From Mya arenaria (lineage: Eukaryota > Mollusca > Bivalvia > Myida > Myidae), in the NCBI RefSeq assembly GCF_026914265.1, contig NC_069123.1, positions 48,430,949-48,494,948 on the forward strand: 64,000 nucleotides of DNA, written 5' to 3'. The notes under the pieces were generated by a model. The model saw only the letters and a list, made by a program, of their open reading frames with translations, searched no databases and was not told the origin of the DNA. Position 1 is the stretch's first letter. Each line of letters opens with the position of its first letter. Positions 1 to 64,000 of the stretch are shown here, in pieces. Both the position numbers and the translations under genes were made by a program.

Positions 1-235
1 TTTTTTCATTATAATTTTTGGGTCTCTGGAGCCATAACATCATAGAAATCTGCAAATCAGCAGACACATCCCTACGATTTCTTAAACTTCAGATAGCTGA
101 ACAGTCTATAAGACCATCAATATGTGACTTTTTGTGATATGAAATACATAGAAATAATTACTGTGCTAAATTATATAAAACCTCAGTATGATGATTTTTT
201 AAAGCAATTCTGTGCCATTTAAAAAAAAACCTCAC

Positions 236-429
236 ATTTTCTCCTGGGTAATACTGGAGACCATACTGTGTGTGTATCACGTCTCCTTTATAGACAAATT
301 CACCATCTTTTTTCCATGGCCGCCTGTGTTTCCCGGCTGTTTTTGTTTTCTGGTTCCTCGTAGAGCCCCCTGACTTGGTCTTCTTACCTCGCGTAACCTC
401 ACAAACTACGCAAGGTAAAACATTCCGAC
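236..429 (-). CDS. MRPL27: Mitochondrial ribosomal protein bL27m, one internal exon (partial gene)
   Basis: A single exon on the minus strand, bounded by an acceptor (CTTTAG before 429) and a donor (GTGAGG at 235-230), encodes about 64 residues. It holds the bL27 signature: KKTKSGGSTRN, then GKHRRPWKKDGEFVYKGDVI, then a HTQYGLQYYPGEN stretch. These match the conserved glycine-rich start and the 'G..V..G.II..Q....HPG' core of bacterial and mitochondrial L27, which sits near the peptidyl-transferase centre of the mitoribosome. The N-terminal (targeting) exon should lie at higher coordinates, but I could not place it. The C-terminal exons should lie before position 1. The sequence before the motif (RNVLPCVVCEVTRG) is probably part of the presequence. 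Identity comes from family knowledge; the exon borders are read directly. Confidence 0.75.
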
Positions 430-1139
430 CTAAAGTTGAAAGGAAAAAAAAGACACATAACTTTTGTTTTAATTGTTAATGAGATGAGAATAAATTGTAT
501 TTCGATAGATGTGATTTTGTAACAACTTTTTACAGGCAAATTTCCTTAATCAAATTATTGCTAAGACTTTCACTGAAGTTTCAGCCTTTTGCAGATCATT
601 GTCTATAGTGCATTTAATTGTCTGCAATTAAATATGGACAAACACCTTGGCCTCCTCAAAATAGAAGATTGTTTGGGGAAACAAAAAAACAGATCTCTTG
701 TCCCAGGCTTTCCTCAAAGATATAGAGCAAATTGTGGGTGTCTGTCAATGAGGTGCACACTTGACACAAGAGAGAGGATAATTGAATGGATTGGATATGA
801 CAGTGTATCAGACAGTTTCAGTTATTTTAAAACCTGGTGCACTGAATCATCTCATTCGCTTGGTAGTCAAAAAGTCATATTCTCACAGCAGTCAACAATC
901 GGACTTGGGAAGAAATTCCCCATAAATGAGACTATTCTTTATAAAAGGACGTATATCAAGCATTTTGTATCTTATATGGTTTATACAGTTATAAATAAGT
1001 CAGGCATGAGTCAAGTCAATTGCTTATCCCCACCACATAACATGGAAGTGAAAAGGCTACCGCTTTTGATAATGATTTCCTGTTCTGCAACATTGAACTT
1101 GACTTTGGGCTGGCTTGTCTGGAGTGGATAGTCTACCCG
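430..1139. other. Intron or upstream region of MRPL27, no gene seen
   Basis: AT-rich sequence without a convincing exon. A 180-codon open stretch at 589-1131 (plus) has no recognisable domain, no flanking splice signals worth trusting and AT-rich, intron-like composition, so I do not call it coding. Confidence 0.4.
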
Positions 1140-1950
1140 TTGCTTTAAGAAGGTGAATATAAACATGGGTTGCCTTTGATTATGACCATTCAAAGTGTGA
1201 GGATAGAAGTTACAGTTTTGTTTATTATCATGTTCAGATGATGACTGATATTTGCAGATAAACATGTATCCTCTTAGCAGCAGGGAATAAGTAAATATGA
1301 GTACTTTTAATAACAAATATGAGTTCTGACCTTGACCTTTGACTTTTATGACCTCAAAACCCATAGGGGTATCTTCTGGTCAGCCCCAACCTAAATGTCA
1401 AGTTTGAGGGCCATGGGTGCAGGCATTGTCGATTTATCACACAGACAAGCTTTTTGTGTTCAAGGTCTCTGAAAGGTTGACCTTTGACCCCTAAAATCAA
1501 TAGGGGTCATCTTCTGGTCAGGCCCAACCTCCAAGCCAAATTTTAGGGCCGTTGGTGCAGGCATTGTCGAGTTATCACTCGGACAACCTTTTAGCATTCA
1601 AGGTCACTTTGATCAGATGACACCTTAAATCAATAGGGGTCATCTACTGGTCAGGCCCAGTCTCAATGTCAAGTTTGATGTCCAGGCATTGTTGAGTTAT
1701 CTCTTGTAAATGCTTTGACATCCATTTCCCATTTAAAGTCTCTGTGACCTTGACCATTGACCGGATGACCCCTAAAAATAGGGACCATCTCCTGGTCAGG
1801 CCAAACCTTCATGTCAAGTTTGATGACAATAGGTCCAGGAATTATTAAGTTATCACTCGGACAAACTTTGGTCTACCGACGGACTGACCAACCTACCTAC
1901 TGATATGTGTAAAACAATATACCCCTCTTCTTTGAAAGGGGGAATAAGAA
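1140..1950 (+). repeat. Dispersed modular repeat ('gaccttgacctttgac' family), copy 1
   Basis: The sequence consists of diverged modules of roughly 150-180 bp, each with 'gaccttgacctttgacc', 'aataggggtcatctactggtcaggccc' and 'gttatcactcggacaa' type segments. It ends with a 'ctaccgacggactgacc' run and 'atacccctcttctttgaaagggggaataa'. The beginning (attatgaccattcaaagtgtgaggatag) and end match the copy at 41001-42140, so both belong to one family. No protein is encoded. Boundaries are approximate, and this copy appears diverged or shortened at its left end. Confidence 0.8.
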
Positions 1951-3772
1951 TGGACGACACTTTTATGACAGTAAGTACCAGGTATATATAATCATAAATG
2001 GCATGCAAGGCATACTTATTCATTGTTATCATTTATATTTGCTTTCTCAATCCATTATTCAGCACACACACACACACCTAGGTGAAATGCTAAATAACTC
2101 ACTTTAAAATGAAACCAATCAATGTCTTAATGGAAATTTAGAGATGGTTTTCATCAGAGGCTTTCTGAATGATTAAATCAAAACTCCTTTGGCAATCCCA
2201 TGGGCAGACAGGCATGAAATGAATTGCCTTATCCAGCTAATGGGTAATAACTTTTTTTTAAAGAAAATAAAGAGTTTGTTATATGTCAATTGGCAATGCA
2301 TTCTGGTTTCATAACCTTTTTGCAGTTCTCTTGTATACAGTGGTAGCAAGTTGTTCGAGTCTCTAGAAAAATAACAGATCCTGCCATGAAGAAGACCAAC
2401 TTTTCAATTTAAACTTCAAACAACTTGCTATTGAGTTTATGTGACTTTTAGGAGCAAAATTTCACCCTATAATTAATAGCACAAATAGGTTTGAATGCAA
2501 TCTTAGACTCTTAAAAGGCTATAAACCCAGAAGCTTCATTAAAGGGCTTTGAACAGTGGCAACAACTTTGAAATAATGCTGATTAACAACTTTGTTTACA
2601 TTTTGATGTTTGAATTTCCTTTCGAAAAAAAATAGACAATAGAAAATATTTCTGAATACTGGAAATAGTTATTAAACAAGATGACAGAACACGCTTATAA
2701 TGGACAGTAAAGGCCAAACAGGAATGTCTTTAAAAATAAAACCCCCATAGAAATTGTCGAGAAATTGCATTGATTTTGTTGAAGATTATCCTGAACTTGA
2801 CAAGAATGACTGACTTTTATCTCAATAATTTCCATGCCGGTTTTATTTTTATGTTTACAAAGCTGAACGCTGTTCCACCTGGACACGCTTGTCTTTTCCA
2901 CAAAAGTTCTGGTATCTGTGTCTGGGTTTTATTTATAGCTTCATATACCAGTACTTGATTTTTTCTTTATTTTGGAAAAAATTGTCATTTTTTTGCAATT
3001 GGGAAGTAACCTTATTTTGCTCCTATAAGGTGAAATAGCCCTGAAGGGAAGACATCAGGTTTTTAATGTTTGGTATTAACCGACTTGAACTTTGAAGTTG
3101 CTCATCGAAAACATTAAGTATCTTTACTGAAAAGCTCAGCTTTGACAAATTGTTTAGTAAATAAATGACGAGTGGACCAGTTTGTCATTGAGCGATACTA
3201 TAGTTCATTAAAGCCTACATGTTTATGCTCTTGCTGGAAAGCTCAGCTATCCTGTGAGCCATAGTAAGTTGCAACCCCATCTTTCAGAAAAAGCTCTGCT
3301 TTCCTGTTTGACAGAGTTGGAGTGTACTTATAGCTAGAGTGCTTGCAGTCATCAAGAAAAGGATTGAGCCTTCCTTACTGTAATGACATTGTATAGACCG
3401 AGAAATCTTGGTTATCTGATATTTCATAATTGTTAAGCGTTCTAATTTTAAAACGTTCAACTCTGTGTCTCAGCCAAGAAAGCCCAGTTTTCTGTTAGTT
3501 CAAAGAGATCATTGATATAGCAGTAGATTGGGAGGTTTGTAATACATAATTAATATATCGATCAAAGGCAAGAAGCTGCAAGGAAAGTTATTTATACAAA
3601 ACTTCTATATAATTATTTTGTGATTATTTATTTTAAGCTCAATCAAATCATTTGTACACAATCAAAAGGTTAAGTGAACTTGAGGAAAATTATTATAAAA
3701 GTTTCATCTTTTGTCATTCATGAAACTTTAAAAGAGTTCTGCCATACTGGTAAGTTTGATAAAATAGTGTAC
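1951..3772. other. Noncoding AT-rich stretch
   Basis: About 1.8 kb with a short CA run near 2063-2077 and no exon, RNA gene or element that I can support. Confidence 0.4.
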
Positions 3773-3780
3773 AGCCGCTT

Positions 3781-4479
3781 GGTAGTCTAAAATAATAGAC
3801 GTGTTATACGGGATTCTTCCAATCCCTAACGTCTAAACGGGAATGTGCAAAAAACGGGGGTGTTTTAAAAATATTGAAATTGTTTTAAGTGACGTATTTT
3901 ATGGTTGAAATTGATCATAAAGAGTTATATTCATATTTTACCATGTAAGTGAAATGTTATTTTGCACTAAACAAGCATTTAGTGCATTAAAACGAGTTGT
4001 TTACCTTTCCAATAAAACGAAAGCTGACTGACACAGACAACAATTATGCGAAGGGGAACAACTCGATACAATTGTAATAGCTCGGCCTCCTCCGACAAAG
4101 CTTCGAGATAGACCTTGTTATACAATCGTAACAACTCGGCCATGGCCGAAATGTTCCGAGCGATTTAAAACTGTGCCCTAAAGCCTTGCAGGTGCCCTTC
4201 ATGTATATATCGTTATGTTTTGACAGAATGAAATGAAAAAAAGCCGTCAAACTCATAATTATAAGTTGGATATTTATTTTTTTGTGTACGGAACTAATAT
4301 AAAATAACATTATCTGGTAATATTTCTTATTTTTATGATATTTTATAGACGCTATATGCTTTAACCCGGAATCCTGATCGGAACAACTACCCACTTTTGA
4401 TACTAATCAATTTGTACGTGAAGGATTTGCCATATCAAAAATCTAAAAAAAATCCGTCAACGTACAATTATTTGGACTA
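3781..4479. mobile_element. Nonautonomous DNA transposon, family A copy 1 (699 bp)
   Basis: The element is flanked by a perfect direct repeat AGCCGCTT at 3773-3780 and 4480-4487. Its ends form an imperfect terminal inverted repeat: left GGTAGTCTAAAATAATAG, right (reverse complement) TAGTCCAAATAATTG. A second copy in opposite orientation lies at 52467-53056 and shares the termini and interior blocks (for example the 'cgttatacgggattctt' segment and the 'gaagcttgtcgga' region). There is no transposase. An 8-9 bp duplication fits hAT-like or Mutator-like mobilisation, but the superfamily is not resolved. Confidence 0.8.
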
Positions 4480-4859
4480 AGCCGCTTCGTACAGTACACT
4501 TCGAACACGTTACACAATAATTCATTAAGAGCTATATTTCATATTATTCAATAGAATAATGCGTGTGTTTGTGTGTAATACTCTGTTTTTGTTGTTATTA
4601 TTCTTTATAATTTCTGTTTTCAATTCTATATCCGAATAACCTTTACTCCGAATGTAAAGAAAGAACTTGCATCATTATCTCCCTTGTTTTACCAGAATCA
4701 ATTATATCCATTTAGAACGAAATCAGTACACAAACATGGCAAATGATTGGGTTATCTATAACACTTTTTCATACAAATGTTTGTTATGGTGCCTGTCATC
4801 AATATACCTGAATATGTCTTTGAGAACTGTAAAATTTTATTAGAAATTGCCCTTGCAAA

Positions 4860-5121
4860 TGACAAGGGCGCGGCCATCTTGGTTTGTTAACACGGCGGCA
4901 TCCGCCAAAAAAACTGAAATCATAGATATACCGTGCATTATGAATTAAACATATTTATTTCCAAACTGTGTCCGCGTACTGAAAATTTTAAATTAAAAAA
5001 TCATTCTTTTGTTTCATTGTTTATAAATTTACGGAACAAACAAACCGGCGCATAAATACACCAACTGCCAAATTTGGCGGTAATTTTAAAACGAAAGTGA
5101 AAGTTGCTACTGACATGTATG
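4860..5121 (+). promoter_or_regulatory. Candidate promoter and 5' leader exon, possibly of EME1
   Basis: A locally GC-richer island contains 'gcggccatcttgg', a good YY1-type site on the opposite strand (CCAAGATGGCCGC), followed by 'cggcggcatccgcc'. A clean donor (ATG|GTAAGT) occurs at 5121/5122 on the plus strand. The next strong plus-strand acceptor before the EME1 start codon is at 7469-7470. Splicing 5121 to 7471 would give a leader carrying only a very short upstream ORF before the EME1 ATG. This is inference from splice-site quality and position; no transcript evidence exists here. Confidence 0.3.
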
Positions 5122-5299
5122 GTAAGTTTGTTCTGTTAATATTCGAGATACATGTATGTTATACCTTACTTACTGATGAAGCTCGCAACACTCTAGGTCA
5201 GAATCAAGCTTCATATAGAAGAAGTAAATAGCTTGTAAAAAGGCTGAGGGTTGTAGGTATATAATCGCCTTTAGCCCTTGTACCAGAAGCAACACAATT

Positions 5300-5400
5300 A
5301 GTTCTGGCTTCCATAACTTTAATGTTGATATATTTTTTTTTTTTATGTTTACAATAACGTGTTCGCTGAAGTTCTTTAGCTACAACACAATATGATCGAA
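5300..5400. repeat. Dispersed repeat shared with 61252-61355
   Basis: Blocks 'ttccataactttaatgttgata', 'tttttatgtttacaa' and 'aacgtgttcgctgaagttc' occur here and again in the same order and orientation at 61252-61355. The second copy has about 30 extra bases between them. It is a short interspersed repeat of unknown class; its ends were not determined. Confidence 0.65.
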
Positions 5401-5685
5401 ATTCCAACTTGGCTAGTAGAAAAAATAACATTGCAGGTTGTATTTGCCAGATATTCACGTTAAAGTTGAAACACATTTTACCATGACAATACACATGGGT
5501 GAACCATGGACTTCCTATGAAAAAGGTCTTCTTTTTTTTAATTTATGCCCATTAATGACAAATGTGGGACATGTTTTGTTCTATCAATGTAATTAAATTT
5601 TGATGTAGTAAATTAAATTGCAAGGTCCCATTGTTTCGGTTTTAAGCAGGTATTGTCAGTCAGTGTCCATGACCATGAAGAGTCG

Positions 5686-7279
5686 GGAGCGAGACAAATC
5701 GGCCCCTTACCAAATCGGCCGATAAGTGTCTTTAATTTGTTAATGTTCTTCACAGTTGATTAAAGAATATTTGAGTATATAAACAACGTCTCAATTCAAG
5801 TATATATATTAAATTGTTTCTAAAGACAGGTACCATTTCTTTTAAATTACCGTGATGCTCTTAATTTATCATGTATTAAAAGATCTATATTAGCGGGGTT
5901 CTTTGGTGGGTTTTATTTTACCATTATAAATAATAATAACTAACAGTTATATATATAATGATTAAATCTGATGTACAGCTTAGTTGATGTTAAGTTTAAA
6001 TGTTTATGTCTCACATTGGCACGTGCTGTTGTCATAGTTGCATTGGTACATTATAAAACACACGCGGGTCTGACATGGTATTATTAAAATTGAAAGATCT
6101 ATATTAACGGGGTTATTTCGTGGTTTCATTTAATATTATAAATAATAATAATAACGTGATGAAATCTGATGATCAGTTTAGTTGAAGTTTAATTTTAAGG
6201 TTATTATAGTATCAATAAATCTAAGATAATACATGATTAAATTATATAAAGCTACGTGGCCACATTTTCAAATTCTAATGATTAAATTTGATAAACTGCT
6301 TTTCCATATATATAAGCCTTTATGTTTCAACCATCAATTTATTATGTACTTATTTGAGGTTTACTATTGCCTTCAATATTGTCATATATACCCTTATTTC
6401 AATATTTGTAGTGCAATTAATACATATTAAAGTTTGACACTGTGCCTAGAATTAAAAAAAAATATAGTTTAGTTAAAAGAAGTAGGTACCCTTTCAACTT
6501 TAAATATAAAAATGCATACACATTAATGACCTTTAGTTGCTGTGTACTTTTTGTCATTTATGGTGACCTGAGTGTAGACGAATAAACTTGTAAGCTTGTA
6601 AAGTGTTACAAATTCCAACGCCTGACACCTGTGTGGAATGTGACAATTCGCCATAAGACCGTTTTGTCGATAAAAATAACACCTTATAACTATCAGATTT
6701 CTTTGGGTTTTTTTCATTAATCATTATCCATCTTAAAAGGCATCTCCATAGAAGATTACTTCAAAGCAAGGACAGAGTAAACTAAGGAGTTTTTGAGAAA
6801 TGTTGGTGCCATCTTCGGCGTGCGATAGGTGCTTGATACAGTTTAAGACAGTGGATTTGATATTAAACACATATCATTATACCTCTTGTAAATATTAGCA
6901 ACATGCTTATGTATATAACCTAAAGATTATTTCAAGATTTTTTGAAGTTTAAAGATGTGTTTTATTAATTTGATTTATTTTTATAAAAAAAAATCTCATG
7001 AATAAATGTCTTTGTTCAGATGTATATTTGTGTTCAAGTATAAAGATATTTTCGTTTAAATCTATTAAAAAAAAAAATGCATATATAAAGCAATATGTGA
7101 ACAATTAAAAGTCTTTTTCTTGTATTTAGAAATATAAAAAAAAATAAAATAAGGGCCGAAACGTCTCAGTTATCAGGGGCCGAAACGTCTACAGGATGGG
7201 GCCGATTTGGTAAGGGGCTGAAAAGGTAATCGTTTTAAGTAGGGGCCGATTTAGTAAGGGGCCGATTTGTCTGGTAGCC
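5686..7279. mobile_element. DNA transposon with inverted ends and 9-bp duplication (1.6 kb)
   Basis: GAAGAGTCG occurs at 5677-5685 and again at 7280-7288, exactly bracketing the element. The left end reads GGAGCGAGACAAATCGGCCCC and continues CTTACCAAATCGGCC. The right end, on the other strand, reads GGCTACCAGACAAATCGGC and then CCCTTACTAAATCGGCC. This is an inverted repeat of roughly 37 bp with few differences. Near the right end the 'ggggccga' motif recurs several times. The interior is AT-rich and noncoding, and holds a direct duplication with about 213-bp spacing (5878-6006 versus 6091-6201). A 9-bp duplication suggests a Mutator-like family, but no transposase is present to confirm it. 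The insertion lies about 190 bp upstream of the EME1 coding exon. Confidence 0.85.
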
Positions 7280-7473
7280 GAAGAGTCGAGGTCTTCCTTT
7301 ATACATAAATGATCTAAACTAATACCAATCTCAATGGTAAAATAAAATTTACTACATTTGTATAATTTGAAGATAATATATATTTTGAAATTTCAAATAT
7401 GTCCACCAAAAGCCTCCAGTTTGCACATTTTTATACATTTAATTGTAAAGTTTGCTCTATTCAGTTTTAGAAA

Positions 7474-10400
7474 ATGAATAAAAAGTCGTGCAGAAATGAC
7501 TTTATCTCTGATGGTTCATCTGATGAAGAGGACAATCATGTTGTTGGAAGCCTGTGGGATAGGCTCGCCCGGAAAAGAAACATAGGGGATATATCAGACA
7601 CATCTTCAGGGTTTGGTGCAACAGTTCCCTCTCTTGCTTCAACTAAATCTGGTTCACCAAACGAAGATGTGGAAAGCAGCCACTCCAGTGTTTCAACATT
7701 TAGCACGAGCACTGGTAAGTGTGAATAAGACATCAAGCAGATATTTGAACTTCTTTTTAGCTTCATGTGAGATTTTAAAGAACTATGACATTATTTACCT
7801 GTCAATCTCTTGGTGTTTTCAACATTTTTTCCTCTCTAAAAGTACACAAATAGTAACTGACATCTGCTTCCAAATTCTTGTTTATACAGATGTATTTTAC
7901 AATTCATATTTATTTTAAGTTTGTTCTGATCAAATGACCAAATATTATCTATTACTTTAAATTCAACAATTCATTATACAGCCCCTGTGGCCTCCACCGC
8001 TGGTGACGTTAGTTCTGAAGATGAGATGGAGAGATTGTTGCTGTCTCAGATTCTTCAGGAAAAGGGGGAAGGTAACTCTGTGTCACTGGGAAATGAAGGA
8101 GGCAGGGGGAAAAAGAAAAGGTCTAGGGAAGAGATTGAAGAAAACAGGAAGATAGCACAGGTACTTTACATGCTTGTAACCATTGGTATAATATATAATT
8201 AGTGATGGGAATTATTGCAGGGTTAAATGTTAACTTTTTTAGAGCTGGACCTGTGGTTCAGTAACTTTGAAAACCTATTAGACCTGACCTAAACAGAAAA
8301 AACCCAAGTGTAAAACACATAAAATCATTCAAAAAGGGGTTTAATAACATTTTTTTTACCTGGATTAACAGTACTATTACTTCTAATTCTAACAAAAAGA
8401 GGTTTTAAATGAAGAAATAAAAATGCTCACCAAGCTCCCTATCATAAGTATTTTGACATCTTTAATTTGGCAAGTGTCTGAATACACAGTGAACGTGTGT
8501 CAAGGTTAGGGATTTTCAGAGAAGCGTCAATATTTTGAGTGTTATTTTGTGCTTTTGATTCCTATGGAGACATTATTTCAGCCAACTTGTACCAATTCAA
8601 AACACAACAATTCTGTCTAGCTAGCCTTGGACAAAGCTTGATCAGACTATCATCGATCAACTAGTGAATGGTGTTCAGTCGGGCGTTATTGTTGAACCCT
8701 GTATAGCTAAAAATATATCATGTTAATAACACAATAGTTCACCAACACATCACGTTATATTGTTTAAGAAATAAAACAGATAATGCATGATCATTAATGT
8801 AGAACTTTTAATGTTTATATCATAGTTATCTTCGGTTTTTAATAACCTGTGAATTTTGCATATTCGTCCTTGCTTGCTATCATTATCTCCCTCTTAACCT
8901 GTGAATATGGCATATTCTTCCTTCCTGGCTCTGCATTTTGTAATGTGGCATGTTTTGGCATAATAGTGCTGTAATAACAGGGTTCTCAATAAGTTTCGGT
9001 TGAACTGTCTCAAATAGTTAAGTAACTGACTAGCTACTACTTATTGAACTTAATATTTACTTATTTTTCGAAATTTGAACTGGCCAAATTCCAATTGGAA
9101 CCGTCCATTTGGCCGGCAGTAGGTTCTTATTGACAACACTGCCAAGATGAAAAGTTGTACTGTTATCATTCCCTATATGTTGTTATATAGTGTATACAAA
9201 ATTATTATTAAAATAATTATGATCTGGAAATTTGAAAATATATTTAAACCAAACAAAACAAATATCATATTATATATATATATAGTAAAAAATAAATTAT
9301 CAATATGTTCGCCCCTATGTTTAAACTTAAGATTGCATCAGAATGTATGTGTTCGGCATGTATATTATGAAAAAAACTGTTTTGTTATTGATTATAATGT
9401 TGATATTTTGTCAAATTGAAAGAGTTGTGTTTTAGGTATAAGATGAAAAAGTACTACCGTAACATGTTAATGTATTACATTCATTAATTTAAGAAAAATA
9501 TTTCGGTACAGGCCTAGTATCGTTGCAGATTTAATAATGAGCAAGTTCAAAATAGTGCTTTTCTTTGATTGTGAAAAACCACCATCCTCAGGAGAAGAAA
9601 GCAGAGCGGGCCAAACAGAAGCAGATGAAGGAAGTTGAGAAAGAGATGAGAAAGGCAGAGCGGGAGGCTAAGAAAACATACAGTCTTAACTCGTGTTTAC
9701 AGGTAAGACAGCATCAACAACTGTGAAATGGTAAGACAGCCTCCAGACCTGTATATAGCTAAGACTGCCTCCATACATGTATATAGGTATTACAGTCTGA
9801 ACACCAGTATACAGGTAAGGCAGCCTCAATATACATGTATGTAAACAGGTAAGACCACCTCCACACCTGTATACAGGGAAGACGGCCTCAATATCTTTGT
9901 TTCCAGTAAGAAAATCATGCCTGATAACACAGCTACATTAATCATTCAGTATAGGTATTAAAATTTAGTTTGTTAAATTCAAATTTCAGGGTATGGGAAT
10001 TTAGTGTTTAGTGTGACTGAACATTTTTGGTTATATTTTAGACGTTATTTTCAATATTTCATGTATGTTTGTTCAGTTTTCTTGAAGATGTGATTACATA
10101 TAAGATATGATAAACATTTATAGATGCTACATATCTGCTTAAGGCTAAAGCAGTATATCTATTCCCAGTTTATCAAGGTGCTGGTGGACACCAACGTGGT
10201 GAACACATGTGGGCTGGGGGTTCTCATCCTGAAGGCATGTGAGGAGCTTGGGGTCACATGCGAGACCCGGGAGCTGCCCCTCCCCTTCACGGTCATGTGG
10301 GTCAGAAACGTGGCCAGTTCTGGACTCGGACAGGATATGAAGGTAGGGCTTGTGGCTGGTTTCCTTGTATCAGAATAATATGAGTGGTATTTACTAAAAG

Positions 10401-13400
10401 CAACTGTCCGTTATTGTGACATATAAAATTATGAACATATGATCCAGATTCAATATTCTGCCTATATTTTCCAATAAAATAATTATCTAAATAAATTAAT
10501 ATTGGATTTAAATAGAAAAAATGTATAACAAAAAATAAAAGTTGAATATATCTAAGTAAAATATTTGATACTGTTGTTTGTCTTACATTCAAAGTTTTTG
10601 AAGAAAATGTGGCAAAAATAAAAATGAAATGCTGTCAAAAGAAATGTTGCTATTCACAAAAGATGTCTGCTGGTGATGTATGGATTGTATGTGTGCTGCA
10701 GGTGGAGACAGTGTACTCGGAGGTGGAGGAGCAGGAGGTGATCAGCGTTGTCCCAGTGGCGGACTTTGTACAGATGGTAGACACATTCAAACAGGTGACC
10801 AGAAATGTTACATGTACATTATTCTGGTAGATTTTGCTCTGGTTTCTGACCTTCTAAATAAGATTTCCATTCAGTTGTTTTTCTTTTGCTGACACTGAAA
10901 TTCATTGATGCATTTTTGTCAAATTCTTTACAAAGTCGAGGCGTTAGGATAGCCATTGTGCTGTCAGCCTCTGCCTGCCTCGTGAAAAAAACATAAGTCA
11001 AAAGCGGTCCATGACATTCACATGAAACTAAATGAGAGAAGAAACAATATGCACATGTGTAGCAGGTCCCATAACTCCCATTTTAATAATTATTTATTTG
11101 TGCAACTCTTTCACTGAAAATCAACAAGACAGACGTAAGTTGACATTCATTTTCAGTTCATGTGTTGACACTTAAATCACTCTTTTTTTAACTTCAGTTG
11201 CCTTAACAGTACATTCATATGATAAATTTAAAAGAATGCAAAATTAATAACATCATGACAGTACATTTTATTTTGAAAAACAAACTTAATCTATCACTTA
11301 CACAGGTACTACTTTCAGAGACAGAGAGGGTTGTCAGACAGTGGAATAACGCTGCAGGAATATGTGAGCCACATGAAGTCCAGCCTGGCAGGGAAGAACA
11401 TCTCTGTCGTTGTTCTTGGGGTGGAACAGTACTTCAGGTGGGTGAATTAGGATTTATTAGGAGTATCAACCTTAGTCATTTCTATGGAAAAAATTATACA
11501 AACTATGTTTTCTTTTTAGAAACAAAGGTTTGAGTTAAGTTATCTTTAATCATTTTTTTTAGAGATCTCAAATCGTACACCAACAAAAAGTTTAAGAGCG
11601 CAGTCCAGTCCAAGTCAGCCAGTACCTCCAGCAAGCCAACAAAGTCTGTGTCACCGGCGTTGTCTGTTTCCAGGGTGGACATGGAGGAGACAACTGCGGA
11701 CACGCTGATGCATGCTGACTGTATGACTTTCATGCACGACAGTCCGGAGGAGGTGGCCGATATGGTCCGCAGGTTCTCAAAGGCTGTAGCTGAACGACCT
11801 GCCAAGTATGTGATGTGAAGAAATGGTTGGATTCATGTATCCATTTATTCATTAATAGGATAGGACACGTAATTTAAAGCAAAGAAATTGAAATGATTGT
11901 CTTTAAATGTTTAAGTTTGACTGTGTTATCTTTTAATTGTTATATGTTAACATTAAAAGGTATCTACCAGTAATCTTCAAAAGAAACAAAATAAATCCTA
12001 GGGAGAATCTTTCTCATACTTATGCTGTATGGTTGTTATAGGTTTCATAGATGTAAGTGTTGTTTATGAACTTACTGTGTTTTTAGAAAGGACCGCTTTG
12101 ACCCGATCTTCTCATTCCATGAGGAGGGTGTGGGTGGGGTTAAGGTAGACCGGAGTGGTGGAGGCCTTCTTAAGGTGTGGAAACACCAGTTGCTACAGTT
12201 CAAGAATGTGAGCCCCGACATCGCACAGGCCATTATAGCCGTCTTCCCAAGCCCACAGATGCTCAGACAGGTAATATAGCAGCTACCTGAATGTGTACAT
12301 GCCAGCATGAAAGGCTGTGAAATAATCTATAATCAGCACTTGTACATTAAAAGATTTTCCTTTGTTTTAAGTATGGGCCAAATAAAGCTTTTTTTCCCCA
12401 GGGTGAAGCTTAAAGTAATCCGACCAACTGTCTGTCCCTGTGGTTTCCAATCAATAACTGAAGAATGCTTAGGCCCAGGGACATCAAACTTAGTTGGCTG
12501 GTTGGTCATGACCAGCAGATGAAACCTATTGATTTTAAAGTCATTTGTGCCCAATGACTTCAAACTTAGTAGGAAGGTCATGACCAAAAGATTAACTCTA
12601 TTGATTTTCAGGTCAGTGGGTCAAAAGCCAAGGTTAATTTGAAATGATCCTTTTGCATTCTCCTCATTTCGGTATTGTTTGCATGAAGTAGGAGCTGTGT
12701 GTAGTATATTTTAGGCAATACTGAATATAAGGGAACATTAACATTTCTTTGCACAATCTCCATTGGTCCCTAAAATGTTTCACGGACAGTGCTATGCATT
12801 TGGGCTGTAAACCATTTTGCAGGCCTCTGATGTTTACCAATATACTTTTACTATATTGGGCAGTTTATTGCTTTTCTCAAGCTGTTTTTCTTTATTTTTC
12901 AGGCTTACAAGAAGTGCCAAACGGAGAAAGAAGCCATACAAGTGCTGGAGAATATTGTGGTGAGGGGTTGTGATGACACACCATTTTGCTGTACATGGTT
13001 GAATTTGCAGCTGCAAACAATTCGAGTAAAATATCAATGCATAAGGAGTTAATTGCTCACTCATACTCATTTCATCTTTTCAGCCTTAAAGTTGCTGTCT
13101 CACAGATATACTATTTTTAAAACTGTTTTTATTTTTTGTCTTGGAAAGAGCAAATCATTGTGTAAATATCGGCAAACCAGTGATATAAGATTGCTGACAA
13201 AAAATCAGATTATAGATTTTCATATTTCTGTTCGAAAATTAATGTTTTATGGCTTAAACCGTTGCTAACAATTTAAGAAAAATGCATAAAACATCATTTT
13301 TTGAACTTAAATATAAAAATCTGCGATCTAATTTTTTGTCAACTCTCTTAAATAACTGGTTCTCATGCATTTTCGCAAAATTGGCTCGTTCCAAGACAAA

Positions 13401-13589
13401 AAATAAAAAAGTGGACAAAACGTTCAATCTGTGGAGTGCAGCTTTAAAACAAGCAAGTGTAACATTTGTTTGTTTCAGGTACGTCGAGGTGCAGGTGTGC
13501 TTGAGACAAGCCGGAGGGTTGGAAAGGAGCTCTCCCGCAGAATTTACATGCTCTTCACATGCGACGACCCTGACTTCGTCATCAGATGA
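7474..13589 (+). CDS. EME1: Crossover junction endonuclease subunit EME1 (10 exons, 503 aa)
   Basis: Exons: 7474-7714, 7982-8160, 9592-9702, 10169-10342, 10702-10794, 11319-11437, 11563-11805, 12087-12270, 12903-12959, 13479-13589. All have GT/AG borders and consistent phase. EME1 partners MUS81 to cut replication-fork and Holliday-junction intermediates in the nucleus. Residues 1-140 are acidic, serine-rich and probably disordered. Residues 141-177 form a charged helix (KKAERAKQKQMKEVEKEMRK). An ERCC4-type fold follows (KVLVDTNVVNTCGLGVLILK, then VMWVRN, ISVVVLGVEQYF). The C-terminal helix-hairpin-helix part contains VSPDIAQAIIAVFPSPQML and VRRGAGVLETSRRVGKELSR, both close to vertebrate EME1. 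The ERCC4 part lacks an obvious ERKxxxD catalytic motif, as expected for the noncatalytic EME subunit. Exon 6 uses the acceptor before 11319; the alternative at 11306 breaks the frame. Confidence 0.92.
9699..9890 (+). repeat. Tandem duplication of the EME1 exon 3 donor site
   Basis: Starting at the true donor (CAG|GTAAGACAGC at 9700-9712), the first 190 bp of intron 3 repeat a degenerate unit of about 35-45 bp containing 'acaggtaagacagcctc' and 'acctgtatata'. Good donor-like copies occur near 9731, 9814 and 9848. Reading from the true donor into the intron reaches a stop within eight codons. Confidence 0.7.
12390..12640 (+). repeat. Fragment of modular 'gaccttgac' type repeat in EME1 intron 8
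   Basis: The segments 'gatgaaacctattgattttaaagtcat', 'caatgacttcaaacttag' and 'ggtcatgacc' are module pieces related to the dispersed repeats at 1140 and 41001. Boundaries are approximate. Confidence 0.5.
13086..13447. mobile_element. piggyBac-like miniature element in EME1 intron 9
   Basis: TTAA lies at both ends (13086 and 13444), followed inward by an imperfect inverted repeat: left TTAAAGTTGCTGTCTCACAG, right (other strand) TTAAAGCTGCACTCCACAG. The interior (for example 'ttttcgcaaaattggctcgttcca') recurs in a second copy at 25100-25522. There is no coding capacity. TTAA ends are the usual piggyBac target duplication; assignment rests on that and on the end symmetry. The right end lies 31 bp before the exon 10 acceptor. 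Confidence 0.7.
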
Positions 13590-13692
13590 CAGTGGAGAAT
13601 GATAGTGATTTTAATTTACATTAACATAACTTTTCACCATGCTGTTGTGATTTGTTTTATCATTTGCTTCAGATGTGAATTAAATTCTGTGC

Positions 13693-13698
13693 AATAAA
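13693..13698 (+). terminator. EME1 polyadenylation signal
   Basis: A canonical AATAAA about 105 bp after the EME1 stop codon, followed by a T-rich stretch, fits the mRNA 3' end. Confidence 0.6.
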
Positions 13699-13712
13699 TT
13701 CTTTATTCTACA

Positions 13713-13950
13713 GAGTGTTATATTCTATAGACACTATAACTATGTTGATGAACAAGAATTTTGCCAAGCCTGTTATACTGTACAGACATTATGATAATGT
13801 TGATGAACGAGATTGTTGTCGAGCCAGTAGCCGTGTTAAACTGTTCAGACATTATAACTACGTTGATGGACAAGATTATGGTTGAGCCAGTAACAGTGTT
13901 ATACTGTACAGACGCAATAACTATGTTGGTGTTTAAAATTATTGCCGAGC
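13713..13950 (+). repeat. Short tandem array, about 62-64 bp unit, just 3' of EME1
   Basis: The block 'gttatactgtacagacattataactatgttgatga' recurs at 13717, 13772, 13834 and 13898, separated by variable 'gccaagcc/gagccagtag' segments. It begins within 20 bp of the EME1 polyadenylation signal. It opens incidental reading frames on both strands that are not genes. Confidence 0.75.
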
Positions 13951-14530
13951 TTGTTGAGGTGATGGTGTCATATTTGACATAATAGCAATTCAGTGTATAT
14001 GTGTGTGTGTTTGTTACTTTCCATTTCAGCATGTCAGGGCTGTGACTTGGCCAATCATTTTAGAATAATATATATTGGCTTGTCTAGGCTGTAACTTGAA
14101 ACATGCATAGTTGTTTTTTTAAATAACTTCAATGTTCAATATGAGAAGCCAGAAAGTCCTGTGCAAGCCCCAGATCAATAGGTCAAAGATGACACTAAAA
14201 AGTATTTGGTCAAAATATTTTGTATTTTGGGTTTTCCTGACATTTATTTGAAATTATGTTAAAATCAGGCCAGTGGTTTCTGAGAAGATTTTCAAATTTT
14301 TCCTTTTAGTTGCCATGAACCACAGTTCTACATGGAACTACTTTCATTCAAGGAATCTGGAGGAGGACCACCCATAGAAAATTCCAGTGAAATTTTGTTT
14401 GGGATTGTTCCAGTGGTTTAGGAGGAGAAGTTGTTTGAAGGTTCTAAAGAAAATGTTTACAACTGACGACAGACAGTGATGGGCAGTCACCCGAGGACAA
14501 CGGCTCACCCAATTTTTTTCTTAGAAATAT

Positions 14531-15669
14531 ACAAGAGCTGTCACAGTATGTGATGAATGCCCCCCGAATGTGACATTGACCTTTGAACAATGTCAGTACA
14601 AAAAAGGGTAGAAAATAGCAATAAAAAGTCCATTATGTCTTACCAATAAGGCTGGTGCATTTGCAAGATCACAGTCATGGCTTTATGTTTAACCAAAATG
14701 GCATTTGGTGCATTTGCATGACCCCATTGCAATATGTCTAGTCAACATGACTGGCACATTGGCAAGACCACACGGCATTATGTCTAACCAACATGGCTGG
14801 TGCATTTGCAAGACTATATGGCATTATGTCTAACCAATATGGCTGGTGCATTTGTAAGACCACAGTTATGGCATGATGTCTAACCAACATGGCTGGTGCA
14901 TTTGATATAGCATATGGCATTATGTCTAACCAATATGGCGGGTGGCTTTGCACATGACATTATGTTTTACCAATTTAAATGAAGCTGGTTCATTTGCAAG
15001 ACCCCATTGCATTATGTCTAACCAACATGGCTGGTGCATTTGCAAGACCATATGGCATTATGTTTGTGCCATAGGAATGAAACCCTTCTTGCTGCAAATG
15101 CAGCATTGCCTTTGCGTGTCAAATACATATGGCAAGTTATTTTAGATTGCCTCTGAACATAAAAAATACCACCCAAATTTCACATGCAACACGCCATCTT
15201 GCTATGTCAAACACATGTGGCAAGTTAATTCAACATCTGTCCATACAGAGTAAGCTACAGCTCAGACAAGACCACCTACCGTATACTCTACGTCCGTATA
15301 TACAGCATTCCATAGTATTCAAACACTAAGTGTGACCTTGACCTTAGAGGTAGGGACACAGGTCTCGCACGCGACACCTCGTCTTGATATCTCAAACACA
15401 TGTGGCAAGTATTTTTAAAATGTCCATACATGAGAAAGTTACAGCCCAGACACGACCACCTTCACTCTATGTCCTTTCACCTTAAACCTAAAGGTAGGGA
15501 CATGGGTCTTGTACCGGACACATTGTCTTTATATGCCCAACACATGTGGCAAGTGATTTTAAAATCTTACATGAGAAAGTTACAGCGGGGACATGAGAAG
15601 TTGAGTGGGACACACGGACAGACGGGTGGACGGTGCATGTTTAATATGCCGACCTGAAGGGGCATAATT
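14531..15669 (+). repeat. Dispersed modular repeat, 'acaagagctgtcacag ... ggggcataat' type
   Basis: It starts 'acaagagctgtcacagtatg' with 'gaatgccccccgaatg', and ends with an 'acggacagacgggtggacgg' run and 'gacctgaaggggcataattt'. Inside, 14640-15070 holds about eight degenerate units of about 45 bp ('accaacatggctggtgcatttgcaagaccatatggcattatgtcta'-like, split here across copies). 15100-15600 holds larger modules with 'acacatgtggcaagt'. There is no coding potential. The ends resemble those of the 41001-42140 and 56505-58050 repeats, pointing to a common class. Confidence 0.75.
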
Positions 15670-17561
15670 TTTTTATCATCTAATTGCAGAGATACAAATT
15701 CAATAGGTTTGACTTTTTATTCAATATTTCAAAGAAACTAGAGCAACAAGTAACAATACTGAACAGTACAACATAGTTAATGATACAATGTTGTTTGATA
15801 TGACCCGAAATGCAAGATCTGATGAACATGTAATTCTTCCCATTTGTAACATGACTGTTATATGAAGATATGCAACCTTTCTTATAAAAATGTATGATAT
15901 TTACATAAATATCTATCACGATACTTTCACACACAACGTTGTACAAGTAACATGACACGAAATTGATCTACGCTTTTGAGATTCAGTTATGTATGACCAT
16001 GAATATACATGAGTTAGCACATGATATACACCGTTATGCAATTACATATGGTTTTGATATACAATGTTCTGCTGTAGGTTACAACTTACCCGACAATGTC
16101 AATTGTCAGTAATAAAATTATGTATACAAAACTACAAGTATCAGTGTACATTTTCGTAAAGTTTTATTTCATCAATGCTAGGTGTCTGTATCAGAAATAT
16201 GGTACTGAGATATGTAAACATAATACTTTTTATAAATATATACAATTTGTAAAAAGCTGTAAGACTCATAATTCCACAACCATGTGCATGGCAAAAATGT
16301 TACCTTTACCATTTATAAAGGGTAAAAACATCTATCACAACTGAAATATATTGGTTATTAGTAATATTTTGAACTACGGTATCTTTAAGTTGATTTCTTT
16401 TCCCCAAGTATAAAAGAGACCCTTCCTAGCTTTGTTTAAAGTGAGTACGGTAGAAAGGTTCATACAAGATTAAAATATATTTGTAATGCACAAAATGGTT
16501 TTGGCTTGAAAGATACATGTAAAGCAGCTCTAATCTAGCTGTTAAAGTTCACAACTTCAAGTAACAATGTCCTGAAATATCTGCATCATGATGAAGTCAT
16601 TAGTAAAACCTTGGAATAAATGCCATAGGCTGGAATGAAATGAAGCATTAAGTGTGACTGATTATAACTGCTTGGAGCCTGTAGCTGTAGAGATTATTAT
16701 CAAATCAATACAAATTACTTGCTTCTACATACATTCTGATAAAATGCAAAGTATTTTAGTGTGCAGAAAACTATTCAATAGCTGTATTTTTTCCTATGTT
16801 TTATTCAGAACACAAACATGGCTCTATAAAGTTAAACAGTTGTGTAAATAATAACTGCAACTCCCCTCATACTATCTCATTGTGAGCAGATTTATTGTAT
16901 AAACAGAATACTATCTGGCTTTAGTTTATAAATGCACTCTGTAGTATCCCATAAGCATAATTAATTTATATCAGATTTTATCAGAATGATTAATTGAAAT
17001 GATTTCATCAACACAATATTCACACATTTATAATGTTCAATTATATTTATGTATCTAAGCACAGTGCCAAGAATGAAAGTAACCTGAGTTTTGCTGCATT
17101 ATATTGAAATTCATCTGACCTATTTGGAGAGAGATTACTGATAGGATAGTATTTATAAGAAACTCAACATACACATTGGCTCCAACTTGATTGCAGTATG
17201 AGTCATTAATGACTACAGTTACAGTAAACTACATGAGAATATTCATGAACATATTGCAAATAACACAACATTTTATCACAATCAAACACAAGTGGATTTT
17301 GGTTTTTACATCTTTAACACAAACAATAACAGCTGACTAGAGTCACACTTGGTCCCTCCTACCACAAAAGGACAACATGAAATACTTAGATCAACGATGA
17401 GTGCATTGTCTTAACGTCTCCGCTTCCACTAAAAGGAGTTATTCTTCATGTGACCAAGAAGTAAGTTTGATTTATCAATATTAATGTTTAGAACCCTATT
17501 TCACTGTCAGATCATGTACGGCAGGCACTCATGAATGGTAGTTTGTCACATTGCATCCTGT
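15670..17561. other. AT-rich stretch, possibly 3' UTR of the MXRA7-like gene
   Basis: No exon or element recognised. Because the neighbouring minus-strand gene ends at 17562, part of this stretch is likely its 3' untranslated region; no polyadenylation site can be fixed. Confidence 0.35.
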
Positions 17562-20500
17562 TCACACATAAAGTCTCATCTGTTGTTGCAGGTCATCTCG
17601 TTTAGTTTCTCCAAACTTGTCATCGTTTTCCTCCATAAGTTTCAAGATATCCTCGATCTGTTTGCGCTGAATCTCTTGTTCTTTCTCCATCTCTTCTGCT
17701 GACAACTTCTGAAAAAACATGTCACAAAAATTGTTTTATAACATGAATCCCACTAGTGACTACTGCATCTAGGCATATATTTTTTTTTTTAAATTGGGAC
17801 ATTTTGTTGAATAGTCAAGTAGCCAAAAATGTGCTAATGTTCATGATAGGTCTCAAAGCAGATCAAATGCCCTGCTGTTTTATTCCATGTCCAACAAGGG
17901 GCATAACTTGGCAATGAATCATTATAGCCAGAGTTATGGGCCTTGCTATACAAATATTGAAACATGTAGATATGTCTCTGGTAACACATGGTAAGTTTCA
18001 TTTGAATATCTATTTCTAAAGCCGTTTTCTGAATTATGGCCTACAATGTAGGTAAACAGTGTCCGAAATTAACCTTTGTACCCTGGTAGCCAATGGGGCT
18101 ACAAACTGAGATTTCTGTAGCCCGAGCCAGATTTTCGTAGCCAGTAAGTTTACAGAAAAAAACATGGGGCATTTTTATGAGTACCTTATATGGTTATAGA
18201 CGAGGAATGATATGAACTGTTCATTATCTTATTCAATTAAAGATGCAAGTCTGGCAGTGGGTAGGTCCTGTCAACCTGTGTGATGTATCGTGTGTGGGTG
18301 GGTTGGGGGGGGGGGGGGGCTAGTTCTGTCAACCTGTGTTGCCAGTGGGTTGGGAAGTCGATGTAGGAGGGAGGGGGGGGGGAGAATAAATACTTCTGAT
18401 TGCAAGAAGAATGGGTCCGAAAGCCCGACCCGTGGGAACTGTAGAAAAAAGCCTCTGTTAACATATGTTGCTTGTGGTATAAGTTAATTTATAAGTACAC
18501 AAGATTTCACTGTTAGTGACAGGATCTTACTAAGGTCTTTTACACACGTTTCAGTAACTTCAAAATAAAAGTTTAATAAAAAAAATCAAATCTTCAGTAT
18601 CTCATTACATCAAAAGGAGTCTGAAGTTGATTTTCGTCACAATAATCACTTTCAAGCAGTGTAGTCTTGTTTGACAAGGGATATCACTGCTGCAGGAATT
18701 ATCCATACTGAGGAGAAATTATAAGTTGGTAAACGGTGTCGAGGTAAACATTCACCTGACAATTTTTTTAGTCATTAAGCCCGATGATTTAATCGCCAAT
18801 CGGGTTTCTTAAACTTTTAAGTTAAAGGGTTTTTTCTTAGCCCAGGTAATTTTTTCGTCACCTCTGGCAATCAGGCTACCATTAATTTCGCACACTGGGT
18901 AAAAGATTTGAAGAGCACCACATAATGATCCTGAGATTACAGATATGTTTGAAGCAACTGCGACTGACCTGGTGTTTGGATGCTACTCGTTGCCGTGCCT
19001 TCTTCACCTCACTCTGGATGTGCTCACAGTACTGAACTGGGTCTATTTCTGGTGCGTCTCCTCTTCCACCTGAATGTGCAACAGGCCCAAAACATAGGTC
19101 TTATAAAGTTTTAAAATTATAACAGTAATTGAGAAAATCTAATAAATCAGGAGTAATTTGATAGGAAAAGTATAAAAAGATATAGAAAAAAGTGTTTTTG
19201 CTTATTTCCTCATAAGCAGAGTTCCGCCACCGAAAATCTGACAATTTCTGAAGCTACAGTTCATGTTAAACTCTGTGCTAAATGAGCAAAGCGGAGGAAC
19301 TTGAAGGTTTTTCAGGGTCTAACTCGTTGAGTGTACACTGTACGTTGAGTGGTAAATCATACTTTCGTTTTCACGATCAGATACACATTGTGACAGTGAG
19401 CTCTCTTGGCGAGTGCCATTTCTATTACTAGATAAATCATTTTTTACACACACTGTCAAGTAATATAAGTGTAGTGGGTGGGTACAACGGCGAAACCAGT
19501 CAACTTCGGAGTTCGAATATTTATTTATAACGTTGTTGAATGAAACTAGGCACGTCTAAATAATAATTATATATGAAAGAACTTGAATATTTCAGCTCAA
19601 AGATAAGAGCAAATATTAAATAAATAAGTAACAACTGTTATAATTGCAGTCTTGACTTACGTCTATGGCGATTCAGAATGGAATGATTTATGTGTTTATG
19701 TAAATAAGGGCGCAGTCTGTACGAAAGTTCGTCGGACCTCGGCTCTCGCCGGTAATAAATGGCGAGGTCCGACAATCGCAGCTATATTGTAGGCCCGCTT
19801 GTCCGGCAATAATTTTTGGGGCAAAATGATTTAATAAATATGTGTCAAACGTGTATCTTGTTAATTTTATTAACTAACCTATGTTTACTTTATCAAACCA
19901 ACTTAATCAGGGCGTTTATTGACCCGAGCTCCCCGGGTTTTGAAGCATTCAAAATCGTAAATAACCCGAAAATGAAGCATCATAAATTTGTAATATTAAT
20001 CATTTCCAAGACATGATCTAAATATCTTTTTATCAATTAAAGTCAAGAGCAATTAACACCCGCAATGACAACTGATTATTGATCTGGAATCTAATCGGTT
20101 TCCATGTTAATTAGCAGCACTCAAACTCAATGACGTGATAACTCCGCCCATTATGCAAATTAATGGATACCTTCTGCTTTTTCACTTACTGACTTAGTAC
20201 GATGGTTTAAAAAACAACAATGCTTAAATATATTTTGTATTAGTTTTTTAAACCATGTCTTTATCAGTTTAAAAAATGTATATATGTATTAGTTTTTAAT
20301 AGAAAATCATGTACCTTGCAATGCCATCATACGACTGATGAAAACTATAATTAAGAAGTAAGACCATGTATTTAGAAAAACACGGACAATGACACTTGAA
20401 GATCTGATTTTGACTCTTGAAAATCAGATTTTAAGAGTCATTTACCATTGGGTTTAGACCCTGTTGAAAGCCCTGACTTTCACAAAAATGTACATAAAAT

Positions 20501-21235
20501 GTTTGGTCCTGCAAAAATTGGTCCGGTCCTGCAATGTAGACTGTATTGCAGGACCTCGAGTCCTTCAATGTGATAATGACTTTCGTACAGACTGAGGGCG
20601 TGTGCAATGAAGCGGGAAAAGGGGAAAAAGGGATTATGAACCAATCAATCACTCTCATAATATAGACAAACTTGCATAACCAGTATTTACGCTCTGACGC
20701 ACTAGGACATCGAAAGACATTGCCGGACAGTAACGCAAAGAGGACAATAACCACGTAGCACAACTAAACACGACGAGACAACAAATACACAAACAATACA
20801 AGACAATATACGAAATAGAAACATACCAAACACACAAACGGATAAAATACTGAAATATGCACCTTGCTACACAAGTGAATAATTAAGTAAAAGTTAAAAC
20901 AAATATTTATTCATCTTTTGGTTTTTGACGACAACAGGACTGGTGGACATTAATGGAGTTTAGGTGTTCCTTCAAAGAAAAGTGTCCTCGGTATTCAATA
21001 ATAAGACTAATTGATAGCATTATATATCAAATATGTCATTAAGTACTCATAATTTACCTTCATTTTCCTCTTCCTCCTCAGATTCCTGCTCAGTTTCCTG
21101 TCGTTTCGGCGTACCTACCGTCCATAGCCGATTAATATTGCGAAGCGAGTAGGCCATTGAAACTATTAAGGCAATAAGTGTTATTGGCATTGATAAATAG
21201 AAGGCTATATCCCTATTTTCCGTTAGAAATTCCAT
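17562..21235 (-). CDS. MXRA7-like single-pass membrane protein (3 exons, 141 aa)
   Basis: Exons on the minus strand: 21235-21058, 19069-18969, 17708-17562, with clean splice sites and matching phase. The start chosen is the ATG at 21235 (context ACAATGG); an in-frame ATG nine bases upstream is also possible. Residues about 10-31 form a hydrophobic segment (AFYLSMPITLIALIVSMAYS), giving a short lumenal N terminus. Residues 43-60 are glutamate-rich. The C-terminal 80 residues are helical and charged (SAEEMEKEQEIQRKQIEDIL), ending in KLMEENDDKFGET and then DLQQQMRLYV. The layout and the 'LM.EN...FG......QLRLY' ending resemble vertebrate MXRA7 as I recall it. The name is tentative: any small membrane protein with this tail could be meant. 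Function is unknown. Confidence 0.75.
18301..18382. repeat. G-rich simple sequence in MXRA7-like intron
   Basis: Two guanine runs (18307-18319 and 18369-18381) inside 'gtgggtgggttggg' type sequence could form a G-quadruplex on the plus strand, which is the non-template of no known gene here. Confidence 0.5.
19713..20594. mobile_element. DNA transposon with 16-bp inverted ends and 6-bp duplication (882 bp)
   Basis: Both ends read CAGTCTGTACGAAAGT inward, a perfect 16-bp inverted repeat, and AGGGCG directly abuts each end (19707-19712 and 20595-20600). The interior has an inverted 'cggacctcg ... cgaggtccg' pair near the left end and 'gcaggacctcgagtcc' near the right, but no transposase. The element lies in the first intron of the MXRA7-like gene. 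A 6-bp duplication is uncommon; I do not assign a superfamily. Confidence 0.8.
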
Positions 21236-24200
21236 TGTAAACAATGTAAATACTTTTTTAACTTTTATTCAGCAGATCGATTGTTATTAATAGATCTATC
21301 TGTAAAATTCGCAATATTTGAGTTATAACGTCGCGGATGAAAACGGTTGAACTGTTAAGAAGACAGCATATATATTTTTTTATATATATACCATGCAGTG
21401 AGACATACAGTAAACCAACTGAATAACGTATCAAATACTAACATCCCTGTATTTTGAACTGTATATACTACTTATACTTATCTGCGCTTTTATATTGATT
21501 TAGTGTGATCGGAAATGTCAGTAGTGCTTTTTGCTGTTATCTGGAAATCAGGAAAATAAGTGTTGCTGTACAACGAATCAATCACCAATTAACACCATTT
21601 CAAGTGTACACTGAACAGTACTGTTGTCCGAGTGAAGTCCCGCGCGTTTCCCGTGATGTCGCGCGCAGCTGGTTGAAGTGGTCGTCATAAGTTATCAGTT
21701 CATATCTAAGACCTAAGCGAAAGTGCGTATATCCTAATTGGCTTCATGTACATTGCCAAAGTTTCCGGTAGTAAATATTGACTGTAAAAGTTTGCACAAT
21801 AAAAGCGATTCGTAGCGACGAATCACATGGTTCATTTAATTTATTTTTATTTAATGTACACAATGCAATATAGAACTTTGCAATGATGGCTGATATATGT
21901 GCCTTTTGATTTCGAGTATGCATTTGACCTTCGTTTACTTTGGCTTTAGTATAATCTTCCTAGTGTCATTTGCGGTAAGTGTTTAAGACGATTTTGAGCC
22001 TTCGGAGTAATTAAGTGAGACTTGAAATGACAGATTTAAAATTAAGTGTAATGTCAATTTTAAGGTGAAACGGCGAAACAGTGTAATTCCGTGTTTTGGT
22101 TCAGTGTGAAAAAAGAAATAATGAGTTATCAACAAGTATATACTCCTATTACCTATATTCATTATTTCAGAACGGACTAACATGTGGATCATTCCAATGT
22201 GTCGGTAAGCTGAACGTTTTGGCAAAATTTAACACAAACTGTGTTCAATTTCAATGCTATACATGTATATAATAGTAAAGTAACGTTGAAAATTGTTTTG
22301 AATTTGTCTTCAAAAGTTTTCACTAACCATTCACAGAGAAGCGTAAGGCAAGCGAACCATATTGCTGTACAATGGATGACGCCAACGTGCCGTGTTGTTG
22401 TAGCCAAGTTGGAGACGTGCTGGATGTTCGTTGTCCCGAAAGCGGACTGACCACGCCCCGACCAAGCAGTGGGGTGAACCGTCCACAACCCGCCCTCCCC
22501 ATAGCAGGTATATAAGGGCTACCATGAGTAGATGCCAAGCATGCTTTGTTTTGTAACTGGACTGGGGACAGGCTCCAGATCCGCTGTAACTATGTCGGAC
22601 ATGACCGTGGGGAGAACCGTTCAAAACCCGCCCTCGCTGTAGCAGGTATGTAAGGGCTACCATGAGTAGTCGCCAAGCATGGCCGGTGTTGTTGTAACCG
22701 GATTTTGGTGACATGCTCTATATCCGCTGTCTAGATAGCGAACATGCATGACAGTGGGGCGAACCGCCCACAACCCGCCCTCGCTATAGCAGGTATTTAT
22801 AGATTAATCGCCGAGTATGCTTTGATGTGGTAGCCGGATTTTTGGGTATGTGATTGGGGATCAGTCCCCATACACGCGCATGCACAGGGGCTCAGGCCAA
22901 GCATGCACATACCGCTCTCTCGATCTGTAGCTGGTATAGGTACCTCATGTATTAATTAGATAATAATATTGCGCAAATACATTAACTGCGCAGTTATCCT
23001 TTTTAAACATCCACTGTCAGGCGCGTAGCTGACTGTAGGCAAATACGCAGTTGCGTAATGAAATTTTGACAGGTCGAAGTTTTTGTCACACCAAAAACCG
23101 GCCCCGAATTTGAAATAAAAAACAAAGGGGGTGGGGGGATGGCTTAACCCCTCCCACACCTACCCCCAAGGCATCGATCAGCGCAACCAAAATTGGCCAT
23201 AGCTACGCGCCTTACTTCATTAATATGCATTTGAACGGATTGACTGGTTGATGAATGCGTTGTTTTCCATTTCAGTTCTCCTCACATTTCGACTAGCCAC
23301 ACTGTGTCTGGAATGATCACTATGTTTGACATATATTATTTATCAATTGTACAGACGTTTTGTTTTTCATAAAACTAAATTCACAAGTATTTTGTTTTCT
23401 TAACAATTAAGTGCTGTTCAGTCTGTTTCCTTTTCAGTGAGGTTTATTGTAACTTGAAGAGATATTAATTCAATCATTTACTATATATAGTAAGCTAAGT
23501 CATCCTCCTCTGTTTGTGTTTGAAAAGTTTTCGAATGTTGTAAACAGCAATGTAATACTACATTTACTATATTGACCAAAGATAGGTAGAACGAAATCAG
23601 TCTAAGGCGAACGTACTATGGATGACGGGAAAAACAAACACGTACGTAGATTGAATGAAAAAAGGCATTTATTCAAATGCCATAAAAGGGTTATAAAATT
23701 ATTTTATGGTTGTAACGTTTTTTACCAAGAGATCATATCTGATCCTTAGTTTTTAAGAGCAAAATGGCTAGAACGGGGAACGAATGCTACGTTGAATAAA
23801 GCAGCAAATCCGAGTACACGAACGGTAAAATATTGTATTTGTTACCTTTACATTCATCAACAAAGTAATCAGCACTGGAAACTATAGTGATATGTATGAT
23901 AGGAAGGAATGAGAAAATAATGATTTAAATAACTCTTATCACAATTTTACAAATATTAATGTTTTTCAACGTGACTAAAAACGTTGAAGTGGTTACAATA
24001 ACTTAATTGTTTAAGGAAAATGTCTACTTTATGTGAATAAAAAGTTCGATGAAAAATAACATATACAACGCTGTTTTCGTAACAATGAAAACACATGATC
24101 CCAGTCAAAAAACATACCAAGCAACACTTTCATGTTCATCTACCCAATAATATTAAAACCCCGCAATGGAGTACTTATTTTAAAACACATAGTAGTATTA

Positions 24201-24407
24201 GGTTTTAGCAAAAAACTCTGCAGGCACTATTTAAAACGTAATCATAATTAATCCAGTACTACCGGACCCAACTGACGAACACTCTTGGAATCGCTACTGC
24301 GTATTAATTAGATTGATGGTTCCATTGCAAGATCAGACATTTCATCCATCTAAGTCCTGAAAGAGCACGTTTACGCTAGGGCATGACCTCACGAGGAAGT
24401 AAAGCCT
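21236..24407. other. Intergenic stretch with GC-richer degenerate tandem repeats
   Basis: This is the head side of the MXRA7-like gene and the tail side of the cadherin gene. From about 22420 to 22830 three degenerate copies of a unit of about 145 bp are visible, each with 'gtggggcgaaccg.ccacaacccgccctcgc.atagcaggtat' style sequence and 'ggctaccatgagtag.cgccaagcatg'. Open frames crossing them on the minus strand look repeat-derived. From 22830 to 24400 I see nothing coding. The AT-rich part directly upstream of 21235 is the likely MXRA7-like promoter side. Confidence 0.5.
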
Positions 24408-27400
24408 TCACGCATTGGAGGCAGTCCTGGTACCCCTCTCCAGCCGCGTCACCGTGGATGTCGAGTCCGCGCCGATCTGTGCGCCATTTTGCGCCGGAGG
24501 CGGGTGCCCAGTATGCAGATCCATGCTCAGTGCATGAAGTTCTTTGCCAGTGGACACATTCTGGTGACCGATGCGGTTGTTTCTTGGAACCCTGTGGTAT
24601 CAGTGAAAAACTTTTATTGAGTTAGTACAAAGTACGACCTAAAACCATTTAATTTAGACACCAAACGGTAAACTGGATAAGTATAAGTATAAGAATTTAT
24701 TACCCACGCCTCTTGATGCAGTAGTAGCAGGTTGCTGCCGCCACCCAGATGAGCAGTAAACATGGGATGATGGCCCCTATCAGACTGGCTGGAAATGTAT
24801 GTAGTAAAACGAATAAAGCATGTTGTCAAGTATAGTGTCGGTAAATGCAATTTATGATCAAATATGCAAACCGAAATTAAGAAAAAAAAAACAGTGAAAA
24901 AAGCCAACGTCCGTTGACAAAGGTGCATTAATAAATTATTTTTTTGACCAGAGTGATGGGACTTTCTACACGAATGCATATTATGATATTGTAAAGGTGA
25001 GTACCAAGTTAAATGTGAATGTCCAAAAAACGTACATTTTTCAAGTTTACCTACGACACCAACGACCAAAACGACGACGGATATGCAAATACTTTAAATT
25101 TAAAAGCTGCACTCTAACAAATTGACATGAATGTTAGTGTTTGTCTCAGAATCAGCTGAGTTTGGTATCAATGCCTTCAATTCAGTCAATTAAGATAACT
25201 CGACCAAGAGCAGGTCTCAATTCTTTGGGAAACCGACGAAAATTATTTTTTTCTTAAAGCGTTAGTAAAATTTTAAGCCAATAAATATCAATTTTCGAAC
25301 ATAAATATGAACTAGAACCACCTCAAAGCGACGAAACCAGGATTTTAATATGGGCAATAAGAACGTATAGCCATTTAATTCCTCTGGTTTAAAACTGCGA
25401 ATAAATATTTTGTCAGCAATCTTGTATGACTGATTTCAGACATTTACGCAAAATTGGTTCATTCCATGTAAAAAATAGAAACATTTGTCAAAACCGTCAG
25501 TCCCTGCGAGTGCAGCTTCAATGTTTCAATAATTACAAAAGGGGAGTCAAAATATATGCAGAAATAATTAGATACGTATAAAAGGGTCTTTGTATCGCTC
25601 AGTGGTGGTTGGTGGGGATGTGGGGATAGGTGTTGTCGTTTCAACCGGCGTCACCCGGATGTGGATCACAGCCGTGGCGCTGTTACGCTCCGCTGTGTCT
25701 CGCTCGATGGCGTATAACTAAAAAAGACAAATCAGAAAAAAAATCAGATAAACTCGATATTATTTCAAATGATCAACAGCAATGCTTCAAATCGAGTGAT
25801 TTGTCTAATTTTAATAGGCACTTGCATACAATCTTAGTAGAAAACACCCAATGAAACAGCAGCCGGATGTTATGAACAGACTAACAAGACTAAGCCACTT
25901 GTTTATTCCTTCTCCTTAATTACAAACCTTGAGCGTGATATTTCCCCTCCTCTTGATGAGGTCGGGTGACTTGAGGGCGATGAGTGGTGCGCCCCGAGAG
26001 GCTATTACACTGGGTATGGGCTCGAAGTCGTACGTCATGTCCCCGTCCTCTCCCCGCAAAACCAGCTCCAAGATACCACTAGAACCCTAAAAAAATTTTT
26101 TACTTTAAGTCTATCAACTATCGGTTATGACTCTTGAAGCATAGAACGGATAGGCATCACTAAAAGGTGGAAAAGTATTTTATCATATTTTAAATTGTTC
26201 GACTGACATTCGACCGTAATGTAATATCCTCATTAAATACTGCAACTTAATAAGATATTGTCTACTTAAAGACATATCATAATGATTCTATATAAGCTCA
26301 CCTGATCCTTGTCCTCTATGAATATCTCGGTGTCGTTTTCGAACTGTATGGGGTAGTTCAGCTCGGCAGTGTTGTCTATGTACGCCCGGAAGCTGTCCGC
26401 GCTAATGGAGGGGGCGTTGTCGTTCTCGTCCGTCACAAACACGCTCAAGGCCGCCCTCGACTCCGTCAACCCGAACTGCGCATGCGCGGGCTGTTCAATC
26501 TCACGAACCTGCAGACCAGTTAGTTCAAGAATGCGACGGGACCATCGTTTAATCAATAGCTTAGATTAGAAAAAAACTTCTTAAACAAGTCTATAATCAA
26601 AACAATTTGTGACTGCTCATATTTTTTGTGTTTGTACACACAAATATCTGACAATATTTCCGACAGCGTATATTCTTCACCATCAATTTAATACTGTAAC
26701 TAGTAGGTCAATTTTAACAAATACACGTACAAAAATTTCCATGTTGCAGACGCCACCGTGTTCCATGACGTCACCAAAATCCCTGTCAACGTCACCTGAA
26801 ACTGTTATTTCCCCGCTTGTCTCGTTGATGGCAAAAAGAGACTGACATGGTGTCTCTAAAATAGCAATGGGAAATTTTTACATTTGTAAAGCAAGGTCCA
26901 TTTTTGAAGATTACGTACTATATGTAATATTTTAATATGAAGATACTTATGGGTGTATGGGTGTGCAAATATGCCAAATGCTGATGTACCAACACAATCT
27001 TAATAGCATTACGACACCATATATTAGTTTGGTATCATTTAAAAGGATTTTGTGAGAAAAAAAAAGAATACCAATAATAATAATATCAGACAAGGTATTT
27101 TGGCCTTCAGACAGTATAAGATACGCCATTTACGTCCGATTCTAGAAAAAGGGCAAATATACGAATTTTAAAACCTGTTTAATGTTATTTCGGTCGTTTA
27201 TTTTACTTAAAAGAATCAGTAAGCCGACACCTCTTAGAAATTTATTGAACTGTCATTTTATCAGTTTAAATTATTTTTTGTTAATTTTTAAACAATATCA
27301 ATGGACTGAAGGGCCATATTTAAGTGATCAAGCTATGTGACGGAAACCTGTGAGTGGATCGGTATACAGATACATGTCCTCAATAAATATTCTTCAGGCC

Positions 27401-30400
27401 ATTATAAATTTAAATTATTGAAAAAAAACATATACCGACCAGTACTGAAGGAGAACGCCACTTCGTTTGGGATCCCCCTGTCACCGTCAATGGCGCGGCA
27501 AGTGAAGAAATGCTTTCCCTATGAGACGAAAACATGCCATATATCAGTAAGAATGAAGCAGCTGCAACAAATAGCCGTTTGCTAGGTTAACCATACATAT
27601 TTCCTTTCCCACGGTTGATCAATGTTTTTTAATGAACGAAACGGTAGAACATGCACATAACGGTTTGTCATACTGTAGCCCCTTAGCGTTAGCTTTAACA
27701 ATGATGCTTGTATGAAAAAACTTTTGAGAGGAAGAGTACTTACCAGCGGTGAGTTTTCCTGCACGGTAACTACATATGGCGTCCCCTGTACTTCCGGTGG
27801 AGTGTCTTGAATGTCCAGTATCCGGATGGTCAATACTTCTGACGAGTTCAGCCCGTAACCGTCCTACAATTTACAGTAAAGTTAAACTATTGACAGCTTG
27901 TCATTAAATAATAAAGGTGGTCGTGATTATCATGACTATTATATTTATCTGGTTATACGCTGACTGGTCGCCATTTACACGGGAACGTTATCAGTGCTCG
28001 AGGAAGAGCCTTGGACTATTTTATTAAACTAAAGCATTTGATAAAATATTACTACATCACTATTTAGATACTTATGAACTCTATCTGTATAATGTAACTT
28101 TATGCAATTACCACTGCGATTATTTTGAACTGGTAGAACTGCATCTTCTCATAGTCCAGCGGAGCCTTCAGGAAGATTGACGCTGTTTTGGGATCCATGG
28201 AGAACGTGTTGGTGAATACGACCGCATCTTTGTCGGACTGCAGAACATTTCAAATGCTAGATAAATTTTTGTGTTATATTATATTATGACGACTTGATAA
28301 ATGATATATAAAAGCATTATGCATGTGATCGTTAATATATATTAAATAATAAATTAACTAATATATACCATTATTATTATTATTATTTATTTGTTTGTTT
28401 GTTTGTTTGTTTGTTTATTTATTTATTTATTTGAACACTTACCTGTGTAATTGGCTGAAATACAGATAAAAACAGTTTTAAAACACGTCAAATTTGAGGA
28501 TGATAATGTAGAAATAATTTAGAACAAGCAGGTGGGTTAATTGCTTTACTCTAAAATATTGAGTCCTGAAGGTCTACTAGAGGGGGTGCTTTTTCATGTA
28601 ATTTTCAACAAATAATATTCCTGATGTCTTATATTTTAACTACGATTCGGACAGCTGTGTGAAGTTAGCTAAACATACAACATTGGACATTGGACATTCA
28701 AAATCGAATGTTGTGCTGGCACGACATTGGACATTGGACATTCAAAATCGAATGTTGTGCTGGCACGACATTGGACATTGGACATTCAAAAGTGAAAGTC
28801 GTGCTAGCACGACATTGGACATTGGACATTCAAAATCGAATGTTGTGCTGGCACGACATTGGACATTGGACATTCAAAAGTGAAAGTCGTGCAAGCACGA
28901 CATTGGACATTGGACATTCAAAATCGAATGTTGTGCTGGCACGACATTGGACATTGGACATTCAAAATCGAATGTTGTGCTGGCACGACATTGGACATTG
29001 GACATTCAAAATCGAATGTTGTGCTGGCACAACATTGGACATTGGACATTCAAAAGTGAAAGTCGTGCAAGCACGACATTGGACATTCAAAATCGAATGT
29101 TGTGCTGGCACGACATTGGACATTCAAAATCGAATGTTGTGCTAGCACGACATTGGACATTGGACATTCAAAATCGAATGTTGTGCTGGCACGACATTGG
29201 ACATTGGACATTCAAAATCGAATGTTGTGCTGGCACGACATTGGACATTCAAAATCGAATGTTGTGCTGGCACGACATTGGACATTGGACATTCAAAATC
29301 GAATGTTGTGCTGGCACGACATTGGACATTGGACATTCAAAATCGAATGTTGTGCTGGCACGACATTGAACATTGGACATTCAAAATCGAATGTTGTGCT
29401 GGCACGACATTGGACATTCAAAATCGAATGTTGTGCTGGCACGACATTGGACATTGGACATTCAAAAGTGAAAGTCGTGCTAGCACGACATTGGACATTG
29501 GACATTCAAAATCGAATGTTGTGCTGGCACGACATTGGACATTGGACATTCAAAAGTGAAAGTCGTGCTAGCACGACATTGGACATTGGACATTCATAAT
29601 CGAATGTTGTGCTGGCACGACATTGGACATTGGACATTCAAAAGTGAAAGTCGTGCTGGCACGACATTGGACATTGGACATTCAAAAATGAAAGTCGTGT
29701 ATCAACTTGCAGGAGTCACGATGCACAGAGAGACGCACTATTGTGTAGTACTTCAGTACTGCAGTACTCTCTGTGCATCGTGACTCCTGCAAGTTGATAC
29801 ACGACTTTCACTTTTGAATGTCCAATGTCCAATGTCGTGCCAGCACAACATTCGATTTTGAATGTCCAATGTCGTGCTAGCACGACTTTCACTTTTGAAT
29901 GTCCAATGTCGTGCTAGCACGACTTTCACTTTTGAATGTCCAATGTCGTGCCAGCACAACATTCGATTTTGAATGTCCAATGTCCAATGTCGTGTCAACA
30001 CAACATTCGATTTTGAATGTCAAATGTCGTGCTAGCACGACTTTCACTTTTGAATGTCCAATGTCCAATGTCGTGCCAGCACAACATTCGATTTTGAATG
30101 TCCAATGTCGTGCTAGCACGACTTTCACTTTTGAATGTCCAATGTCCAATGTCGTGCCAGCACAACATTCGATTTTGAATGTCCAATGTCGTGCTAGCAC
30201 GACTTTCACTTTTGAATGTCCAATGTCCAATGTCGTGCCAGCACAACATTCGGTTTTGAATGTCCAATGTCCAATGTCGTGCCAGCACGACTTTCACTTT
30301 TGAATGTCCAATGTCCAATGTCGTGCCAGCAGAACATTCACTTTTGAATGTCCAATGTCCAATGTCGTGCCAGCACAACATTCGATTATGAATGTCCAAT

Positions 30401-33400
30401 GTCCAATGTCGTGCTAGCACGACTTTCACTTTTGAATGTCCAATGTCCAATGTCGTGCCAGCACAACATTCGATTTTGAATGTCCAATGTCCAATGTCGT
30501 ATGTTTAGCTAACTTCACACAGCTGATTCGGACTTCACTAGCAACTACCTGCATGGAGTAAGCGAGCTTGCCCCCGATGCCGGTGTCCGGGTCCCGGGCC
30601 TGAATGGACTCGTAAACCACTTGGTTCCACGCCTCGTTCTGGGAGGAAAATGGAGTTATACGCTTCATTACCATAAAATTAATGTTCACAGGATTTGGAA
30701 GATGTGAAAAATTACATGGAAATAATGTTATGTTAATAATCGATATAGTTAAAATGCCTGTATTTGTGTTTTAACACGACAATCACGGTTGCTCTGTTCC
30801 TTATCAATTATATCTCCGACACGGTTGTTGGTATAACTTACCTCTGGTATCTGCAGCCTGTATGGGAGGTTCTGGAAGACGGGGACCTCGTCGTTTACGT
30901 CCGAGATCACCAGGTCCACCAACACGTCGATCTGAAACACGCACGGACGGATGGACAAACGGGTCAGTCAGTGTTAGACAACGTCATGTGAATAGAGACG
31001 TTTGTAATTTAAAATTATTTTTATGTATGCCATAGGATGAAATTTGCAAATGGTTCATTCGTAAACGAAGCACCTTTATTTATTTCCAATTCAATTCGCT
31101 TATCAATTTAATCTCGTATTACTGGTAATATTTTGCTAAAAAACAGCCGTAAAAGGAAATAAATATAACGAATACATGTATGATCGTTAAAGTAATCAGA
31201 GAGAGCCGGAAGGTGGGTTACCTTGAAATTGAGTTCACTGTTGTCTTGGATGATGAAGTGGAGCTGCCTCCGGTCAGAGTTCTAGGGAAAAGAAACACAC
31301 AGAGGATATACAGGGAAATCAATCATGATTCGTTGGTTTATGGCCAAGCATGTATGAATACTATCAATGCTCAAATAATAAGCGATAAAAGAAAGGGCAT
31401 GTTATTCCTCTATGAAATTCGTCCATGATGCAGTTTACCAAACTCCATTTGTCCGCTCTCTAACTCATAAACGCATTTGTTATTTAATATTTAGCAAATA
31501 TTCGTTACAATATTTATGAACATAACTTCTTGAAGGAGTTTGATCAACAGCAAAATCGCATATTAACATTGGAGTTCTGGCCCTTGCTTAATCAAAATTT
31601 AACCAAATTCTATTTGTTTGCTCTTGGGCATTTTCTATCCAATCTTTGCCCGACTAGGTTGCAATGCATATAAAGGGCATGATATCTCGACCAAGTATGG
31701 TAAACAGCCAGATCATTCTATGAGTAACGGCCCTTTATTTGTCAGCTCCCTGTGGCTGCTTTTTAACTTAAGCATTTCTAATTCAATTTGAGGCAAGTTT
31801 AGTTATAATAGTTATGGACATGATATCGCGTATATGTTCAATAAACAGCAATAGCGCATTATTATTAGTTATTGAGTTATGTCCATTGGATGGCGAAAAG
31901 TTGGCCAATACACCTTGTATTTTCCTTAATCAATAATTTCTTAGTCAATCTTAATAGCATTGTTTATACTTGGTAGATATGTTATAGCGCATGTCCGAGT
32001 GACCTGCAAGACTGCAATATTTACTTTGGAGTTAATGGCCTTCAATTTTGCAAACGTGTATGCTCATTTATGTCTACATATATAACAGTATATGCCTGAA
32101 TATAATTCATCAATTTCAACAGAGAAACATAAAATACGTATATCAGTCCTACTTTTAATAAATAATTGTTTTATCGTTTTCCATTTCAAAAAGTGGGCTC
32201 TCAAAGCAAGCGACATATTCAAATCGCCTTATCCTAGTTATACGTACATAATCCCGGTCAAGAATCTTATCAAGAATAATATCAGCTGAAGCGTTCCCAT
32301 TGGTTCGGATGGTCTGACGTATAGTCACGAGTGTCTTGGACTCTGCCTCGTATTCAGGGTAACCGATGATGACGTCATCACCGTCCTCATCCATTGCCTT
32401 TAACGTCCAAAGCACGGTTCCTGCAAATGTTACCACAGCATTATAAAAGTAGCGTTTACAAGAACTGTCATTGGGAGACCTGGAACATTGCTGTATACGG
32501 TGTAGATGTCAGAGATAGCCCTACAGTGAACGTCAGTGATAACTGAGCTAACATTGCTGTATACGGTGTAGATGTCAGAGATAGTCCTACAGTGAACGTC
32601 AGTGATAACTGAGCTAACATTGCTGTATATGGTGTAGATTTCAGAGATAGCCCTACAGTGAACGTCAGTGATAACTGAGCTAACATTGCTGTATACGGTG
32701 TAGATGTCAGAGATAGCCCTACAGTGAACGTCAGTGATAACTGAGCTAACATTGCTGTATACGGTGTAGATGTCAGAGATAGCCCTACAGTGAACGTCAG
32801 TGACAGCTGAGCTAACATTGCTGTATACGGTGCAGGTGTCAGAGATATCCCTACAGTGAACGTGAGTGATAACTGAGCTAGCATTGCCGTATACGGTGTA
32901 GATGTCAGAGATAGCCTTACAGTGAACGTCAGTGATAACTGAGCTAACATTGCCGTGTACGGTGTAGATGTCAGAGATAGCCCTACAGTAAACGTGAGTG
33001 ATAACTGAGCTAACATTGCAGTATACAGTGATACGGTGTAGATGTCAGAGATAGCCTTACAGTGAACGTCAGTGATAACTGAGCTAACATTGCAGTATAC
33101 GATGTAGGTGTCAGAGATAGCCCTACAGTGAACGTCAGTGATAACTGAGCTAACATTGCAGTATACGGTTTAGGTGTCAGATATAGCCCTACAGTGAACG
33201 TCAGTGATAACTGAGCTAACATTGCAGTATACGATGTAGATGTCAGAGATAGCCCTACGGTGAACGTCAGTGATAACTGAGCTAACATTGCTGTATACGG
33301 TGTATGTGTCAGAGATAGCCCTACGGTGAACGTCAGTGATAACTGAGCTAACATTGCTGTATACGGTGTAGATGTCAGAGATAGACTTACAGTGAACGTC

Positions 33401-36400
33401 AGTGATAACTGAGCTTACATTGCTGTATACGGTGTAGATGTCAGAGATAGCCCTACAGTGAACGTCAGTGATGACTGAGCTAACATTGCAGCATACGGTG
33501 TAAATGTCAGAGATAGCCGTACAGTGAACGTCAGTAATAACTGAGCCAACATTGCAGTATACGGTGTAGATGTCAGAGATAGCCGTACAGTGAACGTCAG
33601 TGATAACTGAGCTAACATTGCAGTATACGGTGTAGATGTCAGAGATAGACTTACAGTGAACGTTAGTGATAACTGAGCTTACATTGCTGTATACGGTGTA
33701 GATGTCAGTGATAGCCCTACAGTGAACGTCAGTGATGACTGAGCTAACATTGCTGTATACGATGTAGATGTCAGAGATAGCCCTACAGTGAACGTCAGTG
33801 ATGACTGAGCTAACATTGCAGTATACGGTGTAGATGTCAGAGATAGCCCTACAGTGAACTAGCCCTACAGTGAACGTCAGTGATGACTGAGCTAACATTG
33901 CTGTATACGGTGTAGATGTCAGAGATAGCCCTACAGTGAACGTCAGTGATGACTGAGCTAACATTGCAGTATACGGTGTAGATGTCAGAGATAGCCCTAC
34001 AGTGAACGTTAGTGATAACGGTAGGTGTCAGCTATAGCCTTACAGTGAACGTCAGTGATAGCTGAGCTAACATTGCAGTATACGGTGTAGATGTCAGAGA
34101 TAGACTTACAGTGAACGTTAGTGATAACTGAGCTTACATTGCTGTATACGGTGTAGATGTCAGAGATAGCCCTACAGTGAACGTCAGTGATAACTGAGCT
34201 AACATTGAAGTATACGGTGTAGGTGTCAGAGATGGCCTTGCAGTGAACGTTAGTGATAACTGAGCTAACATTGAAGTATACGGTGTAGTTGTCAGAGATA
34301 GCCTTACAGTGAGCGTCAGTGATAACTGAGCTAACATTGAAGTATACGGTGTAGGTGTCAGAGACGGCCTTACAGTGAACGTCAGTGATAACTGAGCTAA
34401 CATTGCAGTATACGGTGTAGGTGTCAGAGATGGCCTTACAGTGAACGTTAGTGATTACTGAGCGAACATTGAAGTATACGGTGTAGGTGTCAGAGATAGC
34501 CTTACAGTGAACGTCAATGATAACTAAGCTAACATTGCCGTATACGGTATAGATGTCAGAGATGGCCTTACAGTGAACGTTAGTGATAACTGAGCTAACA
34601 TTGCAGTATACGATGTAGTTTTCAGAGATGGCCTTACAGTGAAAGTTAGTGACAGCTGAACTAACATTGCAGTATACGATGTAGGTGTCAGAGATAGCCC
34701 TACAGTGAACGTCAGTGATAACTGAGCTAACATTGCAGTATACGGTATAGATGTCAGATATAGCCCTACAGTGAACGTCAGTGATAACTGAGCTAACATT
34801 GAAGTATACGGTGTAGATGTCAGAGATGGCCTTACAGTGAACGTCAGTGATAACTGAGCTAACATTGAAGTATACGGTGTAGGTGTCAGAGATGGCCTTA
34901 CAGTGAACGTCAGTGATAACTGAGCTAACATTGAAGTATACGGTGTAGGTGTCAGAGATGGCCTTACAGTGAACGTCAGTGATAACTGAGCTAACATTGC
35001 AGTATACGGTGTAGATGTCAGAGATGGCCTTACAGTGAACGTTAGGGATAGCTGAGCTAACATTGAAGTATACGGTGTAGGTGTTGGAGATAGCCTTACA
35101 CGGAACGTAATTTAAGTGATAACTGAGCTAACATTTCATGTAACATGTAGTATATACCCGAACAAGCCTTACAGTGAACGTTAGAACTGTTTTGTTAAAT
35201 TACATGGAGCGAATCAGATTTGATCAATTGAATTTACTCGTTCCCAAAATTCTCATTGCGCACATTTACCTTTTACACTAATATATCTTAGCCGTGAAGA
35301 AATATGTGTGTCTATTGCCAAATTCAAACAATGGCGATAGCAACAGAACTCTTATTGACGAACGCGTACCTATCTTGGTGTCCTCGCTGACGACGACAGC
35401 GGCGTCCGTGTTGTCGACGATCACCGGAGGATGTGGCTCACTTTCGCACTCACGGACTGCAATTAGACGGATGTCTGTTTTACAAATATAGACTTAAATT
35501 TTCTTTTTTTACATGGTCTTCATTAAGAAACCTTGCAATACCATATCAGATTAAACTAAGGTCATACCAAATTGTTTTTTATGTTTAGCGTCAACTCTAA
35601 GTATCTATCTAGCTATCCTAAAAAAACTTACCGCCGAAAAAGAAACGATTACTAAATGAGTGATATCCTATGTATAATATATACACATGCTGTTTATTTT
35701 TAGTCCATATTGAACCATTTTCAATTATTAAATAAATGTGTTGATAATGTGTGGCAACCACACAGAATGCATCGTATTCTGATATCAATTGCCAAGTATG
35801 CTAGTACATAGTGGTATGAAACATGTTGTTTGCACGTGTGTTCAGGCCCCAATTTCTCGAAACTTCTTAAGCTTAACAGACTTAAGTCGCTTATTTCAAT
35901 TAGCCAAAATACATACTGAAAATGTTTATTAGTAAATGAAAAATGGTTTATTCTGATAATCATACAGATTATTCCTACATAATTTCTAAAAATTCTTGAA
36001 GAAGTAAATAGAACACATTTTATAGAATTATAAAAATAGTGTGATTAGCTTAATCCTGTTATAAGGGACTTAAGAAGTTTCGAGAAATTGGGGCCTGTTG
36101 TCGGAATTATAGTAAAAGGAAATTAAACATATGCGGCAGATCGCTGATCATATAAAAAAACTTTTTTTATCGGGAAGCCCGTTTGCGGACGCTTGGCAAA
36201 GAAATGATTTGGTATGGCTCATGCGATTTATTTTTTAACTGTATTTTTTTTTCTTAAATAATACTCCATTTAAATAGCATTCATAACTTTAAAAGTCAAC
36301 CGTCATTTATAGCTGTCCACCAGTGAGCTGAACTGGTATAGTGTCAATTATTTTTATTTTTATCTAATTGAAAGGACATGTTGCTTTAATTAAATTGCTA

Positions 36401-37687
36401 AAGGTAATTTCCACTCGACCATCACGCATAATAAACACGACAAGATTGGTGAATTAATTTAAATCAAAGCGCGTGGATAAATTTACTCATAGCAACAGTT
36501 ATCGGGATTAACTTGCACGTGAATAAAATCAATTTGTTTTGCATTCTCGTTACCTAGGTAACTGATTGAAATCCGTGAGTAGGCTTAATTGGTAAGAGTT
36601 AGTCAGTGGAAAAAGTATTACCTGTCAGGGAAGCTGATAGATGTTCATGTTATGAAGGACCTTTAATACATGAATGGCCACGGATACCAAGGTCTGGTCA
36701 GAAAAGTACAATATTTGCTATGTTTATAAGAAAAACTCTGCGGTTTTTTTTTTGTCACTGCGATCAATCAAATAAGAATATTTGTCGAAATACGAATATG
36801 TTTAGTTTAAAAAAAACGCAATAAAAAAGTCGCAATATTCTCCCGATATCCTGAGCTATACTCATTTAATCAAATACTGTGATGGAAAATGATGAGCATG
36901 ATCACTATTACTTTATTTTTGTCACCATAGCAACAGGTTAGATTGTATTTTATTTCTGGGAAAGTTCCTCATTTATAAAGGCTGGTTCGACTGACTAATG
37001 CAGATTCCGTGTCAGATATTTTCTTGTGGGAAAACAAGATGACGTGAAAGAGTTAAACATGTTGTTGCGAATACAAACCAAGACATAGTTTGACATTTGG
37101 TTTATTGTCGATGTTAAAGGAATGTATGAACGAGACTTTCAGTACAAATTACATCTTTAAATATATGAATATGAAAATAGTCCGTCCAAACTTATCATTG
37201 CCGTGTTTATCGACCAGTATTTTGACTGTTTGTTGTTTTAGACGATTGTCCAGACGGAAAAGACTACGATAATTTTATCACTAAAACAAAATCAAAAACA
37301 AATTGGCACCGTAAACTGGTGTCTAACATGTTCACCCGCATATGCGGTTAACCAAGTAACTCAACCAGAATTAGCAGAAAAGTATACAGTAAAAAACACA
37401 CACCCTCAAATCAAAAACGCTTGACTGTGGATACAGTTGATGAACACGGAAGCTTAAGTGGGTATTTTCCGAAATAATTTTGACAAATGTCTTTAAGTTT
37501 TAAAAATACTTCAATGCTCATGTAAACATTACGTATTATGTATGAAATATTCACCACAAACACATTTACTTTGCAGCAAACATATAAAGCACAAACTATA
37601 GCGCAAATATTGTCATTTTGAACGTTATAACTTTTTTGAACACTTACAGAACAGGAGCAGCAAAACCCACAGCAGCGGGAGTTCCAT
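24408..37687 (-). CDS. Short transmembrane cadherin with four cadherin-type repeats (16 exons, 592 aa)
   Basis: Exons, 5' to 3' on the minus strand: 37687-37648, 35456-35370, 32420-32248, 31281-31222, 30931-30842, 30638-30549, 28454-28443, 28237-28112, 27863-27744, 27518-27440, 26855-26731, 26508-26302, 26086-25928, 25717-25576, 24788-24704, 24591-24408. All phases agree. A signal peptide (MELPLLWVLLLLFF) precedes the repeats. Calcium-site motifs close the repeats: DVNDEVP near 131, DIQDTPP near 243, DENDNAP near 361. A Thr/Pro stem, a membrane span near 505-527 (SLIGAIIPCLLLIWVAAATC) and a 60-residue tail without a catenin-binding motif follow. The second repeat resembles CDH23/CDHR1-type cadherins, and the whole is far shorter than CDH23. 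Calcium-dependent adhesion at the plasma membrane is inferred. The third linker (DIQDTPP) is non-canonical, and the fourth repeat lacks a closing DxNDN. Confidence 0.85.
25100..25522. mobile_element. piggyBac-like miniature element, copy 2
   Basis: It begins TTAAAAGCTGCACTCTAAC and ends with GAGTGCAGCTTCAA, the diverged inverse. It shares 'acgcaaaattggttcattcca' with the copy at 13086-13447. It sits between the last stem exon and the membrane exon of the cadherin gene. Confidence 0.6.
28376..28432. repeat. Microsatellite (TAT)n, (TTTG)n, (TTTA)n
   Basis: Adjacent simple runs of three- and four-base units lie directly downstream of the cadherin microexon on the gene strand. Confidence 0.9.
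28443..28454 (-). CDS. 12-nt microexon of the cadherin gene (PITQ)
   Basis: On the minus strand a strong acceptor (TATTTCAG) is followed by CCAATTACACAG and then a perfect donor (GTAAGTG). It adds Pro-Ile-Thr-Gln in phase 0 between '...GGKLAYSMQ' and 'SDKDAVVF...', a place where cadherin repeats normally carry a few residues before the 'F.....G' strand. Skipping it would keep the frame. Being so short, it could be chance, but both splice sites are strong and adjacent. Confidence 0.6.
28653..30524. mobile_element. Foldback (FB-like) element built of tandem 44-bp subunits
   Basis: A perfect 9-bp direct repeat GATTCGGAC lies at 28644-28652 and 30525-30533. The outer ends are perfect inverted repeats beginning AGCTGTGTGAAGTTAGCTAA. 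The left arm (28653-29732) holds roughly two dozen units and the right arm (29767-30524) roughly sixteen in opposite orientation, around a 34-bp loop. Each arm's inner boundary is a unique 36-bp inverted pair ending ATGCACAGAGAG / CTCTCTGTGCAT. The unit is about 44 bp: two or three copies of 'gacattg', then either 'caaaatcgaatgttgtgctggcac' or 'caaaagtgaaagtcgtgctagcac' variants. Long frames across the array on both strands are by-products of the repeat. Architecture and 9-bp duplication match Drosophila-type foldback elements. It sits in a cadherin intron, 24 bp from the exon 6 donor. Confidence 0.9.
32480..35130. repeat. 66-bp tandem satellite in cadherin intron 2
   Basis: About forty copies of a 66-bp unit (…gctgtatacggtgtagatg, tcagagatagccctacagtg, aacgtcagtgataactgagc, taacatt). 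Because 66 is a multiple of three, long frames stay open on the minus strand with a 22-residue period (MLAQLSLTFTVGLSLTSTPY then TA). The array is bounded by the intron between exons 35370 and 32420. Variants (a/g in 'gtagatg/gtaggtg', cct/ctt in 'agccctac/ggccttac') are regionally clustered: 'ggccttac' dominates in 34200-35100, as expected from local unit spread. Confidence 0.92.
35843..36097. mobile_element. Inverted-repeat miniature element, family B copy 1 (255 bp)
   Basis: A perfect 29-bp inverted repeat forms the ends: CAGGCCCCAATTTCTCGAAA then CTTCTTAAG, and its exact inverse at 36069-36097. A second copy in reverse orientation lies at 54722-54972. There is no coding capacity. A clear target duplication could not be read. 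Confidence 0.75.
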
Positions 37688-40600
37688 CGTCAGAATGTCC
37701 ACGCTGAAGGTCACATGGCTGTCAAAAGAGGTCACATGGCTGTCAAAATTCAAAAACTTTGTCGAGCGAAGTACGTTCTATGTGAAATGTGTAAACCGTT
37801 TATGTCACAGGCTAAGAAAGGCATTAATGCCAGTCCGGGGATAGAACGCCCCCCATAAGTATGAATGTGCGAGTCAGAACCGTAACACTATCAAGAGGAG
37901 TGTTTCTAAATTCCATCAAACTCAAAAAGATTCCGTTACACTAGCTTTTCTTTCAATAAAATAAGGTTACGAGATTTCTATCACGACATCTAGAACTTCA
38001 GAAATACTCGTACTATATATTGCAGTGAAACATAAGGAAGAAATTGTATAACTATTCAAATAGTGAACGTACTTGCATTATAACGTATACAGTCGAAATT
38101 TGGAACTCATGAACATTAAATTATATCCGCTCATATTTTGCCGTTAGGATCCAGAGGCGCGCGCGTGGATGTCGTCTGCCGTTTGTCAATGGTTGGTTAA
38201 AACCGATCGATAGAGAAATGGGGAAACAGGTGTCTACTAGTTTCTTATTAGAAAGATACTTGCTGCTAATTCACCTTTGTTAAAACATCACTGTGTATCA
38301 GTAAAGACAGGGTTGAAAAATGTTATTTCTCATATCGAAATAATGCCAGGTATGTTTATACCGGTGTATGAAATTATTTCGTTTTCACAAAAAAAACGTT
38401 ACCAGTAACGGTTTTATATCACTATACGGTGGTTACCAGGCCGAACAGTTGGTTTCCACCGGATTATCAAAAGCAAAACACCAGGGGCCAGGATGACGAA
38501 CACTCTCAAGTCCAAGTCTAGACTCAGACTCAGAAAAGCATTTTTATAAAGATACAAAAAATCAAATTTATTCCATTTTTTTTTACAAAAAATGTATTTT
38601 AAATCAAAATACTTTTTTTGTAAAAAAAATGGAATAAATTTGATTTTTTGTTCCTTTATAAAAATGCTTTTCTAATATTAAAAATTTTTATATTAGAAAA
38701 GCATTTTTATAAAGGAACAAAAAATCAAATTTATTCCATTTTTTTTACAAAAAAATGTATCTTAATACTATTTAACATTCAAATACTAATATATTTCAGC
38801 AAACTTTGCCATCAGTGCTCGGATGGAATGAAAATAACAATGAAATAAAATTTTGATTCTCGAGTCTGAATTCAGACACGAGACTGTTCGTAATCGCTGC
38901 TCCCGACCCTCGCGCTGCATCGAGCCATCGAGAGTGACTTAGAATAACGTCTTGGTTTATAGAGGGTAGCAGGGGGCTGTATATTCGCAAAAAATAAATA
39001 TACAGAGATATATGAATACAGAATAGTATATTTATTCAAAATAATGTACGTCAACAAATATCATAATGCCAAACTTGAAGAAATGAGTACATAACGCAAT
39101 GGTAATCATAGTCATGGTTTGTCTGAATCTTTCTCGAGTTTAGAATACTGGTAGACATGTACATGTGAACAGAAACATGAGAAAGGCTTCTAGGTTCATC
39201 CGATGAGTTATCAGGACGTTGTATTACGGATAACTCAAGGACCGTAACTCTGAGGCTATTTGAGGAATTATTCCTACACAATCAGTGTTATCATATTAGA
39301 TAAAGATCGGACGATATTCTTTTTTTATGCACGGAATTCTGCGGCCATGGTTTGATGGATCTACATGTACAGTGATATTATGGCCGATATCAAGTAGTGA
39401 GATATTAAGATTAGCAGCACACAGTGACCGGCCAAGTTTGTTGATCAGAAATGAATTTCTTAGGTTAAGAGAGTGGACAGAAGTCATTTGGAATTATTTA
39501 ATGTCCAGTATGCGCTAGTGGCCGTGTTTGCTTTTGACCTTTACAGAGACATAGTACCCATAAACAGTGTTAATACATATGGTAGCAAAACATGGTCAAC
39601 AGAGAACTGGCCTTAATTTTTGAGCAAAAAAGGACAAGTACGTCAAATTTTGGGTAAAACCCCTTAAAAACCCTGGAGATACTAGAACGATCTGTCCGAT
39701 AACCATCTACTAAATGCAACAATACATTATTAGCAACGGATTACTGAAACTTAGTGTTTATACCAAACATTACCAGGCCTTCTGATTTTTTTTGATCTAT
39801 CACAGTAACACTATGTAATGTTCAAGAGATCCAACAATGTGCTGTATTGCATGACATAAAGAGCTGCAGTAGATTTATAAAATATAAATAATCTGGTAAA
39901 AACGTTGAAACATGCCATAACCTTGTATGATATTATAGTTTCCAGTACCAGGTACCTTTTTAACAATTTGAAATGGCATTAACAATTTTACTATAAAGAT
40001 ATTCCAAATCACGTTATTTCTACTAGTCTGCTACCACAGAAATGAAAAAGGTTAAATGCCTAAGTTTCTTATTCAAAAACTATAAATGTGTATATAGGAC
40101 ACAGATGCCCTCACTTCCCGTCATTGCCACAAAAGCAAGGGCCAGTATTTCGCCCAATATGCATCTTAAAATAACCAGTTGCACAACAAATGAATGAGTG
40201 CATGGAAAGGCAACACTAGTCTTTCCACCATAAAGTAGTCCTGTCATTGCGAAAGACATTGTTCACATTCCTTCCAAGTTTCATGACTCTGACTAATAAG
40301 CTTATTGAGATAGATGTGACATCAAGATTCCAGGTTTCATACTTTTGACTAAGTCAAGGGCCATAACTCTAACCTTACTGGTGGCAGTCACACACTATAC
40401 CCCATACTCATTAACACTTTGAAGTTTCATCAATCCGGCTCTCATACTTTTGGAGAAATGCACGGCACAATATTGCATTCTTTAAATGCCAGTTTTTCAC
40501 AAAACCAAGGGCGACAACTCTGCACTTATTGGGCGAAGCGACCTACAAACCCCAGATCCAAAACTTCATGTGCTGTTTAACATACCTGTTTTGTGACTAG

Positions 40601-41000
40601 CTCATATATTTGGGAGCTATGCATGACACATGCGTGCTATAAAGCCTACCAGGTCAAAGACCATACCTCTGCATTTCCTGAGTGAATTCACACACAAAAC
40701 CCCAGGCCTACAACCTCACATACTGATTGTCATTGCCGTCAAGTTTTATCACTCTGGCTGTCCGTGACAGGGCAGGCGGCTTATGTGTATGCACCCACTC
40801 CTCGTAGTGTGGGCATACTTACAAAGCTAATATGAAACATATTCAGAAGTTTTCATCAAGGTCTCATGATTGAAGTCATGGTCAGGGAATACATTTCAAA
40901 TGGAACAATGACAATTGCAAATTTGTTCTCTATTACAGTATATAAAGTTTGTTTAACAATTTCAGACTTGAAATTGGGAGAGTTAAAAATGCATAATTAA
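37688..41000. other. Intergenic region between cadherin 5' end and PDPK1 3' end
   Basis: Contains the promoter side of the cadherin gene (TATA or initiator not identified), the hairpin cluster at 38535-38760, and from about 40080 to 40800 diverged modules with 'agggccataactct' that resemble other dispersed repeats. No exon was recognised. Confidence 0.45.
38535..38760. repeat. Triple inverted repeat, AT-rich (A / A' / A)
   Basis: A block reading 'aaaagcatttttataaag' through 'tttattccattttttttac' occurs at 38535-38592, in inverse at about 38615-38672, and again forward at about 38698-38753. Either outer copy can pair with the middle one, so two alternative hairpins are possible. Confidence 0.85.
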
Positions 41001-42140
41001 AACAAGAGATGTTTGTCAAACATTATGCCCCCCCCATTGTTGTCAGGATTATATGTACAATTGAATGAAATATGCATGGACTGAAATGACAGCTGATTTT
41101 TCACTGCCATTGGATGCTTTTGAGGCAGTTTTAAGATTATGACCATTCAAAGTGTGAGGATAGAGTGTGTTATGACCATGACCTTTGACTCTATGACCTA
41201 AATATCCGTAAGAGTCATCAGCTGGTCACCAAAAATCTAATTGTTAAATTTGAGGGCCATGGGTGCAAGCATTGTCAAGTTATCAAACAGACAAGCTTTT
41301 TTTGTTCAAGGTCACTGTGACCTTGACCTTTGACCTGATGACCCCTAAAATCATAAGCCCTAAAGGGCTCATCTACAGGTCAGACACAACCCCAAGTCAA
41401 GTTTGAGGGCCATGGGTGCAGGCATTGTAGAGTTATCACTCGAACAAAATTTTCGCATTCAAGGTCACTGTGACCTTATCCTTTGACCCGATGACTCCTA
41501 AAATCAATAAGGGTCATCTACTGGTCAGGCCCAGCTTCCATGTTAAGTTTGATAATCATAGGTTGATGCATTGCTGAGATATCACTGGGAGAAGATTTGT
41601 TAAGTTTCTTGTGTTAAAAGTTACTATGACCTTGACCTTTGCCCAATGACCCCAAAGTCAATAGGGGTCATCTACTGGTCAGGCCCAACCTTCATGTCAA
41701 GTTTGATGACCATAGATCCAGTACTTGTCGAGTTTACTTTCAAGGTCACAGTCTAAAATCAATAGGGGTCATCTACTGGTCAGGCCCAACCTCCAAGTCA
41801 AGTCTGAGGGCAATGGGTGCAGGCATGGTTGAGTTATCACTCGGACAACCTTTTATCATTCAAGGTCACAGTGACCTTGATCTTTGACCTGATGACCCCA
41901 AAAACAATAGGGGTCATCTACTGGTCAGGCCCAACTTCGATATCAAGTTTGATGACCAAAAGTCTAGGCATTGTTGAGTTATCACTCGGACAAGCTTTGA
42001 AATTATTTTACCATTAAAGGTCACTGATGACCATATGCCCAGGAATTGTTGAGTTATCACTCGGACAAGCTTTGGTCTACCGACGGACCGACATGTGCGA
42101 AGCAATATACCCCTCTTCTTCGAAGGGGGGCATAATAATA
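41001..42140 (+). repeat. Dispersed modular repeat, copy 2, with 'attatgcccccc' ends
   Basis: It starts 'aacaagagatgtttgtcaaa' with 'cattatgcccccccc' and ends 'ctcttcttcgaagggggg' with 'cataataat', so the termini contain a short inverted ATTATGCCCCCC / GGGGGGCATAAT pair. The interior repeats modules of about 180 bp with 'ggtcactgtgaccttgacc', 'gacctgatgacccctaaaat' and 'tactggtcaggcccaac'. It shares its interior with 1140-1950. Noncoding. Confidence 0.8.
41309..41336. promoter_or_regulatory. Perfect ERE-type palindrome plus DR1 motif inside a repeat
   Basis: 41309-41323 reads AGGTCACTGTGACCT, an inverted AGGTCA pair spaced by three, which is the consensus estrogen-response palindrome. 41324-41336 reads TGACCTTTGACCT, a perfect DR1 of the same half-site (the HNF4 / RXR class). 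Further perfect palindromes are at 41462-41476 and 41863-41877 (with CAG spacer). These are matches to known nuclear-receptor motifs, but function is unproven and they belong to a repeat module. Confidence 0.6.
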
Positions 42141-42541
42141 TGTAATGTTGTTTTTTCTACAGAGCCATCAATACTATCCCACAATTTCTTCAGGAACTCT
42201 GATTAAACAATTGCTTGTCTGAATATATTAAAAGTTCCAAACAAGACCTTATTTCCGAACTAGTTTACATAATATTGTAATTCTGATGGTCCTGTATCAC
42301 AGTATGTACAAAATAAATGGACTTATATTTCTTTCAGTTTCAAATTGATAAAACAAAACTGAATGAAACTGAATGCAATTTGGAATAAGCACATTTTATC
42401 ACTGTTTTTTTCTGCACAATGACAGGATGCCATAATTGAAAAATCTGCATCAAACACTGGATCTTTAGCCAAGAAAACAGCTTCTAGTATCTATTCTTAA
42501 TATCAACATTTTTTTGTGTCCAGTTTGTAAAGGCTGGTTTC

Positions 42542-45500
42542 TCATTTTCCGTAGTACATCTCACAAACTTTATCTATTTCCTTGCACCAGTCTACTGCTC
42601 GTTTTTGGGGTTCTTCTAGGTAGTATGTTCGATTTGGCTGAAACACGCAAAAACATGGCTTTGAATTATTTTTGTAGGCTTTTTTCACAATATCTCAAAG
42701 ACAATTTTTTATGTCATTGTTTAGTTCTCAATAATTGTTTATCTCCTTTTAATATTAAACAAGAAATGCCGCAATGTGACGAAACCTGTTTTCAATGATT
42801 GACAGAAGAACTTCAGCCTGTGTCTGTATTTTTATTTTTAGTAACAGTGACCTTGACCATAGAGACCCCAAACGCAATCCCATGAAAGGTTTCCTATAGA
42901 CCAAGTTTGGTCAAGAAATGTCAACCCTTACTGAAATTATTCAGTTTCATAGGTGAGTTTGACGCCGCCCTGACGCCCGCCCGCCCGGCCGGCCGCCCGC
43001 CTGAACAACGACATTCGTCATTCTAATAACCAGGTTTCACTTTGTGAAAACCTGGTTAATAAACTTTAAAACTTGTAAAACTTACTGTATGTACAAAAAA
43101 TATTTTAAAGTTCTTTTGCTCAGTTTTAAGATCCTTGGACCATGGAATCTGGCCCTTGAGAACCTTATTGGATGGATCTACATAGTAGAGATGGGGGCCT
43201 TCTGTTAGCAGAAACATTCGCCTTCGCGCAAACAAGCCCTGAAAAATTGAAGACAATAGTGCTAAGATGAAGTCACATTTGAATTTATGAAACACAGAAT
43301 TTAGATGGCCCTTGATCGCTCACCTGAGTAAATCTTTAATGGTGCTCTAGACATCTCTATAATTAAAGGGCACTAACTCACAGGTGACTATAGCAATTTG
43401 GGTGAAAGAATTTGATACAGGATCACTGAAGGAACATTTCTATAAATAATTTAAAATAAGGCCAGCAGATTCTGTCAGAGTAGATTTTCAAAGTTTTCAA
43501 CATAGGACACAAAAGCAGACAACCCTACGTATGCAATTGTAGACCCACCTACCAACACCATTGCAGACAAGCTTACAAACACGATTGTAGACCCAGTAAA
43601 CAACATGATTGCAGACCTGCCTATCAACACAATTGCAGACCAGCTTACAAACAGGATTTAGACCCAGTAAACAACTTGATTGCAGACCTGCCTACCATTA
43701 TGATTGCAGACCTGCTAACAAACACAATTGCAGACCAGCATACCAACAGTATTCCAAACCTGCCTACCAACACAAATGCTGACCTGCCTTAATAAAGCAT
43801 CAATGCAAACCCAATTACAACCATGATTGCAGGCCCTCCTACCAACACTATAATACACCCAGCTAAAAACACTATTGCATCCCCCCATCCCATAGAAACA
43901 TTGCAGACCTGCCTAAAAACATTATTGCTGACCAAATTACAACCATGACTGCAGAACAACCTACCAACATGATTACACACTCAACTAACAATATGATTGC
44001 AGACCCACATGATTACACACTCAACTAAGAATAGGATTGCAGACCCACCTAACAACATGATTACACACTCGACTTACAATATGATTGCAAACCCACCTAA
44101 CAACATGATTACACACGCGACTAACAATATGATTGCAAACCCACCTAACAACATGATTACACACGCGACTAACAATATGATTGCAGACCCACCTACGAAC
44201 ATGATTACACACTCAACTAAGAATAGGATTGCAAACCCACCTAACAACATGATTACACACTCCACTTACAATATGATTGCAGACCCACCTAACAACATGA
44301 TTACACACTCAACTAACAATATGATTGCAGACCCACCTACCCTCATGATTGCAGATCCACCTAACAACATGATTACACACTCGACTTACAATATGATTGC
44401 AGACCCACCTAACAACATGATTACACACTAGACTTACAATATGATTGCAGACCCACCTACCAACATGATTACACACTCAACTTACAATATGATTGCAGAC
44501 CCACCTACCCTCATGATTGCAGACCCACCTAACAACATGATTACACACTAGACTTACAATATGATTGCAGACCCACCTACCAACATGATTACACACTCGA
44601 CTTACAATATGATTGCAGACCCACCTAACAACATGATTACACACTAGACTTACAATATGATTGCAGACCCACCTACCAACATGATTACACACTCGACTTA
44701 CAATATGATTGCAGACCCACCTACCCTCATGATTGCAGACCCACCTAACAACATGATTACACACTCGACTTACAATATGATTGCAGACCCACCTACCCTC
44801 ATGATTGCAGACCCACCTAACAACATGATTACACACTCGACTTACAATATGATTGCAGACCCACCTAACAACATGATTACACACTCGACTTACAATATGA
44901 TTGCAGACCCACCTACCCTCATGATTACACACGCGACTAACAATATAAGTATATGTAGCTTCAATTACTTTGCGTTTATCAATAAGCCCTTGTTTCAGGA
45001 TGAGATGGCCCTCTGTAAATTTGTGATACTCGTTAGTTTGTGCCTGGTGCTCTAAACGCTCCTTCCTCTCTGCCTCTGTGATACTGAAAGATACAGGTCA
45101 TGAAAATTAATCTTTTATCACTAGAAATACAACCATTTTTATAACATGTTATGTAAGTTGTAACATTTCAGGACTGTTGAACATTTGATATCCTGCATAG
45201 AATTTTTTTTTCACCAATTTTTTTCAGAAAAACACCATTGCAGGAAAATGTTGGACTCCATCAGTTTTAATCATCATCGGCAACCACGGTATTTATTGCT
45301 AAACACTTTATTAATACCATGAGATAATTCACTGACAAAATCTCATTTAAATGAATGCATGAGACAGGTATGAAAACTCTTCTTCCAATGAATTTGCAGG
45401 TGACAATTAATTACTCTTCAATCAGCTGATTTTGGCAGCTGACTCCATAGGCCAGTGGTCTAGGCTGTTGATCAATTATTGTTGTGAAATGATGGACTGA

Positions 45501-48500
45501 TTTCAAATACATTACACCCAAACAATTGATTTCAATTATTTAATAGACATATGGGTAGTGAAAACAAATAATTATATTATTATAACTGTTTAAAAATATA
45601 AGATACTCAAATCCTTTTTAATACCATATCTACCGGTAATCTAATATTTTGTCAACTTTCGTCAAGAGGACCAAAATTGCAGGCTGCAGCTCATAATCAT
45701 ATTCTCTATAAGAGAACAAATCATTAAAGGGGTCAAGTCAACAATTACTTACAAGTGTGAGGTTAATATTTCACCAATTCTTTTGTCTGTAAGGCCAGGC
45801 TGAAACAAAACAATTTGAGTTTTAATATGCTGGACAACTTTTATATCAACAGCACCTACAGTGGATGCCATTACTTGTTGGCTGTTCTTTTTACTCCACT
45901 TGACCAAGAAGCTTAAAGCGTAAATTATTAAATGCAAAGTTACCCCTTTTCCTATGAATGTACATATTATCAGTGGTAAAATGTGTACCAATTATAATGG
46001 AAATACCTTTAACCTTTAACAACTTCTATTTTTGGCCAAGGTTTAAAATTTTGCATGTCAACCATAAAAACACAAACGACATGATATCCTGTCTTTTTTG
46101 TTTATACAATAATAATAGACAAACTAGAAATGGCTACATTATTATGAATTGATGATTGCAACTTATATATTTCATTTTAAAATGCAGTAAAGAGCCATAC
46201 GAATCAGTGTTTGAAATTCAAATGCTAATCTACTCACATAAACAAATCCCCCATCACCCACCTTCATAGTGCTCCAGCAGGACTCTGGGTTACTGGCGGT
46301 GGCAGGGAGGTACGGTACCAGCTCTGGGGGCTTGGATGTCTCAATATTGTCCCAGTCCACACCCTTAAAGAGCCCGTGCCCCTTCAGGTGCTCAAACCCA
46401 CCAGTCTCATCACTACCCAGCCGCTTGTCCGGTTCCAATACCTGCATATAGGGGTCACATATCACAGAACTGACAACATGGCTGGCTTAAAGACAAATGT
46501 CTTACATCAGGTACAGTGTACTTTTCATCGAATTCAGAACCGGCAAGGATTATTATTATAACAGTCATCATTAAGATATTTTGCAGAAGTTACAGGGTTT
46601 AAAATACCAATGCAATTAAGAATAGTATTAAGACTTACTAATAATTTTTCTACTAAATCTCGTGCAACAGGACTAAAGCCTTCTGGAAATTCATATTCTA
46701 ACTTTGTTATCTTTTGAAATATTTGGTACTCATGCCTGAAAAATAAAACAAAATCATTTCTTGTACATATAAAATATCTATAAGGTTAAATACAATTCAT
46801 TTTTCAAGTGCAGTTTTATGACTGCCATAACTTTGGTTTAATAAATGCATTATAAATTAGCCATAGAGTACAAATTACAACTGAGTATTCATAAAACTTA
46901 TAACTTACCCTCCCCTAAAGGGTGGTTCTCCAGACAAAAACTGGTAAAGTATACAGCCCAGAGCCCACAAGTCAGAACTGTATAACAAAATAAACAATGT
47001 GGCTGAAGTAAGTATGCGTGTATACTGCACTTACTTATTCATATTTAAAACTAGAAAGTATATACCAAATGCAAATTTTTTTTTACCATAACATTGACAA
47101 CTGAATTCTTGGGAAAAGAAAGATTTATCAAAAAGAGCGCCGAATAATAAATGCCAAAGCTAGCCTGCTGTTCATCAAGTCCTCGTTATCAATGTGCAAA
47201 CTGTCTCTGGCAACATGTGTACCAATGTTTAATCCTGTTGTTGAAGGTTTTTGAGCTATGGCCAAGGTAAACATAGGCTTTTAGCCCAATATAAAAAAAG
47301 TCAGGGTGCAGCAAAGGGACATGGTGCTAAGGGAGAATAGGGCACATAATGTGTCGGGCTTTGAAAAAATTGAACATTATGCATTTCATAGAAAACATCA
47401 GGAAATATGCTATATTGAAGTAATATAAGCCTGTAACTGCCAAATATGTCAATGTTCTATAATCCTAGCCTATATTAACAGCTGTGAAAAAAGTCATTGA
47501 CTAAAAAACTTTGTTTTGGTTTTGTATTTGTTCCATTTTTAAATGTTACTCTGTGTTTTGTAATCAAAGACAATTATGTTAATGTCAGAAATAATAGATT
47601 TTTGAAAATCTTTCAAATAATGTTGACTTAAGGAGACCAGTAACTGTTTTTTGGCAATACTCGATTATCACTTAATCCATAGTGCTAAGTATCCATAAAT
47701 AAACAACAATCAACATTTACATGTACTTGAGAGTAAACAGAAAAGAATCCACAAGCAATTAGCATCTTGAATCAAACATAAGTCAATCAATATATGAATG
47801 CTATATATATATAACCCAAAATAGCAAGTTTTTTAAACTGGTATTGACTTCATACTGAAAAGTTGTATAAACTTTTAGGAAATTCCTCCCTGCATGTGTT
47901 AAATAATTGAGGGAAACAACATGTTATCACACTGAAAAGTAGTAAGTAAACAGTCACCACTAGGAGATATTTGAGTCAATGGCATTCTGGATCTTATTCA
48001 ATACATAAAGCTGTGGGTCTTAGTACCTTTTACTGGCATGTTTACTGGTAAGCACTTCTGGGGACACATACTGGGCTGTACCAACAAAGGAGTTCTTCCG
48101 CTTGGGCTCATTTTCTTCTGAATAAAAACATCTGATTATTTCAAATAAATATTAAATATTACAGAATAAGTTATTTAATTACATAGTTGAAGAAGTACAT
48201 GATTTCATCATTGTATTTATTCACATTTAATCCCTTGAACAAGAGAAGAATCTACCTAACCCCTGTTGTGCGAGTATACAGATTGAAACAGATCTGTATA
48301 GTTTTCAAATCAAACTTTTCATAACTAATGTAAATTTACACTATCTTTAAAATTAACCTCAACAACTTTCAATTAAAATTCAATTGTTGGATAAGACAGA
48401 CAAGGACAGTGAATGTCCCATGTTGTTGTGACAAAATCAAGCAAACCTGCAAGGGAAATACTCACCATTCTGGGAATTGTCTGTGTTCCCTTTGATTATT

Positions 48501-51318
48501 TTAGCAGAACCAAAGTCTGTAATCTGAATGTGCATTTCATCATTTAGGAGAATGTTTTCTGGTTTTAAATCCCTGAAATGATAAAGCATTATTACTAATC
48601 ATCTTTTAAACAAAATGTTTACTTTCCTTGTTTAATAATAATATCTGTAAATATTTTTCTATCCGGAACGGACACACGATATATATTTTTTCTAGCATAC
48701 CTTTAATTACATTTTTTGTGAAGAAAATACATAAGAAAGCGCATTTTTGTACATTTCACCAAAAAGCGCGTGCGATGATGTTTACTGACGTCATGACGCG
48801 CAGTAATTTGTATTCACTGCATACATCAATAAGTTCCTTCGATATCACGTCTTTAAGGGGTTATTTTGTTTTGTTTTTAAGGAATATTTTTGTAAAGTTA
48901 ATGTTAATGGGACTCATCTATTGAAATCTCATAACTATGGTTACATTGAGTGTTTTATAAAAGAAATGCCTATCCAGTATGCTAGAATATAATGTATTTC
49001 ATTAAGGCATAGGTTATTGGACATTATAACTAAATGCCAAGTTCCTGGATGTGGTCAAAGATATACTCTTGATATTTAAGATTGAAAATGATATGTTCCA
49101 TATTTTTTTTGTTAAAGAATGATTGATTCAAATTATTAATAGTTGTTTCAAAAGTTATTAATATATTTTCTGCGTGATAAAATTTTTGCAAACTTCTGCC
49201 ATATGTCAATGCAATACATGATGTATTTGCTAAGATAATGGCTTGAAGGTGCTTACATGCAAAAACCTAAACCAAGGTTTTGACACCAGCGCCACTACTG
49301 ATGGACAAATGCATTCATAGATGGATAAAAGCAAACCCATGTGTCCCCCTCTTGCCTTAAAAATTCAGCGGTAAATGCTTGACCATATATGGTTCCAGGT
49401 CATACCTGCATGACCATATATGGTTCCAGGTCATACCTGTGTACAATGTTTACTCCATGGAGGTACTCGAGAGCCTTGACAATCTCTGCTGTGTAGTGAC
49501 GGGAGCAGTCTTCATCAAACGAGGACAGGCGGTGGAGGTAGTCCAATAATTCACCTCGACGAGCATAGTTCAACACAAAGTCTGACAAGTGTTAAAGACA
49601 TAATAAACTTATCATATTGTTTCACCATATATGGACTTACTTTCTTCAATGGAAGGAAAACATATCAACAGTGAGTGTTTCCAGGAACAAATGTAATTTG
49701 CAATAATTTAAACGCAATGCATAAAGTCATACCCTTATTGGTAGGAATTCTTATTAATGATACATGTACATTTTTTTTTTCTTATACAGAACATGTTTTG
49801 CCTTTAATTGCAGTAATAAACACTCCATGACTGTTTTTGCACTGGAGTTCATTGATTGACCTGCTTACTCATTTAAATAGTCAGAGCCTACATTTTGGCG
49901 TATTGGACATCCTTGATAGTAGTACCTTTAACTGATATAACACATTGAAAGGATACAGAGTCTGTCCACATCCTGGAAGGTGAAGTAAAGCCGTATGAAG
50001 AAAGGGTGGTTGAGCTTCATCAAGACCTCCTTCTCTCGCATCACATACTCTGTCTTGCGTTCACGCATTATGTGCTTCTTCTCCAATACTTTAACTGAAC
50101 ACAAAGTAAATCAACTTAACCTTTACTTTAACTTGAGCGTAACTGAATAATTGTAATTGTTTTTACACAACTGGTAGAAATTGTTACTCATTACCATTTG
50201 TTTATGAAGTGAACGCAAAATTCTTGAGGTGAATGAAGAGTAAAAATACAATAGAATTAAAAGCAATATTTGAAGTTTTAATTCCCTACATAAGTTAAGC
50301 GTTCACAGCCCATGTGGTGGATCAATACATGAACTTTCTGCAGTGCTGTGCTATGTGTACATTGCATGTACTTACTTGCAAATTCTGCTCCTGTACTGAT
50401 TTCTTTTGCAAGATAGACCTGTAAGGAAGGAAAACACAATACACAAGTTTTCATTGACAGTCATTATCATTTCAAAACCAATATCTAAGTTAAATGAAAA
50501 GAGGTCATTGGTCTTTCATGGAAAGGTATGTGTTGCCTGTCAGGAGCACCTATCATCGTAAAACTAAAAAAAACATGTTAAAGGAGCAAACTGTTTTGAA
50601 ATTTAGAACTTTGACTATTATAGCCAATAAGAAATACACCAACTGTATTTCAATGTAAAAGGGGCATAACTCGATCCAGATAATAAGAGCAAAACACATT
50701 ATGATTGAATGACAATACATGTAATTCAATCATTGTCTGCAAGTCTTTGGGTTGAAAAGTCTTGCTCCTGTCTGTACACTCAATATACAAACTATATTTT
50801 ACTATATACATATATGTTAAAAAAGGCATAACAGTGGTATTCTAATGATGAATCATCTGATAATTGAATCTTCGACTGAACATTATGCCCACCGTTTAGT
50901 TTTAGTCTGCACATGATCATACATCTACTATCTTTTTAAAGTAAAAGGGCATAACTATGGAATAACTTAGACATTTATCTCATAATTGAACTCCACCAAA
51001 CATTATGCTAAAACACTGAAACCAGGACTAAGTCTCATTCGAATTTAGATGATGAATAATTATGTTATTTTCAATAGGTATAGCTGAGAACAAAACTAAT
51101 GCCGAAATACCTTTATTACAACACTTGATGAGACACCAAAAGTGTTCATTTTAAACTGCTTAAAAAGGTTTTCATGATATTTTTAATAATAGAAAGTGTA
51201 TTACTGTAGCAAATGATCCTTCACCAATAACTTTTCCAAACACAAAATCATTTGGAGTTTTCTTCTGTGGCTTGTCATTCTGTTCACCTGGTGAATCACC
51301 AACAGAACTTGAGCTCAT
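42542..51318 (-). CDS. PDPK1: 3-phosphoinositide-dependent protein kinase 1 (13 coding exons, 472 aa)
   Basis: Coding exons on the minus strand: 51318-51205, 50418-50376, 50094-49957, 49581-49437, 48572-48466, 48117-48027, 46977-46909, 46735-46639, 46441-46238, 45799-45753, 45083-44969, 43238-43086, 42637-42542. Phases agree throughout. PDK1 phosphorylates the activation loops of AKT, S6K, SGK and PKC at membranes holding PIP3. Visible: glycine loop GEGSFAT (32-38), catalytic Lys in EFAIKVLEKKH (about 54), HRDLKPEN (146-153), DFG (166-168), the autophosphorylation loop [13 protein letters not shown] (Ser about 192), and a PH domain with KRKGLFARRR and [20 protein letters not shown]. The linker between kinase and PH domains is shorter than in human PDPK1 (556 aa). 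The exon with the ATG starts at an acceptor at 51333, so a noncoding leader exon lies upstream; a longer N terminus cannot be excluded. Confidence 0.93.
42826..43065. repeat. Dispersed repeat with GC-rich core and terminal hairpin
   Basis: It opens 'tttttagtaacagtgacctt', has a CG-rich core ('cgcccgcccgcccggccgg' at about 42974-42992) and ends with a hairpin AACCAGGTTT ... AAACCTGGTT (43028-43057). Its opening resembles the units of the 56505-58050 repeat. It lies 20 bp from a PDPK1 donor. Confidence 0.6.
43510..44945. repeat. Minisatellite in PDPK1 intron, 45-bp higher-order unit
   Basis: A unit of about 22-23 bp ('aacatgattgcagacccacc') has diverged into two types: 'attgcagacccacct' and 'attacacactcgactt'. 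Together these form a 45-bp unit repeated at 43970-44945, sometimes with an added 'accctcatgattgcag' half-unit. The stretch 43510-43970 is an older, more diverged version. Since 45 is a multiple of three, long frames stay open on both strands and are not genes. Confidence 0.88.
49401..49437 (-). repeat. 31-bp tandem duplication across a PDPK1 donor site
   Basis: The true donor after 'AACATTGTACACAG' (exon end 49437) is followed by 'GTATGACCTGGAACCATATA' and 'TGGTCATGCAG', after which GTATGACC and its continuation repeat. A second AG|GTATGA donor thus lies 31 nt downstream. Using it would insert [12 protein letters not shown] in the middle of the HRD catalytic motif and shift the frame. Confidence 0.7.
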
Positions 51319-52179
51319 TGTGTCTCGATACCTCTGTAAAATATAATACCACATCATGACACTAATGTTTTTAAAATTAAATTGACTGTACAAAGATTTT
51401 GTCAAATTTGGTGTTTGTAAATATTTGTGGGCCAATGTCAATCGAGGAATTACCCTATTTACTGCAGCTCCATATTATGTCGCTCTGCCCTCTACGCATG
51501 CTTGAATTAACTATGATTGGTGCAGTTTTTTGGAGCCAGTTGAAGCGAACACCATGACAAATTTGAAATAGATGTGTAATAAGCTATCAAATCGTAATGT
51601 CATCTATTCAGTACACAATTAAATTATTTTTCTGTAAAAAATATTCAAATACAAATATTTCATTTATGTTTCTTGATTTTACATGGTCTTATAATATACA
51701 ACCAATCAAACGAATTCAGTACCAAAATGTGAATTTTTTTGTAAATCATTTTGAACAAAAAACTTAACGAGGTCATCCCAGTTAAGTTTTGTACGATGCA
51801 AACATACCTAGGTTATTGTAAAAACCTAAATATCAACATTTTGTTGATACTAAAACAAAGTAGTATTATCATTTTTCAATCCATTTTATTTGCTTTTTTG
51901 AAATATTCACAAAGCTGTGATATTTTAGCATCTCCTGAAACTCATGTAATGAAACTAATGCCTGGACAGTTGAACTTTCGCGCCAAATAAATATGACTAC
52001 ACAAAGTGGGGAGCTAGTGGGTCAACTAAGTTCTAACACCAAATAAGTTAGAGCTCATTTTCTCGATCTACAGAAAATGGTACAAGCTTTTGGCCTACGC
52101 CCTCGCTGCGCTCGCTCCATTTTCTGTAAATCGCCAAAATGAACTCTTACATATACTAACAGTTTCATTGGCTATTTAC

Positions 52180-52282
52180 TTATTTTAAATGCAGAATGAA
52201 ATCTTGCTTTTCAGGCTGTTGCAAGGCTTCTGGAAGAGACAAGCTGGAGACATATGTGCCATTTTTCTTTGTATCAAAAATA
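52180..52282 (-). CDS. Candidate terminal exon of an unidentified gene
   Basis: A good acceptor (GTGTTTATTTCAG) on the minus strand is followed by an open frame in phase 1 reading IFDTKKNGTYVSSLSLPEAL then QQPEKQDFILHLK and a stop. Composition looks protein-like but I recognise no family. It lies upstream of PDPK1 on the same strand and next to a transposon copy, so it may be an alternative exon, a remnant, or chance. Confidence 0.25.
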
Positions 52283-52466
52283 CTGAAATAAACACGTAAT
52301 CAATTAAAGCTGGGAGTAAGATTACATATTATTGGTCCAAGATTAAAGTGACTGTTTCATCTTACACTGCAGAATTTTAATCCCATGTTAATAATCCATT
52401 TGTGAGGCAATTTACATGCAAATATAGCGGTTTTACATTTGTTTGTGCAATGGCAGACAAGCCTTG

Positions 52467-53056
52467 CAGTCCAAATAATTGTAAGTTGACAGATGTTTTT
52501 TTATGATTTTTGATATGGCAAATCCTTCATGTACAAATTGTTTTGTACCAAAAGTGGGTAGTTGTTCCAATCGGGATTCCGGGTTAAAGTATATTGCGTC
52601 CATGAAATATCTTGGATCAGTTTGATGGGGTTCTCTTCATTTCATTCTGTCAAAACATAACACAAGACTGCAGTTCACAGTTTTACAACAATCGGTTCCT
52701 TAGGTCATGGCCGCCTTGTTACGATTGTATTTACGAAGTCTATCACGAAGCTTGTCGGAAGTGGGGGAGTTATTACCATTGAGTCAAGTTGTTCCGTTTT
52801 GCATAATTGTTGTCTGTGTCAGTCAAGTTTCGTTTTGTTGGAAGATAGATCATGTGTTTAATGCTTGTTTTGTGCAAAATAGCTTTGTACTTTCATTGTA
52901 AAATATGAATATAAACCTTTATAATCCATTTCAAACTAAAACACTTCACTAAACCCAATTTCAATATTTTTCAAACCCACCCAGTTTTTGCACAAACCCA
53001 TTTAGACGTTATGGATTGAAAGAATCCCGTATAACGCGTCTATTATTTTAGAATAT
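52467..53056. mobile_element. Nonautonomous DNA transposon, family A copy 2 (590 bp)
   Basis: It is bracketed by a perfect 9-bp direct repeat CAAGCCTTG (52458-52466 and 53057-53065). The left end CAGTCCAAATAATTG and right end (other strand) ATATTCTAAAATAATAGACG match the inverse of copy 1 at 3781-4479. It is about 110 bp shorter than copy 1. Incidental open frames inside it are not genes. Confidence 0.85.
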
Positions 53057-53203
53057 CAAGCCTTGGTGTCCAATTCTTCCTAGGGTTTGATACTGAAATA
53101 GTTGGCAACTCTTCCCATTTATTGGTTTTAACCAGTATAAGACTGACGTATTTCTAAGTAGTGCAAGAATCCAACGAAAAAAAAATGGACCTATATATAA
53201 TAC

Positions 53204-54375
53204 CATACATGTGATAACGTCCCGGACGTCCGGGATTGTCCCGGAAATCGTATCTCTGTCACGGAGTCACGGAGGGTGCATGTTTGTCCCGGAAAGTCAT
53301 AAAAAAAAAAAACGAAAAAAAAAATCTCGGAATCGGAATCGATTATCTTAATTTTACCATTGTAAGTCAGCTATTTTGCCTGTCCGGGACACTGGTCGTA
53401 AAACACAGGACATGTTGACACTAATCCGTTAATTGGTACGTGTGTCGTCGAGGTCATCGTCAATCACCCGATAATTGATCTATCGGCCTATTGTTGTGCT
53501 TAACGAGTGGGGGAGGGTTCTTGTATACTAATTCATTGTTTTCATATGGATTTGTTTGGTCTTATGAATGATAGCTTTTAATTGATGAATTGATGTTTTT
53601 CACACATTTTACCAACAAACGAGCATGAAGGTAAGTTCAAAGAAAGTGACAAAATGAGTAAAAAAAACAAAATTAAAACACGGAAAACAAGGAATTTTAG
53701 TGTTTTGACCGTTTCCGAACTATCGTGTGTATTTTTACGTATTTTTACGCCGAAATAAAACTGACGATATGGGGTTTACAGACGGTTATATAGAGTGCTT
53801 TAATCACGTGACCATGGTAAGTCACGTGATCGCTTTATACAGCTGATTGTTGACACGTCTCTATCAAAATTATATGCATCTCCAAACGGAAAAAAGCTCA
53901 TCGACTGAAAAATCTTCTTTATCGTCTGGAAAATATTGTGTGTCATTAATTGCAAACGTTTTAAATGTGATGAAAAAATAAATATTTCGTAACGCATGTT
54001 CTCAAAAGCGCGGGAAAACAGGTGCCCGTATAGTTGTTTATATCCTGTTTTGATGAAACCGAAAGTAGACTGCATATCCTCCTGGTTAGCACTTCATTTA
54101 AAGCCTGGGAAAATATCTGGTGGTTTTATTTTTTCAAGAAAATGCAGAAAAAAAAACAACCATGTCAGGTAAAAAATACGTCTTGACAGTCAAAATAGGT
54201 ACATTTTCCCGACGTTAAAAACGACTAAAATAGCCCCAGATATGCTATGGAATGCACCACAGACGTTCCCCATTTAAAAAAAATTCCGGGGGGGGCATGC
54301 CCCCGAACCCCCCTAGTGTGCGTTGACATAACGACGAGTGTCCCGGAATCGACCCAAGAAATTATCACATGTATG
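53204..54375. mobile_element. hAT-like nonautonomous transposon with 8-bp duplication (1172 bp)
   Basis: A perfect 8-bp direct repeat TATAATAC lies at 53196-53203 and 54376-54383. The ends are a perfect 14-bp inverted repeat CATACATGTGATAA. Subterminal parts carry 'cccgga' motifs at both ends (for example 'cgtcccggacgtccggg' and 'gtgtcccggaatcg'). No transposase frame is present. The 8-bp duplication fits hAT; the ends lack the commonest CAG start, so the superfamily is provisional. Confidence 0.8.
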
Positions 54376-54721
54376 TATAATACATTTATTTTCTGCTCTG
54401 TCAATGACAGAGAGAGAGTGACAGATCTCTAGTCTACTCTTTTGCCAGTTCGGAAATTGTGTTACAGTGAAATATAAACATTCCCATTCAACTGACAAGA
54501 CCATGACAAATAATTAATATTGTAATAATATATGACGTACCTGTAACTATTGCAATAGGATATGTTTTCAAGTTAAATTGATAAAAAAAGATAAAGAAAT
54601 AGTAAAAAATGTAAACCCGGAAGCGGTTCTCAAACAAATACGCAAGCGCAGTGTTGTATTTTTGTTTCGTTACGTGAATCGCACAGCGGAGCACAGAACA
54701 CTTTTTAATAAAGAATCAGCA

Positions 54722-54972
54722 CACCAATTTCTCGAAACTTCTTAAGTCCCTTATAACAGGATAAAGCTGAGCACACTATTTTTGTCTTGCAATAATTAGC
54801 TTAATATTTACTTCTTAAAGAGCTGTTATGCTTTAGATAGAAATTATCATTATGCTAACTACAATAAATCATTTTTCATTAATCAAAATCCAATTTAAGT
54901 ATGTATTTTGGCTAATTGAAATAAGCTACTTAAGCCTGTTAAGCTTAAGAAGTTTCTAGAAATTGGGGCTTG
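54722..54972. mobile_element. Inverted-repeat miniature element, family B copy 2
   Basis: It begins 'accaatttctcgaaacttct' and ends 'agaagtttctagaaattggg', nearly the inverse. The interior ('cccttataacaggataa' and 'gtattttggctaattgaaat') is the reverse complement of the copy at 35843-36097. Confidence 0.75.
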
Positions 54973-55926
54973 CGAATAGAAATAAATGTTGTATGTAAAT
55001 AATTATTGGTTTTAATTTTTAAAGGCATTTATTAGGGATTGAAATGTCTTCGTTGACAAAGGGCTAAAAAAGTCTTAGGCCTTTTAGGGGTTAAAATAAC
55101 AATTAAAGAGGTTGAAGTCTTGATTTCCCAAATGATAAAGGGGTTGAAGAGTCTTGAGGTTGAAGTCCTGGGAGACATTGAGCTCACAACGTTCCCTAGG
55201 AATAGTTAATTGCAAAGATGTAACAAAACCAAGGTGACATGCATGGACTCAACTGGTGTAACATTAAATTTTGATTTTGAATTAAACATTGACCACAAGG
55301 GTATTTTAACAGAGGACAGTTCAATGTTGAATGTTGAAACTAACCGGACTGTTAATTAATCAATATGCCTGTGTGAAAATCTGTCCCAAGTTGAAATCTT
55401 CTATATCAATCCTATGGTCATACTTCATTGGATTTATATAATATATAAATATATGTTGGTTAAGAACTTTTTTATTATATGATCTTTTCTGTTCAAAATC
55501 TGTTCTATATCATGCAATCTGATGGGTAAAATTTATCCATGATCCAATTAAAACAGATATTTACCAGTAATATAGACGGGTATTTTTTTAATATGTAAAA
55601 CTGACCCCTGAAGTCGCACATCAATTTTTTGGTTTCTCAATTATCAACTTTCAGTGTACCATATTGCACAGTCTGAACGTACTATGTTTTTGCTAGGTCA
55701 AGAGCAATAACTCTGCTGGTACAAACCAGAGAGAAAAACTGTTTGCGCTTTTTAAACTGTTTGCACTATTTCACTTACTTGTTGATTAAACATTTTGATA
55801 ATGTTTCTTTTAATAATGTAGTAGCGTTGTTGTTGTTTTTTGCTGTATATGACATTATATGTCTGTGATGTAGGGTCACAATAGCTAGCCATTAGCTTTG
55901 CCAGCTAAGGTATCTTCAATTTATAC

Positions 55927-58251
55927 TAGTGTTGTGCCGATGATCTTTATAATCGACAATTAATCGGAAAGGCCTACTTCGGCGACAATCGATAGTGAAA
56001 TTTGAACAATCGATTATAGAAACAAGGGACGTAACCGCTACCAACTCCTAGTTAATGCTAGTTTATGTTGAAATGTTAAGGTGTTTGTATGTTAAATTAT
56101 CAAGTCATATTCTTATCAAGTCAGTAAGTCACTACATAACCTTATTACAAATTTTCTTTGTAATTTTACTGCTAAAATATTGGTTCTCAACGTCTCATGT
56201 TTGTGGTTTTAAAGTGATTTTTGAAACATGTAACCGTTTACTTCTAATCATGTAAGAATTTAGTTGTCTTAGTTTTCTGAAAGGAAATGTTTTTTGTTTT
56301 TTAAAAAACATATATAATATTCAACTGCTTGTAGTATTTGTAACTGACTGATTATTAAAAAAAAATTGCTATCTTTCTTTGTGTTTATTTTACACATGTA
56401 CATGTATGCATTACTAAATGTAAGACAAAAAATAGAGCCTGTGGTCTCATGATGTAATCTCATAATAACTTGTAAACACTAAAGGATAGTTGAGTTCTGA
56501 ATAAACTAGAGCTGTCACAGGAGTGACGAATACCCCCAAATGCCGCCTGGACACAGGAATGGCAAACCATTCCTTTGAAAAGAGGCCATAACTCCAAGGT
56601 TACTGCACACTGCATCTTCTTTTATCATGCATGTATTGTTTTATTTAAATCTGTTGAGTAATTTACACTGCTGACAAGAAAAACTAGCTGAGGCTCTAGC
56701 TGATCTCTTCTGGAATAAGACATCTAGAGCATTCACAAGCTTTTTTTCCAACACGATCATCATCAAATTTTACAAGTACATATTTGGGCTTGAATGCATC
56801 CTTATCCACCTGGGAATAAATCCTGGGACTGTTCCTGTAGCCGAATTAACAAGTCCATCTGACAGGTCAATATTTGTAGAAAGCACTACTGTGGCAAATA
56901 TGCCATACTTAAGTTCTGCTGGTATTCCACTGGCATCTGGTTCAAATGAAGCATGCTGGATTTGTTTTGTTTGTTCATCTTCCCAAGTGTCAATTACTTT
57001 AAAGGTAAATATTTGCTCATTTAGTTTTTGAAGGATCTATCAAACTTGACCTGTATCTTCTGATGTTACACCTGTGTACCAAAAAATGTTCAAATCTGTC
57101 AAGCCTTTCATGAGTTATCGTCTGGAAACCATTTTTCTATTTTAGTAACAGTGACCTTGACTCCACCAGCCCCAATATCGAACTTGATCTGCATCTGCTG
57201 ATGTTACACCTGTGTACCAAAAATTGTTCAAATCCGTTAAGCCTTTCATGAGTTATCGTCCGGAAACCGCTTTTCTTTTTTTAGTAACATTGACCTTGAC
57301 CCTACCAGCCCCAATATCGAACTTGATCTGTATCTTCTGTTGTTACACCTGTGTACCAAAAATTTTTCAAATCTGTCAAGCCTTTCATGAGTTATCGTCC
57401 GTAAACCATTTTTCTATTTTTAGTAACAGTGACCTTGACCTTGGCCCCACCAGCCCCAATATCGAACTTGACCTGTATCTTCTGATGTTACACCTGTGTA
57501 CCAATTTTTTTTTAAATCTGTCTAGCCTTTCATGAGTTATCGTCCAGAAACCATGAAAAACGACCGACCGACCGACCGACAAGCTCACTAACTTGATCTG
57601 CATCTTCTGATGTTACACCTGTGTACCAAAAATTGTTCAAATCCGTCTAGCCTTTCATGAGTTATCGTCCGGAAACCGTTTTTCTTTTTTAGTAACAGTG
57701 ACCTGGACCTTGGCCCCACCAGCCCCAATATCGAACTTGACCTGTATCTTCTGATGTTACACCGGTGTACCAAAAAAATTTCAAATTTGTCAAGCCTTTC
57801 ATGAGTCCGGAAACCATTTTTCTATTTTTAGTAACAGTGACCTTGACCTTGGCCCCACCAGCCCCAATATCGAACTTGACCTGTATCTTCTGATGTTACA
57901 CATGTGTACCAAAACTTTTTCAAATCTGTCTAGCCTTTCATGAGTTATCGTCCGGAAACCATGAAAACCGACAGACCGACCGACAGACTGACAGACCGAC
58001 AAGCTCACTCCTATATACCCCCTCAAACTTCGTTTGTGGGGGTATAATAATGTAATATATACAAAGAAATGTTTAAATAATATTGTGAGGTAGCATTGGT
58101 GCTTAAAACTGGAGCATGTACTGTATCTGTATGCCTTAAATATGATGATCAAAGATATTTTAATAATGATTATATCGATTAATAATTGATCATTGATCGG
58201 TTTCATAAACCGATAATCGATAGTAATTTTTCTGTCCGATTCCCAACACTA
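55927..58251. mobile_element. hAT-like element carrying a nested repeat (2.3 kb)
   Basis: A perfect 8-bp direct repeat ATTTATAC lies at 55919-55926 and 58252-58259. The ends are inverted: left TAGTGTTGTGCCGAT, right (other strand) TAGTGTTGGGAATCGGAC. Subterminal 'aatcgacaattaatcgg' and 'attaataattgatcattgat' blocks are typical of TAGTGTTG-ended hAT miniature elements. The interior is interrupted by a different repeat at 56505-58050. No transposase was seen. Confidence 0.85.
56505..58050 (+). repeat. Dispersed modular repeat nested in the hAT-like element
   Basis: It starts 'actagagctgtcacaggagt' and 'gaatacccccaaatg', and ends 'cttcgtttgtgggggtataa'. Between them are about five to six copies of a module with 'tagtaacagtgaccttgacc', 'caccagccccaatatcgaac', 'cttctgatgttacacctgtg' and 'cctttcatgagttatcgtcc', most with a period near 130-140 bp. 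Two copies of a 'gaccgaccgaccgacaagctcact' type run end sub-arrays (about 57565 and 57985). It is noncoding; frames on the minus strand follow the period. Confidence 0.8.
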
Positions 58252-58260
58252 ATTTATACT

Positions 58261-59132
58261 CCACCCAAGACCAGTTATTTTTACAATTTCATGTTAATAT
58301 CTACCTCCATCAAATTATGAATACAGGTAAAAAATAAAGTACATTTTCTGATAAATGTTTTCATGGTACAAGGATAAATACAAAAACAATAACATTTTGA
58401 CCATCTATTTAGACTTCCACTTTGGTTACAATAAGCAACCCTATAAACTAAATCAAATTTGGAGGTTTACATCCAGAATTCAATGTTTTTTAAATAACCG
58501 CATTTAACGAAAAAGTTTAAATTTCTTTTTGTCTCAACTAGACAATATGACTGGTACCATTTCATTAAATAAAAAATATTCAGAAATAAGGACCCAAACA
58601 AGCCCACTTTTTGTGAAGTAATATCTGAATCTTGGCCACCGATGGGCAGATAACTGTGGTATTAAGCCATATGGTCATCATTCTCATTTGTTCACACAGC
58701 TAAATTTTGAGACTCAGACTGAGAAAAGCAAGCTCTTAACTTTGTTGTAAAAATGTTAAAACGATATTGTGTGTCACAAATAATCTGTTCTATGATCAGA
58801 CATACATCACTTGTCAAAATTAGTTACAAAATATATTAATCTGTTACATGTATAAAAAATCCTTTTTCTGCCAACAAGGCATTTAAATATTTGTAAGAAG
58901 TCCAATATCAAAATCAATAGCATTAATATCACTATCACAGTCACGATAACTTTGTCAAGTGTTAGGTTTGTCGCCACACTAATTTAGCTTTAACATTTAG
59001 AAGTAAACAAACAAATTAATCATGATTATCAAAACAAACAGCATGTGCATTGTACATACAAACTTATGACACTACATAATGTGGATACACTGTACACAAG
59101 TTTTAAATATATTAATAATTCAAGACATAGAT
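58261..59132. other. 3' flank of the zinc-finger gene
   Basis: AT-rich, no exon seen; part is probably 3' UTR of the zinc-finger gene, which reads from the right. Confidence 0.35.
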
Positions 59133-60155
59133 TCACACATCACATTGCTCTGATGACGAAGCCTCAAGTTCAATGTCGGTATCCACATCATTAGTATCAC
59201 TTGAGAAGTCATTGCTATCACAGTCAAAATCTTCATTGTCATTGTCCGGTGATGCAAGATTTGGTTCACTAAGCTCCTCCCACCCATCATTATCCGACTC
59301 TGAATGCATGTCTTCTTCTCCGTAATCATTTTCTTCAACCTTAATCTCTGCTTTAGTTTCTTTAAAATCTGTCAGTTTGGTTTGAGTATTTGAAGTGTTG
59401 GGGATTTCATAACATGACCGATGTGAACTAACTACTGTATAGGGTTTCTGTCGAAAGGAACAACTTGGTCCTTTCCAGCAGCCGTTATTATGGTTCTTTT
59501 TATCAATTTTCTTTATAATATCACTTGGTTTTCTTATTTGAAGTTTATCTTCATTTTTACATTTCATATAGTCCACCACACATTTGTGATGCTGTCCAGG
59601 TGAGTTATAAAATGTTTGAGTACACACGGTACACTTATAAGCTTCCTGTCTTGTATGGAGTCTGTAGTGTCTCATAAAGTCACTGTAATCTCCTTTCACT
59701 GTCTTGTTACATGTATCACAGGTAAGATTTCGCGACAGTTTCAGTCCTTTATGAATTTTCAGGATATGGCGTCTTAATGGTGACCTGTGTGTATATGATT
59801 TTTCACAGTGAGGACATTTATGCACTTTCTGTGTGTTAGACAGGTGAAGGTGAAGGTTTTCATGAGTAGACAAAGTGTATGAAGATACAAACCCCTTTCC
59901 ACAGTGTGAGCAAACAAATGAGGATGAGTGTCTAACTGCATGTTCCTTCAAGGAGGACGACTTCCTGAAGGTAGCATTACATATGGAACATGAATAAGGC
60001 CTCTCATTTGTGTGCACCCGAATATGTATATTGTATTGTCCTTTATGCCAAAAGACCTTCTGACAAAATTGGCAAACATGCTTCTTCATGGGTCTACCTA
60101 ATACTGGAGTCAACTTCTGTGATTCACTGAGTTCTTCATCTTGTGATGGTGACAT
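59133..60155 (-). CDS. C2H2 zinc-finger protein with acidic C-terminal tail (340 aa)
   Basis: This is one long terminal exon with its acceptor (TATTTTTCAG) before 60179. Translation is taken from the ATG at 60155; the upstream codons of the exon (IKKAGNKR) could be coding if an earlier exon joins in frame. C2H2 fingers by residue: C28-C31-H44-H48, C56-C59-H72-H76, C82-C85-H98-H102, C114-C117-H130-H135, C146-C149-H163-H167, and a sixth that is irregular (C175-C178-H189-H190/C192). A TGEKP-like linker appears only once (HTNERPYSC). The last 70 residues are strongly acidic (EENDYGEEDMHSESDNDGWE onward). It is a likely nuclear DNA-binding regulator; no orthologue assigned. Linkers are mostly non-canonical, so tight array binding is uncertain. 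Confidence 0.85.
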   Translation of the reverse strand: MSPSQDEELSESQKLTPVLGRPMKKHVCQFCQKVFWHKGQYNIHIRVHTNERPYSCSICNATFRKSSSLKEHAVRHSSSFVCSHCGKGFVSSYTLSTHENLHLHLSNTQKVHKCPHCEKSYTHRSPLRRHILKIHKGLKLSRNLTCDTCNKTVKGDYSDFMRHYRLHTRQEAYKCTVCTQTFYNSPGQHHKCVVDYMKCKNEDKLQIRKPSDIIKKIDKKNHNNGCWKGPSCSFRQKPYTVVSSHRSCYEIPNTSNTQTKLTDFKETKAEIKVEENDYGEEDMHSESDNDGWEELSEPNLASPDNDNEDFDCDSNDFSSDTNDVDTDIELEASSSEQCDV

Positions 60156-61251
60156 TCTTTTGTTGCCAGCCTTTTTAATCTGAAAAATACATTCAAATAT
60201 TATTTTATTTATTTTGTTCAGAACCTAGAAACACTCCGAACATTTAGAGCACCTGATTCAATTGTAAGGATCATATAATTTATGATTACTTTATTTGCAA
60301 AAAAATATTTTAACTTAATAGTCTGGAGGACTACAAAATATAAGGGAAAATTCAATGGCAATTGGCAATATCTGCTGTCCTTTACATAAATGATTATTAT
60401 CATACATTTACACGAAGCATGATAAACATACATGTGTAGATGTGTACGCTGGGATTGTTTTTCTATTGCTGGACATGCGTAAGAGTTTTTCTGACATAAT
60501 TACAACTTAAATTAATATATTAACAAATTCAATTTATATGTTTATCAAGTAGTATTTGGATGTTTTATTCAATTTTGGTACTAAATTATATTCCATATAT
60601 ACCAAAACATTATAAAGCCTGTCCAAAATTAACAGTATTATGTATTCCAAAGGTAGAGGGGTAGACACCTTTATTTACATGTATACGGCTAATGAGCAAC
60701 AAAATAATGTACTGCCAATGAATGGCAAGCAACACAGTCATATACTTATTAAAATAATGTTTGAAACAGTCTTGGGCTAACCCTAGCCACAATAATGACC
60801 GTGAAGGGAACTTTTTTAACATTAGGACATGGACATTCATTACGTTCCCTTAAGGGTTAGGGTTTCGCCAAAACCAAAACGTCAAAGACTGGTGGTTGTT
60901 CATATGATATGGACTAAGACCAACCCTTATCAAAGATTTTACCTAGTACCTATTTGTTTTTTTCTAATAAATATATTTCTGTATTATAATTTCTATTTCA
61001 ACAATAAGGTTGTTTTTGATAGTTCAAACATAGTTTATTTGATTTTGCAATCAAGACGTATAATTTAATTTGAAACGATTCTATTTACCTGGCTAACACT
61101 GACGTACTGTAGTTGGCTGTAATCCGAAATTCTTTATCCGACAGTACGGTATTCAGTACGTTCTTTGCTAAGATGGCGCTTTATGACTTAACACTCGCAA
61201 GAATGATAAATAAAGAACATATTGTACTTTCATTTAAGATAGTTCTGGGCT

Positions 61252-61355
61252 TCCATAACTTTAATGTTGATATTTTTTTTATGTTTACAACACATTAAAC
61301 ACATCCAAAACGGTAATATACAACGTGTTCGCTGAAGTTCTTTAGCTAATTTAAG
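61252..61355. repeat. Dispersed repeat shared with 5300-5400
   Basis: Same block order as the copy at 5300-5400 ('ttccataactttaatgttg', 'aacgtgttcgctgaagttct'). Confidence 0.65.
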
Positions 61356-61656
61356 AAAGTGATGACGTATGTAATACCACTGACAGGTATACTCATTTAT
61401 ATAGCTTTTTTTGTTTTGACAGTTGACAAAGTGGCACACAACAATTATTAGTACTGTACGCTAATCGGAACACCTCGGCCAGTATCCACCAGAATTGATT
61501 ATCGAAGCTTGCCGGAGTTGGCCGGGTTGCTACGATTGACAGACAGTACGCTTAACTTTCACTGCGGTAGAGCTCGTTGCAAATAATAATGTAATAGTAC
61601 TTAAAACTTCACTAGGAATCAGAAAAATCATCCCCCCAAGCGACTTTATCACTTAC

Positions 61657-61908
61657 CTATTAAATAAGTTATAGTTCTGTAGAAATGTAATTTAAATATT
61701 CTTCTACTTTTTTCATATAACTATGTCCATCTAACATCCGTACACAACCATTTCTGTACATTTTCAGCAATCTTTCTCTGCCAGCTTGCATCAATGGCGA
61801 CATCATATTGTCACTTGCGGGGCAAGAAAAAAGCTTGTGTAAATGTCCGCTCCTTCCCGTTAGCAGACTTGTTATGCAGGTTTCAAACTGATGGATTATC
61901 GCAGACAT
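61657..61908 (-). CDS. Candidate upstream exon with a 79-codon ORF
   Basis: An ATG at 61908 opens a 79-residue frame (MSAIIHQFETCITSLLTGRS to YMKKVEEYLNYISTEL) that stops 12 nt before a consensus donor (ATAG|GTAAGTG at 61657/61656). The next minus-strand acceptor is that of the zinc-finger exon at 60179. If joined, this is a 5' leader with a long upstream ORF; no frame runs through both. The peptide looks like real coding sequence (mixed charged and hydrophobic, Cys and Gly), but I recognise no domain. It could also be the end of a separate small gene. Confidence 0.4.
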
Positions 61909-62329
61909 TTAAACCTGTCGGAATAGGCGTCCATGTTATTTTAAATTAAATTAAGTTAATACAAGTAAACAAAAGTCACCGGTCCAAAATATACAACATT
62001 GACAAAATAAACTAGTAGTGTAGTTGCAAAGATTTACATATTTATCATATTCAACAGATGTCAGTAAAATAGATTGTTGACTTTAATATTGTATTATCAT
62101 TTTCAGAAGTCAATAAAGAGTAAAACTCATTTAGATTATCACCAGGTGAATACCAATTCAAAAGATAATGTCTACGAATAACATGCAATTTTGGACATTA
62201 AACGAATGCATGATATTCACAATCAATAACTGTAAAAAATATTCAGACAATACCATGCACATGTATACAAAGTCTCTTACCGTGGTATTTATATATCTAC
62301 CAATTTCCATGTTTAGTTAAGGTTTGATC

Positions 62330-63065
62330 AGCGAAATCTAGCGAAAACAATCTTATATTTCAATGGAATTTCCAGATGTAAGTACCTTTCTCTATTTAAC
62401 AATGTTTTGTAAAGTTTATAATGGTGACACCTTGAAGAATTTTAGTACATTTGGTACTGTACAATAGGATTTCTTAAGACATTGCTTTCTGAAATATTTT
62501 GTGCTAGAAAAAATGAAATCCATCCTCTGAGATATTACACGCAATACATTTTCGATCACAATGTGGAATTACAACTGACCGGCTTCTACCTCTAGTCTAT
62601 GCGCCGACATTCTAAGCCTAGCCAATAGGGCCGGAAAAATTGATTTGTTAAACAAATATAAACTATGCTATATTGACAAAGTGTTGAATTTATTTAAGCA
62701 ATGCAGTTTAAACATTGCTTTTAAAAGAGCTTTTCCTGATAGTGTTTGTAAATGTTTCACCTGTTGTGAAAACAATACCGAGATATATTAATTTAGAAAC
62801 AATTTCTTATTCCTGGCCATGATGCAAAAATCTTAAATTTTTCCTCCATCTTCCTTTCTTTTTAAAAAAACCATAACTCTCGTTTTAGCAGAATTTACAC
62901 TTAACTTCCATCTATTGCAATATTCATACCCCGTCAAATTTAGTGACAACCTAGCTAGTACTCTTCAATATCATTTAATTACATTGAAACTAAAAATGGA
63001 AATAAAAATTCGCCTTGACGTACACCAAGAAAACAATGAATGTCTTCACTTATAGAGAATACTAG
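62330..63065 (-). mobile_element. Decayed LINE (non-LTR retrotransposon) reverse-transcriptase fragment
   Basis: On the minus strand, translation in shifting frames gives landmarks of a LINE ORF2 C-terminal half: LGVRQGEFLFPFLVSM near 63030, LNDIEEYL, CNRWKLSVNSAKTRVMVFLK near 62890, LGIVFTTGETFTN near 62785, and the late motif CNISEDGFHFFL near 62520, followed by an RERYLHLEIPLK end. Several frameshifts and stops interrupt it, and the endonuclease and upstream RT are missing, so it is a 5'-truncated dead copy. It resembles jockey/CR1-type elements. No target duplication was determined. Confidence 0.75.
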
Positions 63066-64000
63066 TTAAACATCACGTGGTCTACTATCCTAATAAACTA
63101 AAATTTACACGGCACGTTGTTATTAGATCGATTTGTATGCACGTGACATGATAAAGTGTATTATCAAACTTAACTCTTGATTTTAAATTAATATACTATA
63201 CAGAGATTTTTATTATATCCAACACTTTTCCTCTTACTCCAAATTAAACAAGCTAATGCAACACAATTGTTATATTGCCAAGTGTTCTGCGACAGTTTTG
63301 GCTTTAATTATTTGGATTGAGGTTAAATTCACGATTTACTTTGCGCCTGTGTCTCAGCTGGGCTTCGTTTCTTACAGTTTCATCTTCAAAATAGAAGGTG
63401 GGTCTCTTTATGAAGCCGTACAAACTCAAGTTCACGGCTATCCACTTTTTCTCGGCGTCTTATGTTGCTGTTACAGCACACGCTCTTCAAGCTCTATATT
63501 GTCATTCTCTTTCTTGTCCAAATGGAGACAACCAGCCAGTTATTTTGTTATTTTGTTACCCCCACCCCCAACAGTAACAGAAAAGCCACAAACAAACAAC
63601 ATCAAAATGTGCATCCCCCAACAATTTACTTTTATTTCCCACTTCTATTAGTCTACCCAAGGTCATAGTGAACGATGTTTCAAGTCAAAGTCAAGTCAAA
63701 CACCGTTTATTCGCTTATACCATACACATGGCAAATGAGGTCATATACAAAACATATATACATACATGGCGGCAGATACATTGTAAATTTCTAACTACAA
63801 TTCATATGATCCAGAACGATCTTATATGCTTTATAACCAAGGAGCAAGCAGCGCCTTAGGTATCAATTGTGTATTTTATCCCACTAAAGATATTTGAGAC
63901 TTTTATGACTTTTATAGGACATAATTGTAATGATTATTATGATATGGCATATTTTGGTTTATTTCATCAACTTAACGCAAGTTATTTGGCTAAATGAAAT
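63066..64000. other. Right-edge noncoding stretch
   Basis: I see no supportable gene. 63680-63860 ('caagtcaaagtcaagtcaaacaccg...') has the look of a dispersed repeat but has no second copy in the window. Confidence 0.35.

Follow-up and report, generated by a model that had tools for sequence, protein, structure and literature searches.

A well-preserved foldback-type element beside a splice donor in a cadherin intron of Mya arenaria

We analyzed a stretch of 64,000 nucleotides of Mya arenaria contig NC_069123.1 (the window, with all coordinates counted from its first base). A cadherin gene lies on its minus strand, and one intron of this gene carries a repeat-rich element at 28653-30524 (1872 bp), the only one of its kind in the window. 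The features of the locus are as follows.

28238-30548, minus strand: host cadherin intron, 2311 bp (donor CAG/GTAGTT at 30548, acceptor CTGCAG/ at 28238)
28644-28652, no strand: left target-site duplication GATTCGGAC, exactly 9 bp, same as 30525-30533
28653-28678, plus strand: left terminal inverted repeat tip, 26 bp, every base matching 30499-30524 in inverted orientation
28680-29699, plus strand: left arm, 23 full units (19 of 44 bp, 4 of 37 bp) and a partial innermost unit (29664-29699)
29700-29732, plus strand: left inner unique domain, 33 bp, within a 44-bp perfect inner palindrome arm (29689-29732)
29733-29766, no strand: loop, 34 nt, with AGTACT repeats
29767-29799, minus strand: right inner unique domain, 33 bp, perfect inverted match to the left domain
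29800-30498, minus strand: right arm, inverted relative to the left arm, a partial innermost unit (29800-29835) and 16 full units (10 of 44 bp, 6 of 37 bp)
30499-30524, minus strand: right terminal inverted repeat tip, 26 bp, perfect inverted match to the left tip
30525-30533, no strand: right target-site duplication GATTCGGAC, same as 28644-28652

The original prediction had placed the element in a cadherin intron, and the gene model bears this out. With GT..AG intron borders and exon joins chosen by eye, the joined exon peptide matched the Pfam Cadherin family (E = 9.3e-13, residues 11-87) across the junction of the element-bearing intron, and the joined exon peptides matched cadherin and protocadherin chains (112 distinct sequences at E ≤ 0.001; the best among the 60 of 112 listed was 8vy2_A, CELSR1, at E = 1.7e-41). 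The element makes up most of the intron, which measures 430 bp when the element and one duplication are subtracted, and it starts 24 nucleotides beyond the splice donor (15 nucleotides and then the duplication). Near exons of this cadherin there is also an array of 66-bp units (32484-35135; about 40 copies, 89% match), through which long minus-strand open frames run because its period equals 22 codons; no inverted repeats of at least 10 bp were found across this array within 400 bp of its ends.

Several other features of the window are recorded here in their own right. A short inverted-repeat element with ends (CAGGCC)CCAATTTCTCGAAACTTCTTAAG occurs in two copies, one at 35843-36097 (255 bp, with 29-bp perfect ends) and one at 54724-54966 (243 bp, in which the same end motif carries a mismatch); the pair looks like a MITE family. 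An AT-rich segment of 1172 bp (53204-54375) is spanned by a 14-bp inverted repeat, CATACATGTGATAA, flanked by an 8-bp direct repeat, TATAATAC, and may represent either a chance arrangement or a transposon with an 8-bp duplication. Units of 24/48 bp form an array at 43515-44946, where both strands carry open frames, and minus-strand open frames at 46175-51474 resemble, by eye, a PDK1-type protein kinase. Scanning the whole window for tRNAs and with Rfam (gathering thresholds) returned nothing.

The ends of the element are sharply defined. Perfect outer inverted ends and a perfect 9-bp target duplication had both been proposed, and both were recovered at exact coordinates: the tips are identical at 26 of 26 positions in inverted orientation, and both flanks read GATTCGGAC, with 9 bp being the only length from 1 to 19 at which the flanks matched. 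Apart from the two tips, the 26-mer was found nowhere in the 64 kb at up to 3 mismatches, nor in any of 100 shuffles, and no related sequence was detected elsewhere in the window by blastn (7-base words, E ≤ 10, no low-complexity filter). Two control scans addressed how often such an arrangement occurs in this DNA. The first searched all 64 kb for exact 10-bp inverted repeats lying 60 to 5000 bp apart and flanked by direct repeats of 8 to 10 bp; it gave 42 combinations, and among the 40 listed, one corresponded to the element tips and the other 39 were self-combinations of palindromic arm units. The second took exact inverted repeats of at least 13 bp, within 6 kb, outside the element: among the 33 listed, none had a 9-bp duplication and one had an 8-bp duplication. 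Exact searches with a 22-base tip against prokaryote genome contigs, and with the same tip and a 25-base monomer against viral contigs, gave zero matches, a result that is uninformative for an animal element.

Inward from each end, the order is the same: 26-bp tip, tandem-unit array, partial last unit, and 33-bp unique domain, with tips plus arrays measuring about 1.05 kb on the left and 0.73 kb on the right. The original prediction had tandem 44-bp arm units in unequal number and a small loop, and these were found (23 versus 16 full units; a loop of 34 nt); its 36-bp inner boundary was close in length, in that a unique inner inverted domain does exist but has 33 bp outside the repeat unit, within an innermost stretch of 44 bp that is perfectly inverted (29689-29732 and 29767-29810). 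The 37-bp unit is the 44-bp unit minus one 7-bp ATTGGAC step. Two main unit types, which by eye differ at five positions, end in TCGAATGTTGTGCTGGCACG and GTGAAAGTCGTGCTAGCACG, respectively; the latter type forms a 16-bp palindrome, GTCGTGCTAGCACGAC, that occurs 9 times in the element. In the right arm the two types alternate, to a degree reached by 130 of 10,000 shuffles (one ambiguous unit dropped); alternation in the left arm was not above that of shuffles (1605 of 10,000 reached it). The arms differ in unit number, in unit order, and in private substitutions. Left units 20 to 23 and right units 1 to 5 do have a common order and two private variants in common, a weak likeness in that 450 of 10,000 unit-order shuffles scored as high, and for this reason exchange between the arms is not claimed here as a result. 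Such exchange has been proposed for Galileo, and by analogy the inverted arms of the present element may likewise exchange sequence.

No gene could be recognized in the element. All 6 of its open frames of at least 120 amino acids are repeat derived, and the 5 of these scanned against Pfam (134 to 165 amino acids, in the arms) yielded no transposase, only short, scattered matches to unrelated families. Two matches exceeded their curated cutoffs: DUF1155 (29.8 versus 25 bits, best stretch 11 residues) and NuBaID_C (21.6 versus 20.2 bits, 23 residues). These and all other Pfam matches in the arms were read as artifacts of the repeated peptide. The view of an element without a coding loop thus stood, and the element is taken as nonautonomous.

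As RNA, the element is predicted to form a long hairpin. The predicted energy was -1428 kcal/mol, versus a mean of -542 kcal/mol (standard deviation, 8) for 12 dinucleotide shuffles, and 745 of the 841 predicted pairs link the two arms. The pre-mRNA hairpin expected at the outset stands as a prediction. Were it to form, the fold would put the intron ends nearly as near to each other as they were before the insertion, and the insertion may have been tolerated for that reason. The motifs AATAAA, ATTAAA, GTAAGT, GTGAGT, AGGTAAG, and CAGGTA were absent from both strands of the element.

The tip was also compared with those of known transposons. Drosophila FB elements have a 9-bp duplication, long tandem-repeat arms, and a variable loop. 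Against the FB4 tip AGCTCAAAGAAGCTGGGGTC (as printed in PMC9682801), the element tip matched at 8 of the first 12 bases (binomial P = 0.0028) and at 10 of 20 (P = 0.014), with the pattern AGCTnnnnGAAG in common; the tips of P, hobo, and roo from the same source matched at 4, 2, and 4 of 20. In the window, 406 of 127,978 12-mers (0.3%) matched the FB4 tip at 8 or more of 12 positions, and AGCTnnnnGAAG occurred in 5 places, two of them the element's own tips. The FB4 match was sought deliberately, with the three other tips as contrast, and is for that reason a lead only.

Long inverted arms of tandem units, a small loop, and a 9-bp target duplication are the features of the foldback structural class, and the insertion is real, well preserved, and ordinary in kind. 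We consider it probable that it is a nonautonomous cut-and-paste foldback (FB-type) transposon that entered the intron fairly recently and was moved in trans, most likely by a MULE transposase. The superfamily call is based on one duplication length and on the architecture: MULE duplications are 8 to 10 bp and often 9 bp, according to the literature, and the present one, from a single insertion, is exactly 9 bp. On this model, a transposase encoded elsewhere, most likely Mutator-like, would recognize the 26-bp tips and probably also the repeated arm units, which would offer it a series of secondary binding sites; it would excise the element and insert it with a 9-bp staggered cut. Arm length would then shift as whole units or 7-bp steps are gained or lost, and sequence swapping between the inverted arms would keep the tips and the inner domain the same even as unit number drifts. 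Within the pre-mRNA, the element would fold into its hairpin and be removed with the intron by splicing.

That the element is young, as originally suggested, is plausible. The perfect tips and duplication indicate a recent insertion, and the high CpG observed/expected ratio (0.96 in the element versus 0.67 in the window) fits little decay, though as a sign of age this ratio is weak because the unit sequence itself sets it. Inside the element, however, homogenization between the two arms can give an older copy a young appearance.

The same anatomy might instead belong to an element moved by the transposase of another superfamily (Galileo-like P, or a hAT/Merlin derivative), with convergence on the foldback form. 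Duplications are usually 7 to 8 bp for P, 8 bp for hAT, and 8 to 9 bp for Merlin, so the exact 9 bp seen here fits Mutator better, and the element tip is nearer to that of FB4 than to those of P or hobo. A single insertion does not fix the usual duplication length, however, and Galileo does have foldback-like arms within the P superfamily; we regard this reading as unlikely but as the most serious competitor to a MULE. It is very improbable that no transposon was involved and that a template switch during replication inverted a local tandem array (palindromic duplication). Other tandem arrays do lie nearby, such as the 66-bp array, and a hairpin could be obtained from inverted duplication alone, but a template switch leaves unexplained why perfect, nonrepeat 26-bp tips should be bordered by a direct repeat of exactly 9 bp; moreover, none of the 33 other inverted repeats listed carried a 9-bp duplication, and no related sequence occurs elsewhere in the window. 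Inverted arrays are hard to assemble, yet a tandem array mirrored by long-read misassembly is equally improbable, since the two arms are unlike in the number and order of their units as well as in private substitutions, and since mirroring would not create a direct 9-bp duplication.

The interest of the favored reading, a nonautonomous foldback transposon, is moderate and lies in the FB-like tip and in the nearness of a splice donor. Among the matches listed in the open-access literature, there was no report of this element or of any mollusc foldback element, and the bivalve repeat papers examined for foldback elements referred to them only through Tetris. Monomer strings had no match in paper texts; two 12-base tip strings did match 13 papers, none of them on transposons by title. 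A well-preserved foldback outside flies supplies exact tips with which an autonomous partner could be sought, and its position 24 nucleotides from a splice donor offers a natural test of whether splicing is affected by a long intronic hairpin.

Comparison with other foldback and MULE systems, as described in print, shows a common plan with differing parts. Tm1 of root-knot nematodes (Mutator/Foldback) likewise has composite terminal inverted repeats (TIRs), a variable number of tandem units, and duplications of 8 to 10 bp in 45 of 53 elements, mostly 9 bp; in contrast, its units are 13 to 15 bp (versus 44/37 bp here) and its 7-bp tips, CGGTTAA and CCTACCC, are asymmetric, unlike the perfect 26-bp pair of the present element. 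Muta1 and other Aedes MULEs (type2 Foldback) have a terminal motif followed by tandem subterminal units and an 8- to 9-bp duplication, and they include nonautonomous derivatives with variable numbers of subterminal repeats; the 145-bp TIR of Muta1 contains 9 copies of a 12-bp unit, whereas the corresponding lengths here are about 1.05 and 0.73 kb. Tetris of Drosophila virilis is a noncoding foldback with tandem units in its TIRs and a duplication of 8 to 10 bp, but its units are about 220 bp; its superfamily was left unfixed by its authors because it lacks a transposase. In Galileo F, the two TIRs of one copy can also have unequal unit numbers, but the units are about 210 bp and the transposase is of the P superfamily. 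The Galileo transposase domain binds the Galileo tandem repeats, and, per the Galileo paper, a like role for the repeats of Foldback and Phantom as binding sites was still to be tested.

With Drosophila FB, the original prediction had seen a likeness, which holds for architecture and for the 9-bp duplication; the tip adds a small clue, no more than a lead toward the FB family. Unlike FB, the element has no NOF-like gene, its units are 44/37 bp, and the likeness was judged from tip rather than arm sequence. Descent from the same ancient lineage as Drosophila FB, as the AGCTnnnnGAAG tips and 9-bp duplication might suggest, is doubtful; if true, the range of FB transposons and of their still uncertain transposase would reach well outside flies, and the autonomous partner might come to light in this host. 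In Drosophila, according to the Tetris and Galileo papers, chromosome inversions and newly arisen satellite DNA have been tied to foldback and foldback-like elements, and the monomer described here would mark any satellite derived from the present element.
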